Below, in pieces: positions 1 through 64,000 of a DNA stretch of 64,000 nucleotides. Under the pieces are notes generated by a model. The model ran no database searches. It was given only the letters and a program-made list of their open reading frames with translations, and was not told where the DNA came from. Each line of letters begins with the position of its first letter. Position 1 is the stretch's first letter. The stretch lies in NCBI GenBank assembly GCA_009773185.1, contig WPIF01000010.1:27853-91852 (forward strand), written 5' to 3'. Both the position numbers and the translations under genes were made by a program. The DNA is from Nitrospirota bacterium (lineage in GTDB: Bacteria; Nitrospirota; Thermodesulfovibrionia; Thermodesulfovibrionales; UBA1546).

Positions 1-140
1 TACCTATAATAATTATAACAACAGAGGGCGCTGAAGAAGACAAAAAGAAGGCCATCGCCATAGGCGCTAACGCATATCTTCCAAAACCCATCCAGACGCA
101 GGAACTCATAAAACTGGTCAATAGTATTATAGGCGGTTAA
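1..140 (+). CDS. Response regulator receiver domain, C-terminal end (partial)
   Basis: An open frame enters from the left edge (first full codon at base 3) and stops at 138-140. The 45 visible residues read as the last part of a CheY-like fold: a hydrophobic strand PIIIIT, the helix with AIAIGANAYLPKP, where the K of the LPKP motif is the conserved receiver lysine, then a final helix QELIKLVNSIIGG. The protein stops right after the receiver, so either it is a single-domain receiver or the receiver is C-terminal. The partner kinase and the output cannot be seen here. The next protein-coding gene on this strand also has a receiver domain, so the two may form a local signalling group. Confidence 0.8.
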   Translation, partial: PIIIITTEGAEEDKKKAIAIGANAYLPKPIQTQELIKLVNSIIGG

Positions 141-177
141 TGAGTCACAGGCGCATTAATGTCAGCGGCACATTATA

Positions 178-264
178 TGGTGCCGGAGGCCGGACTCGAA
201 CCGGCACGACCTCGCGGACGAGGGATTTTAAGTCCCTTGCGTCTACCAATTCCGCCACTCCGGC
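178..264 (-). tRNA. tRNA-Leu (anticodon UAA)
   Basis: Read on the minus strand, the 87-base gene starts GCCGGAG and ends CTCCGGCACCA, giving a perfect 7-bp acceptor stem with an encoded CCA tail. The D-arm GGCGGAATTGGTAGACGC, the anticodon arm GGGACTTAAAATCCC (anticodon TAA), a long class II variable arm TCGTCCGCGAGGTCGT and the T-arm GCCGGTTCGAGTCCGGC are all visible. The long variable arm together with the UAA anticodon identifies leucine. Confidence 0.97.
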
Positions 265-324
265 TAACTTTGAATTTTAAATGATTTCCCTGTATTTGGT
301 CAAACACTTTCAGGTTATCCTGAT

Positions 325-353
325 TTGACAAATACCGGCAGTGACCATAAAAT
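325..353 (+). promoter_or_regulatory. Sigma-70 promoter giving a probably leaderless mRNA
   Basis: TTGACA (325-330) and TAAAAT (348-353) are separated by exactly 17 bases. Transcription would begin about 7 bases after the -10 box, at base 360-361, which is the A of the ATG of the receiver-PilZ gene. No purine-rich ribosome binding site precedes that ATG. Confidence 0.7.
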
Positions 354-360
354 CTAATCT

Positions 361-1041
361 ATGAAGAAGATAATTATAGCAAGCGCGCTCAAGCCGTTCA
401 TCGAGAAAGAAAGAAGTATTCTGCAAAGAGCAGACTTCAGGATATTCACCGCAACTTCAGGAGAAGAAGCATTTAAGGTCCACAGGGCTGAAAAAGCAGA
501 TATTATAATAGCAGACCTTGATATGCCCGGAATCAGCGGCGACAAGTTGTGCTCTGTTATCAGAGGAGATAAAGCGCTTAAAAAAGTTTCTATAATTATC
601 GTATGCACTAACAGTCAGGCAGACATCGAGAGGTGTTCAAACTCAGGGGCCAACTCATATATAACAAAGCCGATAGCCCCTGCGCAGCTTATCGAGACAG
701 TAAGCCGGCTTCTGAATATCCCTGAAAGAAAATCTTACCGTGTTCTTATAAAGGTAGAGGTTAAGGGCAAGTTCATGAATGTGCCTTTTTTCTGTTCTTC
801 CGGGGATTTAAGCGCCTCCGGCATGCTCGTGGAAACGGATAAACCCCTGGCCAAAGGCGATACTGTATCCTGCTCATTTTTTCTCCCGAACTCTGAACGC
901 GTAGTTGCAGACGGAGAGATTGTCAGGGTAGTGAGAAAGGCTCTCAGGACGTTCCAGTACGGCGTCAGGTTTGTTGCGCTTCTTCCTGAATACAGGGCAG
1001 CGATAGAGACATTTATCAATAACTGGACACGGAATGCATAA
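361..1041 (+). CDS. Response regulator with receiver and PilZ domains
   Basis: The 226-residue protein has a CheY-like receiver (about residues 1-120) with the phospho-acceptor Asp in IIIADLDMPGISG and the conserved Lys in YITKPIAP. A PilZ domain follows (about 125-220), with the ERKSYR arginine motif and DLSASGM matching the (D/N)xSxxG c-di-GMP-binding signature. It is therefore probably a phosphorylation-gated c-di-GMP receptor acting in the cytoplasm, for example on motility, exopolysaccharide or gene expression. The target cannot be read from the sequence. It lies downstream of tRNA-Leu, which is on the other strand, and has its own promoter ending at the ATG. Confidence 0.88.
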   Translation: MKKIIIASALKPFIEKERSILQRADFRIFTATSGEEAFKVHRAEKADIIIADLDMPGISGDKLCSVIRGDKALKKVSIIIVCTNSQADIERCSNSGANSYITKPIAPAQLIETVSRLLNIPERKSYRVLIKVEVKGKFMNVPFFCSSGDLSASGMLVETDKPLAKGDTVSCSFFLPNSERVVADGEIVRVVRKALRTFQYGVRFVALLPEYRAAIETFINNWTRNA

Positions 1042-1085
1042 CTGCGGCACTGTGAAAACAGTGTTTATGTTATGAAGCCGAAGGG

Positions 1086-1114
1086 TTGACTTAGACGTAA
1101 ATTCTCAGATAAGA
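1086..1114 (+). promoter_or_regulatory. Candidate sigma-70 promoter for the rpiB-glyA-nrdR operon
   Basis: TTGACT (1086-1091) is followed after 17 bases by ATAAGA (1109-1114), about 20 bases before the rpiB ATG. The -10 box is weak, and a GATAAG reading with a 16-base spacer is also possible. A short GGGG before the start codon is the only ribosome-binding signal. Confidence 0.45.
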
Positions 1115-1134
1115 TACGTATCCGGGGTAAAAAA

Positions 1135-1593
1135 ATGAAAGTAGCAATTGGCAGTGACCATGCCGGCATAGATCTAAAAAAAGAACTTGTCTCTCTTCTG
1201 AATGAGATGAAGATAGAGTGTATTGACTTTGGCACAGATAGCCCGCAAAGTGTTGATTACCCTGATTTCGGGGAGAAGGTTTCTAAAGCGGTTTCTGCAG
1301 GCAATGTGGAGAGGGGCATACTCATATGCGGGACAGGCATAGGCATGTCAATTGTTGCAAACAAGGTTCCCGATATAAGGGCTTCTCTTTGCAATGACCT
1401 GTTTACGGCAAAGATGAGCAGGCTGCACAATGATGCAAATGTGCTTGTGATAGGCGGGAGGATAGTTGGAAGGGATCTCGCAAAAGAGATTGTGAGGACA
1501 TGGTTCAGCACAGAATTTGAAGGCGGCAGGCATGCCAACCGTCTTAATAAGATTAAACTGATAGAGGAACGATTTATAAAACATGGACTTTGA
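1135..1593 (+). CDS. rpiB: Ribose-5-phosphate isomerase B
   Basis: The 152-residue protein matches the RpiB/LacAB family over its full length. It starts [14 protein letters not shown], has the active-site segment [17 protein letters not shown] and ends with the [14 protein letters not shown] signature. RpiB interconverts ribose 5-phosphate and ribulose 5-phosphate in the cytoplasm (pentose phosphate pathway). Its last 11 bases overlap the start of glyA, so the two are probably translationally coupled. RpiB next to GlyA is a common arrangement in bacteria. Confidence 0.95.
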
Positions 1594-2821
1594 AAGGCTT
1601 AAGCTCTCCGACCCTGACATTTATTCAGCGATTCAGAAAGAGATAGAAAGAGAAAGAGGAAAGATCCTCCTTATTGCATCGGAAAACTATGCAAGTCAGG
1701 CTGTTCTTGAGGCCCAGGGTTCTATATTCACCAATAAATATGCAGAAGGGTATCCGAATAAAAGATATTACGGCGGATGCGAATATGCTGATATTGTTGA
1801 GAGCCTTGCAATAGAGCGGGCAAAAGAACTCTTCGGAGCAGAACATATAAATGTCCAGCCCCATTCAGGAAGCCAGGCCAATATGGCAGTTTATTTTGCA
1901 TTCCTCAAGCCCGGAGATACTATTTTAGGGATGAACCTGAGCCATGGCGGACACCTTTCCCACGGAGCAAAGGTAAACTTCTCGGGAATGCTTTATAGGA
2001 ATATTCCGTACGGGGTTAATAGGGAGACAGGCTATATTGATTATGAAGAGGTTAGAAGACTTGCCAGAGAAAATAAACCTAAGATGATACTTGTCGGTGC
2101 AAGCGCTTATTCAAGGACACTGGACTTCAAAACATTTTCTGAGATTGCAAAAGAGGTCGGGGCATATCTGATGGCAGATATAGCGCATATCGCAGGACTT
2201 ATTGCTGTGGGCCTTCATCCTTCGCCTGTGCCTTATGCAGATTTTGTGACAACAACAACCCACAAGACTTTGCGCGGCCCAAGGGGTGGAATGATAATGT
2301 GCAGGGCAGAATATGCAAAGGCAATAGACAAAATGATATTCCCCGGAATTCAGGGAGGGCCTCTGGTTCATGTGATTGCTGCAAAGGCAGTTGCTTTTAA
2401 AGAGGCATTGAGCAGGGAGTTCAGGGATTATCAGCAGAGGGTGATAAATAATGCAAAAAGGCTTGCTGAAGAACTTATAAAAAGGGGATTCAGGATAATA
2501 TCAGGCGGGACAGACAATCACCTCATGCTGGTTGACCTTACAACCAAGGGCATAACAGGCAAAGAGGCTGAGGAGGCGCTTGATAAGGCAGGAATAACAG
2601 TTAATAAAAATGCCATCCCCTATGATGAAAGGCCGCCTGCAGTAACCAGTGGTATGAGGCTCGGCACGCCGTCTGTTACAACACGTGGGATGGGTGAGGC
2701 TGAGATGGCGGAGATAGCAGATATTATAGATGAGGTATTGAAAAATCATGCGAGTGATGAAAAGCTTAGAGGGTTTAGGCAGAGGGCAGAGAATATCTGC
2801 AAGAGATTTCCGGTATATTAA
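1583..2821 (+). CDS. glyA: Serine hydroxymethyltransferase
   Basis: The 412 residues have the usual length for GlyA. The PLP-lysine motif [15 protein letters not shown] is intact, as are [23 protein letters not shown] and [11 protein letters not shown]. The enzyme is PLP-dependent and converts serine plus tetrahydrofolate to glycine plus 5,10-methylene-THF, feeding the C1 pool. This fits the folD, cyclo-ligase and gcvH/lpd genes elsewhere in the window. It overlaps rpiB by 11 bases and is followed after 7 bases by nrdR. Confidence 0.98.
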
Positions 2822-2828
2822 TTAGATT

Positions 2829-3296
2829 ATGAAATGTCCTTTTTGCGGGAACATAGAAGATAAAGTCATTGACTCGCGTACGAGCAAGGAAGGCGATGCA
2901 ATTCGCAGGAGGCGCGAGTGCCTCAAATGCGGAAAGCGTTTCACTTCCTATGAACGCGTTGAGGATCTGGTTCCGATGGTTGTGAAAAAAGATGGAAGGC
3001 GGGAGCCCTTTGACAGGCCCAAGGTACTTAAAGGCCTTGAAAAGGCATGTGAGAAAAGGCCTGTAAGCGTTGAAGCGCTTGAAGGCATTGTTGATACTAT
3101 AGAGAAAAAACTGATAAACCTTGGCGTAAAGGAAATACCGAGCACATGGGTTGGCGAAGAGGTCATGTCTTCGCTAAGGGACCTTGATAAGGTTGCGTAT
3201 GTGAGGTTTGCATCTGTTTACAGGCAATTCAAGGACATCAATGAACTGATGAATGAAGTAAAGACATTGTTTGAACATAAAGGCAGTAAACAGTGA
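2829..3296 (+). CDS. nrdR: Transcriptional repressor NrdR
   Basis: The 155-residue protein has the NrdR architecture: an N-terminal zinc ribbon (MKCPFCGN...[13 protein letters not shown]) and an ATP-cone (about 49-139, from [23 protein letters not shown]). NrdR senses ATP/dATP and represses ribonucleotide reductase genes by binding NrdR boxes. No nrd gene lies in the window, so its targets are elsewhere. It is in the same operon as glyA (7-base gap). Confidence 0.97.
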
Positions 3297-3337
3297 TTAG
3301 TGACAGTAAATGCTGCTGACACTGTCTCCTTCGGCGA

Positions 3338-3351
3338 CCCGCCTGGGCGGG
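3338..3351. repeat. Short palindrome CCCGCC-TG-GGCGGG
   Basis: A perfect 6-bp inverted repeat with a 2-base centre lies between nrdR and the LsrF-like gene. The surrounding bases (cttcggcgacccgcctgggcgggaaaactgg) look like a dispersed palindromic element, not a terminator, because no T-run follows. Whether it recurs in the genome cannot be told from this window. Confidence 0.4.
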
Positions 3352-3392
3352 AAAACTGGAACTGACACATTTTCAAGACAAAGGAGGATTTT

Positions 3393-4247
3393 ATGTCTAC
3401 GCTGGATTGGGGATTGAAAAACCGTCTTTCAAGGATAATTAAAACTGACGGAAGGACTGTGATGCTTGCAGTTGACCATGGATATTTTCTCGGGCCTACA
3501 TCAGGGCTTGAAGATGCAGAAAAGACAATCAAACCGCTTTTACCCTATGCCGACGCCTTAATGCCGACGAGGGGAATCATACGGACCTCAGTTAGTTCTT
3601 CAACTGAAACCCCTATGGTACTGAGGGTATCAGGAGGAAACAGTATTCTTGATGAAGACCTCTCCAATGAAGGCCTGACAGTTTCGATGGAGGATGCGGT
3701 AAGATTGAATGTAGCTGCAGTGGCCATCTCAATTTATGTCGGCTCCCCGAACCAGAAAGAGACACTTCTTAATCTTACAAAACTTGTTGATGAAGGCCAC
3801 CGTTACGGTGTTCCGGTTTTGGCTGTTACTGCTGTTGGAAAGAGCATGGGGCGTGATGCGCGTTATCTTGCGCTTTGTTGCCGTATAGCTGCTGAACTCG
3901 GCGCGCATTTTGTTAAGACATATTATTGCGATGGCTTTGAAAAAGTCGTTAAGACCTGTCCTGTTCCGATTGTTATGGCAGGCGGAAAGAAACTTCCGGA
4001 GATGGAGGCGCTTGAGCTTACTTATAATGCAATATCCCGTGGAGCTGCAGGGGTTGATATGGGAAGAAACATATTTCAGTCGGATTCGCCTGTTGCAATG
4101 ATACAGGCTGTGAAGGCGATAGTCCATGACAACGCCACGCCCAAAAAGGCCTATGAGATTTACAAAGGCCTTAAAGCCCGCCTGAAGAGCAAAAAGTCAA
4201 GAGTTAAAGGTGTTACTGCAAGCAAGACAGACCTGAGCAGGCATTAA
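3393..4247 (+). CDS. LsrF-family class I aldolase / thiolase
   Basis: The 284-residue TIM-barrel protein follows E. coli LsrF closely from memory: [70 protein letters not shown] and [11 protein letters not shown]. The lysines in KTYY and GGKK are the Schiff-base region of the family. LsrF acts on phosphorylated autoinducer-2 breakdown products. No other lsr genes are present here, so the real substrate may be a different sugar phosphate, as in the DeoC/FbaB relatives. A good ribosome binding site (AAAGGAGG) precedes the ATG. It probably has its own transcript, since 96 bases and a palindrome separate it from nrdR. Confidence 0.8.
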
Positions 4248-4257
4248 TCCAAATATG

Positions 4258-4281
4258 AGAGGGGCGTTTCATCGCCCCTCT
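4258..4281 (+). terminator. Perfect 9-bp hairpin after the LsrF-like gene
   Basis: AGAGGGGCG and CGCCCCTCT pair perfectly around a 6-base loop, starting 10 bases after the stop codon. The downstream T-run is poor (a TCTTTT occurs later), so it may be a weak intrinsic terminator or an mRNA-stabilising hairpin. Confidence 0.6.
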
Positions 4282-4373
4282 ATGTAGAAGTCTTTTGCAG
4301 CGTGTTAGCAAGCCGTTGCGGGGAAGCTCTTTTTGAAATGAATTTTGAAGGTTTGAGCCTAAAAGTTTCCTAT

Positions 4374-4670
4374 TCAATAGGGTTTTCCCGATTTAAACTT
4401 AATAAAAAGCCCCAAAACGATAATAGATAAAATAAAGACAACTTCGTATAGAATGACTGTTTTCAAAGCGGCAAGAAATGAACTGAACTTCCAGACCCAT
4501 TTTGCATAATAAATTATTCCAAATAATGCCAATAAATTGGAGCCTAACACTAAAACGATAAGCGAAGTTGAAAATGGTTCCTTGAAAATTAAAATACTTG
4601 CCAGTTGCAGGATGAAGACAATAAAAAATATGATGCTGAAAACAATTTTTTCCTGAACTGGCCAATACAT
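4374..4670 (-). CDS. Small hypothetical membrane protein
   Basis: This 98-residue ORF contains three to four strongly hydrophobic stretches (about 9-29, 36-54, 66-90) and few charged residues, ending KFKSGKPY. I do not recognise a family. The ribosome binding site is weak (GGA about 9 bases upstream). It lies alone on the minus strand between two plus-strand genes. The hydrophobic pattern supports a real integral membrane protein, but the start and even the coding status are uncertain. Confidence 0.45.
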   Translation of the reverse strand: MYWPVQEKIVFSIIFFIVFILQLASILIFKEPFSTSLIVLVLGSNLLALFGIIYYAKWVWKFSSFLAALKTVILYEVVFILSIIVLGLFIKFKSGKPY

Positions 4671-4865
4671 TGTCTATATTTCCATCCTTATACTGACTGC
4701 GGGAATGACAAAGTACGTTATGAACTCCAAAGTGTCATTCCTAATCTGTCCCAATACTATCAAACAGCTTTCGATTGTGTCAACCTAACAGGGTCAAAAC
4801 AAATCTATTGCTGTTCTGTATCCCAAATGTGCTACAATAGTTCATAAATGCAGAGGAGGTTTGGT

Positions 4866-5126
4866 ATGACAAAGACTGCGATGATAAGGACAAGGATAAC
4901 GCCTGATTTAAAAACAGAGGGCGAAAAGATACTTAAGAAGCTGGGATTAACCACAACTGAGGCTGTAATTCTCTTTTTTGCCCAGATAAAACTACAGAAG
5001 GGCCTGCCTTTTGATGTGAAGATACCTAACAGAACTACTCTTAAGGCAATGAAGGAGGCCGAAGAAGGCAAAGGGCTTAAGAGCTATAAGAGTATTGATG
5101 ATTTCTTTAAGAAAATGGGTGTGTAG
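4866..5126 (+). CDS. RelB/DinJ-family antitoxin
   Basis: The track frame begins at 4848, but the strong GAGGAGG lies 6 bases before the ATG at 4866, giving an 86-residue protein (MTKTAMIRTRITPDLK...). The N-terminus is a ribbon-helix-helix segment of the RelB/DinJ type (TRITPDLKTEGEKILKKLGLTTTEAVILFFAQI), expected to dimerise and bind its own operator. The C-terminus (IDDFFKKMG) would wrap the toxin. The stop codon overlaps the GTG start of the toxin gene, so the pair is coupled. A TACAAT box at 4833-4838 could be the -10 element. Confidence 0.9.
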   Translation: MTKTAMIRTRITPDLKTEGEKILKKLGLTTTEAVILFFAQIKLQKGLPFDVKIPNRTTLKAMKEAEEGKGLKSYKSIDDFFKKMGV

Positions 5127-5401
5127 TGCTCAAAGCAAAAACCACAAAACAGTTTGAAAAAGACTTTAAACTGATAATAAAACAAGGCAGAGACTTAGAG
5201 AAACTAAAAACGATAATGAAAAAGCTTACCAATCAGGAACCCCTTGATATGAGATATAAAGACCATAAATTGATAGGCAATCTTGAAGGGCACAGGGAAT
5301 GTCATATAGAACCTAACTGGCTGCTTGTTTACAGGATACAACAAAGTGAAGAGACTATTGTTTTTGTAAGGACAGGGAGCCACAGCGATATATTTGGATA
5401 G
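5126..5401 (+). CDS. YafQ/RelE-family mRNA interferase toxin
   Basis: The 91-residue protein begins with a GTG that shares a base with the antitoxin stop codon. It has the YafQ pattern: FEKDFKLI near the start, DHKLIGNLEGHRECHIEPNWLLVYRI in the middle and RTGSHSDIF at the end. The histidines and aspartate used by YafQ for catalysis (two in DH...GH/CH, the final SHSD) are present. It should cleave ribosome-bound mRNA and be neutralised by the upstream antitoxin. Confidence 0.9.
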   Translation: MLKAKTTKQFEKDFKLIIKQGRDLEKLKTIMKKLTNQEPLDMRYKDHKLIGNLEGHRECHIEPNWLLVYRIQQSEETIVFVRTGSHSDIFG

Positions 5402-5423
5402 ATTATTTGCAAAAGGAGATTTT

Positions 5424-6449
5424 ATGAAGGTAGCGATGTATTACAGGAATAATGACGTGAGAGTTGAGGAGATGCCTGTTCCGAAGATAGGGAAGGCTGA
5501 GCTTCTTGTCAAGGTCATGGCAAGCGGAATCTGCGGAAGCGATGTTATGGAATGGTATCGGATTAAAAAGGCGCCGAGAGTATTGGGGCATGAGATAACA
5601 GGGGAAATAGTTGAAATAGGTGGAGAGGTCAGGAACTATAAAAAAGGCGACCGGGTCTTTGTCTCACATCATGTGCCATGCAATACCTGCCATTATTGCC
5701 TGAGCGGTTATCACACTGCATGTGAGACACTTCACAGGACAAATTTTGACCCCGGGGGTTTTGCCGAATATCTCAGAGTGCCGGAGATAAATGTAGACAG
5801 GGGTGTATATGTCCTTCCTGATAGCATGTCATACGAGGAAGGGACATTTATTGAGCCTCTGGCATGTGTTTTAAGAGGGCAGAAGGTTGCTAATCTCAAG
5901 CCGGGACAAAGCGTGCTGGTTATTGGAAGCGGGATGTCAGGGCTTTTGCATATAAATCTTGCGCGTGGATTAGGAGCCGGAAAGATAATCGCCACTGATA
6001 TAAATGAATACCGCCTTAAAGCAGCATTAAAGTTTGGAGCAGATGCAGTTATAGATGCAAGGGAAGATGTTCCTAAGCGTATGAAGGAATTAAATGAAGG
6101 AAGATTGGCTGATATAGTTATAGTCTGTACAGGTGTAATGCCTGCGGTTAATCAGGCCTTGCAGTCTGTTGACAGCGGTGGAACAATCCTTTTCTTTGCA
6201 GTCCCGGAGCCTGGAATCAATATCTCTGTGCCAATTAATGATTTCTGGCGTAATGAGATAAAGATGATGACATCTTACGGCGCAAGTCCGGCTGACCTTT
6301 CGCTTGCAATTGAGCTTATCAAGGCTCATAGGGTGGATGTGAAGGATATGATTACCCATAAGCTCGCCATGTCTGAGGCAGGGCTTGGTTTTAAGCTTGT
6401 TGCCGGAGCTCAGGATTCAATAAAGGTTATTATTGAGCCGTGGAGGTAG
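5424..6449 (+). CDS. Zinc-dependent alcohol dehydrogenase (MDR family)
   Basis: The start at 5424 is preferred over 5394 because AAAAGGAG precedes it and the family begins MKVAMYY; this gives 341 residues. The catalytic-zinc region is CGSDVMEWYRIKKAPRVLGHE, the structural zinc knuckle is PCNTCHYCLSGYHTAC, and the NAD(P) Rossmann motif is VLVIGSGMSGLLHI. It resembles sorbitol/threonine dehydrogenase-like enzymes. The substrate is not evident. It is clearly paralogous to the enzyme at 50689-51714. It follows the toxin gene by 22 bases, which may be read-through or chance. Confidence 0.85.
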   Translation: MKVAMYYRNNDVRVEEMPVPKIGKAELLVKVMASGICGSDVMEWYRIKKAPRVLGHEITGEIVEIGGEVRNYKKGDRVFVSHHVPCNTCHYCLSGYHTACETLHRTNFDPGGFAEYLRVPEINVDRGVYVLPDSMSYEEGTFIEPLACVLRGQKVANLKPGQSVLVIGSGMSGLLHINLARGLGAGKIIATDINEYRLKAALKFGADAVIDAREDVPKRMKELNEGRLADIVIVCTGVMPAVNQALQSVDSGGTILFFAVPEPGINISVPINDFWRNEIKMMTSYGASPADLSLAIELIKAHRVDVKDMITHKLAMSEAGLGFKLVAGAQDSIKVIIEPWR

Positions 6450-6488
6450 GAAATAAATAAGCAGTATTGCCCTTCGCTCTGTATCTAA

Positions 6489-8051
6489 CTAGAAGCCGAT
6501 TTCTGTCCCTTTGTCAATGCTGTATATGAGATATGTCTGATAGTTCTTCACCCATGGCTGCCTTACCGTATAATCAGTCTTATGCCAGAAAAATACCCAC
6601 GCTGCATCATCAACAATCATATTTTCTGCTTTTTCGTAATACATGTCTCTTTCTTTCATTGTATATGCATGCTGGCCGGCTTCAATCAGATAATCAACTT
6701 TAGGATTCTTATATCTTGCCCTGTTTCCGGCAGGCCCTAAATTTGCCGAATGGAATAACGGGAATAAAAAGTTCTCAGGGTCAGGATAATCGGCAAACCA
6801 TCCGAGCCAGAACATATCAGTCTCGCCCTTATTAATTGCCTCTTTGTATGCGCTCCACTCAAGCTGCTTTATATTAGCCTTAATCCCGACATCTTTCAGG
6901 TATGATTGTATTACCTCTGCTATATCTACAACCTCATTATCCGCTGTTATATAAAAATTGACCTCAAGGCCATCCGGATACCCCGCTGCCTTGAGCAATT
7001 CCTTTGCTTTCGAGGGATTGTATTCATAGGGAGCTGGAGCTTTCCATTTTCTGAGCATGTTCGGCACCGGGCCTGATGCAAGACTCCCCCTTTCTTCAAA
7101 AAGAGTTCTTAAAATCTTTTCCCTGTCAATCGCGTAATTCATTGCCTTTCTCAGTATCTTATTGTCAAAAGGTTTTTTGGAACAGTTCAGGCCGAGATAA
7201 TAAGTATTTATGCCCTCTATTGCCGATATATACTTCTCCCACTTTTTATCCTTCCTGTATCTGGAGAATGCGGATGCAGGAACCCCTATTACATCGAGAT
7301 TCCCGATCTCAAACTCTGTGAGCGTCGTAAGGTCTTCCGGGATAATTTTATAAATTATGCCTTTAATTTTTGGTTTATTGTCAAAATAATCTTTCCGGGC
7401 ATCAAGCTGAAGTTCTCTGTTCGAAAGCCAGTGTGTGAGAACAAATGGGCCTGTGCCAACAGGATGGGATGAGAAATCAACCCCCCACTTTTTTACCTCA
7501 TCTTCAGGCACTACATATGCTGCAGTCATTGTAAGAAGGTTAAGGAATGGGGCAAATGGTTTATCAAGGGTTATTTCAAGGGCATAATTGTTTATTACCT
7601 TTATCCCAGATACCTCCTTTGCCTTTCCATCCATGAACTCCCTTGCGCCTTTTATTCTGTCAAATACCCATGTGTTCGGGGACCTTGTTGATGGATTCAA
7701 TATCCTCTCAAATGAATATTTGAAATCCCCGGCTTTTACCTCAATCCCATTGGAGAATCTTACGCCGTTTTTTAATTCAAACCTGTAAATAAGGCCGTTC
7801 TTTGAGATTTCATATTCCGAAGCTATGTCAGGCGCAATGCCCAGGTCTCTGTCCATCTTAACGAGCCCGTTAAATAACTTGGCAGAGATAGAGCCGCCCG
7901 TGACATCAACAATGAGCGCAGGGTCAAGTGTTGTCGGGTTTGTATTCAGGCGGTAGTAGACGTATTCAGGAAGGCGGTTCCGGGAAGAGCAGGAAAAAAT
8001 GAGCGCCAGCAAGCAGATTGCAGATAACAGTTTTTCCCCGGAATGCCTCAC
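6489..8051 (-). CDS. Peptide/oligopeptide ABC transporter substrate-binding lipoprotein
   Basis: This 520-residue protein starts with GTG and has a lipoprotein signal (hydrophobic LLSAICLLALIFSC; lipobox LIFS-C, so Cys about 21). The SBP_bac_5 (OppA/DppA) domain fills the rest: NPTTLDPALIVDVTGGSISAKLFNGLVKMD near the start, FELKNGVRFSNG, ALEITLDKPFAPFL, SHPVGTGPFVLTHW, and KAMNYAIDREKIL. It should be anchored on the periplasmic side and deliver peptides or related solutes to an ABC permease. No permease or ATPase gene lies nearby, so it is an orphan. It starts 4 bases after the CsgG-TPR gene ends. Confidence 0.92.
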   Translation of the reverse strand: MRHSGEKLLSAICLLALIFSCSSRNRLPEYVYYRLNTNPTTLDPALIVDVTGGSISAKLFNGLVKMDRDLGIAPDIASEYEISKNGLIYRFELKNGVRFSNGIEVKAGDFKYSFERILNPSTRSPNTWVFDRIKGAREFMDGKAKEVSGIKVINNYALEITLDKPFAPFLNLLTMTAAYVVPEDEVKKWGVDFSSHPVGTGPFVLTHWLSNRELQLDARKDYFDNKPKIKGIIYKIIPEDLTTLTEFEIGNLDVIGVPASAFSRYRKDKKWEKYISAIEGINTYYLGLNCSKKPFDNKILRKAMNYAIDREKILRTLFEERGSLASGPVPNMLRKWKAPAPYEYNPSKAKELLKAAGYPDGLEVNFYITADNEVVDIAEVIQSYLKDVGIKANIKQLEWSAYKEAINKGETDMFWLGWFADYPDPENFLFPLFHSANLGPAGNRARYKNPKVDYLIEAGQHAYTMKERDMYYEKAENMIVDDAAWVFFWHKTDYTVRQPWVKNYQTYLIYSIDKGTEIGF

Positions 8052-8054
8052 ACT

Positions 8055-9494
8055 TTATTTTGACCTTAATCTTTCCTTGGCTGATGATGCTGCATTACTG
8101 CCCGGCGAGATTGCTACGGCCTTTTGCCAGTTTTCTCGTGCATTTTCTTTGTCGCCGGCAAGGTCAGCATAAACATTCCCAATCCTGTAATACATCAGCG
8201 CCTGCAAGTCCTTATCCTGTGTTGCACTTAATACTTTCTGATAAGAATCTCTTGCGCTTATGTCATATCCGCTGTCACGCCTTCTGTCCGGCTCTAATTT
8301 CTTTGCGAGGTCATAGTACATATCACCCCTGAATATGTGCGCTTCTAAATACATAGGCCGCAGTTGAAAGGTCTTTTTCAGGAATTTTTCTGCAGCTGAG
8401 AGTTCGTCTGCTGCATAATAAGCCCTTGCATAAGAAAGGTACACCTCCGGAGCGCGTTTGTTCCTTCTCATAACTGATTTAAGATTCCCGAGTATATTTT
8501 TATATGCGCTTTTCCATGCGCGATTGTTGCTCTCTCTCAGTTGTTTCATTTCCTGGCTGGCCTGGTTTATTGATTGCAGCTGTGCAAGAATTCCTGCGTC
8601 AACCGGCATTGCACGTTCACGTTCACGTTCACGGCCCGCCTTCCTGCTGGGTTTTTCAAATTCACTTATATCAGGAGAAGGCTCCTCCGGAACCAGTTCT
8701 ACCATGCTTTTTACCATCTGGCCTACTTCTATTGCAGCAGGAGAGGTTTCTTTCAGTATCAGGGCATCTGCAGTTTTATCCTTGACGTCTTTAATTTCAA
8801 TAGAGCCTGTTTCTATTCTTTCGACATCAAGCACTTCTCCTGTCTTGGGATGTTTTATGACCTTGCCTTCCTTAAATACAATAAATTGCATGCCGGTTCT
8901 TACGCCTGCGCGCTTGCCGAGATCTATAAGTACTTTATTTTCCGTTCTTTGGGCAACATAACCCTCCAGCGGGAAATCCTTGATGATCTTATCGGCCATC
9001 TTAACAACAAGGTCTTCAAGCTTGACCGCGCTTGTGCTCTTTACATTTTCAGCCGCTATTATGGAGCTGCTTTCCACCTCTATAATCCTTGCATTGACTT
9101 CCATAACATTCTGGAATTTCATTATGGAGCCTGTGATTACTATCTTTGCGCCGAGCACTCTGCCGAGTTTTGATGCGCTGCTTTCATCAATAATGCCTGA
9201 GACCCCGAGCTTCTGTTCCTCTAATACTTTCTTCAACAGCATCCTCTCTATAACGTCAAAACGCCCTTCTTTAACTAATGCCGTGATGAGCCATTCTGCA
9301 ACAATCTTTCCCATATCAGAGGTCTCATATCCTTCGCCCTGAAGCTGGAAATCCAAAACAGCAATCTTTGTTTTTTTAAATTCCGCCGAAGCAGCATTTA
9401 AAAAAATAAAATTGACAAGAAATATTGCTATTGCAAAACTAAATATAAGCTTTTTCATAAAACTCGTTTTCCCCCTTATAAATCTTCTGTTCAT
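8055..9494 (-). CDS. Secreted CsgG/TolB-like N-domain protein with C-terminal TPRs
   Basis: The 479-residue frame overlaps the upstream gene by ATGA; an alternative start at 9458 (MKKLIFSF..., 467 residues) gives a more usual signal peptide ending NAASA. About residues 40-175 match the CsgG/curli-assembly fold (KIAVLDFQ, GKIVAEWLITALVKEGRFDVIER, LGVSG, LGAKIVITGSI). A small FlgT-C-like beta domain follows (NKVLIDLGKRAGVRTGMQFIVFKEG). A low-complexity RERERER spot coincides with a 6-bp DNA tandem repeat near 8620-8640. The last 130 residues are TPR helices (AYYAADELSAAEKFLKKTFQLRP). It is probably a periplasmic or outer-membrane-associated assembly factor; the partner is unknown. Confidence 0.8.
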   Translation of the reverse strand: MNRRFIRGKTSFMKKLIFSFAIAIFLVNFIFLNAASAEFKKTKIAVLDFQLQGEGYETSDMGKIVAEWLITALVKEGRFDVIERMLLKKVLEEQKLGVSGIIDESSASKLGRVLGAKIVITGSIMKFQNVMEVNARIIEVESSSIIAAENVKSTSAVKLEDLVVKMADKIIKDFPLEGYVAQRTENKVLIDLGKRAGVRTGMQFIVFKEGKVIKHPKTGEVLDVERIETGSIEIKDVKDKTADALILKETSPAAIEVGQMVKSMVELVPEEPSPDISEFEKPSRKAGRERERERAMPVDAGILAQLQSINQASQEMKQLRESNNRAWKSAYKNILGNLKSVMRRNKRAPEVYLSYARAYYAADELSAAEKFLKKTFQLRPMYLEAHIFRGDMYYDLAKKLEPDRRRDSGYDISARDSYQKVLSATQDKDLQALMYYRIGNVYADLAGDKENARENWQKAVAISPGSNAASSAKERLRSK

Positions 9495-10480
9495 TGGGTC
9501 AACCGCTTTTTTGCCAATTCGCCTGTCTTGCTGTCAGGAGAAAGGGACACGGCCTTTTCCCAGTTTGCCCTCGCCCTTGTGCTGTTGTTTAGAATCTGAT
9601 ATTCAAGTTCTCCCATCTTATAATATACGTAGGCCTTTTTCCTGTCGTTGAGGTCAGGGCTCGCGAGTGCTTTTGTATAAGAAGCCAGGGCTGTGTCAGC
9701 AAGCGAACTTTTCGTAGAGACAGGGCTTCCGGTCAGGGCAGCTGAATCCATTTGCTGTTCAACAGGGTTGAAATCCCTGGCAAGCCCGGAGTAAATGTCT
9801 CCTTTAACTATATAGGCGTAAGGATAATCAGGTTTGTAATATAATGCCTTATCAATGGTCTTGTAGATATTTGATTCCTTTCTTGTCTCTGCAATCCACA
9901 GATATTTTGCATAGGCAAGATAATAGTCTGGATTCCCGGACATTTTACGGGACAGGGCTTTTATTTTAGAGCCCCCTTCTTTTGCCTTTAACTTCCATAA
10001 AGAATTATTAGCCATTTTCATGCCTACGCACTGGTCTAAGACAGTGTCTGCGTAGCTCAACTGATATTTATTATTATCAGGGTTTTCGGTTATAAGTTTT
10101 TTCAGGATGTCATATGCTGCATCATAGTCGCTGCCTTCTATAAGTATTATAGCCTTTTTATACAATTCTTCTGATTCAGGGGACTGGACAGCAGCTTTTT
10201 GCTTTGAGGCCCCTGCTTTGCCGGAATTTCCGGCAGAGTCAATCATTGCCGTTATAATATCTTCGCTTACGCCTTCCTCTTTTAATTTAAGTATGCCGGT
10301 TATCGAGACATCGAACTGGTTCTGGGAATTTTTGATTTTACTGATGACAAGCTCTTCCCCCAGCCCTGCCTTGACCATGCTCACAACTGTCTGATTTGTA
10401 AGGATTTCAGCGGACGATGCTGTCATGACTAATAAAAACATTATTGTGGATGACAGGATTATTGCCTTAAACGATTTCAT
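9491..10480 (-). CDS. Secreted TPR-repeat protein
   Basis: The 329-residue protein has a signal peptide (MKSFKAIILSSTIMFLLVMTASSA). A short helical module follows (about 27-85; LTNQTVVSMVKAGLGEELVISKI...GVSEDIITAMI), seen in other secreted proteins. TPR-like helices run from about residue 105 to the end (ELYKKAIILIEGSDYDAAYDILKKLI; KMGELEYQILNNSTRARANWEKAVSLSPDS). The C-terminal TPR closely resembles the end of the next gene (ENARENWQKAVAISPGS), suggesting duplication. The two genes overlap by 4 bases and probably work together in the envelope. The gene has a promoter close to its ATG and no clear ribosome binding site. Confidence 0.78.
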   Translation of the reverse strand: MKSFKAIILSSTIMFLLVMTASSAEILTNQTVVSMVKAGLGEELVISKIKNSQNQFDVSITGILKLKEEGVSEDIITAMIDSAGNSGKAGASKQKAAVQSPESEELYKKAIILIEGSDYDAAYDILKKLITENPDNNKYQLSYADTVLDQCVGMKMANNSLWKLKAKEGGSKIKALSRKMSGNPDYYLAYAKYLWIAETRKESNIYKTIDKALYYKPDYPYAYIVKGDIYSGLARDFNPVEQQMDSAALTGSPVSTKSSLADTALASYTKALASPDLNDRKKAYVYYKMGELEYQILNNSTRARANWEKAVSLSPDSKTGELAKKRLTQ

Positions 10481-10489
10481 AGTCTTTTT

Positions 10490-10517
10490 ATAATATCATT
10501 TTTTGGCCTAAAATCAA
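10490..10517 (-). promoter_or_regulatory. Sigma-70 promoter for the TPR/CsgG/SBP operon
   Basis: On the minus strand TTGATT (10512-10517) and TATTAT (10490-10495) are spaced 16 bases apart. The -10 box ends 9 bases before the ATG, so the leader would be only a few bases long and cannot contain a ribosome binding site. Confidence 0.55.
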
Positions 10518-10586
10518 AGAGCTATGCCCGAAGCCATTAAAATGCAGGGCAAAAGCAGGATTAAAATTTAAAAAATATTGCACTTT

Positions 10587-10763
10587 TCAATCTTTAGTTG
10601 TTTCCCCTTTTTCTTTTTCCCCTGTCTTCTCGTCGGGGATCCTGTATTCCTCAAGCACCCATTTGCCGAGGTCAATGAGCTTGCATTTTTCAGAGCAGAA
10701 AGGCCTCCATGCATTTTCTTCCCATGTGGTTGTTTTTTTACATATCGGGCATATAATTTTCAT
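10587..10763 (-). CDS. yacG: YacG-type zinc-ribbon DNA gyrase inhibitor
   Basis: This 58-residue gene is too short for the ORF track; the plus-strand ORF at 10578-10799 is its shadow. The minus-strand translation begins [14 protein letters not shown] and continues [25 protein letters not shown], the YacG signature with four zinc cysteines (CPxC...FCSExC). It ends in a charged, lysine/glutamate-rich tail. In E. coli YacG binds GyrB and inhibits DNA gyrase. An AAGGGG lies about 14 bases upstream of the ATG. It is separated from the TPR operon by about 105 bases and probably transcribed alone. Confidence 0.93.
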
Positions 10764-10937
10764 ATTGCGCTAACCCCTTCCAGGTTTTATTCTCCTTGAA
10801 AGAGGCGATATTTGCAAGAATTTTTTTATCTTCCAAAATTTTTCTCTTTTCTGCTAAAATTAACAGTTCGGGGTTTTAAATTTTCCCCTTGTTGCTGTTT
10901 ATTGTCTATTGACGAATAAGTAAAGTGGAGGTTGATG

Positions 10938-12086
10938 ATGGATTACTTTTTGAATGAAGAGCAGATAATGACAAGAGACCTTGCAAGGCAGATTGCAGAA
11001 GAAAAAGTTGTTCCTGTCAGAAGAGAACTCGATGAAAAAGAGGAGTTTCCATGGGAGATAATGAAGGCACTTGCACAGTCTGATCTTTTCAGCCTTTTTA
11101 TACCGGAGGAATACGGAGGGCTCGGCAAGGGAACCCTTGAGCTGTGTATTACTATTGAAGAACTGTCAAAGGCATGCCTTGGCGTTTCAACAACATATGC
11201 TGCAAATGCCCTTGGCACATATCCAGTCCTTCTTTTTGGGACTGATGAACAGAAAAAGAAGTACCTTCCGGATATTGCCGCAGGCAAACGATTGGTGGCC
11301 TTTGGCCTTACCGAGGCAAATGCCGGAAGCGATGCAGCTGGTATTCAGACAACTGCAAAGCTCGAAGGAAATGAATATGTCCTTAACGGCACCAAACAAT
11401 GGATAACCAACGGCGGTGAGGCTGAGGTCTATACAATAATAGCAATGACTGACAAAAATAAGGGGGCGAGAGGGGCCTCGGCCTTCATAGTTGAAAAGGG
11501 CACTCCCGGATTTACATTCGGCAAGAAGGAAGAAAAGATGGGCATTCGGGCCTCTTCAACAAGGGAACTTGTATTTGAGGGCTGCAGGATTCCGAAGGAA
11601 AATATTATCTCAAAAGAAGGCATGGGCTTTATAGTGGCCATGAAGACACTGGACAGCTCAAGGATAGGTGTTGGCGCCCAGGGCCTGGGCGTGGCGCAGG
11701 GCGCATTCGACGAGGCATTGAAATTTTCAAAACAGAGGGTTCAGTTCGGACATCCTATTATCAGTTTTCAGGCGGTACAGCATATGCTGGCAGATATGGC
11801 CATCGAGATAGAGGCTGCAAGGGCTCTGATTTATTCGGTTGCCAGATACATAGACAGCCGCGCAAAGGATATAACAAAAGAATCTGCCATAACAAAGGTC
11901 TTTGCTACTGATATGGCAATGAGGGTTACTACCAATGCTGTCCAGGTAATGGGCGGTTCAGGCTATATGAAGGAATACCCTGTTGAGAAGATGATGAGGG
12001 ATGCCAAGATACTTCAGATATACGAAGGCACAAACCAGATACAGAGGAATGTCATAGGTCAGGCGCTGACAAAGAAGCAGCGGTAG
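10938..12086 (+). CDS. Acyl-CoA dehydrogenase
   Basis: The track frame includes TTG-ATG-ATG; the GGAGG at 10927-10931 best fits the ATG at 10938 (382 residues, MDYFLNEEQ). The family motifs are present: FGLTEANAGSDAAGIQTTA, NGTKQWITNGGEAE, the FAD region RVQFGHPIISFQAVQHMLADM, and the catalytic glutamate near the end in QIYEGTNQIQRNVIG. It is an FAD enzyme oxidising acyl-CoA with electron transfer to ETF, in the cytoplasm. The sequence is of the short/branched-chain or butyryl-CoA dehydrogenase type, but chain specificity cannot be read. No ETF or thiolase genes are nearby. Confidence 0.94.
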   Translation: MDYFLNEEQIMTRDLARQIAEEKVVPVRRELDEKEEFPWEIMKALAQSDLFSLFIPEEYGGLGKGTLELCITIEELSKACLGVSTTYAANALGTYPVLLFGTDEQKKKYLPDIAAGKRLVAFGLTEANAGSDAAGIQTTAKLEGNEYVLNGTKQWITNGGEAEVYTIIAMTDKNKGARGASAFIVEKGTPGFTFGKKEEKMGIRASSTRELVFEGCRIPKENIISKEGMGFIVAMKTLDSSRIGVGAQGLGVAQGAFDEALKFSKQRVQFGHPIISFQAVQHMLADMAIEIEAARALIYSVARYIDSRAKDITKESAITKVFATDMAMRVTTNAVQVMGGSGYMKEYPVEKMMRDAKILQIYEGTNQIQRNVIGQALTKKQR

Positions 12087-12140
12087 CTTCATAAAACCGC
12101 TCAAACATTATTATTCTGTTTTTTAAATCGGGTTTGTGAC

Positions 12141-13037
12141 TTAAAACTTGAATTCTGACCTCAGAATCTTATTGTTCTCGTCAAATACTACCTTTGCAGT
12201 AAAGTGGTCTCCGGGCATGAATGAATAGGCGAGTTCCCTCCAGACCACAACTCTTCTGTTTTTGTCTGTCTTTATCTCAGGATAGGGGAAATTGGCAAAA
12301 TAGAGGAAGTTCTTTACGATATGGGTTTCTTTTGACTGCTCGATTAAGGGGTCCTTGTCTGCAACGATGAAGGTGTCCTGAACATAGATCCTCTGAGTGA
12401 AAAGGTCGGCAAAGCCAACTTTTATTTCATTGCCTGATTTTGTAATGAACCACCATCTGAGAAAGTCGTTTGGCAGCGGGCATATCCTGTAGGTATTTGC
12501 CTCAAGCCTTGCCTTAAGAAAATCTCTTGTTTTATTGTGAAGATAGTATCTGCCTCCTGCATATGAAAGCAGCAGCACTATCGTGAGCGCAGAAATAATA
12601 ACCGCTTTTTTCCTGTTAAGGGCGGAGAATATAACGCAGAGCAATAAGCCTATGGATATATACGGGTCTATAATGAAAGTGATATCAAGGGAGTACGGGT
12701 TCCAGTCTATGGGGGAGAGTATTCTTGTGCCGTACTGATTTGTGAGGTCCATTAATATGTGAGTTTCATATCCTAAAAAAGATATGAAATAATAATAGAA
12801 AAAACCCTTTCTGAAGCCGAAGATAAGGGCTATTATTAATGGTATAACGAGCAGAGCAAGAATGCCGTGAGTTATTCCGCGGTGATACCTGAGGAACATG
12901 TCCGGTCCCCATATACGGCTTATGTAGTCAAGGTCAGGCGCAATGGATGCGATAAGCAGTACCCATAAGGATGCCTTCCTTTTGAATCCAAGCCGTGAGA
13001 TTGTTGCTCCTGCAAGGCTGTGCGTTATCGGGTCCAT
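12141..13037 (-). CDS. Membrane-bound DUF457/YdjM-like putative metal-dependent hydrolase
   Basis: The start is taken at 13037 (MDPITHSLAGATISRLG; 298 residues) because GGAGG lies just before it. The N-terminal half has the YdjM/DUF457 pattern of metal-ligand His and Asp residues on membrane helices: DPITHSLAGA, SIAPDLDYIS, RYHRGITHG and ETHILMDLTNQYGTR. About four membrane helices occur in the first 185 residues, then a soluble C-terminal domain (KSGNEIKVGFADLFTQRIYV). The activity of this family is not well defined. Its ATG overlaps the stop codon of the upstream oxidoreductase, so the two are co-translated. Confidence 0.8.
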   Translation of the reverse strand: MDPITHSLAGATISRLGFKRKASLWVLLIASIAPDLDYISRIWGPDMFLRYHRGITHGILALLVIPLIIALIFGFRKGFFYYYFISFLGYETHILMDLTNQYGTRILSPIDWNPYSLDITFIIDPYISIGLLLCVIFSALNRKKAVIISALTIVLLLSYAGGRYYLHNKTRDFLKARLEANTYRICPLPNDFLRWWFITKSGNEIKVGFADLFTQRIYVQDTFIVADKDPLIEQSKETHIVKNFLYFANFPYPEIKTDKNRRVVVWRELAYSFMPGDHFTAKVVFDENNKILRSEFKF

Positions 13038-14230
13038 TATGATACCTCCATATCCCATTTCTTAAGATTATTTTTTATGGAGGTTATGTCTTTTCTTTCG
13101 TCAATGGCTTTTTTAATTTTCTTCCAGCCCGAAATGTCTCCATAAAGTATGCAGCCGGCAATGGCATTATTTTTTATAACGAGTTTTTTGTATAAAAATT
13201 TCTCTTTGTCTTTCTGTATGATGGATTCAAGTTTGCTGTCAGCATCTATATCTCCAGCAGCAATAAGGTCTATGCCTGCGATTTTTAATACGTTAGACGG
13301 GGTTGTGCCCTCATAGCCGGCATTTCCTCCTGCCATGTTGATGCCTGCAACCTCCCCCTGTTTTTCAGCTGCAGGCCATATCCCGTAGTAAAGGTTTCTG
13401 TGCTCTATTAAATCCCCTGCCGCATAGATGTCCTGAATCTCTGTTTCCATCCTGTCATTAACAGGCAAGCCCTTGTTGCATTTGATGCCCAATTTATAAA
13501 CGAGTTCTGCATTGGGCCTGACGCCGGCTGATATTATTACCGCATTGCAGTCAATGGTAGTACCGTCTTCAAGCCGCACGCTCTTGACAGTATCATCTCC
13601 GGATATCTCTTTTGTCTGTGCGCCCAGATAGAATCTGAAGCCCATCCCGGCCAATTGCGAAGTTAGAATCTCAGAGCCTTCTTTATCCATCTGCCTTGGA
13701 AGCAGCCTTGGGAAAAACTCTATTATGCTGACTGAACATCCAGCCTTTCTCAGGCTGTTGCCAACCTCGATACCAAGAATTCCGCCGCCTATGAGGATAA
13801 CTTTTTTTGCCTGTTCAGTATAGTTTTTTATCCCGCCTGCATCTTTAATTGTTCGTAATGTAAATATGCCCTTTTTGTCAGAGCCGGGAAGTAGCGGGAT
13901 AAACGAGACACCTCCGGTAGCTATAAGAAGTTTGTCATATTTCAGTCTTTGACCGGAAGGGATGGCAATCTCTTTCATATCTTTATCTATTTCTGATACA
14001 GGTGTGTTCAGCAGTAATTTTATGTTGTTTTTCACATACCATGTATCTTTATAAATAACAAGGCCCTTCTCATCTGTTTCTCCGGCAAGGTAATCTATCA
14101 GCCTGATGCGGCTGTAAAAGGGATATGCCTCATCAGAAACGATTGTTATCTCGCCTTCAGGGTCTATCTTTCTGATGTTTGCGGCTGCTGTTGTGCCTGC
14201 AACGCCGTTGCCTATTATTATGTATTTCAT
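13037..14230 (-). CDS. NAD(P)/FAD-dependent oxidoreductase (rubredoxin/nitrite reductase-like)
   Basis: The 397-residue flavoprotein starts with the FAD-binding motif MKYIIIGNGVAGTTAAANIRK. It has the NAD-binding motif VILIGGGILGIEVGNSLRKAG and the second FAD motif DIYAAGDLIEH. This is the pyridine-nucleotide-disulphide oxidoreductase class II layout, like NADH:rubredoxin reductase or the FAD part of NirB. No redox-active CxxC is visible, so it is probably a reductase of a small electron carrier. It is preceded by AAGGAACGT and overlaps the downstream DUF457 gene. Confidence 0.87.
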   Translation of the reverse strand: MKYIIIGNGVAGTTAAANIRKIDPEGEITIVSDEAYPFYSRIRLIDYLAGETDEKGLVIYKDTWYVKNNIKLLLNTPVSEIDKDMKEIAIPSGQRLKYDKLLIATGGVSFIPLLPGSDKKGIFTLRTIKDAGGIKNYTEQAKKVILIGGGILGIEVGNSLRKAGCSVSIIEFFPRLLPRQMDKEGSEILTSQLAGMGFRFYLGAQTKEISGDDTVKSVRLEDGTTIDCNAVIISAGVRPNAELVYKLGIKCNKGLPVNDRMETEIQDIYAAGDLIEHRNLYYGIWPAAEKQGEVAGINMAGGNAGYEGTTPSNVLKIAGIDLIAAGDIDADSKLESIIQKDKEKFLYKKLVIKNNAIAGCILYGDISGWKKIKKAIDERKDITSIKNNLKKWDMEVS

Positions 14231-14253
14231 ATTACGTTCCTTTAAGATCTGAA

Positions 14254-14290
14254 AGCCGTCAGCTGTCAGCTAACGCCTGAAGAGCCATGA
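14254..14290. repeat. Dispersed GCTGTCAGCT-type short repeat
   Basis: The intergenic stretch agccgtcagctgtcagctaacgcctgaagagc has the same CAGCTGTCAGCT/GATAGCTGA core seen at 14839-14870, 51717-51737 and inside the RHS gene at 28961-28991. These look like copies of one short dispersed element. No gene is seen in the rest of this 160-base gap. Confidence 0.5.
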
Positions 14291-14390
14291 GAAATTTCTG
14301 TCACAAAATATGATAACAGAATTTAAATAACTATCCCATATCTAAAAAGCTATGCTATCCTGCTTTTTGTGATTAAGTAAATCAGAACGT

Positions 14391-14834
14391 TTATTTTTTC
14401 GTCTCAAGCATTATCGTAACCGGGCCATCATTAACAATATGCACCTGCATATAAGCCCCGAAATCTCCGGACTCAACTTTTAGCCCGGTCTTTTTCAGTT
14501 CTTCGATAAAAGCGATGTACATCTCTTTTGCCTTTTCCGGTTTTTCTGCATTATCAAAGGAAGGCCGGTTTCCTTTCCTGCAGTCTGCTGAGAGCGTGAA
14601 CTGGGAGACAACTAAGGCTTCTCCATTTATGTCCTGAATGGAAAGGTTCATCTTGCCTTCCGTGTCTTCAAAGATTCTCAGAGCTGAGATTTTCCTGATG
14701 AGATATCCGAGCTCATCCGGGGTGTCATCCTCTTCTACGCCGAGGAATATCAGCATCCCTTTGTTTATTGCGCCGATAGTTTTGCCATCAACCTCAACGT
14801 TTGCTTTGGAAACTCTCTGGATTAATGCTTTCAT
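14391..14834 (-). CDS. dtd: D-aminoacyl-tRNA deacylase
   Basis: The 147-residue protein matches Dtd over its full length: [17 protein letters not shown] at the start, [33 protein letters not shown] (the SQFTL active-site motif) and [15 protein letters not shown] (the NxGPVT motif) near the end. It removes D-amino acids from mischarged tRNAs in the cytoplasm. It lies downstream of the GH57 gene with a 39-base gap that contains a dispersed repeat. Confidence 0.97.
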
Positions 14835-14873
14835 AATTAAGCTCTAAGCTGACAGCTGCCGGCTATCGGTTTT

Positions 14874-17040
14874 TTAATACCACATTATTGACTCAAAATC
14901 AGGCGTTGGAACTGTTATGCTCAGATTGCCTCTCCACGGGCAGCGCTCTATCTCTTCCCTGTCTTTAAAAGCAGAGACAAACAGGTTTAGTTCATCTTTT
15001 TCTTTTGCATTTATGTCTTTGAACGGTATGGCTATCTCCAGTATATCCTGCATTGCTACTTCGGTTATATCCTTTATCTTTACCCACGCCTCGTCTTTTT
15101 TCTCAAACAGTTCTGCATTAACAAATCTGCCCTTTGGTGTAACATTAATCCTGAAAGGAAAAGGCCGGGAGAAATTTATGGAGAAGACGGTTTCCGGCGG
15201 AAAATCCTCAAAGGATTTCTTAGGGTCTACCCTCAAAAAAAGGGTGTGCTGGTTGAAACCATAGTAAATATGCGATATAAGGCTTTCTGCCTTGTGCATA
15301 CTCCCGCCTGATTTTCCAACGGCAAGATAAGCGCCCTGATACCATTCATAGTAACTGGTGACAATACCGTCAATCCTGGGGCTTATAAATCCCCTGATAG
15401 TGATTTCAGGCGAGATGGACCTGTCTTCTCTGAGCACAGGAACAAAAAGATTTGGCGGGATCTCCTTGCCCATAGCCTTGTAAACCTTCATCAGGTTTAA
15501 CCTGAAGAGTTCGTCAAAATCTTCCTGTGTTTCTGTTGTGTGCTCATCTCCGTACCACCAGTTCCAGTCGCTGCCTTCAGCGGCATATAGCGACTTCCAT
15601 GCTTCGTCAAGCGGCTTGTCAGGGTTAAGTTTTTCGAATATTGCCAGATCCTCTCTTGTATCAGTGAGGTAGTCCCACGCCAGATTATCCTCCTCATGGC
15701 CTATCCAGATGCTGTAGTTTGCATTTATCCACGAACCTGCATGCAGCCTGTTGAGTTTTTCACCGGCGTCATGTTCTTTCAGATATTCTGATACTGTTAC
15801 TGTCTTCAGCCTTTTCTCGTTTGAGAGGCGTTCATACAGGTATTTGAAAAAATCATGGCCGTCGTTCCTGTAATGTTCCCACGCATTTTCACCATCCAGG
15901 ATTATCGAGACAAGATGGGGTTTGTTGCGGGGGAGTGAATGTTGTATGCTCAATAGTTTGTTTATCAGGTCATCCGCGGCAATTTTCGGGTTCCAGCCTG
16001 AATATACAAATCCTATGAGATCAGATAGTTTATGGTCCCTGAATATAATTGAGACGTCGGCAAAATTGTAGGGCCTGTATAAACGTGACGGGTCTGTGAG
16101 ATTACCGGAAGAATCCCTCAGCCCTGTGTCTATAGAACATGCCAGTACCTCTTCATCTGTGGCAACCCATTTTATCCCTTCTGCATGAACTGCCCTCAAA
16201 ACATCTTCACTTACAGAACCTTCGGACGGCCACATCCCGCCCGGCCTGTAGCCGAATATTTTTTCAAAATAATCGAGGGCGTCTCTTATCTGCTTTACCG
16301 CGTCTTCAGGGCGTGAGAATCTTTTTTTAGGCAGCCTGATATGAGGCATGGCAATCTTTGACGAGTCTGTGTCCCACAGCAGCGGAAGGATAGGGTGGTA
16401 GAAGGGCGATGCGGACAACTCTATCTGGCCTTTTGCATTGAGTTCCCTGTATTTGGGGATTATCCTCCTGAGGATTTCGAGCTGCTTGTCCTCTAAAATT
16501 TTTTTGTCTTCTTCTGTATAGTCTTTTCCTTTTTTTACGAGTTCACTCAGGAGCGGGTCTTTTTCTCTGAACATCGGATCTATCCAGCACAGATTAAACA
16601 GAACCTGCAGGTCAAGAAAGTCGTTTTCAGAAAAATATTTTATGGCCCTTGTTAATTCTCCCTTCACAAAACTGAGGCCTCTTTTAACCAGCAGTTCATA
16701 ATATCTCGGGAAGGGCCTTATCATATTGTCCCAGTGGGCAAGAAAAAAGTTCTCAAGTATGAACATCTTGTCTTTGTCCGTGAGTTCCGAGGCCTTTTTA
16801 GTGGTGAGTTCAAGATAGATATCCGGTGCATTATTTTCTGTGTAGTCATTAAGCTGGAGCAGCAATGAAGGTACGAGATTGAAAGTCTGTTTTATCTCGG
16901 GAAAACCATCGAGTATCTCGGCCATATCAAGATAGTCTTTCGTGCCGTGAAGCCTCACCCATGGCAGCCTGTAGATTCCTGTGAAAGGGTCTTTGTAATA
17001 AGGTTGATGCATGTGCCAGAGGAAGACGATATAGAGAGGA

Positions 17041-17051
<11 letters not shown>
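14874..17051 (-). CDS. Glycoside hydrolase family 57 protein
   Basis: The 725-residue protein begins with the GH57 motif VFLWHMHQPYYKDPFTG. Further GH57 blocks are ELSASPFYHPILPLL, RPGGMWPSEGSVSEDVL (the glutamate region of the catalytic nucleophile), and SIILDGENAWEHYRNDG (the conserved Asp region). The last 200 residues (from about 530) form a separate beta-rich domain with a carbohydrate-binding look. No signal peptide is visible, so it should act in the cytoplasm, probably as a glycogen/alpha-glucan amylase or glucanotransferase. Its start overlaps the end of the FtsB-like gene by 11 bases. Confidence 0.88.
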
Positions 17052-18650
<1,599 letters not shown>

Positions 18651-18661
18651 CTAATATATCA

Positions 18662-20050
18662 TTATCCGGATAAATACTGGTTTATCGTTTTATCAATCCT
18701 GTCCATATCTATAGGTTTATCCCGCACCTCAGTCCTGTTGGCTATGTGCCTCAGGGTTGTTTCCAGGAATATCCTGAAATTGTGTATCTTTTCCCTGAGC
18801 CTGTTAACCTCTCCTGCAACAACCTGTTCTTTTTTAAATGATAGCACTTCTTTGAAAAAAGAGACAAACTCTTCATAATCTTCATATCTCAGAAGCCTGA
18901 AGGTAAAACTCTCAAAATACATCATGAAATTTCTTAATGGCCCAAAAATACGCACGCGTTCTTCCTGTTTGTTTGATTTTTCCGTAAGAAGGGTCAGGAA
19001 CTTGTGGAGCACCAGGATGTCTTCTCTCAGTCTCAGGGATTGCTCGGTTTTTGCGATAAAGCTTATAAAAATATCTTCGCCTGTCAATCCGGGTTTATAG
19101 AACTGGGCTATCTGCACAATGCTCTGTTCTGCGAGGTTTTTAAGTATCCCGTGGCTGTTTTCTATCCTCCCGCGAAAATATCTGGGGGCCTTTTTCTTTA
19201 ATATCTCCTTTAATTCCTGGAGATATACCCTTTTGGTTTCCATCGAGAATTGATAGGAGAGCGACTGGATAAGCATCTTCAGGTCAGGCTGCGTGATTTT
19301 TGGTATAATCTTTTCCGTGTAATTCTTGAACATGCTTATCTCTGAACGGTTGAGCATGAGTATTATCAGCGATGTGTTGAGTGAGATGGTCCTCTGGGTT
19401 GTGATATCTATGTGCTTCAGGTATCTCAGTAACCTGAGGAGATATATCAGTATCAGGGATATGTATTTTTTTGTGTCTTTGTCCCTGATATTTTTGACTA
19501 TATCCGATATCTCCTGGTTTTCTATTATGTCGAATTCAGGATTTATATCTTTTTTAAAAGGGTTGAAATAATTGTTTTCTCTTATCTCTTTGCTCAGTAT
19601 CTGCCCTATATTCATGTAACTGAGATAAGTTATATCGCCTGATTTCAGGAGGTCGGTGACAAGGCCTTTCAGGTTAACAAAGGAATCATAAAGCAGGAAG
19701 ACGGCCTTTTCCGGGGTGTCCTGCTTATAAAGTTCTTCCCTGAAGATGTCCCTGTTGCGGTCCGTAAGGAACTTGGTCTCGGCAAATTTCTGAAACCAGT
19801 AAGAATTTTTTTTGCTCTCAGGGATTATGACCTCGAGTATGCTGAGTGTCCTTAAAATTAAATCCCTGACTGCCGAGAGTTCATCAAAGAAATTGCTTTC
19901 CGAAAGAGTTTCTTTTGCCGAGGGGAGGTTTTCGATAATGAAGAACCTGTCCACTGCCCGGAGCAGCACATCGAGCTCCGAGAACAGTTCCCTGTGTGTT
20001 TCTTTTGAAACCGCAATCCAGTCCTTTGGCTCTTTCTTCTGTATCACCAC
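18662..20050 (-). CDS. Hypothetical all-helical protein
   Basis: I do not recognise this 462-residue protein. It starts with GTG, lacks a signal peptide or clear membrane helix, and is rich in Leu, Ile, Lys and Glu with predicted helices throughout (for example KKYISLILIYLLRLLRYLKHIDITTQRTISLN). No nucleotide-binding or catalytic motif is seen. It lies 23 bases upstream of enolase on the same strand, and may share its transcript. Length and codon pattern support a real gene. Confidence 0.7.
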   Translation of the reverse strand: MVIQKKEPKDWIAVSKETHRELFSELDVLLRAVDRFFIIENLPSAKETLSESNFFDELSAVRDLILRTLSILEVIIPESKKNSYWFQKFAETKFLTDRNRDIFREELYKQDTPEKAVFLLYDSFVNLKGLVTDLLKSGDITYLSYMNIGQILSKEIRENNYFNPFKKDINPEFDIIENQEISDIVKNIRDKDTKKYISLILIYLLRLLRYLKHIDITTQRTISLNTSLIILMLNRSEISMFKNYTEKIIPKITQPDLKMLIQSLSYQFSMETKRVYLQELKEILKKKAPRYFRGRIENSHGILKNLAEQSIVQIAQFYKPGLTGEDIFISFIAKTEQSLRLREDILVLHKFLTLLTEKSNKQEERVRIFGPLRNFMMYFESFTFRLLRYEDYEEFVSFFKEVLSFKKEQVVAGEVNRLREKIHNFRIFLETTLRHIANRTEVRDKPIDMDRIDKTINQYLSG

Positions 20051-20120
20051 TGAATATCATAATTGAACAGAGTTAGAGTATGCAAGGCTTGGATGCTAAA
20101 AAATATAGTTGCCTTCTTTT

Positions 20121-21551
20121 TTATCTCATTGCCAATAATTTCTCCGCCGGTATCTCCTTGCCGGATTCAGTGATGTAAACTACTTCTGAATCACCGCCTA
20201 TCTTTGCAGTAACCCTGACCTTCTCCACTTTCTCTCCTTCGGCATAGATAGGGCCGGTGTTTGACGCCGTTATTGTGAATGTCGAAGATACAATCACCTG
20301 AGAAGGATAGCCCACCGGAAGATTTATCTGGACAGAGCCGGAAGAAGAGGCATTTGTGCCGCTCAACGTTCCGGAGGCGCTGACAGCGCTGCCCACTGCC
20401 GGCAATGCCTTTACTGTTATAGCAGTATTCACAGGAATATTAGTTGCTGTTACAACCACTGCTATCGGATTATTCGTAGTAGATGGAAGATAAACATCAG
20501 GCGTATCAAACTTGCCCTGCGGCGCTGGAGGAACACTCACACCGCCTACGGATGTTATGGCAAGACCCGGCATATTCGCAGGCCGCACAAAAGTAGGATA
20601 ATAAGCTGAACTATACACAGGATTCGAACTGCCGGTAAAAGCAAAAATCCAGGCCTCAAGGCGTATAAGGCCAGAAGCGCCGCTGATGTTCTGCCGCCCG
20701 CAGGGGCCGATACCGTCGCTGCCTCCAACTGCTCTGATGGAACCATTGCCTGCAATGGTGTCAGCCATGAGTTTTATACCGCCGCCTGCGCCTCCTCCTC
20801 CTCCGCCTCCATATGCACGAGTCATTTGAAAGTTTCCGCCATTTCCGCCGGCTCCGCCATATGCAGTAATACTCCCATTTATTGTTATAGTTCCGGACGA
20901 GGCAATAAGTATAGCGCCACCGCCTCCACCGCCGGCTCCGCCGCTATAAGAATCTGTGCCTCCCCCACCTGCTCCGCCGGAACCCCCTATGAGGGATAAA
21001 AGCCTTGCATTGCCATAAGCAGAGCCCCCTGAACCGGGTGATGCAACATAGCAAAAAGAAGGATTTCCTTGGAGACCTTGGCTGCCAGCGCCGCCAAAAC
21101 CACCACCCCCTCCGTATCCGCCGCCAGAAACGTAAGATATTGGTGAACCTCCGCTTCCGCTGCCCGGGCCTTCTCCTCTGCGGCCGTCCTGATAAACAAT
21201 TCCGCCCAGCCCTCCATCAAACCCGCCGGGACCGCCTGTGCCAGGAGTGAAATAATCAGCGCCTCCGCTCTTTCCATCTACGCTGATAGCTCCGGCAATG
21301 GTCACATCCCCTGTAGCAAGGATAGTGACCGGGGTATTTTTAGTATTTTTTGTGAATGAGACAGCCACCCCTACAGGGATAGTTACGGTTCTGAAATTAA
21401 AGACTCCGCTTTCAGGTATCTGAAGAATTGTGTTTGCTGTCGGCGCAAAATCTCCGTCAGCTCCGGTGCTGCCGCTAACAAAGTTTCCTGCAACAGCATT
21501 GCCCCAAAACAGCAACAAATAAATTGATGTAAATAAAAATATCTTTCTCAT
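20121..21551 (-). CDS. Secreted glycine-rich protein
   Basis: The start at 21551 is chosen because GGGAGGG lies 6 bases upstream and the protein then begins with a signal peptide (MRKIFLFTSIYLLLFWGNAVAG), giving 476 residues. Residues of about 95-300 are a low-complexity glycine-rich beta-type stretch (GGAGGGGGGAILIASSGTITINGSI), typical of extracellular or surface proteins with parallel beta architecture. The C-terminal third looks like immunoglobulin-type beta structure and ends VVYITESGKEIPAEKLLAMR. The function is unknown. It is the last gene of the RHS block and follows the 57-bp repeat gene by 68 bases. Confidence 0.72.
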   Translation of the reverse strand: MRKIFLFTSIYLLLFWGNAVAGNFVSGSTGADGDFAPTANTILQIPESGVFNFRTVTIPVGVAVSFTKNTKNTPVTILATGDVTIAGAISVDGKSGGADYFTPGTGGPGGFDGGLGGIVYQDGRRGEGPGSGSGGSPISYVSGGGYGGGGGFGGAGSQGLQGNPSFCYVASPGSGGSAYGNARLLSLIGGSGGAGGGGTDSYSGGAGGGGGGAILIASSGTITINGSITAYGGAGGNGGNFQMTRAYGGGGGGGAGGGIKLMADTIAGNGSIRAVGGSDGIGPCGRQNISGASGLIRLEAWIFAFTGSSNPVYSSAYYPTFVRPANMPGLAITSVGGVSVPPAPQGKFDTPDVYLPSTTNNPIAVVVTATNIPVNTAITVKALPAVGSAVSASGTLSGTNASSSGSVQINLPVGYPSQVIVSSTFTITASNTGPIYAEGEKVEKVRVTAKIGGDSEVVYITESGKEIPAEKLLAMR

Positions 21552-21608
21552 CAAAGCCCTCCCTTGCCTGGTAACATTTCTGCTTTTAAATTCGTATCCC
21601 ATAAATTT

Positions 21609-21893
21609 CTCCTTGATTTTTACTGTGGACTTATTTCAGCGCTTACAGGCGCTGAAATAGTTGTTGCATCCATTGATAACGGCTCTTCTTTATAAACGCT
21701 TACCGGAGGTCCCGATTCAACGGCATCCATTGATAACGGTTCTTCTTTGTAAACGCTTACCGGAGGTCCTGATTCAACTGCATCCACTGATAATGCTAGT
21801 TCCATATATGCGCTCACAGGCGCTGAAATAGTCGCCGCATCCACTGTTGAGGATTCCATATAAACACTGACCGGCGCACCTGAGGTTGCTACA
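21609..21893 (-). repeat. 57-bp tandem repeat array (19 codons per unit)
   Basis: Units begin GCATCCA(T/C)TGA at 21666, 21723, 21780 and 21837, exactly 57 bases apart, with a partial unit at each end. They encode about four and a half copies of a 19-residue motif such as SGPPVSVYKEEPLSMDAVE at the C-terminus of the encoded protein. The two middle units are nearly identical; the outer ones have diverged (SAPVSAYMELALSVDAV). Unit length is a multiple of three, so copy-number change keeps the frame. Confidence 0.88.
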
Positions 21894-22663
21894 TCTCCTG
21901 AAAGAGGAGGCGTAACAAAGACTGTTCCAATAACGCCGCCGACGGCAACAATTCCTGTGCCCTGGCTTAAGGCCCTGACTGTGAATGTCCCGTTTCCGCC
22001 GGAAGGTATTATGATGGATTGAGACGCCTCTATAACATCGGGGGTTTCATTGATTATGGCTAAATTTAAATCCCTCGATGCAGACGGCGTTATGCCTGCT
22101 GAAATGGTTACTGTTTCCCCTGTGAGAAGATATGCTGCGCCGGGCTCTAATATCAGCTTATAAACAATTATAGGTATGCTCGCAGAGCCGTAAAAGGTTG
22201 TTACATTTATATTCGCCTGTCCTAAAGGAGCGCCCCATGAAATTGTCAGCGATGCCGTTATTGTCGAATCAGTCGCTGAAATATTGCTTATGCTTATTCC
22301 TGCATTGTCTGATGTAATTGACTGTGTTGTAAAAAGATTTGCTCCTGTGATTGTTACATCTATAGTTGAGTTCAAAAAGACGATGTCAGGATTGATGCTG
22401 TTAAGAGCAGGAGGGTTCTGGCTGATTGTATGTGTTGTAATCGAGATCAGATTCCCCACTCCATCATAGTTATATGTCGCCACCTCGCCTGTCTCCGAGA
22501 TAGTCTTTATCAGCCTCCCGGTATCGTCATAGATGTAGTTGCCGTCGGAGGCAAAAGAAAGAGAGGGTATGAGAAGCAACAGGCAGATAACCAGCAAATA
22601 GGCGATGAGCCTACGCAGGAAGATTATTGCTTGAATTTTATTTATGTCTCTCTGGCGCATCAT
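21620..22663 (-). CDS. Secreted YD-repeat/IPT-like protein with C-terminal tandem repeats
   Basis: The 347-residue protein starts MMRQRDINKIQAIIFLRRLIAYLLV, the leader shared with the genes at 26392 and 23401. Here it runs on into a complete signal peptide (LLLLIPSLSFASDG). Two YD-type repeats follow (NYIYDDTGRLIKTISETGEVATYNYDGVGNLISI). An IPT/TIG-like beta domain comes next (about 80-165), then another beta domain, then the 19-residue tandem repeats. It has no RHS core and no toxin-like tail. It may be an older or shortened RHS-type surface protein. Its ATG lies close after a conserved AAAAGAGAAAAATGATG segment. Confidence 0.68.
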   Translation of the reverse strand: MMRQRDINKIQAIIFLRRLIAYLLVICLLLLIPSLSFASDGNYIYDDTGRLIKTISETGEVATYNYDGVGNLISITTHTISQNPPALNSINPDIVFLNSTIDVTITGANLFTTQSITSDNAGISISNISATDSTITASLTISWGAPLGQANINVTTFYGSASIPIIVYKLILEPGAAYLLTGETVTISAGITPSASRDLNLAIINETPDVIEASQSIIIPSGGNGTFTVRALSQGTGIVAVGGVIGTVFVTPPLSGDVATSGAPVSVYMESSTVDAATISAPVSAYMELALSVDAVESGPPVSVYKEEPLSMDAVESGPPVSVYKEEPLSMDATTISAPVSAEISPQ

Positions 22664-22680
22664 TTTTCTCTTTTAAAGTA
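22590..22680 (-). repeat. RHS-cassette leader repeat, copy A
   Basis: The plus-strand stretch gcttgaattttatttatgtctctctggcgcatcatttttctcttttaa is nearly identical to bases 26353-26404. It encodes MM(R/Q)QRDINKIQ.IIFLRR and includes the bases just upstream of the ATG, so the homology covers the translation start. A diverged third copy lies at 23305-23401. Confidence 0.8.
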
Positions 22681-22724
22681 GCCTGTCCCCTTTTCTCTGA
22701 TAAATGATTTTAAATGTTTGGCCC

Positions 22725-23117
22725 TCAAGTTTGCATCTTATGATCAAGAATTATTTTAATTATGATGCCATCTATGATTAAAGAAGCAATTAAAAGCTTC
22801 GGTGAAAAATGTGGAATTTCCATATGAAAATAAAATCGCAATATCATTAATGAAGATATGCCCACTAGGCCAATAGCTATAAAAACGCGATAAAACAAAA
22901 TCTTGATATTGTCAGATGTTTTCTTCAGCAGGATGACAAGAGTTATAAACAATCCGATAGCATTGAGAAATGCGATAGAAATATCAAACAAGTACCACTT
23001 TATTCCTGATAAATAGAAATAACGAACTATCAAATAACCTGATGCAAATGTTGATATTAATCCCCCCAGTAAATAAAGCAATATTGCAAAAAAAAGGATA
23101 TTTATTTTCTTTGTCAT
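22725..23117 (-). CDS. Four-helix membrane protein, candidate cassette partner
   Basis: The 130-residue protein has four hydrophobic segments (about 8-29, 42-64, 74-95, 105-125) with few charges, and no family I recognise. The GGAGGGAGGTAATG before it means its ribosome binding site is encoded within the end of the preceding leader ORF and its ATG overlaps that stop. This tight coupling resembles the toxin-immunity spacing upstream, so it may be an immunity-type protein, but this is inferred from position only. Confidence 0.65.
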   Translation of the reverse strand: MTKKINILFFAILLYLLGGLISTFASGYLIVRYFYLSGIKWYLFDISIAFLNAIGLFITLVILLKKTSDNIKILFYRVFIAIGLVGISSLMILRFYFHMEIPHFSPKLLIASLIIDGIIIKIILDHKMQT

Positions 23118-23401
23118 TACCTCCCTCCTACAGCTACGGGATATGCTGATGATGGCGGTGGTCCATACGGTGGAAGAACGACCGGATGGGGCTCATGAGG
23201 TTCTGGCAGATGCGGGTGTGTTGGTGGAATATTTGATTTATGACATATTGCTGGCTGTATTGGATGGTGAGGCTCCTCGGGATGTGCTGCGACTGTCATT
23301 TCTTTGATCCTCGTGAGATATTTCAAAACCAGTAAATAGGCAATAATCTTCCTCAGCAGTAAGATTTGCTTGAGCTGTCTTATGTCTTTATAACTCTGCA
23401 T
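23117..23401 (-). CDS. Short leader-bearing ORF with proline/histidine-rich tail
   Basis: The 94-residue ORF starts MQSYKDIRQLKQILLLRKIIAYLLVLKYLTRIKEMT, a diverged version of the leader RDINKIQ.IIFLRR..AYLLVLKYLNRI found at 26392. Instead of YD repeats it continues into a low-complexity tail rich in Pro, His and Glu (PEEPHHPIQPAICHK...PHLPEPHEPHP) and ends AVGGR. It looks like a truncated cassette or a small peptide whose main role is to carry the next gene. The function is unknown, and it could be a remnant. Confidence 0.5.
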   Translation of the reverse strand: MQSYKDIRQLKQILLLRKIIAYLLVLKYLTRIKEMTVAAHPEEPHHPIQPAICHKSNIPPTHPHLPEPHEPHPVVLPPYGPPPSSAYPVAVGGR

Positions 23402-23474
23402 TTCATCAGCTCCGGTAAAGTGTATTCTTTAGGTTTGACCCCTTATCTTTCCCCTTGCTTCCTAGGTTTAAGCC

Positions 23475-23927
23475 TCATTCATCCTTCTTCTTAGGGAAAA
23501 GAGCAAACCATTTCCCAACCATATAAAAGGGAATCGAATATAGAAATAGGGCTACCAAAAGTGCATATCCATTAAGATATTTAAAGCTAAAACCAGCTCC
23601 CCACAATGTCCATATAAAAACACCGACGCATACTAACAAATAAATACCAATTAAGTGTCGAATTTTTTTTGAAAAAACTGTGACAATCAATCCCAGAGTC
23701 GCAAACAAAAGAACATTTACACTGCTCGCGAGGATTACCGCATTAACCGTACCAATATTTATTTCTGTTACCGCAAGCATCTGCGAAGGCCAAAAAGAAA
23801 ATAGTAAATCATTGATAAAATCATAAATCGAATCAGACATGCTAAAAATATATGCTATACCCAAAATTAGCGGACCCAATAGACCGGTAGCGCTGAATAC
23901 AATAACTGTTTTTAGTGCTCTCTTCAT
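23475..23927 (-). CDS. Four-helix membrane protein in the RHS block
   Basis: The 150-residue protein has four hydrophobic helices (about 7-28, 60-83, 90-112, 120-142) and a basic C-terminus (FPKKKDE). I recognise no family. It lies between two cassette pairs with no leader ORF directly in front of it. The upstream gap (23928-24102) holds a relic of the GGGACGGTT(G/C)TATTAAAA spacer seen before other cassettes. It may be an immunity-type gene whose toxin partner was lost. Confidence 0.6.
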   Translation of the reverse strand: MKRALKTVIVFSATGLLGPLILGIAYIFSMSDSIYDFINDLLFSFWPSQMLAVTEINIGTVNAVILASSVNVLLFATLGLIVTVFSKKIRHLIGIYLLVCVGVFIWTLWGAGFSFKYLNGYALLVALFLYSIPFYMVGKWFALFPKKKDE

Positions 23928-24017
23928 TTTATAAATTTACCCGGTAAATTGTTAAAAAACGGCTTTAGAATAGAATATAGGGACACTTCCCATATTATTT
24001 TCCTTCTGCATTGTCAT

Positions 24018-24055
24018 CTTTCCCTTTTAATACAACCGTCCCTTTTCTGTTTTTT
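24018..24055. repeat. Conserved cassette spacer AAAAGGGACGGTTGTATTAAAAGGG
   Basis: The plus-strand tcccttttaatacaaccgtcccttttctgttt matches tcttttaatagaaccgttcccttttccgttt at 26399-26430 and in part tcttttaaagtagcctgtccccttttctctg at 22670-22700. These appear next to leader copies or cassette ends, so this site may mark a degraded cassette boundary. Confidence 0.5.
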
Positions 24056-24102
24056 TGTTCCTTTTCTTTTTCGCAATGCAAGCCCCGCCATTTTTGTTCT
24101 TT

Positions 24103-24456
24103 CTATAATTTGGGCAGCAAGGCAGCAATGATCAAAAAACAAATAAACGATATTACGAAAGATATAAAAAATTGTGTGGCTTTTTTCTTATAGTATTCAA
24201 CTTTCTTATCGTTATAAGTTTCAGTGGTTTTAAAAATAGATATAATCAAGTATATTGAACCAACAGGCCATCTTACCCACTCCCCAGCGCCGTCAACTAA
24301 TGGATCTCGTTTCATTAGGCTCCACCATTCTTCCTTATGCGCAGTTTTCATATATTTGTAATACTTTCGATAGTAACCATAGAAGAATAAAAAACTGCAC
24401 AACAGTATTAACATTATCAATAACATGATAGATAATTTAATAATTTCATTTAGCAT
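24103..24456 (-). CDS. Small membrane protein, predicted immunity partner of the second RHS cassette
   Basis: The start is taken at 24456 (MLNEIIKLS; 117 residues) because GGAGGGG lies upstream within the RHS tail codons and the RHS stop is only 2 bases before. Hydrophobic helices occur at about 5-28, 63-77 and 93-115, with a charged middle (MKTAHKEEWWSLMKRDP). I recognise no family. Position directly behind a variable RHS tail is the usual place for an immunity gene, and a membrane-located immunity protein would fit a membrane-acting toxin. The function is inferred from context only. Confidence 0.65.
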   Translation of the reverse strand: MLNEIIKLSIMLLIMLILLCSFLFFYGYYRKYYKYMKTAHKEEWWSLMKRDPLVDGAGEWVRWPVGSIYLIISIFKTTETYNDKKVEYYKKKATQFFISFVISFICFLIIAALLPKL

Positions 24457-24460
24457 TGAT

Positions 24461-26392
24461 TTACCACCAATCCCCTCCGCCAAGAGTCCATGTATTACTG
24501 CCTCCGACAATAGCACCAATATAGCCACCTGGCAATGAAGGGCCTACAGTTATGCCACCGCCAGTAACATTGCCACCCGGACTTCTATATCCTAAAACTG
24601 AAAAAGCACCTATCCCCATACGTCCCACATTCCCAAATACTCCTCCTAGTTGTTTCACATTGCAAGTATTGTGTCCACTTATATGGACTCCTCCGGTTAA
24701 ACCATAAACCGACGCAGCAGCTCCACCACCTAAAACTGCAGTTATAGAAGATGACCACCCTGAATGCCAAGGCTTGCTTGGATCATGTGAAAAGTTACCA
24801 TAAATACCAGCTGTACCACCGAACCCCAATAAAGCACCTGAACCTTCAAATCCAACAGTTATTCCTGCTAACCCAAAGGGGTCTACATAAGTTACAGGCG
24901 AATTTGCGGTGTACGAAAATTTATTAATTCCCCCCAATAACCCTGTGGGGTCTTCTGAAATAAACCTTTCGCCAAATTTTGTTCTTAACCGATAGTGATA
25001 ATACCCATTCCCATCATTCTCTCTTCCCGTGTATTGGAAAGGATTGTGTATTGAAGGATTTGATATTTGAGTGTTTCCGAAAGGATCATAAAAATATTCG
25101 TTAGCGATGTTTCTTGAAGGGTCGGTTAAGGCAATAGTAGAGCCAAGAGCATCGCGCAGATAATAATAAGCCCCGTCCTGCCTGAATATTCCAAGCGTCT
25201 CATCAATATGAAGGCCACGTAGATAATTCGTTGTAACAGTCCCATCTTCTATCTCTTGCATGATATCCCAGCCGTCGTATAAAAACTTAGTGTCAGTGTT
25301 AGTGCCAGTGTCAGTATTGGAAATCGTCTTTTGAAACCTTCTGCCTAATGCATCGTATTTGAATGATGCGTTGTATGTCGGGCTGGTGATAGCCACAAGC
25401 TGATTCCTTGCATTCCACGAGTATGTTGTATCGCCTTTCTGTATGAGATTGCCGTTCTCGTCATAAATCAAATTCTCATTATTGACCTGTATCTGTTGAT
25501 TTGCCTGATTGTAAACTGCGGTCTTCGGTTCAGGCAATAAGGTTTTGTGTCCTGTGAAAGATGTCCTGTTGCCGTTTTTATCATAGCCGTATTTCAAAGA
25601 TTTCAATATGAGAGAATCAGACGAGTAGGTTATGTCGGTTAAGCGATTGGCATTGTCGTATTCATATGTGGCTATAATCCCATTCGGTAAAGTCATCGAA
25701 GTGCGTCTGCCAATAGAATCATGATTTATAGAAACAGTCTGCGTTCCTTGATTTATCTGTATCAATCTGCTGTTGGAATCATATTGATAAATTATAGGTT
25801 CCTGGCCTGCGACTGTCATAGAAGTCCTCCGGCCTAATGCATCGTAACTATATCCAATACTGCCGAGAGATGTTATTTCTTGAATCACCTTATCGGCTAT
25901 GCTTCCCCCGCAGCCCAGATTACAACCGTTATTTGAATACACATATTGAATGGGGCTAGATGCAGAATCGTTAATGTAATTCAGTCTTCCGATTGCATCG
26001 TATGCGTAGCTTGTATAGGAACTGTCATTATAGGCAGTCTTTATTATCCTGCTCAATAAGTCATAAGTAAAATTCGTCGTCTGGCCTTTTCTGTCTTTAG
26101 CCAAAACAAGATTATCCATCTTGTCATACGCATACGTTTCCATTTTCCCCAATTGATCAATCATCTTCTTTGCTCTATCTCTTTCATCATATTCATAGCT
26201 AATCACCTGATTCTTAGCGTCTGTAACAGAAAGCAGATTCCCATTCTTGTCATAACTGAATTTTGTCTTGCCGCTTAAAGCATCTGTGATTTCGGTTATT
26301 CTGTTGAGATATTTCAAAACAAGCAGATAGGCAACAAGCCTACGCAGAAATATTATCGTTTGAATTTTATTTATGTCTCTCTGTTGCATCAT
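24461..26392 (-). CDS. Displaced RHS cassette: leader + YD repeats + RHS core + variable tail
   Basis: The 643-residue protein opens with the leader MMQQRDINKIQTIIFLRRLVAYLLVLKYLN. It switches abruptly to RITEITDALSGKTKFSYDKNGNLLSVTDA, a segment that is nearly identical (protein and DNA) to residues in the middle of the large RHS gene upstream. YD repeats follow to about residue 400, then the RHS core (YYLRDALGSTIALTD, PFQYTGRENDGNGYYHYRLR, RFISEDPTGL, NSPVTYVDPFGL). After DPFGL a 135-residue glycine-rich tail ends SNTWTLGGGDWW. It lacks the long secreted N-terminal part, so it looks like a stored C-terminal module. It overlaps the preceding gene by 26 bases. Confidence 0.85.
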   Translation of the reverse strand: MMQQRDINKIQTIIFLRRLVAYLLVLKYLNRITEITDALSGKTKFSYDKNGNLLSVTDAKNQVISYEYDERDRAKKMIDQLGKMETYAYDKMDNLVLAKDRKGQTTNFTYDLLSRIIKTAYNDSSYTSYAYDAIGRLNYINDSASSPIQYVYSNNGCNLGCGGSIADKVIQEITSLGSIGYSYDALGRRTSMTVAGQEPIIYQYDSNSRLIQINQGTQTVSINHDSIGRRTSMTLPNGIIATYEYDNANRLTDITYSSDSLILKSLKYGYDKNGNRTSFTGHKTLLPEPKTAVYNQANQQIQVNNENLIYDENGNLIQKGDTTYSWNARNQLVAITSPTYNASFKYDALGRRFQKTISNTDTGTNTDTKFLYDGWDIMQEIEDGTVTTNYLRGLHIDETLGIFRQDGAYYYLRDALGSTIALTDPSRNIANEYFYDPFGNTQISNPSIHNPFQYTGRENDGNGYYHYRLRTKFGERFISEDPTGLLGGINKFSYTANSPVTYVDPFGLAGITVGFEGSGALLGFGGTAGIYGNFSHDPSKPWHSGWSSSITAVLGGGAAASVYGLTGGVHISGHNTCNVKQLGGVFGNVGRMGIGAFSVLGYRSPGGNVTGGGITVGPSLPGGYIGAIVGGSNTWTLGGGDWW

Positions 26393-26405
26393 TTTTCTCT
26401 TTTAA
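26305..26405 (-). repeat. RHS-cassette leader repeat, copy B
   Basis: This copy matches copy A (22590-22680) across the ATG and the first 20 or so codons. At about 26307 the homology passes into sequence matching the middle of the large RHS gene (28669-28750), which marks a recombination junction at the codons for LNRITEITD. Confidence 0.8.
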
Positions 26406-26810
26406 TAGAACCGTTCCCTTTTCCGTTTCCCTTTTTCTATGTTTGTCTATCATTGTTCGCAATACTTCAGCAAATGTCTTTGGATTGGCAGGCGAAATTA
26501 ATACTGTTCCAAAGAACCCTTTCTTTTTTATAAGAACCAGCCTATGAGAAAATTTACCCCAAAATATTGGCCAAGGCTTACTTTTCAAAAGGGCAGTTAA
26601 TAACTGGCTTGGATTAATCTCTTGCACTTCAATAATTGAATCAAGATTAATCTTGCTTTTTATAGGAAGTAATCCTAAAAAATACCATTTCATGATGAGA
26701 TATTTTTCTTCTGTTATGTATTCAAACCTTGTCACCCGATAACCGAGGAAAGTAATGCCTATTACTAATGCAACAAAAATTATTGTAGAAATAAAATCTT
26801 CTAAGCTCAT
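26367..26810 (-). CDS. PH-like membrane protein, predicted immunity partner of the large RHS protein
   Basis: The 147-residue protein has one membrane helix at the start (DFISTIIFVALVIGITFLGYRV). A soluble domain resembling bacterial PH domains follows (FEYITEEKYLIMKWYFLGLLPIKSKINLDSIIEVQEI... VLIKKKGFFGTVLISPANPKTFAEVLRTM), and the tail is charged. The ATG overlaps the RHS stop codon (ATGA), so it is translationally coupled to the toxin-like tail. Position suggests immunity, but the PH-like fold is only a resemblance. Its 3' end overlaps the leader of the next cassette. Confidence 0.7.
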   Translation of the reverse strand: MSLEDFISTIIFVALVIGITFLGYRVTRFEYITEEKYLIMKWYFLGLLPIKSKINLDSIIEVQEINPSQLLTALLKSKPWPIFWGKFSHRLVLIKKKGFFGTVLISPANPKTFAEVLRTMIDKHRKRETEKGTVLLKEKNDATERHK

Positions 26811-29800
26811 CGTTTGGTAGTCCCTGTATTAGTATTGTAGCCACTTCCACTGAGACCTATGCCTGCACCTGTAAAAGGTGGACCGACAGAGAACATTCCA
26901 ATTCCATTACTGTAACTATATTGCATCGTAAATTTATAGGCGCCTATACCTACATTTAGCGAAATTGTTTTAAAGGGGCCTTTCAGTTGCGCTGCACACT
27001 TCGCATTAGTAACAAAAATACCAGCACCGATGCCAGCATACGCACCGCCAACTACATTTCCGCTATTTCCACTTGGATAGCTTGGTCCGTAGCCAGGGCC
27101 GCCTGCAAAACCGCCCCAACTTGCAAAGCCGCCGAAGTTTAAATTCTTAAAAAGTCCTTGACCAAAAAGCCCACCGCCTACTGAACCGGTCTGGCCAGCA
27201 CCGATGCCAACAAGTCCAGCTTCTGTTGATGTTGTACCCATTATTCCGATACCCCATAACCCCATCGGATCAATTCTGTTGACGGGGTTGCCGCCGACAC
27301 GTGCATACCAGTTCACATCCCCACTAGCGAACCTGAGGGGGTCTTGAGAAATATAGCGATTCAGTTCAAGGCTGTCATATCTGGCTCTTTCAAATAAAAG
27401 ACCAGTCCCGTCATTCTCACGTCCAGCGAATTGGAATGGACTATCGCTTGGCTCTCCGATAACAGATGACTCACCGAAAGGAGAATAGACATACTGAGCC
27501 TTGATAGTTCCTGTTTCATCGGTCAATGCAATTACAGAGCCCAATGCGTCTTGCTGATAATATCGAATAGTGCCGTCAGTCTTAATTCTTGCCAACGGCT
27601 CATCAATATTTAATGTCCTAATGTAATTGACTGTTACTGTTCCGCCTTCGACCTCCTGAACTATATCGAGATTATCATAAAGGTAATTGATAGTTTTCCC
27701 GTTAACTGTCCTCTCCATTCTACGACCTAATGCATCGTATTTGAAAGCAGCAGAGAGCGAAGAACAATCAGAGTTAAAACCGTTAATGCCCACGAGTTGG
27801 TTACGCACATTCCACGTGTAGTAGGTAGTCCCGCAGGAACGAGTAAGGGTTAAGAGATTTCCGTTTTCGTCATAGGTCAAAGGATAACCGTTCAGGGTCG
27901 TCATTTGATTTGCGGTATTGTATGTTGCTGTCATAGGCTGCGACATTTTTATAGGCACGTTCAAGCGAGGCGCGCTTGTGCGATTGCCGTTCTTGTCGTA
28001 GGTGTAGCCGATTTTTTCGAGAACAGCATTCAATGGATTTAAGGATTCAATATTTAAAAGTTGGCTCGCGTTGTCGTAGGAGTAATTCGTGGTAACGCCA
28101 TTAGGACGTGTGAGGGATGTCCGTCTTCCAATCGCATCATATGCAAAGTCAAAAGAAAGAGATTGCCACGCTCCGCTCGCAATGACATCGGTAAGGATAT
28201 TTGTCAATTGTCCATTCGCATTATAGCTATAATTCACAGGCTCTTGTCCCGCTACCGTCATCTTTGTTCTTCTGCCGAGCACATCATATTCATAACCAAT
28301 ATTGCCAAGAGAGGTAAGCTCTTGAATTACCTTATCAACTGCCGAACTGCCACATGCAGAGCAGCCATCATTCGAGTATGAATATTGGATCATGCCACTG
28401 TCGGTATCATTGATAGTGGATAAACGGCCTATGGCATCGTAAAAGTATTCAATAGTCTGGATTCCCGCCTGCACGGGAATGACGGTTTTTGTGAGCCTGT
28501 TGAACATGTCATAATTGAATGATGTTATCTCTCCTTTTCTATCCTTTGCAGAAATCAAGTTATCCATCTTGTCATACGAATATGTCTCAACCTTGCCAAG
28601 CTGGTCTGTCATGGTGGAGACCTTGTCTCTGACAGTGTAAGTGTAAGTGATAGTGTGAGCATTTGCATCGGTAACGGAAAGAAGGTTTCCATTCTTGTCA
28701 TAACTGAATTTTGTCTTGCCGCTTAAAGCGTCTGTGATTTCGGTTATTCGATTAGCTAAATCATAAACATACTGCGTGCTCTTGCCTTTGGCATCTATTG
28801 CCTTTATTAACCTGCCGATAAAGTCATATTGCATCTGCGCTGAGTTTCCGAGAGGGTCTGTTGTTTTTATCAAGTTTCCATAGCTGTCATACGTGAAGCT
28901 TGTGGTATTGTTCAAAGCGTCTGTTATTGAAATCGGTTGACCATAGCTGTTGTATGAAATGCTGACTGCTGATAGCTGAGGGCTGACAGCTTTTATCAAA
29001 TTCCCCTTAGCATCATAAGTCATTGTCGTTACATTCCCCAATGCATCTGTAATCTTTATCGGCTTGTTGAGGATGAGGTCATACTCATATCTCGTAACAT
29101 TCCCTGCCGGGTCTGTGGTTGTTGCAATATTTCCATTGGAATCATAAGTATAAGAGGTCTTTCTTCCCCCTTTATCCGTAACCGAAATAAGCTCATTTGT
29201 TGAGATGCGACGCTCGTATGTTGTCTGTCCTCCCTGCCCGTCTGTTGTCGAGAGCAGATATCCCTGCGAGTTGAACCTGTGGGTTATGGAGGACTTGTTC
29301 GGATATATCGCAACTGTCTGTGCTATTGTCGTTGTTGCTGTCGAACCTTGAGGAACGGATTGGCTGGTTGGAATGTTCACATAGATTATCCCGCATGTGT
29401 TTGCGGGAGCTGAATCGCCTTCACGCACAAAAGTCGGCCTGCAGGACGATGAAAGGGGCAATGTAGAATCCTGAACCCTCACAGGCGTGGCTGGCGAGAA
29501 ATAGTAGAAAAGATATTCCCCGCTATCTGCATTTACCTGCCTAAAGACCCTGCCTTGTGAATCATATTCGATTATCTCCTCTTTTATTCCTTTTGGATTG
29601 GTTATTGACGTAAGCCTTCCGCCACTATCATATGTGTATGTTGTCTTTCCCCCATCAGGGTTTGTGGTGGAGATAAGTCTGGCGCTTGAGTCATAGGTGT
29701 AGGTTACAGCCCTGCCTGATGAATCCATTACAGATGAGGTTACTGTATAGATTGAAAGACCTATTGTAATTGTCCTGTTTGTGATGTAAAGGGTTCTTCC

Positions 29801-32800
29801 TGTGCTGTCGCTTATAGCTGTTATGTTTCCGTATGAATCTCTCGATATGCTCACATAGTTTCCGGTTGCATCAGTCTGCCTTGTGAGTCTTCCATTTGTG
29901 TCGAATGTGTATGAGCTGCTGTTTTTGAATTTAAGCGTCCTTGTGTTGTCTCCGTTAAGATATGCCTTTACATTTTTTAAGGACAGATATTGGTCGTTTG
30001 TGTAGCTTCCGTCGGCATTTTTTGAAAGTATATATCTGCCTGCTTCTGGTGTTATATATGTGAAAGCGTTACCGCTTCCTTGCAAATAGTGGTCATAGTC
30101 TGTGCTCATGCCTCTCCCGAATGCGCCTATTGCTGTGTTATCTGATTTGTAGCGCCTTGATAGGCTTATCAGAGATGGAAAGGGATAGCCCATATCGCTT
30201 TCTGAATGCACCTGCATCCCGTTATACGGGTCTACTGAGTTGCCTCCTATGTTGCATGGGCCGCCGCCTTTTGGCGAGGGCTGTGCGCCTTTAGGAGAGT
30301 CCTGAGGCCTTTTTACCGGCTGGGGCCGGGATGCTCCGCAGCAGAATTTAGGAATACCGACACCCGGGTCAGGGATTATGTTCTTCCCATCGTCTGATAC
30401 AGTTCCCATCCCAAAGGTCTTCCATTGATTTGAATTCGGGTCAGGCGTTGGGGATTCGTCATAATACCAGAGGACCACCCGGTCCCCGGGCTGACCATTG
30501 AATGTATTCGGCATTTTGACAGGAATAGGCTGAGTCGGTATTCCTCCGCCGGGTTTGCCGAAATAGTACATAAAGATTTCGCTTGCATATACGCCTTCAG
30601 GAGGAGGCTTTATCGGAAGCCTGTCCATTGGCACGAGCGTTACAGAGACTTTTTCATTTGGCAGGCCGTCCCAGCCGATTATCTGAACGCCGGCAGGTAT
30701 CTTCATCTCAAAGTTCTTTATCTCAGGGTCTGTTACAATTGTGTCTTTTGTGATGTCTATAGGCGTGAAGGTCTTTGTGTTGACTTCATGGAGATAGATA
30801 AAATATGGGAGCTTATTATCAATTCCGCCTATGATTGTCACAGGAACAGGTATGCGCGAGGGATATGTGGCCTCAGGCGTGTTTGCCGTGCCTCCGTCTA
30901 TCATCAATGTCTGCTCTCCCACAGGAATATCAATGAACAGGAAATTCCCTGCCTCGTCTGTTACTGTTGTTTTGTCTCCTACTGTTAATGTTACGCCTTT
31001 AATCGGAGCAGCGTCCCTTGACCTTACAATCCTTCCGGTTATCGTTGTTGCGCCCTGAGGGATGGGATTGAGTGTTATTGATGCTGTTCTTGTTATGTCT
31101 ATTCCTTCTATGTTTGCTGTTCCTATAATTGTTAAAGCTGAGGGCTGAGAGCTTAAAGCAGAGAGCAGTTTGATGTTTAAGATTGAGGATTGATTAAGAG
31201 AGATATTTTCAGGATTAAAGGTTGCAGTAATGGGCGAATCACCCTTCGACAAGCTCAGGGTGACAAGGCTGGTGAACTGCTCAAGCCCTGTGCTTTGAAG
31301 ACTAACTATTGCTCCTGCGTTTCCATTTAACGGAATAGAGACTTCCTGAGGGCTTAAGTTTAATGCAAAGTCATTTCTTAAAAGAACTGTGAATGGTTCT
31401 GCGCTCTGTGTGCTTCCGATTGTGGTTTCAACTTTTATAGGGCCTGTTGTAGCGCCGATGGGGACGATGACCTTAATCTCATTTTGTGAAAGGCTCTGAA
31501 TTGTTGCCTGTATATTATTGAACAATACCTTTGTAGGGGTGTAGTTGAAATTGTCCCCTGTGATTGTAACGACTGTCCCTGCCCGACCTGATTTTGGGGT
31601 AAAATCTGTTATAACAGGATATGGGTCTGTAACAGTAAAATTCAGGAAGTTTGAGTTCTGGCCATCAGGAGTCCTGGCAACAACGAGGTATATCCCCTTG
31701 GTTGCAATCAATGCTGATGGGGCTATTGCATTAAGCTCTCCTGAATTAATGTAGGTTGTTGCTAAATCCTGTCCGTTGAAATTAACCGTATAACCAGGAT
31801 AGAAGTTTGAACCATAAACCTTAAGCGTAAAATCAGGGCTTCTTGCAGCGATTGTATTCGGCGATATTGATGAAAGTATCGGTATCGGGTATTTAATCGT
31901 AAATGGATAAGGCTCTGATATGCCTCCGTCAGGAGCAGGGTTTGTAACTGTAACAGGAACCGTGCTTGGCGTTGCAATAAGGCTTGACGGCACTTGCGCT
32001 TCGAGTTCTTCGTTATCCTTAAAGCTTGTCGTGAGGTTGTTTTGATTGAATTGGACGGAAGACGTTGTTATGAATTTTTTGCCTTCAACGAGCAATGAAA
32101 ACCCGGCCTCTCCTGACCTTGCCGATCTTGGAACAAGGTTCATTATCTCAGGTCGCGGATTTGGAAGCTGTAACAGGATAATCGAATTATCAGCAGCGAT
32201 TGCCGCCTGATTGGTATAGGGATTTATTGCTATATCATAAAGGTTCTTTGTGAGTTGATCGGGCTTAAGCTTATCGCTCAGAATATTTGCGGTCATAGGA
32301 GACAGGATAACAGCTGTTCCTGTTGATTGATTCACATCCGCCGCGCCTGCATTTGAAAGCTCTATCTGCTGCTCGATTATCATTGTGTCGGGATTCATTA
32401 TGTCTATACCATTAACTGCATTTGTGAGGACTATCCTGTCGGTCTGAGAATTTATCTTAAGGTCTTTTATCTTTTGCACTGTGTTTATGTTTCTCTTTAT
32501 GTTTCCCGTAGACAGGTCAAGGAAAAGGACTGTGCCGCCCTCTGATGCGCCTGTGCCGAAGTTTGAAGCCATTGCAGCGGAGACTATTATCTCATTCCTC
32601 TTTTTATCAATCTCGACATGGTTGGGTTTCATGCCGATATTCAAAGTGTAGGAAATCTGTAACGACGCCTCATTTATGACATATACTGTGTTGTTGTTCT
32701 CGCAGCCGACTGCGATAATGCCGCCTCCAACTGCTGCCGATGCCGGAGATTTGCCGATATCTACTGTTGAGAGCAGGTTTAAGTCTTTGTCAAATACATA

Positions 32801-33112
32801 AAGAGCGGCCTTTGCGTCTTTTCCGGCAGGCACATATACCCTGTCTCCGCTTACTGCAACATCGCGGGGCTTGTCCTGAAATACATAGGATGAAATGAGA
32901 GCAAGAGATTTTAAATCAACCTTGTATAAAGTCTTGTAATTCTCCGATACTGCAAAGGCTGTATTGTCCGGGGGACTTGCGGCTATGGAAGTCGGCGTGT
33001 ATTGCAGGGGGATTTCATTTATAGATGAGGGAGAATCCGAGGAAACAGATTCAGGAGATAATAAAAAGACAAAAGTCAAAAACAAATATAACAAAATATT
33101 GTTTTTGCGCAT
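26807..33112 (-). CDS. Large secreted RHS/YD-repeat polymorphic-toxin-like protein
   Basis: The 2101-residue protein has a signal peptide (about 1-25) and a beta-propeller of YVTN type (about 35-330). Three IPT/TIG domains follow (PRPEIMNLVPRSARSG; PIPILSSISPNTIAARS; PYPVITDFTPKSGRAG), then a carboxypeptidase-regulatory-like domain (about 700-780; TITGRIVRSRDAAPIKGVTLTV). A DUF6531-like entry segment (NSVDPYNGMQVHSESDMGYPFPSLISLSRRYKS) leads into YD repeats (about 1030-1850). The RHS core ends at NPVNRIDPMGL (about 1952), and a 149-residue glycine-rich tail follows. The layout fits a cell-surface-exported protein whose tail acts on rival cells. Several dispersed repeats are translated in frame. 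GGGGGGAGG precedes the ATG. Confidence 0.9.
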   Translation of the reverse strand: MRKNNILLYLFLTFVFLLSPESVSSDSPSSINEIPLQYTPTSIAASPPDNTAFAVSENYKTLYKVDLKSLALISSYVFQDKPRDVAVSGDRVYVPAGKDAKAALYVFDKDLNLLSTVDIGKSPASAAVGGGIIAVGCENNNTVYVINEASLQISYTLNIGMKPNHVEIDKKRNEIIVSAAMASNFGTGASEGGTVLFLDLSTGNIKRNINTVQKIKDLKINSQTDRIVLTNAVNGIDIMNPDTMIIEQQIELSNAGAADVNQSTGTAVILSPMTANILSDKLKPDQLTKNLYDIAINPYTNQAAIAADNSIILLQLPNPRPEIMNLVPRSARSGEAGFSLLVEGKKFITTSSVQFNQNNLTTSFKDNEELEAQVPSSLIATPSTVPVTVTNPAPDGGISEPYPFTIKYPIPILSSISPNTIAARSPDFTLKVYGSNFYPGYTVNFNGQDLATTYINSGELNAIAPSALIATKGIYLVVARTPDGQNSNFLNFTVTDPYPVITDFTPKSGRAGTVVTITGDNFNYTPTKVLFNNIQATIQSLSQNEIKVIVPIGATTGPIKVETTIGSTQSAEPFTVLLRNDFALNLSPQEVSIPLNGNAGAIVSLQSTGLEQFTSLVTLSLSKGDSPITATFNPENISLNQSSILNIKLLSALSSQPSALTIIGTANIEGIDITRTASITLNPIPQGATTITGRIVRSRDAAPIKGVTLTVGDKTTVTDEAGNFLFIDIPVGEQTLMIDGGTANTPEATYPSRIPVPVTIIGGIDNKLPYFIYLHEVNTKTFTPIDITKDTIVTDPEIKNFEMKIPAGVQIIGWDGLPNEKVSVTLVPMDRLPIKPPPEGVYASEIFMYYFGKPGGGIPTQPIPVKMPNTFNGQPGDRVVLWYYDESPTPDPNSNQWKTFGMGTVSDDGKNIIPDPGVGIPKFCCGASRPQPVKRPQDSPKGAQPSPKGGGPCNIGGNSVDPYNGMQVHSESDMGYPFPSLISLSRRYKSDNTAIGAFGRGMSTDYDHYLQGSGNAFTYITPEAGRYILSKNADGSYTNDQYLSLKNVKAYLNGDNTRTLKFKNSSSYTFDTNGRLTRQTDATGNYVSISRDSYGNITAISDSTGRTLYITNRTITIGLSIYTVTSSVMDSSGRAVTYTYDSSARLISTTNPDGGKTTYTYDSGGRLTSITNPKGIKEEIIEYDSQGRVFRQVNADSGEYLFYYFSPATPVRVQDSTLPLSSSCRPTFVREGDSAPANTCGIIYVNIPTSQSVPQGSTATTTIAQTVAIYPNKSSITHRFNSQGYLLSTTDGQGGQTTYERRISTNELISVTDKGGRKTSYTYDSNGNIATTTDPAGNVTRYEYDLILNKPIKITDALGNVTTMTYDAKGNLIKAVSPQLSAVSISYNSYGQPISITDALNNTTSFTYDSYGNLIKTTDPLGNSAQMQYDFIGRLIKAIDAKGKSTQYVYDLANRITEITDALSGKTKFSYDKNGNLLSVTDANAHTITYTYTVRDKVSTMTDQLGKVETYSYDKMDNLISAKDRKGEITSFNYDMFNRLTKTVIPVQAGIQTIEYFYDAIGRLSTINDTDSGMIQYSYSNDGCSACGSSAVDKVIQELTSLGNIGYEYDVLGRRTKMTVAGQEPVNYSYNANGQLTNILTDVIASGAWQSLSFDFAYDAIGRRTSLTRPNGVTTNYSYDNASQLLNIESLNPLNAVLEKIGYTYDKNGNRTSAPRLNVPIKMSQPMTATYNTANQMTTLNGYPLTYDENGNLLTLTRSCGTTYYTWNVRNQLVGINGFNSDCSSLSAAFKYDALGRRMERTVNGKTINYLYDNLDIVQEVEGGTVTVNYIRTLNIDEPLARIKTDGTIRYYQQDALGSVIALTDETGTIKAQYVYSPFGESSVIGEPSDSPFQFAGRENDGTGLLFERARYDSLELNRYISQDPLRFASGDVNWYARVGGNPVNRIDPMGLWGIGIMGTTSTEAGLVGIGAGQTGSVGGGLFGQGLFKNLNFGGFASWGGFAGGPGYGPSYPSGNSGNVVGGAYAGIGAGIFVTNAKCAAQLKGPFKTISLNVGIGAYKFTMQYSYSNGIGMFSVGPPFTGAGIGLSGSGYNTNTGTTKR
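28160..28187. repeat. In-frame dispersed repeat in RHS gene (GATTGCCACGCTCCGCTCGCAATGACAT)
   Basis: The element gattgccacgctccgctcgcaatgac has the look of a common environmental dispersed repeat. It is translated as DVIASGAWQSLSF. The paralogous cassette lacks about 8 residues at this point (QINQGTQTVSINHDSIGRRTSM), so this is an insertion relative to the paralogue. Confidence 0.7.
28457..28486. repeat. In-frame palindromic repeat in RHS gene (ATTCCCG...CGGGAAT)
   Basis: ctggattcccgcctgcacgggaatgacgg contains a 7-bp inverted repeat ATTCCCG/CGGGAAT and is translated as VIPVQAGIQT. This peptide is a known footprint of a widespread short palindromic element. The paralogous cassette reads KTAYNDSSYTSYAYDA here and lacks it. 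Confidence 0.75.
28961..28991. repeat. In-frame GCTGATAGCTGA-type repeat in RHS gene
   Basis: gctgactgctgatagctgagggctgacagct is translated as KAVSPQLSAVSI. It shares its core with intergenic copies at 14254, 14839 and 51717. A related stretch (31134-31168, aaagctgagggctgagagc) is translated as LLSALSSQPSALT. Confidence 0.6.
31239..31263. repeat. In-frame palindromic repeat in RHS gene (TCACCCTTCGACAAGCTCAGGGTGA)
   Basis: The inverted repeat TCACCCT/AGGGTGA flanks TCGACAAGCTC. On the coding strand it reads LVTLSLSKGDSP, the familiar LSLSKG footprint of this dispersed element. It lies in the stretch between the IPT domains and the regulatory-like domain. Confidence 0.75.
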
Positions 33113-33161
33113 CTACCTCCCCCCTAAAAGAGGCTGATTGCTGCCTTAAGCGTATATCTTT

Positions 33162-33188
33162 TTTATATTACTGCTAAAAGTTTGTCAA
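33162..33188 (-). promoter_or_regulatory. Candidate promoter for the RHS operon
   Basis: On the minus strand TTGACA (33183-33188) is followed after 15 bases by TATAAA (33162-33167); a 17-base spacer would give TAAAAA. The hexamer and its flank (TTTTTCTTGACAAAC) resemble the gcvH promoter at 35057-35084. The 50-base leader ends in a very strong GGGGGGAGG. Confidence 0.5.
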
Positions 33189-33229
33189 GAAAAATTTTTA
33201 CAGATTTTTTGGAATTGTGGTAGAAAATA

Positions 33230-34615
33230 TTATTTTTTAGGCGCATGGATTGCCATGTTGTGCACATCTTCTGCGGCTTCCATCAAACCTTCTGACAGCG
33301 TAGGATGAGCGTGGATTGTTTCAGCAATATCTTTTACTGTCAGCCCGCCATGCATTGCAACTGCAAATTCATGAATCAGGTCAGAAGCGTGGGGCCCTAT
33401 AATATGCGCACCGAGTATTTTATCGGATTTTTTTTCAGCTATTATCTTTATAAAGCCGGATATCTCACCCATTGCATGGGCCTTGCCGAGCGCCCTGAAC
33501 TGAAATTCACCCGTGGTGTAATCAAGCCCTTTTTCCTTTGCCTGATGCTCTCTGAGGCCTACCGAGCCAATCTCAGGTGATGTGAAGATTGCGGCCGGCA
33601 CTACGCTGTAATCAAATTTCTTGTCTGCGCCCATAATGTTTTCCGCCGCTATAAGCCCCTGCTTTGAGGCCACATGGGCCAGGAGGATGCCTCCTGTTAC
33701 ATCACCGATGGCGTAGATATGAGGCACATTCGTCTGAAGCTTTTCATTGACAGGAATTTCTTTTCTTGGCCCTGTGGAAACCCCTGCATTTTCAAGCCCG
33801 ATGCCGTTTGTATTGAACGCCCTTCCGATGGATACCAGCACCTTTTCAGCAATCAACTCTTTCCCGTTGGAAAGGAATACATGCACTCCGTCGTCTTTAA
33901 CTTCAACCTTTTCAACCTTTATCTCGGTTATCAGTTTTATCTTTTTCTTCTTGAGTTCTTTTTCCAGAAGTTTTGACACTGCTTCGTCTTCTGTGGATAC
34001 AGCCCTCGGCAACAGTTCGACGATTGTGATTTCTGAACCGAGCTCGCTGTAAATACATGCAAACTCGCACCCGATAACACCTGCCCCTACAATTAAAAGG
34101 CTTTTGGGAATCTCCCTGAGTTCAAGCGCCTCAGTAGATGAAATTATATTTTTGCCGTCAAACGGGAAAGTCGGTATCTGCGCAGGCCTTGAACCGGTGG
34201 CTATGATAAATACATCTGCTGTTATGGTCTCCTCCGTGGAGTCTTTTAAGGTGACCTTTATTTCCTTTGAAGAGATGAAGGCGCCTTTGCCTTCCTTGAG
34301 GGTTACACCCCAGCTCTTGAATAAACCCCTTATCCCTTTAACCTGTGTGGATACAACCTTGCTTTTCCTCTCAATGATCTTCTGCATATTCGGGGATATA
34401 GCGCCTGTTGCGTCAATGCCGAAGGATTCGAGTTCTTTTGTCTTTGCATATATTTCAGATGATGCCAGCAGTGTTTTTGTGGGTATGCAGCCCCAGTTCA
34501 GGCATGTCCCGCCAACCTCGGTGCTCTCAATAACAGTTACCTCTGCCCCCAGTTGAGCAAGTTTGAGCGCTGCAACATATCCTCCGGGTCCTGCGCCAAG
34601 TATTGCAACTCTCAT
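33230..34615 (-). CDS. lpdA: Dihydrolipoyl dehydrogenase
   Basis: The 461-residue flavoprotein has the FAD motif VAILGAGPGGYVAALKLAQLG, the redox-active disulphide GGTCLNWGCIPTKTLL, the NAD motif LLIVGAGVIGCEFACIYSELG and the C-terminal His-Glu region HAHPTLSEGLMEAAED. It reoxidises lipoyl groups of the glycine cleavage H protein or of 2-oxoacid dehydrogenases. Its start overlaps the end of gcvH by 4 bases, so it most likely serves the glycine cleavage (or reductive glycine) system here. Confidence 0.96.
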   Translation of the reverse strand: MRVAILGAGPGGYVAALKLAQLGAEVTVIESTEVGGTCLNWGCIPTKTLLASSEIYAKTKELESFGIDATGAISPNMQKIIERKSKVVSTQVKGIRGLFKSWGVTLKEGKGAFISSKEIKVTLKDSTEETITADVFIIATGSRPAQIPTFPFDGKNIISSTEALELREIPKSLLIVGAGVIGCEFACIYSELGSEITIVELLPRAVSTEDEAVSKLLEKELKKKKIKLITEIKVEKVEVKDDGVHVFLSNGKELIAEKVLVSIGRAFNTNGIGLENAGVSTGPRKEIPVNEKLQTNVPHIYAIGDVTGGILLAHVASKQGLIAAENIMGADKKFDYSVVPAAIFTSPEIGSVGLREHQAKEKGLDYTTGEFQFRALGKAHAMGEISGFIKIIAEKKSDKILGAHIIGPHASDLIHEFAVAMHGGLTVKDIAETIHAHPTLSEGLMEAAEDVHNMAIHAPKK

Positions 34616-34998
34616 TTTGCTTCCTCTTCTATATATTTTTCGTAGTCTGAGGAATCCATGAGGTTGTCGAGTTCAGACACATCTTCTATCTCAAGGACAG
34701 CTATCCAGCCCTTACCGTAAGGCTCTTCATTTATTATCTCTGGTGATTCCGAAAGGTCGTCATTAACCTCTATGATTGTGCCGCTCACGGGGCTGATGAC
34801 TGATGAGGTCGCCTTTGTGGACTCGATTTCCGACAGTTCGCTGTTTGCCTCGACTGTAGTGTCAGGTTCGGGAAGGTCGATATATACAATATCTCCCAGC
34901 GCATCCTGCGCATAGTCTGTTATGCCCACAGTTGCTTTTTTGCCTGATACCTTGACCCATGTGTGCTCTTTGTGATATTTGACGTCTTCCGGATTCAT
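34612..34998 (-). CDS. gcvH: Glycine cleavage system H protein
   Basis: The start at 34998 (MNPEDVKYHKEHTWVKV; 128 residues) is preferred over 35019 because AGGAGGGG lies just before it. The H-protein features are clear: VGITDYAQDALGDIVYIDLPE, the lipoylated lysine in ELSEIESTKATSSV, PVSGTIIEVND and the PYGKGWIAVLEI ending. It shuttles aminomethyl groups on its lipoyl arm. gcvT and gcvP are not in the window; glyA at 1583 supplies linked chemistry. Confidence 0.96.
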   Translation of the reverse strand: MNPEDVKYHKEHTWVKVSGKKATVGITDYAQDALGDIVYIDLPEPDTTVEANSELSEIESTKATSSVISPVSGTIIEVNDDLSESPEIINEEPYGKGWIAVLEIEDVSELDNLMDSSDYEKYIEEEAK

Positions 34999-35056
34999 TT
35001 TCCCCTCCTGTTTTTTCAAAGTTTAATCTTTTTTAAAGTTAATGGTGGTTGAATTT

Positions 35057-35084
35057 ATTATCACATGGTTTTACTGTTTGTCAA
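35057..35084 (-). promoter_or_regulatory. Sigma-70 promoter for gcvH-lpdA
   Basis: On the minus strand TTGACA (35079-35084), a 16-base spacer and GATAAT (35057-35062) lie about 58 bases upstream of the gcvH ATG. No glycine riboswitch fold was recognised in the leader. Confidence 0.65.
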
Positions 35085-35340
35085 GAAAGTATTTTACATT
35101 AATCCGTAATTTTTTCCCCAAACAAAAAACACTGATATAGATTATCTGTATTGGCTGTAATTTTCAACTTATTTTTTGGTATATTTTAAGGTTTTGAAAG
35201 TGTCAAAATCCCCCACTGAAAACTGCTATCCCTCAGATTCAGATTACACCTGCAAATCCAGCTGCAGGGATTCAAAAAATGTTGCATTAACCATTTTTAT
35301 GTGAGACAATGTTAGTGAAATTTACACCGAGGAGGAAATT
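35085..35340. other. AT-rich intergenic region between divergent genes
   Basis: The gap from gcvH to the ferritin-like gene (34999-35340) holds the gcvH promoter and an AT-rich stretch. In the right half I see a small CAGATTCAGATTACACCTGCAAATCCAGCTGCAGG segment but no ORF, RNA or clear repeat. The last bases are a strong GAGGAGG ribosome binding site for the next gene; its promoter is not obvious. Confidence 0.4.
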
Positions 35341-35541
35341 ATGGAACTGGAAACTCTTTTTAACACTTTTAAGATAGCGATAGATAAAGAGCATGAGGCC
35401 TATGAATTTTATCAAAATGCAGCGGCAAACACTTCTAATCTAGATGCAAAAAAACTATTTGAGGAATTCGCCCAGGTAGAATTGCACCATGAGAAAAGGC
35501 TTAAAGAAAAATATGCGGAACTGAGAAAGGCCTTTTCTTAA
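35341..35541 (+). CDS. Small ferritin/rubrerythrin-like helical protein
   Basis: This 66-residue protein is about half a ferritin-like four-helix bundle. The two helices carry iron-ligand-like residues: IDKEHEAYEFYQNAAANTSNLDAKKLFEEFAQVELHHEKRL, with the E..A..FY and E..HE pattern of rubrerythrin. It would need to dimerise to form a di-iron site. It has a strong ribosome binding site (GAGGAGG) and no operon partner. Its role in oxygen or iron stress is an inference from the family. Confidence 0.75.
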   Translation: MELETLFNTFKIAIDKEHEAYEFYQNAAANTSNLDAKKLFEEFAQVELHHEKRLKEKYAELRKAFS

Positions 35542-35631
35542 TTCAAAAATATGTTCTTTGGTGGTTGTAGTTTATACCATACAGGCTGCGTTTTCACTTG
35601 CGCATTCAGGAAGTATTACTCAGGCAGGCTT

Positions 35632-36744
35632 TTACAATTTTTTCTCATAGACCCTGTACTGTTTGTAAAGCCTTCCTCCGATCATTTCTACCAGGCGCTG
35701 GATGGGGATGTTGTCTTCAAGTATCCATGAGAATTCAACTCTTCTGTACCCGCCTTTTTTTACTCCCTTGAATCCTTCTCTGAATAGAATGGCATCCACT
35801 CCCTTGTTCCTGTATTCCTTTTTTATCCCGAGCAACAGCATCCTGAGGTCTTTTATTTTTCCTGAATAATACAGGGCCTTTATTATCGTCAGCGGATTAA
35901 TTTTTCCGTTCATGTGTTTCAGGACATAATTGAAGTCAGGAATGAGCCCCATAAAACCAACGGGCCGGCCTTTGTCTTCTGCTATCAGTGTCATCTCAGG
36001 CACCACAACCTGCCTGAGCCTTTTGCCAAGATGATTAATTTCTTCATCTGTTAAGGGAATGAATCCCCAGTTATGTTCCCACGCTGAATTATAGACCTCC
36101 CTGAATACCTTCATCTCAGAATCAAAAATTTTTTTGTTTACCGGTCTGAATGTAATTCCTCTTTTTTCTGCTATCGCAGCAACCCTCAGGATTTTTTCAG
36201 GAAGCCGGTCCTTTACTTCATAGATGTATGCATACAGGTCTTTTGATTTATACATTCCGCAGGCTGTCATTAGTTCATTGTAATAGGGCATATTATACGG
36301 AGTCATGAGCATAGGGCTTTCATTAAACCCCTCGATAAGAAACCCGCATTCCTCGTTTGTCGAGAAATTCATGGGCCCTCTGATTATCTCCATGCCTTCT
36401 TTTTTCAGTTCTATGCAGGCCTTATCAAGTAATCCTGACGAAACCTCCGGATCATTGATGCACTCAAAAAAACCAAAGAACCCGGTTTTTTCATTATGGA
36501 ATTCGATGTGCCTTTGATTGACTATTGATGCTATCCTGCCGGCGCATTTCCCGTGTTTTTCTGCAATAAAGTATTTTACCTTTGCGTGATTGAAAAAAGG
36601 GTTTTTATCAGAAAACTGCTCTTTTGTTTCTTTTATCAGTTGCGGGACATAGCAAGTATCTTTTGAGTATAAAGGGAATGAAAATCTTATGAACTCATCG
36701 AGGCCTTTTGCTGTCTTAACCTCTATGGTTTTTACAGGGCACAA
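35632..36744 (-). CDS. GNAT-like acyltransferase, candidate bacterial ceramide synthase (bCerS-like)
   Basis: The 370-residue protein has a C-terminal GNAT fold (about 235-365), with the acyl-CoA loop LLLGIKKEYRNKGVDAILF. A longer N-terminal half contains RGPMNFSTNEECGFLIEGFNESPMLMTPYNMPYY. It resembles the YghO-like proteins that sit beside serine-palmitoyltransferase-like genes. From memory, bacterial ceramide synthase of Caulobacter is a GNAT-type enzyme that N-acylates 3-ketosphinganine. The start is a TTG with no clear ribosome binding site, 12 bases after the upstream gene. The role is inferred from the operon, not from a search. Confidence 0.7.
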   Translation of the reverse strand: MCPVKTIEVKTAKGLDEFIRFSFPLYSKDTCYVPQLIKETKEQFSDKNPFFNHAKVKYFIAEKHGKCAGRIASIVNQRHIEFHNEKTGFFGFFECINDPEVSSGLLDKACIELKKEGMEIIRGPMNFSTNEECGFLIEGFNESPMLMTPYNMPYYNELMTACGMYKSKDLYAYIYEVKDRLPEKILRVAAIAEKRGITFRPVNKKIFDSEMKVFREVYNSAWEHNWGFIPLTDEEINHLGKRLRQVVVPEMTLIAEDKGRPVGFMGLIPDFNYVLKHMNGKINPLTIIKALYYSGKIKDLRMLLLGIKKEYRNKGVDAILFREGFKGVKKGGYRRVEFSWILEDNIPIQRLVEMIGGRLYKQYRVYEKKL

Positions 36745-36756
36745 GATAAATTGAGG

Positions 36757-37986
36757 CTACTTAATGATCCCTAATGCCCTGCCTGTTTTAGCAAAGGCAT
36801 TAAGGACTGTGTCAAGATGTTCATCTGTATGTGTCGCCATATAGCTTGTCCTTATCAGCGCCTTGCCGTTAGGCACTGCAGGGCTTACGGCAACATTGGC
36901 AAAGACCCCTTCTTCCTGCAGCAGCATTGCAAACCTGAATGCTACCTCGTTTTCTTCGACTATTACCGGTATTATAGGCGTCTTGCTCGGGCCTGTCTCA
37001 AACCCCAGGTCTTTAAATCCTTTCAGCATCTTTTTTGTGTTTTCCCATAGCCTTTCTCTTCTCTCAGGCTCATTCTCGATAATATCAACGGCAGCGCTTA
37101 CCGCAGCTATTGAGGCAGGGGGAGGGCTTGCGCTGAATATCAGAGACCGCGCAAAATGTTTTATGTAGTGGATTAAGCTTTCTGAACCTGCTATGAAGCC
37201 TCCGATTGATGCAAGGGACTTGCTGTATGTTCCCATGAGGATGTCAACTTCCTTCTCGAGTCCAAAATGTTCTGCTGTCCCTCTGCCTGTCCTGCCGAGA
37301 ACCCCGATGCCGTGCGCATCATCCACCATAACCCTTGCCCTGTATTTTTTTGCAAGCTCTACGATCTCCGGCAGGTTTGCAATATCTCCTTCCATACTGA
37401 ATACGCCGTCAACAATAATGAGCTTGCCCCTGTCTTTGTTTTCCTCCAGGACCCTCTTCAGGTCTGTCATATCATTATGTTTGAATTTTTTTATATCGCC
37501 GTATGAGAGCCTGCACCCGTCAATAATACTTGCATGGTCCATCTTGTCTATAATTACTGCATCGTCTTTTCCGATTAGTGCCGATATAACGCCCAGATTA
37601 ACCTGAAACCCTGTAGAGAATACAAGCGCAGCCTCCTGTCTCATAAACTTTGCCAGCTTGTCTTCGAGATTAACATGGATATCGAGAGTGCCGTTTAATA
37701 ACCGGGAGCCTGCACAACCGGAACCATATTTTCTCACAGCCTCTATTGCAGCCTCTTTTACCTTTGGATGGTTCGTAAGCCCGAGATAGTTGTTGGAGCC
37801 GACCATTATCATCCTTTTGCCGTTTATTATGACCTCAGGGTCCTGTGCGCTTTCGATTACCCTGAAATATGGATAAAGCCCGTAAGACATTAGTTCCTTT
37901 GCCTTTGTGAACTTAAGGCACTTTTCGAATATGTCCGGCGATTCTTTTACAGCCATTGATGAATCCTGTACCAGTCCGCTGTCCAT
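36757..37986 (-). CDS. Serine palmitoyltransferase-like alpha-oxoamine synthase
   Basis: The 409-residue PLP enzyme belongs to the family of KBL, BioF and Spt. The PLP lysine is K256 in [12 protein letters not shown], the Asp/His pair is in [11 protein letters not shown] and the stacking His is in [12 protein letters not shown]. Two points favour Spt over KBL or BioF: the GT(Y/F)SKS lysine motif and the C-terminal [28 protein letters not shown], which matches bacterial Spt from memory. It would condense serine with an acyl thioester to 3-ketosphinganine. GGAAGG precedes the ATG at 37986, overlapping the upstream gene by 40 bases. Confidence 0.82.
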
Positions 37987-38912
37987 TTTACACCTTCCTT
38001 TATTCCGACCTTAGGAACAAACCCAAGTTCTTCTCTTGCCTTCGATGAGTCGCATACCCAGTAAGGGTGCTGCAGCTCTTTTATCTTGTCTTTGTTTATA
38101 ATGTTACTCTTCCCGCCAAGCCTTTGTCCAATGCCTGCAAACAGAGGCATTATAACCCTGGGTATTCTAAGGCGTACCGGCTTTGTTCCGACTGCAGAGG
38201 ATATCTCTTCTGCGATTTCGTCGTTTGAATATATCCTGCCGTCAGACAGATAATATATCTTCCCTTCGGCTGCATTATTTTCCGAAGATATAATGGTCCC
38301 CCTGACAAGGTCATCAACATATAATAAAGAATAATAGCACTTTCCCCAGCACAGGAAAATACCTTTTCTTAGCATTTTGAAAAAAGTGTACATATCTTTA
38401 TCCCTTGGGCCGTATACCGCAGGCGGCCTGATGATGGTGAGCGGGATGATGTTTTTATGCCTTAAGACTATACGCTCAGCTTCAAGTTTGCTTTTTCCGT
38501 ATGCAGATACAGGCCTTGGTTCGACAGTTTCACTGACGGGTGTCCTGTCATGGCATGGCCCTGCAGCAGCAAGGCTGCTCAGATAGACAAATCTTTTGAT
38601 GCCGGGATTTTTCTCTGCTACTGCCTGAATGAGGTTTTCTGTGCCGCTTGTATTAGCAAGGAAAAAATCTTTATCATTTTTTGCCTTGGTGAGTCCTGCC
38701 AGATGAAATATATAATCAAAACCAGAGACTGCGTTAAGCAGGGATTCTTTTTCCGTGCAGTCGCCGTATGCAAGGCTGATATCGAGACTCTCCAGCCATC
38801 TCCGATCAGAGGTTTTTCTTACAAGGCAGGTGACACTATGGCCTTTTCTCAGAAGTTCTTCAACGAGATGACTTCCTATGAAACCTGTAGCTCCTGTTAC
38901 AAGGGTTTTCAT
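37947..38912 (-). CDS. NAD-dependent epimerase/dehydratase, candidate ceramide reductase (CerR-like)
   Basis: The start is set to the ATG at 38912 ([16 protein letters not shown]; 321 residues) because the track start is a TTG without support. It is an extended SDR: the GxxGxxG motif at the N-terminus, [20 protein letters not shown] (YxxxK catalytic pair) and [14 protein letters not shown]. The last residues fit the NAD-dependent epimerase family. In Caulobacter such an SDR (CerR) reduces the keto group of the acylated sphinganine. It is the first gene of the operon with the Spt-like and GNAT-like genes. A different sugar-nucleotide role is possible. Confidence 0.75.
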
Positions 38913-39005
38913 GCTTAGCAATAGTTTTAGCAGTTATGGGATTAAGAGTCAAGTGGATTTGGAAGTATAGGGAGGGAAGGGGCTGATAAGGACGGAAGGA
39001 TTTAA

Positions 39006-39086
39006 ACCGTTACTGCGGTTGCTACAGATAAGGCTGGCAATCAGTCAACAGCTACGAATCCGGCTGTAGTTCCTCATAAAAATAAG
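39006..39086 (+). pseudogene. Fragment of an Ig-like domain coding sequence
   Basis: On the plus strand the bases read TVTAVATDKAGNQSTATNPAVVPHKNK, typical of bacterial Ig-like/cadherin-type repeats of surface proteins. A stop codon lies directly upstream and no start codon or ribosome binding site is present. It is best seen as a relic of a large surface-protein gene in the gap between the CerR-like gene and the TMTC-like gene. Confidence 0.5.
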
Positions 39087-39123
39087 GGAAGTGTAGGGAA
39101 ATCCGGTTTGGGGTTAACCCTGT

Positions 39124-41079
39124 CTACTTTTCCTTTATGCGAAGAAGTTTATTTAGATTATCGCTTGCCATCTTTAATTCCGGATTAATCAACAGTGCTG
39201 TCTGATATTCATTTATTGCTTCTTCCAACAATCCTTTTTTTTCATATGCTACCCCAAGATTATTGTGCGCTTCCATGAAATCCGGCTTTAGCCTTAAAGC
39301 AAGCCGGTAGTGTTCAATAGCTTTATCAAGCCATCCTTTAGCGATATAGGCGTTTCCCATGTTATTATGTGCTGTTGAAAAATCCGGCCCTAACCATATG
39401 GCAATCTGATAATGTTCAATAGCTTTATCGACCCATCCTTTTTCTTTGTATTCTACCCCAAGATTATTGTGCGCTTCTATGAAATCCGGGTTAATTTTTA
39501 GAGCTGTTTGGTAGTTTTCTATTGCTTTATCGCCCCATCCCTTAGCGCTGTAAATTTTGCCAAGGTTATAATAGACCCTTGCTTTTTCAGGGCTCTTCGT
39601 TGCTGCATCTTCCCATAGTGACACCTCATCCTTCCATACAATATTTCTCTGATAAGTAGAAATTGCGAAAACAATAACTACAGCGGACAGTAGTAAATAG
39701 GCAGTGATAAGGGAAATCCGTGAAAGATAGTCCCGAGTTTTGAGTTCTGTCCGCTCCGATTCGCGGAGGGGGGGCAGGCAATTTGCAGAATATAAACGGC
39801 GAATTATGAAATGCAAACCATAAAAACCGGCAGATGTGAAGGCAATAATGATTCCAATGCCCGGCAAATAAACCCTGTGTTCAAAAATTACATCCTTTAT
39901 AGGAATTATTGATGATTCAACAGATAAAGTTATGAAAAACCAGAAGATGCCGAAAGCTAAAAAGCGTGAAGCGTATAGCGTGTAGCGGTTAGCGTAAAGG
40001 AGATAAATACCGAAAGCAAAAATCAATAAAAGGAAAAGAAGGGATAAAAACACCTCTGGATTAAAGAATGAATGGTATATTGTATAATCGTAATCGAGGT
40101 TCTGATTTATCGGAAGAACCAATAGCCTTATGTATGTAACTATTACTCTGAATTGTGTCGGTAGATAATCCCATCTTGATATCTGCTCTGTTTCCTGAGA
40201 TGCTTCTCTTAGTTCTCCAATTGCATCTCCGATTGGGCTATCTGTACCTGTCAGGCCTAAAGGGATGATGAGCATAGTAAGAATAATTGGTATTAAAAAT
40301 AGAAGTCTTTTCTTAATATTTCCTTCAAAAAACATGAATTCGTAAACAATAGTAATGAGTGGCAGGGTAAAAGAAATTTCCTTTGTCTTCATCGCAAGTA
40401 TAGCAGAAATTATAGAGGCAGTGTATAGCGTATAGCGTGTAGCGTACAGTCTGCTCTCTGCTTTTTGCTCTTCTCTCCATTTTATATACAGGACAAGCGA
40501 TAGAAGATACAACATGGTTGCCAGGGAAGTAAACCTCTGAACAATATACGTTACTGCCTGTGTCTGGATTGGATGGGAGACAAAGAGCAAGGCAATAAAC
40601 AGGGGTGAATAGGTGAATAGGTGAATGAGTGAATCAAAGTTTGTTCCTTCTGACTGCTGATTGCTGAAAAACGGTGTCTTAAATGTAATAACCACAAGCC
40701 AGTAAACAAGGATTGCATTAAAGATGTGGATGACGAGATTAACTATGTGATAGCCAATGGTATTCAAACCTCCGAAATGATAGTTCAGAGCAAATGTTAA
40801 AAAACCAAACCATCTTGAACCGGACGGAGGCCAAAAATTATTTAAATCCCTTAATCTATAGTTTTCAATAACATTATCTATATCATCAAACTGAAATGGG
40901 ACAGTGAAGGTGTTGGAGTAGGTGAGAAGGCCAAAAACGGCTATAAGAAAAAAATGAACAATCGGCTTATTGAATAAACTCCATTTAGAAGATATATCAC
41001 TTGATATTAAAGGCTTGCTATTTAATATAGAGCCAGCCTGCGATTCGTGTTGCTTTTTTTTGCCTGATGCTTTCCCCAT
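39124..41079 (-). CDS. TMTC/DUF1736-like multi-pass membrane protein with C-terminal TPRs
   Basis: The 651-residue protein has about ten membrane helices in the first 470 residues and the family segment TFTVPFQFDDIDNVIENYRLRDLNNFW...RWFGFLTFALNYHFGGLNTIGYHIVNLVIHIFNAILVYWLV. About four TPR units follow (for example KGWGDKAIENYQTALKINPDFIEAHNNLGVEYKEKGW). Such proteins are thought to act in glycosylation or as envelope glycan transferases. Three segments are translated dispersed repeats (LYATRYTLYTAS, LYANRYTLYASR, CLPPLRESERTELKT), which suggests a tolerant loop position. No ribosome binding site precedes the ATG. Confidence 0.78.
   Translation of the reverse strand: MGKASGKKKQHESQAGSILNSKPLISSDISSKWSLFNKPIVHFFLIAVFGLLTYSNTFTVPFQFDDIDNVIENYRLRDLNNFWPPSGSRWFGFLTFALNYHFGGLNTIGYHIVNLVIHIFNAILVYWLVVITFKTPFFSNQQSEGTNFDSLIHLFTYSPLFIALLFVSHPIQTQAVTYIVQRFTSLATMLYLLSLVLYIKWREEQKAESRLYATRYTLYTASIISAILAMKTKEISFTLPLITIVYEFMFFEGNIKKRLLFLIPIILTMLIIPLGLTGTDSPIGDAIGELREASQETEQISRWDYLPTQFRVIVTYIRLLVLPINQNLDYDYTIYHSFFNPEVFLSLLFLLLIFAFGIYLLYANRYTLYASRFLAFGIFWFFITLSVESSIIPIKDVIFEHRVYLPGIGIIIAFTSAGFYGLHFIIRRLYSANCLPPLRESERTELKTRDYLSRISLITAYLLLSAVVIVFAISTYQRNIVWKDEVSLWEDAATKSPEKARVYYNLGKIYSAKGWGDKAIENYQTALKINPDFIEAHNNLGVEYKEKGWVDKAIEHYQIAIWLGPDFSTAHNNMGNAYIAKGWLDKAIEHYRLALRLKPDFMEAHNNLGVAYEKKGLLEEAINEYQTALLINPELKMASDNLNKLLRIKEK
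39731..39780. repeat. In-frame dispersed repeat in the TMTC-like gene
   Basis: The stretch tcccgagttttgagttctgtccgctccgattcgcggagggggggcagg is translated on the minus strand as CLPPLRESERTELKTRD. This polar peptide sits between membrane helices and has no family counterpart that I know, consistent with an inserted repeat. Confidence 0.55.
39961..39997. repeat. In-frame AGCGTATAGCGTGTAGCG repeat, copy 1
   Basis: aagcgtgaagcgtatagcgtgtagcggttagcgtaaa is translated as LYANRYTLYASRF. A second copy lies at 40421-40475 in the same gene, translated as LYATRYTLYTAS. Confidence 0.65.
40421..40475. repeat. In-frame AGCGTATAGCGTGTAGCG repeat, copy 2
   Basis: gtgtatagcgtatagcgtgtagcgtacagtctgctctctgctttttgctcttctc is translated as EEQKAESRLYATRYTLYTAS. 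It shares the tandem 8-9-base core of the copy at 39961-39997. Confidence 0.65.
40605..40636. repeat. Four 8-bp tandem units GTGAAT(A/G)(G/A) in the TMTC-like gene
   Basis: GTGAATAG GTGAATAG GTGAATGA GTGAATCA run in tandem and are translated as SLIHLFTYSP. An 8-base unit is not a multiple of three, so a change in unit number would shift the frame. Confidence 0.55.
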
Positions 41080-41086
41080 GGATGAG

Positions 41087-41116
41087 AATATAACAGTTCT
41101 TGCTTCAGTTGTTCAA
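41087..41116 (-). promoter_or_regulatory. Sigma-70 promoter of the TMTC-like gene, probably leaderless
   Basis: On the minus strand TTGAAC (41111-41116), an 18-base spacer and TATATT (41087-41092) lie with only 7 bases between the -10 box and the ATG at 41079. No ribosome binding site is present. Confidence 0.5.
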
Positions 41117-41189
41117 TGGAGAATGATTCAGCATTTGAGGCAAAATATACGGAACTGCAATATCGCTGTTTATTTTGATTCCTACAATT

Positions 41190-42029
41190 TTAAAGGCGCA
41201 TTGATTCAAGCCTTGCCACTCTTTCTTCCATTGGAGGATGAGTGCTGAAGAGCTTTAACAGCCCTCCGCCGCTGAGCGGGTTGACGATAAACATATGGGA
41301 TGTTGCGGGGTTTGCCTGCATGGGTATCTGTTTTGACGCCATATCAAGCTTTCTGAGCGCGTTTGCAAGAAATCTCGGATTGCCTGCAAGACGCGCGCCG
41401 CCTTCATCAGCAGCGTATTCCCTTGAGCGGGATATTGCCATCTGAACCAGTAACGCTGCTATAGGGCCCACTATCATCATGACCAATGCTGCAGCAGGGC
41501 TTCCGCTTTCGTCATCATCTCTCCTGCCGCCGAAAATGGCTGCCCATTGCGCCATCTGTGCCAGGTAGCTTATGGCAGCGGCAAGGGTAGCCGCTATGGT
41601 GCTTATCAATATATCTCTGTGCCTGATGTGAGCAAGCTCGTGCGCTATTACCCCTGTGAGTTCATCAGCGCTCAGTATGCGCATAATGCCTGTTGTTACG
41701 GCAACAGCAGCATGTTTTGGATTTCTCCCTGTTGCAAAGGCATTCGGCTGGTCTGCGTCTATAATGTAAACTTTTGGCATTGGTATCTCTGCTTTTTGTG
41801 CAAGCCTTCTGACTATCCCGTAAAGTTCAGGCACTTCCGTTTCTGCAACCTCTCTTGCGCCATACATCTTAAGGACAATCTTGTCGCTGAACCAGTAGGC
41901 GAACAGGTTCATTCCTCCTGCGAAGATAAATGCCATGGTCATCCCCTGCTTTCCTCCAAAGGCACCTCCTGCCCACACGAGAATAAGGCTCAGGGTAACA
42001 AGCAAAATCATTGTTTTTAAGCTGTTCAT
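41190..42029 (-). CDS. htpX: HtpX-family membrane zinc metalloprotease
   Basis: The 279-residue protein has two N-terminal membrane helices, the zinc motif [13 protein letters not shown] (HExxH), two further hydrophobic segments (about 150-190) and the third ligand region [13 protein letters not shown]. It ends [18 protein letters not shown], typical of HtpX. It degrades misfolded membrane proteins from the cytoplasmic side. GGAGGG lies before the ATG. It is the last gene of the run that begins with resB and is separated from the receiver gene by 96 bases. Confidence 0.95.
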
Positions 42030-42125
42030 TTATTAGTCCCTCCGTTGACATGCGAAGCGCATAAGTTTTAACAACTGCAATATTATAAAACAGAAAATGA
42101 GGCAGTAGCAAGAGCAGGGCAAGAC

Positions 42126-42479
42126 TTACTGATCAAGGCAGAGCTTCAGGGTATTTTCAAGTTCTTCCAGTTTAAAGGGTTTTTTGAGGCTGTATATGCC
42201 TCTCTGCCTGAACTCTTTATCCATCTCAGGCGTAATAAAGGCTGAACATACAACAACTTTAAGGGAATCTGTCAAATCACTCACCTTTTCCAGCAGCACT
42301 GTGCCATTTTCCTCAGGCATTTTAAGGTCTGTAAAAAGGATATCAACATTATTATCCTTAAGATTTTTTATGGCTTCTTTTACATTGGCGGCTGTAATAA
42401 CGTCGTAACCCCACCTTCTGAGCGCCCGCTCAAGAAACCACCTTACAAGCTGTTCGTCATCTACTATAAGGACCTTCAT
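42126..42479 (-). CDS. Single-domain response regulator
   Basis: The 117-residue protein is a stand-alone receiver: acidic pocket VLIVDDEQ, phospho-acceptor Asp in DILFTDLKMPEENG, the Thr/Ser position in VVCSAF and the Lys in SLKKPF. It has no output domain. It lies 29 bases after the NtrC-type regulator and probably acts in the same phosphorelay as the heme-motif kinase. The ribosome binding site is weak. Confidence 0.92.
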   Translation of the reverse strand: MKVLIVDDEQLVRWFLERALRRWGYDVITAANVKEAIKNLKDNNVDILFTDLKMPEENGTVLLEKVSDLTDSLKVVVCSAFITPEMDKEFRQRGIYSLKKPFKLEELENTLKLCLDQ

Positions 42480-42508
42480 GTTATTAACATAAGCAAAAAG
42501 TGTGCTAA

Positions 42509-43897
42509 TTAAGGTTTTTCAGGCAAGAATCCGAATTTCTGCATCCTGTATCTTAATGCGTCCCGTGTGATATTCAGCAATCTTGAGGACTTTGTCTGGT
42601 TACCCCTTGTTATGTCCAATGCCTGCCTTATCAGCTCTTTCTCGACTTCTTCTATATCAAGACCGCCAGGGGGAATTTTTATGTCAATGCTCCTGACATT
42701 TGCCAGGGCAACCTCTTTTGAAGTGAATTCTATAGGGAGATGTTCAGGCAGTATAAAGTCCTCTTCGCTCTCGAGTATCATGGCTCTTTCTATAATATTT
42801 TTGAGTTCTCTCACATTTCCGGGCCATTGGTATTCTTTAAAATATTTTTCTGCTTCTTTTGAAATGCCCTTGAGGTTTTTCTTGAATTCCCTGTTAAATT
42901 CGTTTATGAAGTATTTTGCAAGGGTAGCTATGTCGCTCGGCCTGTCCCTGAGAGGCGGGATAAGGACAGGGATGACCTTAAGCCTGTAATAGAGGTCTTC
43001 CCTGAAATTGCCGCTTTTTACTTCTTCAGCAAGGTTTTTATTTGTTGCAGCAATTATCCTGACGTCAACTGTTATGTCTTTCACGCCGCCGATTCGCTTG
43101 AACATCTTGCCTTCTATGATCTTCAGGAGTTTTGCCTGGGTGCTGGGTTTCATATCCCCTATTTCATCGAGATAGATGGACCCGCCGTCTGCAAGCTCGA
43201 ACAGCCCCTTTTTCATGGCCTTTGCATCCGTAAAGGCCCCTTTCTCATGGCCGAACAATTCACTTTCTATAAGGGTCTCCGGCAGCGCTGTGCAGTTAAT
43301 CTCCATGAACGGTTTGTCGCTCCTCCTGCTCTGGTAATGTATCACCTTTGCTACAAGGTCTTTTCCTGTGCCGCTCTCGCCCTGAAGCATGATGGTTGTG
43401 GCATCGCTTTTTGCAATTTTCTTTATTAGCTCAAAAATCTTCTGCATTGCTTCTGACTGGCCGATTATGCTGTCAAACCCGTATTTTAAAGAAAGCTGCG
43501 ACCTGAACTGTGAAACCTCTTTTCTGAGGGAGACGGTCTCCAGCGCCTTTGCAACCAGTATCTTGAGCTTGTCTACGTTAAACGGCTTTTCAACAAAATC
43601 ATAGGCCCCGAGTTTTATGGTCTTTACCGCAGTCTGTATATCGCCAAAGGCAGTAATCATTATAGCGAGGGCATCTTTATTTATTTCTTTAATGCCCTGA
43701 AGGACTGTTATGCCCGAGACATCAGGAAGATGGATATCCAGAAGGGTGACATCAGGGGTCTCTTCTTTAAAGAGATTAAGCCCTTCCATCCCCTTTTCAG
43801 CAGTTATTACTGTGTAGCCCTCTTTTGAAAGGTTTTGCTGTAATGACCATCTCAGGAGTTTCTCATCATCAATGACAAGTATCTTTGCTTCCGGCAA
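42509..43897 (-). CDS. Sigma-54-dependent NtrC-family response regulator
   Basis: The 462 residues comprise a receiver (Asp54 in VTLLDIHLPDVSG), a central AAA+ domain (about 140-375) and a Fis-type helix-turn-helix (RQALDITRGNQTKSSRLLNITRDALRYRMQKFG). The AAA+ domain has Walker A GESGTGKD, the sigma-54 contact loop GAFTDA (a GAFTGA variant) and Walker B GGSIYLDEIGDM. It should activate sigma-54 promoters when phosphorylated by the kinase encoded just upstream. The start codon is TTG, supported by GGAGG 8 bases upstream. Target promoters were not located. Confidence 0.95.
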   Translation of the reverse strand: MPEAKILVIDDEKLLRWSLQQNLSKEGYTVITAEKGMEGLNLFKEETPDVTLLDIHLPDVSGITVLQGIKEINKDALAIMITAFGDIQTAVKTIKLGAYDFVEKPFNVDKLKILVAKALETVSLRKEVSQFRSQLSLKYGFDSIIGQSEAMQKIFELIKKIAKSDATTIMLQGESGTGKDLVAKVIHYQSRRSDKPFMEINCTALPETLIESELFGHEKGAFTDAKAMKKGLFELADGGSIYLDEIGDMKPSTQAKLLKIIEGKMFKRIGGVKDITVDVRIIAATNKNLAEEVKSGNFREDLYYRLKVIPVLIPPLRDRPSDIATLAKYFINEFNREFKKNLKGISKEAEKYFKEYQWPGNVRELKNIIERAMILESEEDFILPEHLPIEFTSKEVALANVRSIDIKIPPGGLDIEEVEKELIRQALDITRGNQTKSSRLLNITRDALRYRMQKFGFLPEKP

Positions 43898-43966
43898 CTT
43901 TTATCCTCCGTCAAAGATAGTTTCAAAAGTTACAACAGTTTCAAAAGGTGCAACTATTGCAACTTC

Positions 43967-45463
43967 TTACCCTTCTGAAACTTTTTCCCCTATTTCCCCT
44001 ATTGAACCTGTTTCCCCTTTATCAGTTTTAAGGATAACATGAAATGTGCTGCCAATACCAATCCGGCTTTCTACAACTATTTTCCCGTTGTGTTTTTCGA
44101 CTATGTTTCTGCTTATTGCAAGGCCGAGCCCTGTGCCTGCGTGCCTTGTGGTGAAAAACGGCTTGAATATATTTTTAAGGGCGTACTCTTCTATGCCCTG
44201 TCCGGTATCGGAAAAGGCCACCTCGGCCTCATCACTGTTGGACGTAAAATAAGTGGCTATTGTGAGTGTTCCTCCGGCAGGCATTGATTGAAGGGCATTC
44301 AGCATTAAGTTTAAAAATACCTGTTGCATCTGTTCCGGGTCAACATTTATTTCACCTATATCGTCTCCGGGAATCAATCTAATGATAACTCCCTGTCTTT
44401 GTGCCTGCAAGTCTACCAATCTTATGGCCCGTTCAATAATCGGCTGAAGGGATGTCAGTACCGGATGAAGGTCAGGCGGCCTTGCAAAGACAAGAAGTTC
44501 TTTTACTGACCTGTCAAGCCGGTCTATTTCATTCAGGACTTCAGTTATGACCTCTTTACGCGGATCGGTTGCAGAGAAGTCTTCTGCAAGGACCTGTATG
44601 GCCCCGCTTATCCCCGCTAGCGGATTTTTGATTTCATGAGCTATGGCGGATGCCAGTTCTCCGATTGTTGCCAGTTTCTCAATGTTCTGGATATCTTCAA
44701 AGTGGCACTTTTCTATCTCCCGCCTTGCCTTATCAAGTTCAAAAAGCATGGAATTCAGGGAGGACGCAAGTTTCCCTATCTCATCTTTTCTCCGCGTAAG
44801 AAATTTTACTGCCAGATCTCCTGCTTCTGCCTTTTTCATTGTATCTATGATCGAGATGATAGGCCTGTTGACGAGGTAAGTGGTAAGTATGCTCAAAAAT
44901 ATTGAGATAACAATAAGGGTTATTATCGAGAACAACACCATCCTTTTTCTGGAATCGTTAATCCTCTGAATGGTTTTAGTCATTGATACCTCGATATCAA
45001 GAACGCCTATTATTTCTCCCTTTGTTCCGTGACATCTCTGGCAGGGGCGCTCGTTATATATAGGAGCTATCATTGAATAGACTGCCTTTCCTTCTTTTTC
45101 ATGGGAAAAGACCTCCGGCAGCTTTTGGGTTTTGAATCTTGCCATGTGTTCAGGAGGGACAGGAGTGTTTATCTGAGAGGGGAGAGAAGAACTTATTATT
45201 GTTCCGTCAGGTGTGAATATCCATGCCTTCTCAACATCCTCGGTGATAACAGTTTCGATGAATTTCTGGAATTCCCGTCCTCTTCCTTCAAGCATGATTG
45301 TTATGAGGGTGTTTCTTATTATTTCAGTGATAAGAGAGATTCTTTCTTTTTCGTCTTCCTGAATCTCTTTTTCCTGCAGGCGCAGGTTTTTATAGGAAAA
45401 AGCCCCTATTATCACGAACAGTATGCATGTTGTAAAAAGGATGTATTTACTTTTAAGATTCAT
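43967..45463 (-). CDS. Sensor histidine kinase with CxxCH heme-binding periplasmic domain
   Basis: The 498-residue kinase has membrane helices at about 7-25 and 175-198. Between them lies a periplasmic sensor of the Tll0287/DUF3365 style, with C141-Q-R-C144-H145 (a c-type heme attachment motif) in YNERPCQRCHGTKGEIIGVLDIEVS. HAMP (about 198-250), HisKA with His276 in AIAHEIKNPLAGISG and the ATPase domain (DPEQMQQVFLNLMLNAL, FKPFFTTRHAGTGLGLAISRNIV) follow. It probably senses redox state or gas through covalent heme and phosphorylates the next-door NtrC regulator. It sits behind the cytochrome c maturation genes. Confidence 0.93.
   Translation of the reverse strand: MNLKSKYILFTTCILFVIIGAFSYKNLRLQEKEIQEDEKERISLITEIIRNTLITIMLEGRGREFQKFIETVITEDVEKAWIFTPDGTIISSSLPSQINTPVPPEHMARFKTQKLPEVFSHEKEGKAVYSMIAPIYNERPCQRCHGTKGEIIGVLDIEVSMTKTIQRINDSRKRMVLFSIITLIVISIFLSILTTYLVNRPIISIIDTMKKAEAGDLAVKFLTRRKDEIGKLASSLNSMLFELDKARREIEKCHFEDIQNIEKLATIGELASAIAHEIKNPLAGISGAIQVLAEDFSATDPRKEVITEVLNEIDRLDRSVKELLVFARPPDLHPVLTSLQPIIERAIRLVDLQAQRQGVIIRLIPGDDIGEINVDPEQMQQVFLNLMLNALQSMPAGGTLTIATYFTSNSDEAEVAFSDTGQGIEEYALKNIFKPFFTTRHAGTGLGLAISRNIVEKHNGKIVVESRIGIGSTFHVILKTDKGETGSIGEIGEKVSEG
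45029..45043 (-). other. CxxCH heme attachment motif in the kinase sensor
   Basis: The codons for CQRCH lie in the periplasmic loop, on the correct side of the membrane for covalent heme attachment by the ResB/CcsA system encoded just upstream. Confidence 0.8.
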
Positions 45464-45542
45464 TCCAAAAAATTCAGGTTGAGTCTGAGGCCAAGGTTGA
45501 GAAAATTTTTAACCTTAACCCTGGCCCGGACCTCTTTCTTTA

Positions 45543-46658
45543 TTATTCAAGGCTCCCGTAAGCATGAAGCCCTGAGAGAAGCAAATTAACTCCAAGGTAG
45601 GTAAATATCACGGCTATAAAGCCCATTACTGCAACGATTGCGACTTTTTTGCCTCTCCATCCCCTGAGCAGGCGGCTGTGCAGAAAAAAGGCATATACAA
45701 ACCATGTAATGAGCGACCATGTCTCTTTCGGGTCCCAGCTCCAGTAAACACCCCATGCCTGGTCTGCCCATATTGCCCCGAATATAAGCCCGCCAAGGGT
45801 GAAGATGGGAAAACCTATTGCAATGCTTTTATAAGTAATTTCATCCAGCATCTCTGCAGATATCGAGAATGAGCCTACAATTTTTTTGAGTATGTGCCCG
45901 TATTTCCAGACCATGAATATGAAAGCCACCGCTATGAGCAGGCTGAAGATTGAAACCGCCACGGATTTATTCAGGAATGATGCCTTAAAGAGGTAGCTTT
46001 TTATCAAAGTCTCCGGGGTTTTAATAGCGAGCCCGAAGCTGAGATAATCAAGTCCCATTGCAAAAAGAACTACAATGAAGATGCCTGACGTGACTGTCCA
46101 GAAGATATATGAGGATTCGGTGCGCTTGTCTGTTTTCAGTATCAGGTACATCAGTCCGGTGCTGAATGAGAGTGCAAATGTCGAATATGATATGAAGCTC
46201 ATCATGACATGCGCCAGTAACCAGTTGCTCTGCAGCGCAGGCACCAGAGGTTCTATTTCCTTTGACATGCCGGAGATATCTATAAATGCCAGTGCAAGGC
46301 CTGCTATGGGGGTCACAAAAGCGCCGAAAGAACGGGTCTTATATTTAAGCTCTATTATAAGATACCCCAAGATCAGGCACCAGACAAAGAATATAAGCGA
46401 CTCGAAGAGATTTCTCAAGGGAGCGCTTCTCAGAACAGACACTATAAAAGTGCTTTCAGGCGACATCATTGTCCACTGCGCATAATGTTCGGTCCATCTT
46501 ATTACGATTGCTATGGTCTGGGAAACAAATCCAGCTATTGTGACTGTTGTTGCCGCTATGCCTACCTGTGAATTCCTGAAGGCAAGATATGTTATATAGA
46601 TTATCATTGCCAGGATATAAGCCATTGTAGATATGCCAAATAATGTGGAACTGTTCAT
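45543..46658 (-). CDS. ccsA: Cytochrome c biogenesis protein CcsA/CcsB (system II heme handling)
   Basis: The 371-residue multi-pass membrane protein has the tryptophan-rich WWD-type motif WADQAWGVYWSWDPKETWSLITWFVYAFFLHSRL, with conserved histidines (HAVMMSF-type near 150, FFLHSRL, and GLHAYGSLE at the end). With ResB it moves heme to the periplasm and attaches it to apocytochromes. Its ATG overlaps the resB stop (ATGA), so the two are co-translated. Naming differs between groups (CcsA, CcsB, ResC). Confidence 0.94.
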   Translation of the reverse strand: MNSSTLFGISTMAYILAMIIYITYLAFRNSQVGIAATTVTIAGFVSQTIAIVIRWTEHYAQWTMMSPESTFIVSVLRSAPLRNLFESLIFFVWCLILGYLIIELKYKTRSFGAFVTPIAGLALAFIDISGMSKEIEPLVPALQSNWLLAHVMMSFISYSTFALSFSTGLMYLILKTDKRTESSYIFWTVTSGIFIVVLFAMGLDYLSFGLAIKTPETLIKSYLFKASFLNKSVAVSIFSLLIAVAFIFMVWKYGHILKKIVGSFSISAEMLDEITYKSIAIGFPIFTLGGLIFGAIWADQAWGVYWSWDPKETWSLITWFVYAFFLHSRLLRGWRGKKVAIVAVMGFIAVIFTYLGVNLLLSGLHAYGSLE

Positions 46659-48220
46659 TGCTTTCCTCCTCCATCTGATTTGCTCAGAAGGGCCATCATT
46701 TTATCAGTCTTTGCTTCGAGTGCCGTCCTGTTTTTATTTGCTGTAAGGGCAACAATAATACGTGTGCTGTTTTTTTCTTCGAGAAGCCTGACCCATATTT
46801 TTTTATGACTCATAAAAAAGGTAATATAAAGGCCGACAGCCATGACCATACAGCCGAGATAAACAACCCATACTCCCGGGTCTTTTCTTACCTGCAGGCC
46901 TGTATATTCAACGCCCCAGTAGTCTACGAACTCTACTGTGTGCCCATCGGGAAGGCCCCATGTCTGGGGATATCTTTTCATTATCCAGCCTGAATATTTT
47001 GTTTTTCCTTTTTCTGAAAACTCCAGGAATACGGCAGGATTATTCATCTGTTCTGCGAAGGTAAACGGCCTGTTATTAGCGTCAAATGAAAGGGCAGGGC
47101 TGAAATCTTTTAATGTCCCTTGTAAGTCAGTGCCGGGGATAATAAATTTATCATCACGGTGCATCTGCCTGGTTTCCGGGGCGCCGGATTTCGGCGTTAT
47201 TTTCATGATAAATTCACCGTGTGCGTTTGGGACCATGCCAAAACTCGACTGATAGAAAGTAACATCATTGTAGGTAAGAGGGTCGTTGACCACTATGCTT
47301 TTTTTAAACACCTCTTTGTTGCCTTTTATTATTGTCAGCCAGCTCCTGTATTCTTTCGGCATATTGGAGCCTTTATAGAAGTCTACCAGAAAGTTATCGC
47401 ACCTTATGCTGAAGCCGAGAGGCCAGATTCCGTATCTCTTCATCTTTGTTCTTAATGTTTTTTCGTCCACTCCAAACTGCCTGGCTGCCTCCTTAGCATT
47501 TCCCTCTGTTGCCTGTAATCTCTCTATTATGGCTTCCATCTCTGATTCTTCTTCCCTGCTTAAAAAACCGCCAGGCGCGAATGCCACAGAGTAAGTTTTT
47601 CCCTCGGGCAGGTTGAGATATCCCTTAAAACCAAAAATTATGCCGATGATTGCGCCTCCCAGTATCAGAAGAATGCTCAGGTGTGTTATATAAACGCCAA
47701 GGCGCGTGTAATTGCCCTTTTCCGAATAAAACTGATAACCGGTTGCTTCTTTTGCCTCTAGGAATTTAAAGCCTGCATGTTTTATGGCAGTTCCAACTGT
47801 CTCTTTTACTTTATCGGGTTTCCCTTTAAGAACGAGTTCTTTTTTCCCGAGATTTTTAAACTGTTCATCTGTCAGAGGCTTGATAGCCTCTTTTGCGAGT
47901 TTCCATATCCTCGGCAGCCTGTCAAGTGAGCAGATTATCAGATTTGCCGCAAAAAGGAGCAGTAGCCCGATGAACCACCATGAATGGTACATATCCATGA
48001 AGCCGAGGCTGTCAAGGATTTTATAAAATGCCGGAGCATTGGAGTCGCCGAAGAATTTAGCCAGCAGCTTAAGATTTTTTTCAGGCGCGACATTCTGCTC
48101 TACGATTGTACCTACGATTGACGTGAGCCCGATGAGCGCAAAAAGCACAACGGCAAGTGTTATGGATGCAAAAAAATTCCAAATTTTATCTATGATTGAT
48201 TTGTTTTTATTTTCTTCCAC
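46655..48220 (-). CDS. resB: ResB-family cytochrome c biogenesis protein with inserted helix-turn-helix
   Basis: The 521-residue protein has the ResB layout: membrane helices at about 18-38, 82-98 and 176-198, a large periplasmic domain, and a last helix near 455-475. The family segments SITLAVVLFALIGLTSIVGTIVEQN and WWFIGLLLLFAANLIICSLDRLPR are intact. Between GKTYSVAF and LGFSIRCDNFLVDFY, residues of about 217-267 insert EEESEMEAIIERLQATEGNAKEAARQFGVDEKTLRTKMKRYGIW, which reads as a Fis-type HTH. The start is GTG with AGAGGAGA in front. It forms an operon with ccsA and the kinase. Confidence 0.92.
   Translation of the reverse strand: MEENKNKSIIDKIWNFFASITLAVVLFALIGLTSIVGTIVEQNVAPEKNLKLLAKFFGDSNAPAFYKILDSLGFMDMYHSWWFIGLLLLFAANLIICSLDRLPRIWKLAKEAIKPLTDEQFKNLGKKELVLKGKPDKVKETVGTAIKHAGFKFLEAKEATGYQFYSEKGNYTRLGVYITHLSILLILGGAIIGIIFGFKGYLNLPEGKTYSVAFAPGGFLSREEESEMEAIIERLQATEGNAKEAARQFGVDEKTLRTKMKRYGIWPLGFSIRCDNFLVDFYKGSNMPKEYRSWLTIIKGNKEVFKKSIVVNDPLTYNDVTFYQSSFGMVPNAHGEFIMKITPKSGAPETRQMHRDDKFIIPGTDLQGTLKDFSPALSFDANNRPFTFAEQMNNPAVFLEFSEKGKTKYSGWIMKRYPQTWGLPDGHTVEFVDYWGVEYTGLQVRKDPGVWVVYLGCMVMAVGLYITFFMSHKKIWVRLLEEKNSTRIIVALTANKNRTALEAKTDKMMALLSKSDGGGKQ
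47426..47542 (-). other. Fis-like helix-turn-helix insertion within resB
   Basis: Residues 227-265 (MEAIIERLQATEGNAKEAARQFGVDEKTLRTKMKRYGI) fit the HTH_8/Fis pattern: a first helix, the GN.KEAA turn and the recognition helix TLRTKMKRYGI. They closely resemble the end of the NtrC regulator in the same operon (TRGNQTKSSRLLNITRDALRYRMQKFG). By ResB topology it should face the periplasm, where DNA binding would make no sense. Confidence 0.75.
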
Positions 48221-48328
48221 TATACTATTCTCCTCTGTGAGCCGGATAAATTACTATCTTTTATCATAAAGTTTTTAGCTGAAACAAGCAAGGATTTTTT
48301 GGATTTATTGCAGGTATGGCATTTTCAG

Positions 48329-48832
48329 TCAGTCATTGAGGATTTTGGGCTTATCCCTTTTTGCATTAACAATGCAGAAAAATCCAAAGGGTGATTTAAA
48401 CGGATTCCTTAATTGATGAGGAGTGCTTGGAGAGATGTAGAGCGTATCCATAAAGTTCATCACATGAGATTTTGTTCCGACCGCAACTTTGCCTTTTCCC
48501 CTCACGCATATTACGACATGCTCGTGTTTATGCCTCTCAAAACTGCTGCAACCGCCGGAAGCAATCTCAAAATATCTGAGATGGAACTTGCACGTTTCAC
48601 CCTTATTACCGATTAAGGTCTGTCGTACAATATCAGCCCAGCTCCCTTTGATTGGTTTGTATCTTTCTGTTTTTATTCCATGCCATTTAAAGTTTTTGTG
48701 TTTATAGAGCCTGCTTTTATTTACGGCAGCCGTACTCTTTGTTTTTTTAATTTCTTTCCCTGCTCTTTCGCCTCGGCGAATCCGACCGGGTGCGGACCAA
48801 TCGCAGGTTATAGGAGTTTTATTAATAGGCAT
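48329..48832 (-). CDS. Cupin-domain protein
   Basis: The 167-residue protein has a C-terminal cupin (about 80-160) with metal-ligand His residues in SSFERHKHEHVVICVRGKGKVAVG and the second motif DTLYISPSTPHQLRNPF. The N-terminal 60 residues are basic and of unknown fold (IRRGERAGKEIKKTKSTAAVNKSR). They may be partly derived from a dispersed repeat, so the true start could lie further in. The substrate is unknown; small cupins include metal-dependent isomerases, dioxygenases and sensors. Confidence 0.75.
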   Translation of the reverse strand: MPINKTPITCDWSAPGRIRRGERAGKEIKKTKSTAAVNKSRLYKHKNFKWHGIKTERYKPIKGSWADIVRQTLIGNKGETCKFHLRYFEIASGGCSSFERHKHEHVVICVRGKGKVAVGTKSHVMNFMDTLYISPSTPHQLRNPFKSPFGFFCIVNAKRDKPKILND

Positions 48833-48856
48833 ACGCTATCCCCAGGTGCTATATAT

Positions 48857-49258
48857 CTATAGGATTTTAATGAACCCATACTGTATGAAGTGAGAGTCAA
48901 AAGTAAAAGCGGTCCTAATCTTTAATCTTTCCATCAATGCAAAGCTTGTGCAGTCTGTAAATGAGAAGTCTTTATCGTTATATTTTTCAAGAATCTTCCA
49001 TGCTCTTTCCCAATCACTAAGGGTTATGGACAGAACTTTAAGAAAAGGTATTGCCTTTAATTTAGCCGAGAAGTTAACTGTAGCCTTGTTGCCGATGGTC
49101 TTCAGTAGAAGATTATATGTTTCTACAAGGACTAAATCAGAAGTTACAATTTGGGTTCTTTTGAGTATAAGAGCCGTATATAGCTGGCTGGCCTCGTTTG
49201 AATACTGGTCATTACTGTCTGCAATTGCAATCCATGCACCAGTATCAATGAACACCAT
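48857..49258 (-). CDS. PIN-domain toxin (VapC-like)
   Basis: The 133-residue protein has the four acidic PIN residues in the right order: MVFIDTGAWIAIAD, LVLVETYN, FSFTDCTSFALME and AFTFDSHF. PIN toxins cleave RNA (often initiator tRNA or rRNA) with Mg. It starts one base into the end of the upstream antitoxin gene, the usual toxin-antitoxin order. Confidence 0.9.
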   Translation of the reverse strand: MVFIDTGAWIAIADSNDQYSNEASQLYTALILKRTQIVTSDLVLVETYNLLLKTIGNKATVNFSAKLKAIPFLKVLSITLSDWERAWKILEKYNDKDFSFTDCTSFALMERLKIRTAFTFDSHFIQYGFIKIL

Positions 49259-49497
49259 TATCGAGATCTCTTGAGAATATGACGTTTTTTGCCATAAAGG
49301 TACTCATCATGTTTCTGAGCTGTATCTTTAAACTGACTTTTACCGATGCCAATGATGCTCAGAGATTCTTTAGTCATATCATCTATTTCGCCTTCTGTGA
49401 ATACATTTAGTGAAACTCTTTGATGTTCGCCAAGCCTAATTTTTTTAACTGGCTTAAATACTCCATCCTCATAAATAGCCTCTACTGTTTTGGGCAT
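49258..49497 (-). CDS. DUF104-type antitoxin of the PIN toxin
   Basis: The start is set to 49497 (MPKTVEAIYEDGVFKPVKKI; 79 residues) because AAAGGAGG precedes it. The N-terminus matches the AF2212/DUF104 antitoxin type (YEDGVFKPVKKIRLGEHQRVSL), and a toxin-binding tail follows (KDTAQKHDEYLYGKKRHI). It is coupled to the vapC-like gene. Confidence 0.85.
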   Translation of the reverse strand: MPKTVEAIYEDGVFKPVKKIRLGEHQRVSLNVFTEGEIDDMTKESLSIIGIGKSQFKDTAQKHDEYLYGKKRHILKRSR

Positions 49498-49565
49498 AAG
49501 AACCTCCTTTTGCAAGCAAGTTTATTTTATCACAGATGGAAAGATAGGGGGGAAGAAAATATATA

Positions 49566-49777
49566 GAGCCTGTCAGCGAGGCTATTGTTCATGTCATTAA
49601 GCACAACGTCAAAATTACAGGCATTTGCAGGGGTGCAGATGACGACAATGTTCTCGCTGCGCCCTTGCGGCAAAGGCAGCTTATCTTGTAACAGGAGATG
49701 CTGATCTGCTTGCGCTGAAAAACTTCAGAGGAGTCAAAATTATCAGTCCAAGGGACTTTGAAGCGTTGTTTGATTGA
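49566..49777 (+). pseudogene. Remnant of a PIN-family toxin gene (frameshifted)
   Basis: On the plus strand, one frame reads EPVSEAIVHVIKHNVKITGICRGADDDNVLAA. After a frame change near 49660 it continues ALAAKAAYLVTGDADLLALKNFRGVKIISPRDFEALFD and stops at 49777. This is the C-terminal half of a PIN toxin (COG1569 type), with the DDDN and GDADLL acidic motifs. It has no N-terminal half or start codon. The minus-strand ORF at 49589 is its shadow. The rest of the 49498-49895 gap holds no gene that I can see. Confidence 0.7.
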
Positions 49778-49895
49778 GTCATGATTTTCGCGCTGACGCA
49801 CTCTTGCACTTTTGTACTTCCACGCTATCTAAAAAACCTGAAGGTGTCCCTGGGTTTTCCATGTCTTCAAATTAGACATTTATTGATGAGTTTCG

Positions 49896-50567
49896 CTATC
49901 TCCCCGATGTTGAACTCATTATAATGCCCAGTGAAAGCCATACTAAACCCACCGCAGAGATTCTCAGTCCGCCAGTCTGAGCTGCCTCAAGCTTCTTCCT
50001 TGTTTCATGATCCTCATTTTCTCGGAGAATCCGCTCTTCATCCAGTTGAGAACGAGTCTTTCGAATTTCATGATCTTGTCGCTGCTGTGATTGGTCAAAC
50101 CGAGCATTTAAGTCGGAAAGATTTGCCTCAATCGCCTCCAATCGTTTTTCTATAGGTGCGTTGGGGTCAGCTGGACGCCAAGTATATCCGCTCATACTCA
50201 TCTCGATTGCAGGAAGGGTTAAATTGACCTCAGCAGTTATCGGTCTCAGATAGTATTTAGGGAATCGCTTAGCCCATGTCAGCGTAAGCTGAAAGAAGTG
50301 TGGATATCCGAACAATTTTCTTGTTTCACGGAGTCCCAAGGCAACTGTGGCAACTCCAAAAAGTTGCAGAAACATTCCAGCTATCCTAATCTTCAGTTCA
50401 CTGACACCTCCCCAAAATATGCAGTATACAGATATACTAATGACGAGGATACATAGCCAAAAGAGGCGTGGCTCTGAAATCCACAGAACAATCGCTTTAA
50501 TCCATCGAATAAAATTACCTAATATCATTTGTAATTTTATAATGAGGGACTTACCAGATTTTCTCAA
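49896..50567 (-). CDS. Hypothetical membrane protein with C-terminal coiled coil
   Basis: The track ORF starts at 50654 inside a dispersed repeat; a TTG at 50567 with GAAGGA 8 bases upstream looks better (223 residues), though the start is uncertain. Two membrane helices lie early (about 25-45 and 55-75). A soluble middle follows (YLRPITAEVNLTLPAIEMS), then a charged coiled coil (EKRLEAIEANLSDLNARFDQSQQRQDHEIRKTRSQLDEER) and a final membrane helix. I do not recognise the family. It lies alone next to TA genes. Confidence 0.6.
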   Translation of the reverse strand: MRKSGKSLIIKLQMILGNFIRWIKAIVLWISEPRLFWLCILVISISVYCIFWGGVSELKIRIAGMFLQLFGVATVALGLRETRKLFGYPHFFQLTLTWAKRFPKYYLRPITAEVNLTLPAIEMSMSGYTWRPADPNAPIEKRLEAIEANLSDLNARFDQSQQRQDHEIRKTRSQLDEERILRENEDHETRKKLEAAQTGGLRISAVGLVWLSLGIIMSSTSGR

Positions 50568-50612
50568 TGAAAAGTTCCTTCTCCCCAAACCTGCCCGCAT
50601 TATAACATATAG

Positions 50613-50650
50613 AAAGTGCCATAGAACAGAAGTACCATAGTGCCATAGCC
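50613..50650. repeat. Dispersed repeat GTGCCATAGAACAGAAGTACCATAGTGCCATAG
   Basis: aaagtgccatagaacagaagtaccatagtgccatagcc contains two copies of (g)tgccatag flanking tagaacagaagtacc. It produces the odd peptide LWHYGTSVLWHFLYV if translated, which argues that the hypothetical gene does not start before it. Confidence 0.5.
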
Positions 50651-50688
50651 TCAAAACAAAAATGGGGCCAGCGAGCGTTTAAATCTTT

Positions 50689-51714
50689 TTACTCAAACAC
50701 AATAACACTCTTCAATGAATCCCTTGCCTCTGCTGTCAGCCTGAACGCCTCGGCGGTTTTTTCTATCGTAAACCTGTGAGTAACAAGCTTTTCAGCGCTT
50801 ATAATTCCGCTCTCTATTATTTTAAGCGCATCTGCCGTATCAGTCGGGCCGCATGAATAACTGGTGATTATATTTATGTCTTTAAAGTAAAGCTCGTTCG
50901 GGTTGATTGTTAACTGCTCATCAGGCTTTGCAGGCGTGAAAAATAAAACCTTTCCTCCGCGTCCTGCTGATTCAATCCCCTGCTTCATTGCATCAATACT
51001 GTTTGGCCCGACTATAACGATATCAGCCATTTCTCCTGAAGTTAAATCTTTAAGGGTTTCAATGAGATTGCTCTTTGAAATATCAATAACCTCATCAGCG
51101 CCTGATTCTTTGGCCTTTTTAAGCCTGAATGGAACCATGTCAGCAGCAATGATTTTTCCTGCTCCGTATTTTCTCGCAAGAAGTATATTCAACTGTCCCA
51201 TAATGCCAAGCCCGATGACAAGGACAGTGTCTCCGCGCCTTATAGAAACCCTTTTCAGGGCTTTAACAACGCACGCAGTTGGCTCTATCAAAGTGCCGTC
51301 TTCATAAGTCAGGGAACCGGGAAGCGTTAATGTATCGTTTTTAAGATTTATATGCGGTATGAGGATATATTCTGAAATGCCTCCAGGGATTATATTTGTC
51401 TTTCTCCATATCTCGCACTGGACATAATCTCCGCGCCTGCAGAACCTGCATGTAAAACACGGTGCGTGGTGATGCGTGAAAACCCTCTCGCCTGATTTAA
51501 CTGTTGTAACTTCTTTGCCTATTGCAACTATTTCTCCCGCAGGTTCATGGCCTATTACAACCGGAGCTTTTTTCTCTATGTACCACGGCATTACATCGCC
51601 TGAGCATATGCCGCAGGCCTTTGTCTTAAGGAGGGCATCCCTTGGCCCGATTTCAGGGACAGGGATGTCCTCTATTCTTATGTCAGTGAAGCTGTAAAGT
51701 TTTGCGGCTTTCAT
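50689..51714 (-). CDS. Zinc-dependent alcohol dehydrogenase (MDR family), paralogue of 5424-6449
   Basis: The 341-residue enzyme has the same layout as the one at 5.4 kb: catalytic zinc region CGICSGDVMPWYIEKKAPVVIGHE, zinc knuckle PCFTCRFCRRGDYVQC, the segment GTLIEPTACVVKAL and the Rossmann motif VLVIGLGIMGQLNI. Extended identity (for example IPGGISEYILIP, GEMADIVIVG) shows duplication. The substrate is unknown. It is downstream of a second MDR gene with a repeat-containing 27-base gap. Confidence 0.86.
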   Translation of the reverse strand: MKAAKLYSFTDIRIEDIPVPEIGPRDALLKTKACGICSGDVMPWYIEKKAPVVIGHEPAGEIVAIGKEVTTVKSGERVFTHHHAPCFTCRFCRRGDYVQCEIWRKTNIIPGGISEYILIPHINLKNDTLTLPGSLTYEDGTLIEPTACVVKALKRVSIRRGDTVLVIGLGIMGQLNILLARKYGAGKIIAADMVPFRLKKAKESGADEVIDISKSNLIETLKDLTSGEMADIVIVGPNSIDAMKQGIESAGRGGKVLFFTPAKPDEQLTINPNELYFKDINIITSYSCGPTDTADALKIIESGIISAEKLVTHRFTIEKTAEAFRLTAEARDSLKSVIVFE

Positions 51715-51716
51715 TT

Positions 51717-51737
51717 TAGCTGATAGCTGATAGCTTT
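51717..51737. repeat. Dispersed TTAGCTGATAGCTGATAGCTT repeat
   Basis: Tandem GATAGCT units in the gap between two MDR dehydrogenase genes share their core with 14254-14290, 14839-14870 and 28961-28991. Confidence 0.5.
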
Positions 51738-51741
51738 CTGT

Positions 51742-52758
51742 TTACGGAATAATCGCATATTTTATCCCTTCGCCTTTTTTTAATTTTAGAAATGCTTTTG
51801 CGGTGTTTTTTAATGGATATTTACCTGAGATGAGCTTTGAAACATTTATCTTTCCTGCCTTCAAGAGGCCATATGCCTCTTTTACGTCATCCGGCGTGAA
51901 ATGAAAAACACCCTTGAGTGTCAATTCATCATAATGAAGCCTTGCCGTGTTATACGTTACAGTAGTTCCTGACTTGCACCCGCCAAACATGATAACTGTT
52001 CCTCCTCTTCTCAGATAACCAACAGACTGCTCCCAAACAGAAGGCTGGCCTGTGCATTCAAATACGTAATCCACGCCTAATCCGGTTGTGAATTTGTTTA
52101 TTGCATTTGCGATTTTGCCGGGCGCGACTGCAACTGATGCGCCGAGTTTTCTTGCGAGCGCTAATCTCTTTTTTTCAAGGCCGGTGATTATCACATCAGC
52201 CCCTTTATCTTTTAATAAGAGGAGGTGCAGCAAGCCGATAGGCCCGGCTCCGATTATCAATGCCTTGTCGCCTTTTTTGATTTTAAGGCCATGCATTCCG
52301 TGGACAACGCATGACAAAGGCTCAAGGAATGCCGCTTCTTTAAAACTGAGATTTTTTGGCTTATGGAAAATATTCTGCTTCACAATATGCGGGGGAAGCA
52401 GAATATATTCAGCAAACGCTCCGAGAACTTTTTTGTCCATTATGCTTTCGCAGAGGTTATAAAGCCCTTTTTGGCAATATCCGCATTTAAGACACGGAGC
52501 GCTGTGAACTGCCATTATCTCATCGCCTCTTTTAAACTTTCTGACACCTTTGCCGGCATCAGCAACTATGCCTGAAAATTCATGGCCGAATACCCCCGGC
52601 ATTGGAATAACAATATGCCCGCGAATGAATGCCTTTAAATCAGTGCCGCATGTGAGCGCTGCTTTTATTTTTACAAGTATTTCTCCGCGCGACGGTTTTG
52701 GGATTTTTGTTTTGAGGAGTTCTATTTTCCCCGGTCTGATAAGAAAACTGGCTTTCAA
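51742..52758 (-). CDS. Zinc-dependent alcohol dehydrogenase (MDR family), second type
   Basis: The 338-residue protein starts with TTG (GGAGA upstream). It has the catalytic zinc segment TCGTDLKAFIRGHIVIPMPGVFGHEF, the structural zinc knuckle PCLKCGYCQKGLYNLC, the EPLSCVVHGMHGL segment and the Rossmann motif ALIIGAGPIGLLHL. It is less similar to the other two. It starts just after the small membrane protein gene and precedes the paralogue, so three enzymes of this family occur in the window. The substrate cannot be read. Confidence 0.86.
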   Translation of the reverse strand: MKASFLIRPGKIELLKTKIPKPSRGEILVKIKAALTCGTDLKAFIRGHIVIPMPGVFGHEFSGIVADAGKGVRKFKRGDEIMAVHSAPCLKCGYCQKGLYNLCESIMDKKVLGAFAEYILLPPHIVKQNIFHKPKNLSFKEAAFLEPLSCVVHGMHGLKIKKGDKALIIGAGPIGLLHLLLLKDKGADVIITGLEKKRLALARKLGASVAVAPGKIANAINKFTTGLGVDYVFECTGQPSVWEQSVGYLRRGGTVIMFGGCKSGTTVTYNTARLHYDELTLKGVFHFTPDDVKEAYGLLKAGKINVSKLISGKYPLKNTAKAFLKLKKGEGIKYAIIP

Positions 52759-52760
52759 GC

Positions 52761-53009
52761 CTAAATCTCCAGTTTGCCGCCCCAGACCTGGCCGATTATC
52801 GCAGCAAATACAAAGAGAGGTATGTATCTGATGTCAAGATGGGACATGCTTCTTGCAAAAAATATAAAAGGTATTGGGATGTGTATGTACAGAAACCACT
52901 TGAATGAATATCTTTTGGTTTTACCCCTGAAATAACCGAAGGGCATATTGAGCATAAATGTCAGTGATAACAGACCTGCAATGAGGGCAAGTTTTGCATT
53001 AAAATCCAT
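52761..53009 (-). CDS. Small hypothetical membrane protein
   Basis: The 82-residue protein has three hydrophobic stretches (about 6-24, 38-55, 64-78) with basic loops (FRGKTKRYSFKW). I recognise no family. It ends 2 bases before the second MDR dehydrogenase gene and appears to be the first gene of that operon. The ribosome binding site is weak. The short gap to the divergent DUF2157 gene (53010-53133) shows nothing else. Confidence 0.6.
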   Translation of the reverse strand: MDFNAKLALIAGLLSLTFMLNMPFGYFRGKTKRYSFKWFLYIHIPIPFIFFARSMSHLDIRYIPLFVFAAIIGQVWGGKLEI

Positions 53010-53133
53010 TTGGAAGAATAACCAAAATATTAGGGCAAAGTCAAATAGTAACCTCTTGTTATGAAAGAGGGTTTTTTAAGCAGGATTAAAACACTTGATA
53101 AAGAAGTATCTTTTTGGTATAAAGGTAATCACT

Positions 53134-54375
53134 ATGCCGGCTGAAGAACAAGATCTTTCATTCCACAGGAAGCTTAATCAGGAAATAGAGTTCTGGCTCA
53201 AAGAGAGCATAATCACTCCTGAGCAGAAGGATAAGATATTAGCCAGGTATAAAGTGCTTAGGGAGGCTGACGAAAAGGCAGGCCCCGGGAAACTTATTAC
53301 TGTAATATCTGTAATGGGTTCCATCCTTGTCGGAGTCGGCATTATTCTTTTTATTGCGTCAAACTGGTCTGAAATTCCCAGATGGGGCAAGCTTTCAATT
53401 ATATTTGCCTCGATGCTTTTAAGTTACGGCCTTGGTTTTTATCTCAGGAATGAAAAAGAAAACTATCCGAAGATAGGCTCTTCCCTGATTCTGCTTGGTT
53501 CCCTGATATTCGGCTCAGGCATATTTTTAATCGCACAGATTTATCATATAACTGTTCACTATCCGAATGGCCCGCTTATGTGGGGCTTGGGAGTATTGCC
53601 TCTGGCATATCTCCTTAGGCTTAAAACACTTCTTTCTCTTGCGATTATAGACCTTTTGATATGGCTCGGAATGGAAGCAAGTTTCAGGATACCGGTCAAT
53701 GTGTTTTATGTCGGGCCCCTGATTTTTGTGTCCCTGTTTTTTATGGCCGGTATTGCCCTCTGGGGTACGGGGCTTATGCACAGGGGTTTTGAATCCCTTA
53801 AAAAGATTTCCGGGCCTTACATCCTTTATGGCGCATTTATTACATTTACTGCGGGATATATTTTTACCTTTGATGTCTTCAGGGGTTCATTCGGCACAGG
53901 TGATTTTTTAGGTTTTTATCTCGGCATGCTTAGTTTATTTTTGATTTCAATAATCCTCTACATATTTTCAAGAGACAAGGAAAAAGGCTGGCTTCCTGAG
54001 GCGCTTTCCCTTTTTATCCTGATGGCGTTGATGATTTCTCTGGCCTTGTCTTACAGGCCGACTGAAAGAATGCCTTACGGTTTCCATCCCGAGACAATCA
54101 ATATCATGACCCTGACTTCCAACATAATCTATATTACCGGGATAGTCGGCATCATAGTTCTCGGATATATAAGGAGATATAACACATACATAAACATAGG
54201 CCTGCTGTTTTTTGTCCTTGATGTGTTTGCAAGATATTTTGACTTTTTCTGGAGGCTCCTGCCGAGGTCAATCTTCTTTATTGCAGGCGGCGTTATTCTT
54301 CTTCTCGGAGGAGTATTCCTTGAAAAGAAACGCAGGAAGGTCCTTGCTTCATTCAGGATTGAGGAGGCTGACTGA
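53134..54375 (+). CDS. DUF2157 multi-pass membrane protein
   Basis: The start is set to 53134 (MPAEEQDLSFHRKLNQEIEFW; 413 residues), supported by AAAGG upstream; the track start is a TTG. The N-terminal 75 residues are the soluble DUF2157 segment (ELKESIITPEQKDKILARY). About ten membrane helices follow, with a glycine-rich VMGSILVGVGIILFIASNWSEIPRWGKL junction typical of the family. It ends at the start of the GDYXXLXY gene (1-base overlap), a well-known pairing. The function is unknown, probably in the cell envelope. Confidence 0.85.
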   Translation: MPAEEQDLSFHRKLNQEIEFWLKESIITPEQKDKILARYKVLREADEKAGPGKLITVISVMGSILVGVGIILFIASNWSEIPRWGKLSIIFASMLLSYGLGFYLRNEKENYPKIGSSLILLGSLIFGSGIFLIAQIYHITVHYPNGPLMWGLGVLPLAYLLRLKTLLSLAIIDLLIWLGMEASFRIPVNVFYVGPLIFVSLFFMAGIALWGTGLMHRGFESLKKISGPYILYGAFITFTAGYIFTFDVFRGSFGTGDFLGFYLGMLSLFLISIILYIFSRDKEKGWLPEALSLFILMALMISLALSYRPTERMPYGFHPETINIMTLTSNIIYITGIVGIIVLGYIRRYNTYINIGLLFFVLDVFARYFDFFWRLLPRSIFFIAGGVILLLGGVFLEKKRRKVLASFRIEEAD

Positions 54376-55838
54376 TGAGGATAAAATTTATCCTGCTGAT
54401 TCTGCTTCAGGTTTTGCTGCTTGCCGGTATAATCGGATACAGAGAATACTGGATAGCCACAGGCGACAGGGTATTATTAAGGACTGCGCCTGTTGACCCG
54501 CGGGATATTTTCCGCGGAGATTATGTACAGCTCAGCTATGATATTACCAATCTTGACCTTGACATCCTGTCTGCGAAAGAGGATTTCAGGCCCAATGAAA
54601 AGATTTATGTAGCGCTTGTAAAAAATGAAGACGGCACATACAGGGCCTTATCTGCGGGCAAGGCCATGCCTCAGGGCGTAAAGTTTATTCAGGGCAGGGT
54701 GAAATATGAGACGCCTGTAACTCAGAGATGGGAAATTCAGCTAAAGGACGATTCCGGGAATATCCATGCATTGGCTCCGAGGTGGTTTTCAGGTGTCAAT
54801 ACAGGAGACCGTGTTACATTCTGTCTTGGCCAGAGGAACAACGTGGTGAATTACTTTAAGGAAGATGTCCAGTATAAACCTTATTGTTCACCTGGGAACC
54901 TGACAATTACAGGCACGATTGAAGATATCAAAGAGATTAAGTTCAGGCAGGTCAATGTTGAATACGGCATTGAGAGTTATTTTGTTGAAGAGGGCAAGGG
55001 CAGGGCAATAGAGTCAGCGCGGAATGCAAAAGAGGTGAAGGTCGAGGTTGCTTTAAAGAAAGACGGCAAAGGGATAATAACGGGGCTGATGATGGACAGC
55101 AAGACCGTTTCTGCTGGTATGCATGGCGATGATTCATTCAATCTCAATATTGGTTTTAATCCGAAAGTACCTCTTCATAAAATGAAAAAGCAGGATATTT
55201 TTGCTCTTCGGAAATCAAAAGTTGATGAGTATGGCGATATTGGGATTTATTCCAAACAATATATTCCCGAAGAATCTATTTTTGGAAAGATAGACGAACA
55301 GGCTGACTGGGTGCAGGATACTCAATTTTTTATTGTTAATCCCTATTTGCTGGTTGTTGACAGTGCGGGTGAATATGTTGATGCCCTTATACCTTGCTGT
55401 CCGGCACTCTCGATTTTGTATTCTAAAAACAAGATTTCGGTCAAATATGAAAATGAACCGGCAAAAAAATGGTTGTATTACATTAATGACTATTACAAAG
55501 ATTCAAAAGGGGTTGTGCGGCTCTGGTTTGTGAATGCCCTCGATGCAGGTTTTAAATATGCATATGTTGATAGTTCTCGTTCTATGAACGTAGAGCCGGC
55601 AGCAGATGCGCCAGCAGATCATGTTATGAAAGGAATTTATTCGCCGCGGGAGTTTTTTCATGTAGGGCATTATAAGAAAAATAACATCAGTCCCAACGAC
55701 CCAAAGGCAAAATTGAAGTTAAAAGATAAAAATGGAAGAACAATTATTTATGTCAAGCTCTGGAGAAATCAACCGGCAACTGTCAGCGCTCAAGAGGATT
55801 TTGCGTATGTAATCGAAGTCAACCCGGATGGCAAATAA
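54375..55838 (+). CDS. GDYXXLXY protein with a long extra C-terminal region
   Basis: Residues of about 1-190 match the GDYXXLXY family: an N-terminal membrane anchor (ILLILLQVLLLAGIIGY), RDIFRGDYVQLSYDIT and WFSGVNTGDRVTFCLG. Family members I know usually stop near 180-200 residues, but this protein runs to 487. From about 190 on a further beta-rich region occurs (VEEGKGRAIESARNAKEVKVEVALKKDGKGIITGL, then IPEESIFGKIDEQADWVQDTQFFIVN). This may be a fusion to a second domain. It is coupled to DUF2157 and ended by a terminator. Confidence 0.8.
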   Translation: MRIKFILLILLQVLLLAGIIGYREYWIATGDRVLLRTAPVDPRDIFRGDYVQLSYDITNLDLDILSAKEDFRPNEKIYVALVKNEDGTYRALSAGKAMPQGVKFIQGRVKYETPVTQRWEIQLKDDSGNIHALAPRWFSGVNTGDRVTFCLGQRNNVVNYFKEDVQYKPYCSPGNLTITGTIEDIKEIKFRQVNVEYGIESYFVEEGKGRAIESARNAKEVKVEVALKKDGKGIITGLMMDSKTVSAGMHGDDSFNLNIGFNPKVPLHKMKKQDIFALRKSKVDEYGDIGIYSKQYIPEESIFGKIDEQADWVQDTQFFIVNPYLLVVDSAGEYVDALIPCCPALSILYSKNKISVKYENEPAKKWLYYINDYYKDSKGVVRLWFVNALDAGFKYAYVDSSRSMNVEPAADAPADHVMKGIYSPREFFHVGHYKKNNISPNDPKAKLKLKDKNGRTIIYVKLWRNQPATVSAQEDFAYVIEVNPDGK

Positions 55839-55870
55839 AAAAGCCCTCCTGTTAACCTGAGGGCTTTTTT
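55837..55870. terminator. Strong intrinsic terminator (bidirectional)
   Basis: AAAAAAGCCCTC and GAGGGCTTTTTT pair perfectly around a 10-base loop directly after the GDYXXLXY stop codon, followed by T-rich sequence. A matching A-run on the other side lets it serve the converging folD gene too. Confidence 0.95.
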
Positions 55871-55914
55871 ATTATTGAGCTTGATTTTACTTCGCAGTTT
55901 CCCTGTAGATTTCT

Positions 55915-56781
55915 TTACAGTTCCACCTTCATCCCCGCTGCCATTTTTGCCGACTGGACCGTATTGTACATAAGCATCGCAATTGTCATGGGGCCTGCGC
56001 CGCCGGGCACAGGTGTTATATAAGCTGCCCTTTCTTTTGCAGCATCGAAATCAACATCGCCTACTATTTTTCCCTCAGGAGTTACGTTTATGCCGATATC
56101 CACTACGGCAGCGCCTTCTTTTACCATATCTCCTGTTATCATCTTTGCCTTGCCTACTGCAACGCATAATATGTCAGCCTTGAGGCATGTCTCTTTGAGG
56201 TCCGGTGTCCTGCTGTGCGCTATTGTGACAGTTGCATGTTTTCTGAGTAAAAGCAATGCAAGCGGTTTTCCGACAATCACGCTTCTTCCTACAACAACTG
56301 CATGTTTGCCTTTCGGGTCTATATTGTAAGCCTCGAGCATCTTTATTGCTCCATGCGGAGTGCATGCAACAAAACCGGGCTCATCGAGCACCAGTTTCCC
56401 AAGCGCATCCGGCCCGAAGCCGTCAACGTCTTTTGCAGGGGATATCCTGTTCATTATGTTTTTTTCATCGAGCCCTTTTGGCAGAGGAAGCTGGACGAGG
56501 ATTCCGTTCACTTTCGGGTCAGCATTAAGCTGGTCAATAAGTTTTATCAAATCTGCCTGAGTTGTCGTGGCCGGTATCTTATGGGCAAAGCTTGCCACGC
56601 CTATTTCAGCGCAGGCCTTTTCTTTTGCTGCCACATATTTTTGTGATGCAGGGTTTTCTCCGACAAGCACAACAGCAAGCCCGGGGTTAATCCCTTTTGA
56701 CTTAAGCCCCTCAATATCGGTTTTTAATTTAGCCCTGATATCTGCTGCTACTTTTTTACCGTCAATTAATTCTGCCGCCAT
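55915..56781 (-). CDS. folD: Methylenetetrahydrofolate dehydrogenase/cyclohydrolase
   Basis: The 288-residue protein has FolD motifs: the catalytic Lys region KYVAAKEKACAEIGV, GILVQLPLPKGLDEKNIM, DVDGFGPDALG, the NADP loop VVGRSVIVGKPLALLLL and PVPGGAGPMTIAMLM near the end. It interconverts 5,10-methylene-THF and 10-formyl-THF in the cytoplasm. AAGGAGGG lies before the ATG. It is 20 bases downstream of folE and close to the cyclo-ligase and cooC, a folate C1 cluster. Confidence 0.97.
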   Translation of the reverse strand: MAAELIDGKKVAADIRAKLKTDIEGLKSKGINPGLAVVLVGENPASQKYVAAKEKACAEIGVASFAHKIPATTTQADLIKLIDQLNADPKVNGILVQLPLPKGLDEKNIMNRISPAKDVDGFGPDALGKLVLDEPGFVACTPHGAIKMLEAYNIDPKGKHAVVVGRSVIVGKPLALLLLRKHATVTIAHSRTPDLKETCLKADILCVAVGKAKMITGDMVKEGAAVVDIGINVTPEGKIVGDVDFDAAKERAAYITPVPGGAGPMTIAMLMYNTVQSAKMAAGMKVEL

Positions 56782-56801
56782 AGTCCCTCCTTTTTATGCA
56801 C

Positions 56802-57365
56802 CTAATCTCTTTTTTTAATCAGTTCCAGCAATTCTTCTCTTGTTGATTCCTTTGTTCTGAATATTCCCCTTACAGCTGAAGTCACGGTCCTGGCCCCGGG
56901 CTTTTTCATGCCTCTCATACTGAGGCACAGATGCTCTGCGTCTATTATAACCATTGCGCCTTTTGGTTTAAGTTTCTGCATAAGCAGGTCTGCAAGCTGT
57001 GCTGTAAGGCGTTCCTGAACCTGCGGTTTTTTGGCAAGGATTTCAAGGGCCTTTGCAAGTTCTCCAATCCCTGCTATCTTGCCGGCGCTTGGTATATATG
57101 CAACGTGCGCCTTGCCTATGAATGGCAGGAGATGGTGTTCGCATACAGAGTAAAACGGTATGTCTTTTAAAAGCACCATCTCATCATGGCTTTCGCCCTC
57201 TATATGTTTGAGTATCTCTTCGGTCGGCGTCTCAAGGCCTGAGAATATCTCCTCATACATCTTTGCAACGCGCGATGGAGTGTCTTTAAGCCCGGCCCTT
57301 TCAGGGTCTTCGCCTATGCCTTCAAGTATGAGCCTCACGCCTTTTTCTATTTTTTTAATGTCCAA
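56802..57365 (-). CDS. folE: GTP cyclohydrolase I
   Basis: The 187-residue protein has the FolE zinc site (VCEHHLLPF), the segments [28 protein letters not shown] and [12 protein letters not shown], and ends with [31 protein letters not shown]. It makes dihydroneopterin triphosphate, the first step of folate synthesis. The start codon is TTG with a GAGGGG upstream. It is 69 bases downstream of the cyclo-ligase. Confidence 0.97.
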
Positions 57366-57434
57366 AATACCCCTCTTGTTTTTCCTGGAATGGATTAGAA
57401 GTCTAACATTTATGAATATTGAGTGTCAAAGAAG

Positions 57435-58016
57435 CTATGCGCACCTGATGACCCTTTTGTCGGTGACGATCATATCAATCTTTATATCATGCGGCTCTGC
57501 TGGTATTTTTTCTGCAATCTGCTCCTCGTATGCCGGCGCAATAATCGGAATCTTTCTCTCCATGCCGGCCAGCAGCTTGTCATAATAAGCTGCGCCGTAG
57601 CCGAGCCTGTTGCCCTGTGTGTCATATGCGGCCCCGGGGATAATAACAAGGTCAATATCAGGCAACTTTCTTAGCCTCGCCTCGTCAACCGAAGGCTCAA
57701 GTATCCACATATATCCGCGGGCCAGTTCATCCATGTTTTTTATCTCGTATAGCTTCAGGATATGTTCTTTTTTGCAGACCCTGGGTAAGACTGCCAGTTT
57801 TCCCAGATGAAGCGAGAGTTTTATCATGTCCATCGTATCTGCCTCGCTTCTGAAAGATGCGTAGAAGAGAATTGTTTTTGCAGCTGAAAACTCCGGAAGC
57901 ATAATGATTCGCTGTAATATTGCGATGTCCTTTTCAGCCTTGAGATTTCTTGCAATCGAATCTCTTTTCTGGAGCGTTTCCCGTCTTATGGTTCTTTTTA
58001 TTTCACTATTTTTCAT
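57435..58016 (-). CDS. 5-formyltetrahydrofolate cyclo-ligase
   Basis: The ATG at 58016 is used (193 residues); the track start is the preceding TTG. Family motifs are IRRETLQKRDSI at the N-terminus, KTILFYASFRSEADTM, and the ATP-site loop LVIIPGAAYDTQGNRLGYGAAYYDKLLA. It converts 5-formyl-THF to 5,10-methenyl-THF using ATP. Its start overlaps the end of the CooC-like gene by 11 bases, so they share a transcript. Confidence 0.95.
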   Translation of the reverse strand: MKNSEIKRTIRRETLQKRDSIARNLKAEKDIAILQRIIMLPEFSAAKTILFYASFRSEADTMDMIKLSLHLGKLAVLPRVCKKEHILKLYEIKNMDELARGYMWILEPSVDEARLRKLPDIDLVIIPGAAYDTQGNRLGYGAAYYDKLLAGMERKIPIIAPAYEEQIAEKIPAEPHDIKIDMIVTDKRVIRCA

Positions 58017-58788
58017 CAAGTATATGCTCTATGGCGTTTTTTATTTTCCTTATCTCTTCAACAGTATCAGGAGAGCTTTTATACGGCGGTATGCCCTTAA
58101 TGTCAGCCTCCATTATCAGGTTGTTAAAGCTGATATGCCCTATGAATTTCATGCCGCCAAGGCCTCCTTTTATAAAAGTGATATCTTCATTTCCTCTTAT
58201 CTTATTTGCGACTACCAGGACATCCTTAACGCCCAGACTTTTTGCCATTTCCTTAACAGTGTTTGCTGTCTGGATGCTCCTCTGTCCAGGCTCAACAACA
58301 ACTATAAAGGCGTCAACTGCCTCTGCAGTCCCCCTCGTGAGGTGTTCAATGCCTGCTTCCATGTCAACGATTACAACTTCGTCTCTTTCAGCAATAAGGT
58401 GTTTGAGAAGCCTTCGCAAAAATACATTTTCAGGGCAGTAGCAGCCTGATGCAGCCTCTTTTGATTTTCCTGTCACAAGCAGAACGATATTATCAAACCT
58501 GTAGCCGTATTCAGCGGGTATGTCATCTACGCGCGGATTGAGTTTAAACATGCCGCCTGCACTGCCGGGTTTTGCCCCTGTCCTTTCCTCAATCAGCCAG
58601 GTCATTTCAGCTATGGGTTTAATCTTTGCGACATCAGCAGGACTTACCCCGAAGGCAGAGGCAAGGTTTGCATCAGGGTCTGCATCAACTGCAATCACCT
58701 TTTTGCCGTCAGCTGCAAACAGATGGCTGAGTACAGCAGAGAGGGTTGTCTTGCCAACGCCGCCTTTTCCTGTTATTGCTATTTTCAT
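58006..58788 (-). CDS. CooC-type ATPase (nickel insertion for CO dehydrogenase)
   Basis: The start is set to 58788 (MKIAITGKGGVGKTTLSAVL; 260 residues) from the family start. The deviant Walker A GKGGVGKTT, switch regions (VDADPDANLASAFG, VVIVDMEAGIEHLTRGT) and a CxC motif in SGCYCPENVFLRRLL match CooC. CooC dimers insert nickel into carbon monoxide dehydrogenase. No CODH gene is in the window, but the folate genes next to it fit a Wood-Ljungdahl pathway. A TATAAT box lies only 6 bases before the ATG. Confidence 0.87.
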   Translation of the reverse strand: MKIAITGKGGVGKTTLSAVLSHLFAADGKKVIAVDADPDANLASAFGVSPADVAKIKPIAEMTWLIEERTGAKPGSAGGMFKLNPRVDDIPAEYGYRFDNIVLLVTGKSKEAASGCYCPENVFLRRLLKHLIAERDEVVIVDMEAGIEHLTRGTAEAVDAFIVVVEPGQRSIQTANTVKEMAKSLGVKDVLVVANKIRGNEDITFIKGGLGGMKFIGHISFNNLIMEADIKGIPPYKSSPDTVEEIRKIKNAIEHILDEK

Positions 58789-58794
58789 AGCGGT

Positions 58795-58800
58795 ATTATA
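58795..58800 (-). promoter_or_regulatory. -10 box placing cooC transcription start at its ATG
   Basis: On the minus strand TATAAT (58795-58800) is followed after 6 bases (accgct) by the cooC ATG, so the mRNA would be leaderless. The -35 region (CCATTG at a 16-base spacing) is poor. No ribosome binding site is present. Confidence 0.55.
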
Positions 58801-58823
58801 ACTCATAACCTGATTACAATGGT

Positions 58824-58852
58824 TTGATTTTTCTCGGGATTTTCGTTATTAT
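58824..58852 (+). promoter_or_regulatory. Sigma-70 promoter of argD, leaderless
   Basis: TTGATT (58824-58829), a 17-base spacer and TATTAT (58847-58852) lie 6 bases before the argD ATG at 58859. The transcript would start on or next to the ATG. No ribosome binding site precedes it. The divergent cooC -10 box lies only 23 bases away. Confidence 0.65.
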
Positions 58853-58858
58853 CACTGC

Positions 58859-60058
58859 ATGGAAATAAAAAAACTTCTTGAAGAATCAAGCCGCTACATA
58901 ATGAATACTTACAACAGGGCGCCTATTGACCTCAGAAAAGGTCGCGGCGTGAAGGTGTGGGGTTCAGACGGCAAGGAATATCTTGATTTTGTCGGTGGTG
59001 TTGCAGTAAACATACTCGGGCACTGTCATCCAAAGATAGTGGTTGCCATCCAGAAACAGGCACAGCGCCTGATCCATGTCTCAAATCTTTATCACATAGA
59101 GCCACAGATAAAACTTGCACGGCTGCTTGTGGAACATTCTTTTGCAGACAAGGTCTTTTTCTGCAATTCAGGCGCGGAGGCAAACGAGGCCGCCATAAAG
59201 CTTGCGCGGAAATATGCAAAGGAACATCAGGGCAAGGATAAGTTTGAGATAATAACTGCCCTGAATTCTTTTCATGGAAGAACACTTGCAACTCTTACAG
59301 CAACAGGGCAGGAGAAGTTTCAGAAAGGGTTTGAACCTTTAATGCCGGGGTTCAAATATGTGCCTTTCAATGATATCAGCGCTCTTAAATCCTTAATAAC
59401 GCAGAACACATGCGCTGTTATGCTTGAGCCGATACAGGGTGAAGGCGGGGTAAAGCTCCCGGACCCTGATTACTTTAAGAATGTGCGGGAACTCTGCAAT
59501 AAAAACAACCTGCTGCTTATACTCGATGAGGTTCAGACAGGAATGGGGAGGACAGGAAAGCTCTTTGCTTATGAACACTATAACGTTACCCCTGATATAA
59601 TGACCCTTGCAAAAGGGCTTGGCAGCGGTGTGCCGATAGGCGCCATGCTTGCTTCTGATAAGGTTGCATCAGCGTTTGTGCCCGGCTCTCATGCCTCGAC
59701 ATTCGGAGGCAACCCTCTGGTGTGCACGGCGTCAATAGCAACGATAGAGACGCTCCTTGAGGATGGAATTTTGCTGGACCAGTGCAAAAGGATGGGCGAA
59801 TATCTCAGGAAGGAACTGAAGAACCTTCAAAAAGAATTTCCGAGTGTGATAATTGACGTAAGAGGCAAGGGGCTTCTCGTAGGGATGGAACTTACAAGGG
59901 ACTGTTCAACTATTGTAAAGGCATGTATGGAAAAGGGGCTTCTGCTGAACTGTACAGCAGGGAATGTGCTGCGTTTCACCCCGGCAGTTATTGTGCAGGA
60001 GAAGGATATAGACCATATGCTTGATATACTGGGCAATGTGCTCAGCAGTTTATCATAG
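58859..60058 (+). CDS. argD: Acetylornithine aminotransferase
   Basis: The 399-residue PLP enzyme of class III has FCNSGAEANEAAIKLARKYAKEH, ALNSFHGRTLATLTATGQEK, the Asp region LLILDEVQTGMGRTG and the PLP lysine in DIMTLAKGLGSGVPIG, then HASTFGGNPLVC. It converts N-acetylglutamate semialdehyde to N-acetylornithine in arginine synthesis. argF follows after 29 bases. Confidence 0.96.
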   Translation: MEIKKLLEESSRYIMNTYNRAPIDLRKGRGVKVWGSDGKEYLDFVGGVAVNILGHCHPKIVVAIQKQAQRLIHVSNLYHIEPQIKLARLLVEHSFADKVFFCNSGAEANEAAIKLARKYAKEHQGKDKFEIITALNSFHGRTLATLTATGQEKFQKGFEPLMPGFKYVPFNDISALKSLITQNTCAVMLEPIQGEGGVKLPDPDYFKNVRELCNKNNLLLILDEVQTGMGRTGKLFAYEHYNVTPDIMTLAKGLGSGVPIGAMLASDKVASAFVPGSHASTFGGNPLVCTASIATIETLLEDGILLDQCKRMGEYLRKELKNLQKEFPSVIIDVRGKGLLVGMELTRDCSTIVKACMEKGLLLNCTAGNVLRFTPAVIVQEKDIDHMLDILGNVLSSLS

Positions 60059-60087
60059 GACAAGGCAAGAGAGAGGAACATTTTGAA

Positions 60088-60993
60088 ATGAAGAGAGACT
60101 TCTTAACATTACTGGACCTGTCAGCAGAAGAAATATCCGCGCTTTTAAAAAGGGCGATTGATATGAAGTCAGGCAAAGACGCCAATAAATGCCCGTTGAT
60201 AGGAAAGAGCATAGGGCTTCTTTTTGAAAAGGCATCCACAAGGACAAGGGTCTCATTCGAGGTGGGGATTTATCAGCTTGGCGCCCATCCGATATATTTA
60301 AATCCCAATGAGATACAACTTGGCAGGGGAGAAACCATACCAGATACTGCAAGGGCGCTCTCCAGATATCTGGATGCCATTGTGATAAGGACCTTCGGGC
60401 ATGACCTGCTTGCTGAATTTGCAGCGCATTCTGCGGTGCCTGTCATAAACGGGCTCAGTGACCTGCATCACCCCTGTCAGGCGCTTGGTGATTTGATGAC
60501 TATCCTTGAGAAAAAAGGCCGCCTGAAGGATATCCGCGTTGCGTATGTCGGGGACGGCAACAATGTTGCAAACTCACTTATTGAGGCGGCGGCGGTTACC
60601 GGGATGAACATTACCATTGCATGCCCTGAAGGCCATGAGCCTGATGCCGACGTGCTTGAAAGGGTAAGGGCTGCTGCAAGCAGCGAGATACTCATTCTGA
60701 GAGAGCCGAAAGAGGCTGTGGGGCGGGCAGATGTGGTTTATACTGATGTCTGGGTCAGCATGGGGCAGGAAAAGGAATCAAAAAAGAGAAAGAAGAGATT
60801 TAAGGATTATCAGATAAACAGCAAAATACTTTCATGCGCTAAAAAGGATGCGGTTGTGCTTCACTGTCTCCCGGCGCACAGGGGCGAGGAGATAACTGAC
60901 GAGGTTATGGACGGGCCTCAGAGCGCTGTATTTGACCAGGCAGAAAACAGGCTCCATGCGCAAAAGGCATTACTGGAGCTGCTGGTTTCATAG
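60088..60993 (+). CDS. argF: Ornithine carbamoyltransferase
   Basis: The 301-residue protein has the carbamoyl-phosphate motif KASTRTRVSFE, the HHPCQALGDLMT motif and the ornithine-binding HCLPAHRGEEI. It makes citrulline from ornithine and carbamoyl phosphate. It follows argD by 29 bases with GAGAGGAAC upstream of the start, so both genes share the argD promoter. argG and argH are not in view. Confidence 0.97.
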   Translation: MKRDFLTLLDLSAEEISALLKRAIDMKSGKDANKCPLIGKSIGLLFEKASTRTRVSFEVGIYQLGAHPIYLNPNEIQLGRGETIPDTARALSRYLDAIVIRTFGHDLLAEFAAHSAVPVINGLSDLHHPCQALGDLMTILEKKGRLKDIRVAYVGDGNNVANSLIEAAAVTGMNITIACPEGHEPDADVLERVRAAASSEILILREPKEAVGRADVVYTDVWVSMGQEKESKKRKKRFKDYQINSKILSCAKKDAVVLHCLPAHRGEEITDEVMDGPQSAVFDQAENRLHAQKALLELLVS

Positions 60994-61084
60994 CCTGCGG
61001 TTACCTGCTTTTTCCCTTTTGACTTCCGATTTTTACACTATTGCATTTCTCCAATAAAAATGAGTAAGATTGAGGGCGATATTT

Positions 61085-61344
61085 ATGAGCAAACTAACCA
61101 AACTTTTAAACCAGATTTTAAAGGGGGCTTCGGATGCCAATATCTCCTTTGAGGGTCTATGCAGCCTGCTAAAGAGTATTGGTTTTGATATGAGAGTTCG
61201 CGGCAGCCATCACATTTTCACAAAAGATAATGTGGAAGAAATACTGAACCTGCAACCAAGGGCGCTAAAGCCAAGCCTTATCAAGTTAAGCAGGTTCGTA
61301 GTATAATAGCAAAGTACAGATTAGGAGAAAAGACAGATGAATAA
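61085..61344 (+). pseudogene. HicA-family toxin gene with a 1-base frameshift
   Basis: The track ORF stops at 61306, ending NLQPRALKPSLIKLSRFVV. One extra base after CAACCA would give LNLQPKGAKAKPYQVKQVRSIIAKYRLGEKTDE and end at 61344, the normal HicA C-terminus, overlapping hicB. The N-terminal part has the HicA RGSHHIFTK motif with its catalytic histidine. So this is either a pseudogene by a single-base deletion or a sequencing error. The start at 61085 (MSKLTKLLNQIL) has a weak ribosome binding site. Confidence 0.8.
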
Positions 61345-61546
61345 ATATGAAGTGATCATATACTGGAGCGATGAAGACCATGCATTTATAGCCGAGGTTC
61401 CTGAATTGCCCGGCTGTGCGGCAGACGGCGCAACATATCAGGAGGCTCTGGCTAATGTTCAGATTATCATTAAGGAATGGATTGAAACCGCTAAGGAACT
61501 TGGGCGTAAAATTCCGCAGCCCAAAGGGCGGCTAATGTTTGCATAA
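61337..61546 (+). CDS. HicB-family antitoxin
   Basis: The 69-residue protein has the HicB fold: MNKYEVIIYWSDEDHAFIAEVPELPGCAADGATYQEALANVQIIIKEWIETAKELGRKIPQP. It is the RNase-H-like antitoxin half without the extra DNA-binding tail. It would neutralise HicA. The gene starts 8 bases before the restored end of hicA. If hicA is truly dead, hicB is left as an orphan. Confidence 0.93.
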   Translation: MNKYEVIIYWSDEDHAFIAEVPELPGCAADGATYQEALANVQIIIKEWIETAKELGRKIPQPKGRLMFA

Positions 61547-61705
61547 AAACTTTTCGCTTTTTGCCATGTTTTTTTACCTTGAACCCTCGAACCCTTGTAG
61601 TTAACGCTTCCGCGCTTCCCGACTTTTGACTTTTGTACTTCTGACTACGGAACTTATGTTGTTCTACCTTAAATAAAAGAGACCCCTTAAAGTCACAAAT
61701 TGTTT

Positions 61706-63760
61706 TTACTGAAGAGCATCTAACAGTTTGCTTTTCACTAAAATCCATTCTTCTGTTTGATCAATCATCATCCGCTTAACAATTCTCTTTTTTAAATCAA
61801 ATTTTGGTATATTAATAGGGTATATCTGGTACAGATCGTCAATTAATCGTTTCCCGCTGCATAACTTTACCCAATCCTCACGCCATTGCTCCTCTAGTTC
61901 TTCATGTCGTTTAGAACAAGCTTTCGTGAAATTAGCAATCCAACTAGAATTGTTGAGCACTATGAGGCTCTCTTTTATTGCTGACAGTCGAGTTATAAGT
62001 ATTTCGGCGATTTCCTTATAGGATTTTCTGGCTATTTCTCTTGACCGAATGCCAGGGTTGTCAGGTTCCTGTTTGCTATAAGTCTCTTTTGCTACAAATT
62101 CATTTAATTGCAATATAGCTATTTCTGCTAATTTCTTCTCGAATTCGCCACGTGACCCCAAGCCAGATACTTTAAGCTCATCGAGTGTATCATAAAACGT
62201 CTTTTTGCCGAGCAAGTAGTTTTCTAAACAATATCTATCCCATTGAAGCACACGGATTGACTTTGTGCTGGTCAAGCCAGATGGACGGTTATCCAAATCA
62301 AAAATGAAAGCATGTAATTTATCTATTTCTCCTCGTTTTTCGGCTGCCTGAAGCGTATCAATTTCTTTTTCTATATCGCCGCGACTGCCAAGGCTTGTGA
62401 TTTTATAACCCATAATGATTTCATAAAAACCCTCTTCAAGTATTGCTGTATCGTGTTCGCCTTCGACAAAAATGTTACCACGAGAAAACAGGCTATCTGC
62501 TGCTGTTGTGCCAAGGCGACGCAGAGCGTCAAATACTTCTCTATGATCTCTTTCATATATCTTTGTGGAGTCTCTATGAGAGCGTAAATGGTGAACGCTA
62601 CAGTCAGGCCTGTCAAAAGCCGTGCCGAGGATTTCTGCTGAATGTGTACAGATTATTGCTTGTAAATCATTTTCTTTAACAATATTGTCGTTCAGAAAGG
62701 GGATGATGTGTTTACAAACAGCTGGATTCAAATGCAACTCTGGCTCATCAATTAAAGCAATCCCGCCTTTTGCTAGACCTCGACGAAGCAATAAAAAGGT
62801 AAGAATAAGACCCTTCTCTCCGCTACTCATACTGTCTATATCAAAGATTTTGCCAGTCGCATTTTCTTTGATTGCAACTTTTAGTGTTCCGACCTGTGTG
62901 ATTGATAAGCCGGCCAATTGTTTGCCTGGCAGTAACTTCTCAAATACAAGCTTAAAATCCTCTTTTAAAGTATTTTCATCAACTCCAGAAATTAATAAAT
63001 TATTAACAATTGTTTGCTTAAGCCGATGATATTTTGTGGCAGCTTGCCCTATATGTGATTGTATTTGATTGCTCGCCTCAGCACTACCAATTTGAATATT
63101 AACTTCTCCTGTAGGAAAGGCGCGATCTGCGGGGAAATAGCTTATAAGCGATTTATTGGGCGGGCATGAACGCTCAAGAATAATAATTAACGCCTGATAA
63201 AAGGGGTCCTTACCACTTATTGTGCCTCGCTTGACATCCACCGTCAACTCGATGGGAATTTGATGTGGCTCTTTGAACTCTTTAAGGCGCACATTAATTT
63301 CCTCTATGTTCTTCTCTATTCGTGTTTTCCCTTCCTCGGAAGAAAGATACTGGGTTAAAGCAAATTGACCTTGATCATCTGAGCGGCCCATCTGGCCACG
63401 CAAAAGCTCCAAGGCAATTTTGTCGCTACTAAATCGAGTTAGAGTATCGTTTTCTTCTCTTGAAAGTTCAAACCGTATGGAAATAGATAAAGAGGCTAAA
63501 GGATCTCTTGCGAGAGACAGGTAATCTATATTTGATACTAGTTGGCTGTGTGGTGATATGGCGCCTAAAGATACTAAGACCTGCTGTGTTTCTTGATAAT
63601 ATCTTGGCATTAATAAAGCTTTGACTAAACGAACTGCTTCAAGAATTGTTGTTTTACCGATTGCGTTTGGTCCTACTATGACATTTGTGGGCTGATCAAA
63701 GTCAAATTCTACATCGCTCAAACCACGGAAATTACTAATCCTGAGCTTTCTTAGTTTCAT
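61706..63760 (-). CDS. OLD/PARIS-like AAA ATPase fused to a Toprim/DUF4435-type nuclease domain
   Basis: The 684-residue protein has an ABC-type ATPase: LRISNFRGLSDVEFDFDQP, Walker A GPNAIGKTT (about 30-38), signature SMSSGEKGL (about 310-318) and Walker B GGIALIDEPELHLNP (about 332-346). From about 425 on a Toprim-like domain follows, with E433 in GNIFVEGEHDTAILEE and D488/D490 in HAFIFDLDNRP, then VLQWDRYCLENYLL. The last motif resembles DUF4435 of AriB. The domain order fits OLD nucleases and also fused AriA-AriB of PARIS. It probably defends against phages, though OLD-type repair is possible. AGAGGA precedes the ATG. Confidence 0.8.
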   Translation of the reverse strand: MKLRKLRISNFRGLSDVEFDFDQPTNVIVGPNAIGKTTILEAVRLVKALLMPRYYQETQQVLVSLGAISPHSQLVSNIDYLSLARDPLASLSISIRFELSREENDTLTRFSSDKIALELLRGQMGRSDDQGQFALTQYLSSEEGKTRIEKNIEEINVRLKEFKEPHQIPIELTVDVKRGTISGKDPFYQALIIILERSCPPNKSLISYFPADRAFPTGEVNIQIGSAEASNQIQSHIGQAATKYHRLKQTIVNNLLISGVDENTLKEDFKLVFEKLLPGKQLAGLSITQVGTLKVAIKENATGKIFDIDSMSSGEKGLILTFLLLRRGLAKGGIALIDEPELHLNPAVCKHIIPFLNDNIVKENDLQAIICTHSAEILGTAFDRPDCSVHHLRSHRDSTKIYERDHREVFDALRRLGTTAADSLFSRGNIFVEGEHDTAILEEGFYEIIMGYKITSLGSRGDIEKEIDTLQAAEKRGEIDKLHAFIFDLDNRPSGLTSTKSIRVLQWDRYCLENYLLGKKTFYDTLDELKVSGLGSRGEFEKKLAEIAILQLNEFVAKETYSKQEPDNPGIRSREIARKSYKEIAEILITRLSAIKESLIVLNNSSWIANFTKACSKRHEELEEQWREDWVKLCSGKRLIDDLYQIYPINIPKFDLKKRIVKRMMIDQTEEWILVKSKLLDALQ

Positions 63761-63966
63761 TTTGCTATCCTCTTATAATCAAAATATAAAGATCACATTC
63801 CATATTTCTCAACTGCAACCGCAAAAGTGCTTTCCGTTCCCTCTCCCAAATCCTGGCAGCATTATAAGCAAAAAAGTGCAAAAGTGCAATAGCAGAAAGG
63901 CAGGCGAATTGCCTCACAATAAATGTTACCGAAGTAAAGGATAAAAAGGAATCGTTGACTCATAAT

Positions 63967-63988
63967 GCATGTTACCGGAAAAACATGC
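63967..63988 (+). other. Hairpin near the right edge
   Basis: GCATGTT and AACATGC form a 7-bp inverted repeat around ACCGGAAA. The final bases gtaaaaggag look like a ribosome binding site for a gene just beyond the window. The 63761-63966 gap shows a short gtgcaaaagtgcaa repeat and no gene. Confidence 0.4.
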
Positions 63989-64000
63989 GCGTAAAAGGAG

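Follow-up and report, generated by a model that had tools for sequence, protein, structure and literature searches.

A predicted Fis-type helix-turn-helix inserted at the base of the ResB beta-cap in part of the Thermodesulfovibrionia

In the stretch of DNA analyzed here (64,000 nucleotides of a Nitrospirota genome, hereafter the window), the cytochrome c biogenesis gene resB (ccsB) carries an additional segment that is predicted to fold as a Fis-type helix-turn-helix (HTH). We consider it probable that such an HTH was inserted in a beta-hairpin of ResB and has been kept as a folded, non-DNA-binding, periplasmic protein-contact module of the beta-cap. The first-pass annotation had placed a Fis/HTH_8 segment interrupting the periplasmic domain of ResB at 47426-47542, and this was borne out: the interval corresponds to residues 227-265 (EMEAIIERLQ...KMKRYGI), the whole insert being wider (residues 215-266; 47423..47578, minus strand) when compared with insert-less homologues. 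No description of an HTH-type insert in ResB was found in the open-access literature.

In System II cytochrome c biogenesis, ResB (CcsB) acts in the membrane as the partner of ResC (CcsA). The window's resB (46655..48220, minus strand) encodes 521 aa with a full-length match to the Pfam family PF05140 (ResB; 301 bits, residues 22-504) and is followed by resC (ccsA; 45543..46658, minus strand), which overlaps the resB stop and codes for the WWD heme protein (PF01578; 257.5 bits with TIGR03144 vs. a cut-off of 187.6), the WWD domain being present in the sequence as WGVYWSWDPKETW. Four transmembrane (TM) segments were predicted in ResB from hydropathy (residues ~20-40, ~80-100, ~175-197, and ~449-470), in agreement with the ResB/CcsB layout, in which there are four TM segments, TM3 carries TM-His2, and TM3 is separated from TM4 by a large loop, the periplasmic domain. 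The candidate for this heme ligand, which is located in TM3 of CcsB (PMC10663686), is H180 (47681..47683, minus strand), which is invariant. The insert-bearing long ResB is present as a single copy, the three other ResB-family genes of the genome being short (264-365 aa) and devoid of an HTH. These short genes, together with further CcsA/CcmC-like genes (PF01578) in the same genome (G000; contigs C14, C35, C36, and C38), suggest the presence of several dedicated cytochrome c synthases, and PF03918 (CcmH of System I) had no match in this genome. In one genus-level group (L005, L006, L008, L010), ResC, encoded after resB, reaches 507-521 aa (vs. ~361-385 usually), and the ~140 additional residues, with several hydrophobic segments beyond residue ~219, are possibly a partial internal duplication.

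Downstream of resC lie a sensor histidine kinase (43967..45463, minus strand) and an NtrC-type regulator (42509..43897, minus strand) that itself has an HTH at the C-terminus. The gene order is resB, resC, histidine kinase, NtrC, which puts the regulator three genes further on and not two, as first described. The kinase contains a periplasmic CxxCH motif (CQRCHGTKG, within a Mcp40H-20/Tll0287-like sensor region), which suggests that it may be a c-type-heme sensor encoded beside a cytochrome c synthase. Many relatives keep it next to resBC, whether or not their ResB has the HTH insert, and the kinase/NtrC pair also adjoins insert-less resB genes (L020, L021, L023, L026, L027, L029, L032).

HTH_8 (PF02954) matches residues 224-263 of ResB with an E-value of 4.2e-8 and 33.2 bits (cut-off 22). 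The bounds of the insert (~215-266) were set by comparison with insert-less homologues, relative to which the carriers have ~50 extra residues (insert size 52-55). In the AlphaFold2 model of the whole ResB, three helices were predicted with a pLDDT of ~91, all encoded on the minus strand: helix 1 (residues 222-237; 47510..47557), helix 2 (residues 242-249; 47474..47497), which starts with A242, the equivalent of Fis Gln74, and helix 3 (residues 253-263; 47432..47464), the equivalent of the Fis recognition helix, with E253 at the place of Fis Arg85. Strands at residues 209-214 and 265-281 flank them. Folded alone, the insert reached a pLDDT of ~90, and its model overlays E. coli Fis at 0.6-0.7 Å over 42-43 residues (for 1etx 0.7 Å, 43 residues, TM 0.80); the HTHs of NtrC1/NtrC4 and ZraR could be overlaid too, and the nearest solved structures by sequence are likewise Fis and the ZraR/NtrC HTHs. 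A tri-helical HTH fold is confidently predicted. Dozens of independent genomes have this insert at an identical position, which rules out both an error of assembly and a motif arisen by chance.

All carriers have the insert at the identical point, flanked by GxTYSVAF and PLGFSIRC, in a beta-hairpin immediately ahead of the conserved plug strand of the CcsB beta-cap. The strand right after the insert and the plug-loop residues (residues 265-282; 47375..47428, minus strand) were located by alignment to CcsBA of Helicobacter hepaticus, a characterized System II cytochrome c synthase, in which F240 and Y245, residues of the beta-cap loop over the active-site heme (PMC10663686), align to F277 (at least 90% conserved) and Y282 (invariant). 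The same ResB profile aligns to the cryo-EM structure of CcsBA (7s9y) at residues 81-122 and then 228-291, and CcsBA thus has its own ~105-residue insert (123-227) at this hairpin. No hydropathy peak above 0.6, and hence no extra membrane segment near the insert, was found across residues 198-440 of the window's ResB, and the homologous site is on the periplasmic side in the solved CcsBA structure (PMC10663686); by hydropathy and homology, the module lies in the periplasm. The CcsBA alignment and the strand leading to F277/Y282 place the HTH as a graft at the base of the beta-cap, on its periplasmic side. In a fold search with the whole ResB model, 7s9y and 7s9z ranked first, but the TM-score was low (0.22). 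Presumably the relative orientation of the parts is not reproduced when ResB is modelled in isolation, and no claim about geometry is drawn from this search.

Carriers were counted as full-length matches to a profile that spans the insert and its ResB flanks, shorter matches being regulators. They were found in 35 of the 396 Nitrospirota genomes, all from the window's class (Thermodesulfovibrionia) and distributed over several families; these counts cover Nitrospirota, beyond which one contig scan sensitive to close relatives was run. About half of the homologues have no insert and possess a turn of 9-11 residues at the same place, and in a separate search with the whole ResB the carriers aligned unbroken, while non-carriers were split into residues ~2-219 and ~264-522. 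Within Nitrospirota, the segment is therefore limited to part of one class and, with its confidently predicted fold, does not fit the description of a part common to all ResB proteins that has no HTH fold, the outcome by which the initial reading was to be judged wrong.

Other inserts occur at this site. The f25 family, from another Nitrospirota class (L080-L085, L118, L119), has its own conserved insert of ~25 residues (LRNEPMWDKI...GVPAMPLGF) at the same hairpin, which makes the latter a recurrent insertion point. When ResB proteins are classed by this site, f25 and L014 stand apart from the short-turn and HTH classes by a stretch of ~34 residues that starts with EPMWDKI and is unrelated to the HTH. 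In L014 (resB from ~81), a ResB nested in an HTH-bearing clade, the place of the HTH is taken by an f25-type insert (NDEPMWDRISASLGL...), next to a resC of ordinary length, as if one module had been exchanged for the other by recombination. The idea that the f25-type 'mid' insert is a truncated HTH was unsupported (hhalign probability 5%). In a further ResB (L087, genome G162), model positions ~256-294, which comprise HTH helix 3 and the beta-cap plug strand and loop that follow it, are missing with the frame open, either through a real deletion or as an assembly artefact.

When the insert columns are left out of the ResB tree, the HTH shows a clustered yet patchy distribution, with nine state changes (at least seven of them forced) and with sister groups that differ in its presence (L012 vs. 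family f1; L018/L088 vs. L063/L068); gains and losses are not told apart by this tree. In the HTH tree, the placement of all ResB inserts as one clade beats the free tree by 22 log units (AU p 0.88), which is modest evidence given the ~50 columns used. A single origin of the ResB inserts is compatible with this result and probably to be favored, and the two trees together suggest a single origin followed by repeated loss, transfer or replacement of the insert. As close relatives repeatedly lack it, the insert is dispensable in some lineages and not essential to System II. An origin from the neighboring NtrC, whose C-terminal HTH shares 34% identity with the insert, was unsupported and rejected because the HTH family of that regulator forms its own separate clade; it is not an evident source.

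The pooled dN/dS (18 close pairs, saturated pairs excluded) was 0.24 in the insert, compared with 0.11 in the other parts of the periplasmic domain and 0.14 elsewhere; the insert is under purifying selection and less constrained than its host domain (~2x dN/dS). Six HTH core positions are kept in all ResB inserts and regulators compared. The position of Fis Arg85, the main base contact and essential for DNA binding (PMC7145599, PMC3711457), is occupied by R/K in none of the 43 ResB inserts vs. 20 of 28 regulators (0/27 vs. 7/14 after clustering at 70%), with Glu in most inserts, and at that of Gln74, where helix 2 starts, 24 of 27 ResB clusters have a hydrophobic residue vs. 3 of 14 regulator clusters, one helix edge on the DNA-facing side having turned hydrophobic; these counts span related sequences and their Fisher values are indicative only. 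The net charge is +0.4 in the ResB inserts vs. +4.8 in the regulators, and hydrophobic surface substitutions at insert columns 18 and 28 are common to nearly all carriers. Judged from these residues, the insert is most likely a Fis fold that does not bind DNA, its key contact residue being gone, and if the former DNA-facing surface now packs against protein, the residue pattern is the one that would be expected.

We propose that an ancestor within the class Thermodesulfovibrionia acquired a Fis/NtrC-type HTH, probably in a single event, in the periplasmic beta-hairpin leading up to the ResB/CcsB beta-cap. It would then have been retained as a folded module without DNA binding, as indicated by fold prediction, location, selection and loss of DNA contacts. 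Displayed in the periplasm, where it would elaborate the beta-cap in a lineage-specific way, the HTH may touch other parts of the ResB/ResC complex, or else the incoming apocytochrome c or its thiol reductant, and such contact would shape the access to the heme active site. The other inserts known from this hairpin offer an analogy for a protein-contact role, the larger one in Helicobacter CcsBA being part of a chamber-forming periplasmic domain. A narrower version, in which the Fis fold, once moved outside the membrane, became a substrate- or reductant-docking domain with the ex-DNA-facing edge as the new protein interface, is put forward tentatively, at clearly less than even chances. No strong covarying change was detected in ResC, where only weak group differences in loops and the C-terminus were seen. 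The patchy distribution, a dN/dS about twice that of the surroundings, the sequence drift of the family f7 insert far from HTH_8 and the basic residues that the window's own clade retains in helix 3 (KMKRYG) count against the proposal as a whole.

Several of these points speak for a serious if rather unlikely rival, namely that the hairpin is simply tolerant to insertions and that the HTH arrived by illegitimate recombination, is kept folded and harmless by selection and is freely lost. It owes its weight to the patchiness, and the raised dN/dS of the insert, the strong drift in family f7, the unrelated inserts at the same hairpin (~25 residues in the f25 family, ~105 in H. hepaticus) and the replacement of the HTH in L014 by an f25-type insert are all in line with it; however, an insert with a conserved core persists across deep, strongly diverged lineages, and the hydrophobic columns 18 and 28 in nearly all carriers suggest a packed interface. 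The first-pass annotation had proposed that the fold was reused as a protein or heme contact, and between these two the protein contact is favored here. That the insert would ligate or cradle heme close to the WWD active site fits its location just ahead of the plug strand but is very unlikely, as no His or Cys is conserved across the 43 inserts and the sole frequent Met occupies a core position shared with the regulators. Least credible is an unusual topology with a cytoplasmic, DNA-binding segment that ties heme handling to transcription, also raised initially, because, despite the clear HTH_8 similarity, the basic helix 3 in the window's clade and the adjoining two-component genes, the TM segments include no extra one, the homologous structure has this site in the periplasm (PMC10663686), Arg85 is lost at a net charge of about zero, and the kinase/NtrC pair stands next to resB even without the insert.

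If the HTH is indeed a protein-contact module of the beta-cap, it would show, in a clean natural example, how a domain of transcription factors can be exapted to serve a membrane enzyme in the periplasm, with carriers, non-carriers and one swapped insert at hand for comparison. What the CcsB beta-cap does, whether occlusion, substrate binding or release, was stated as unproven (PMC10663686), and the lineage-specific module is grafted exactly at its base. More generally, an HTH_8 annotation in a membrane protein need not imply DNA binding.

Among known systems, the insert-less ResB of other Thermodesulfovibrionales (e.g., L019, L022, L029) are 50-52% identical to that of the window and have the same resB-resC order, often with the kinase and NtrC, but show the 9-11 residue turn instead of the HTH. 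The C-terminal HTHs of Fis and NtrC-family regulators (PF02954; PDB 1ETX, 1OJL, 4L5E) share with the insert the three-helix fold, the core residues and the pattern G-N...AA..LG...TL..K.K.YG, whereas the insert sits within the periplasmic domain of a membrane protein, is devoid of the Fis dimerisation helices and of the AAA+ domain of NtrC-family regulators, and has Arg85 replaced, mostly by Glu, with a charge near neutral. H. hepaticus CcsBA (PDB 7S9Y/7S9Z) differs in being a fused protein, while the window has separate ResB and ResC, and in the length of its insert, which is about twice that of the HTH and has no sequence or fold-search link to it, but it belongs to the same ResB/CcsB family, with the same beta-cap strand and plug residues, and bears its insertion (residues 123-227) at the very same hairpin.
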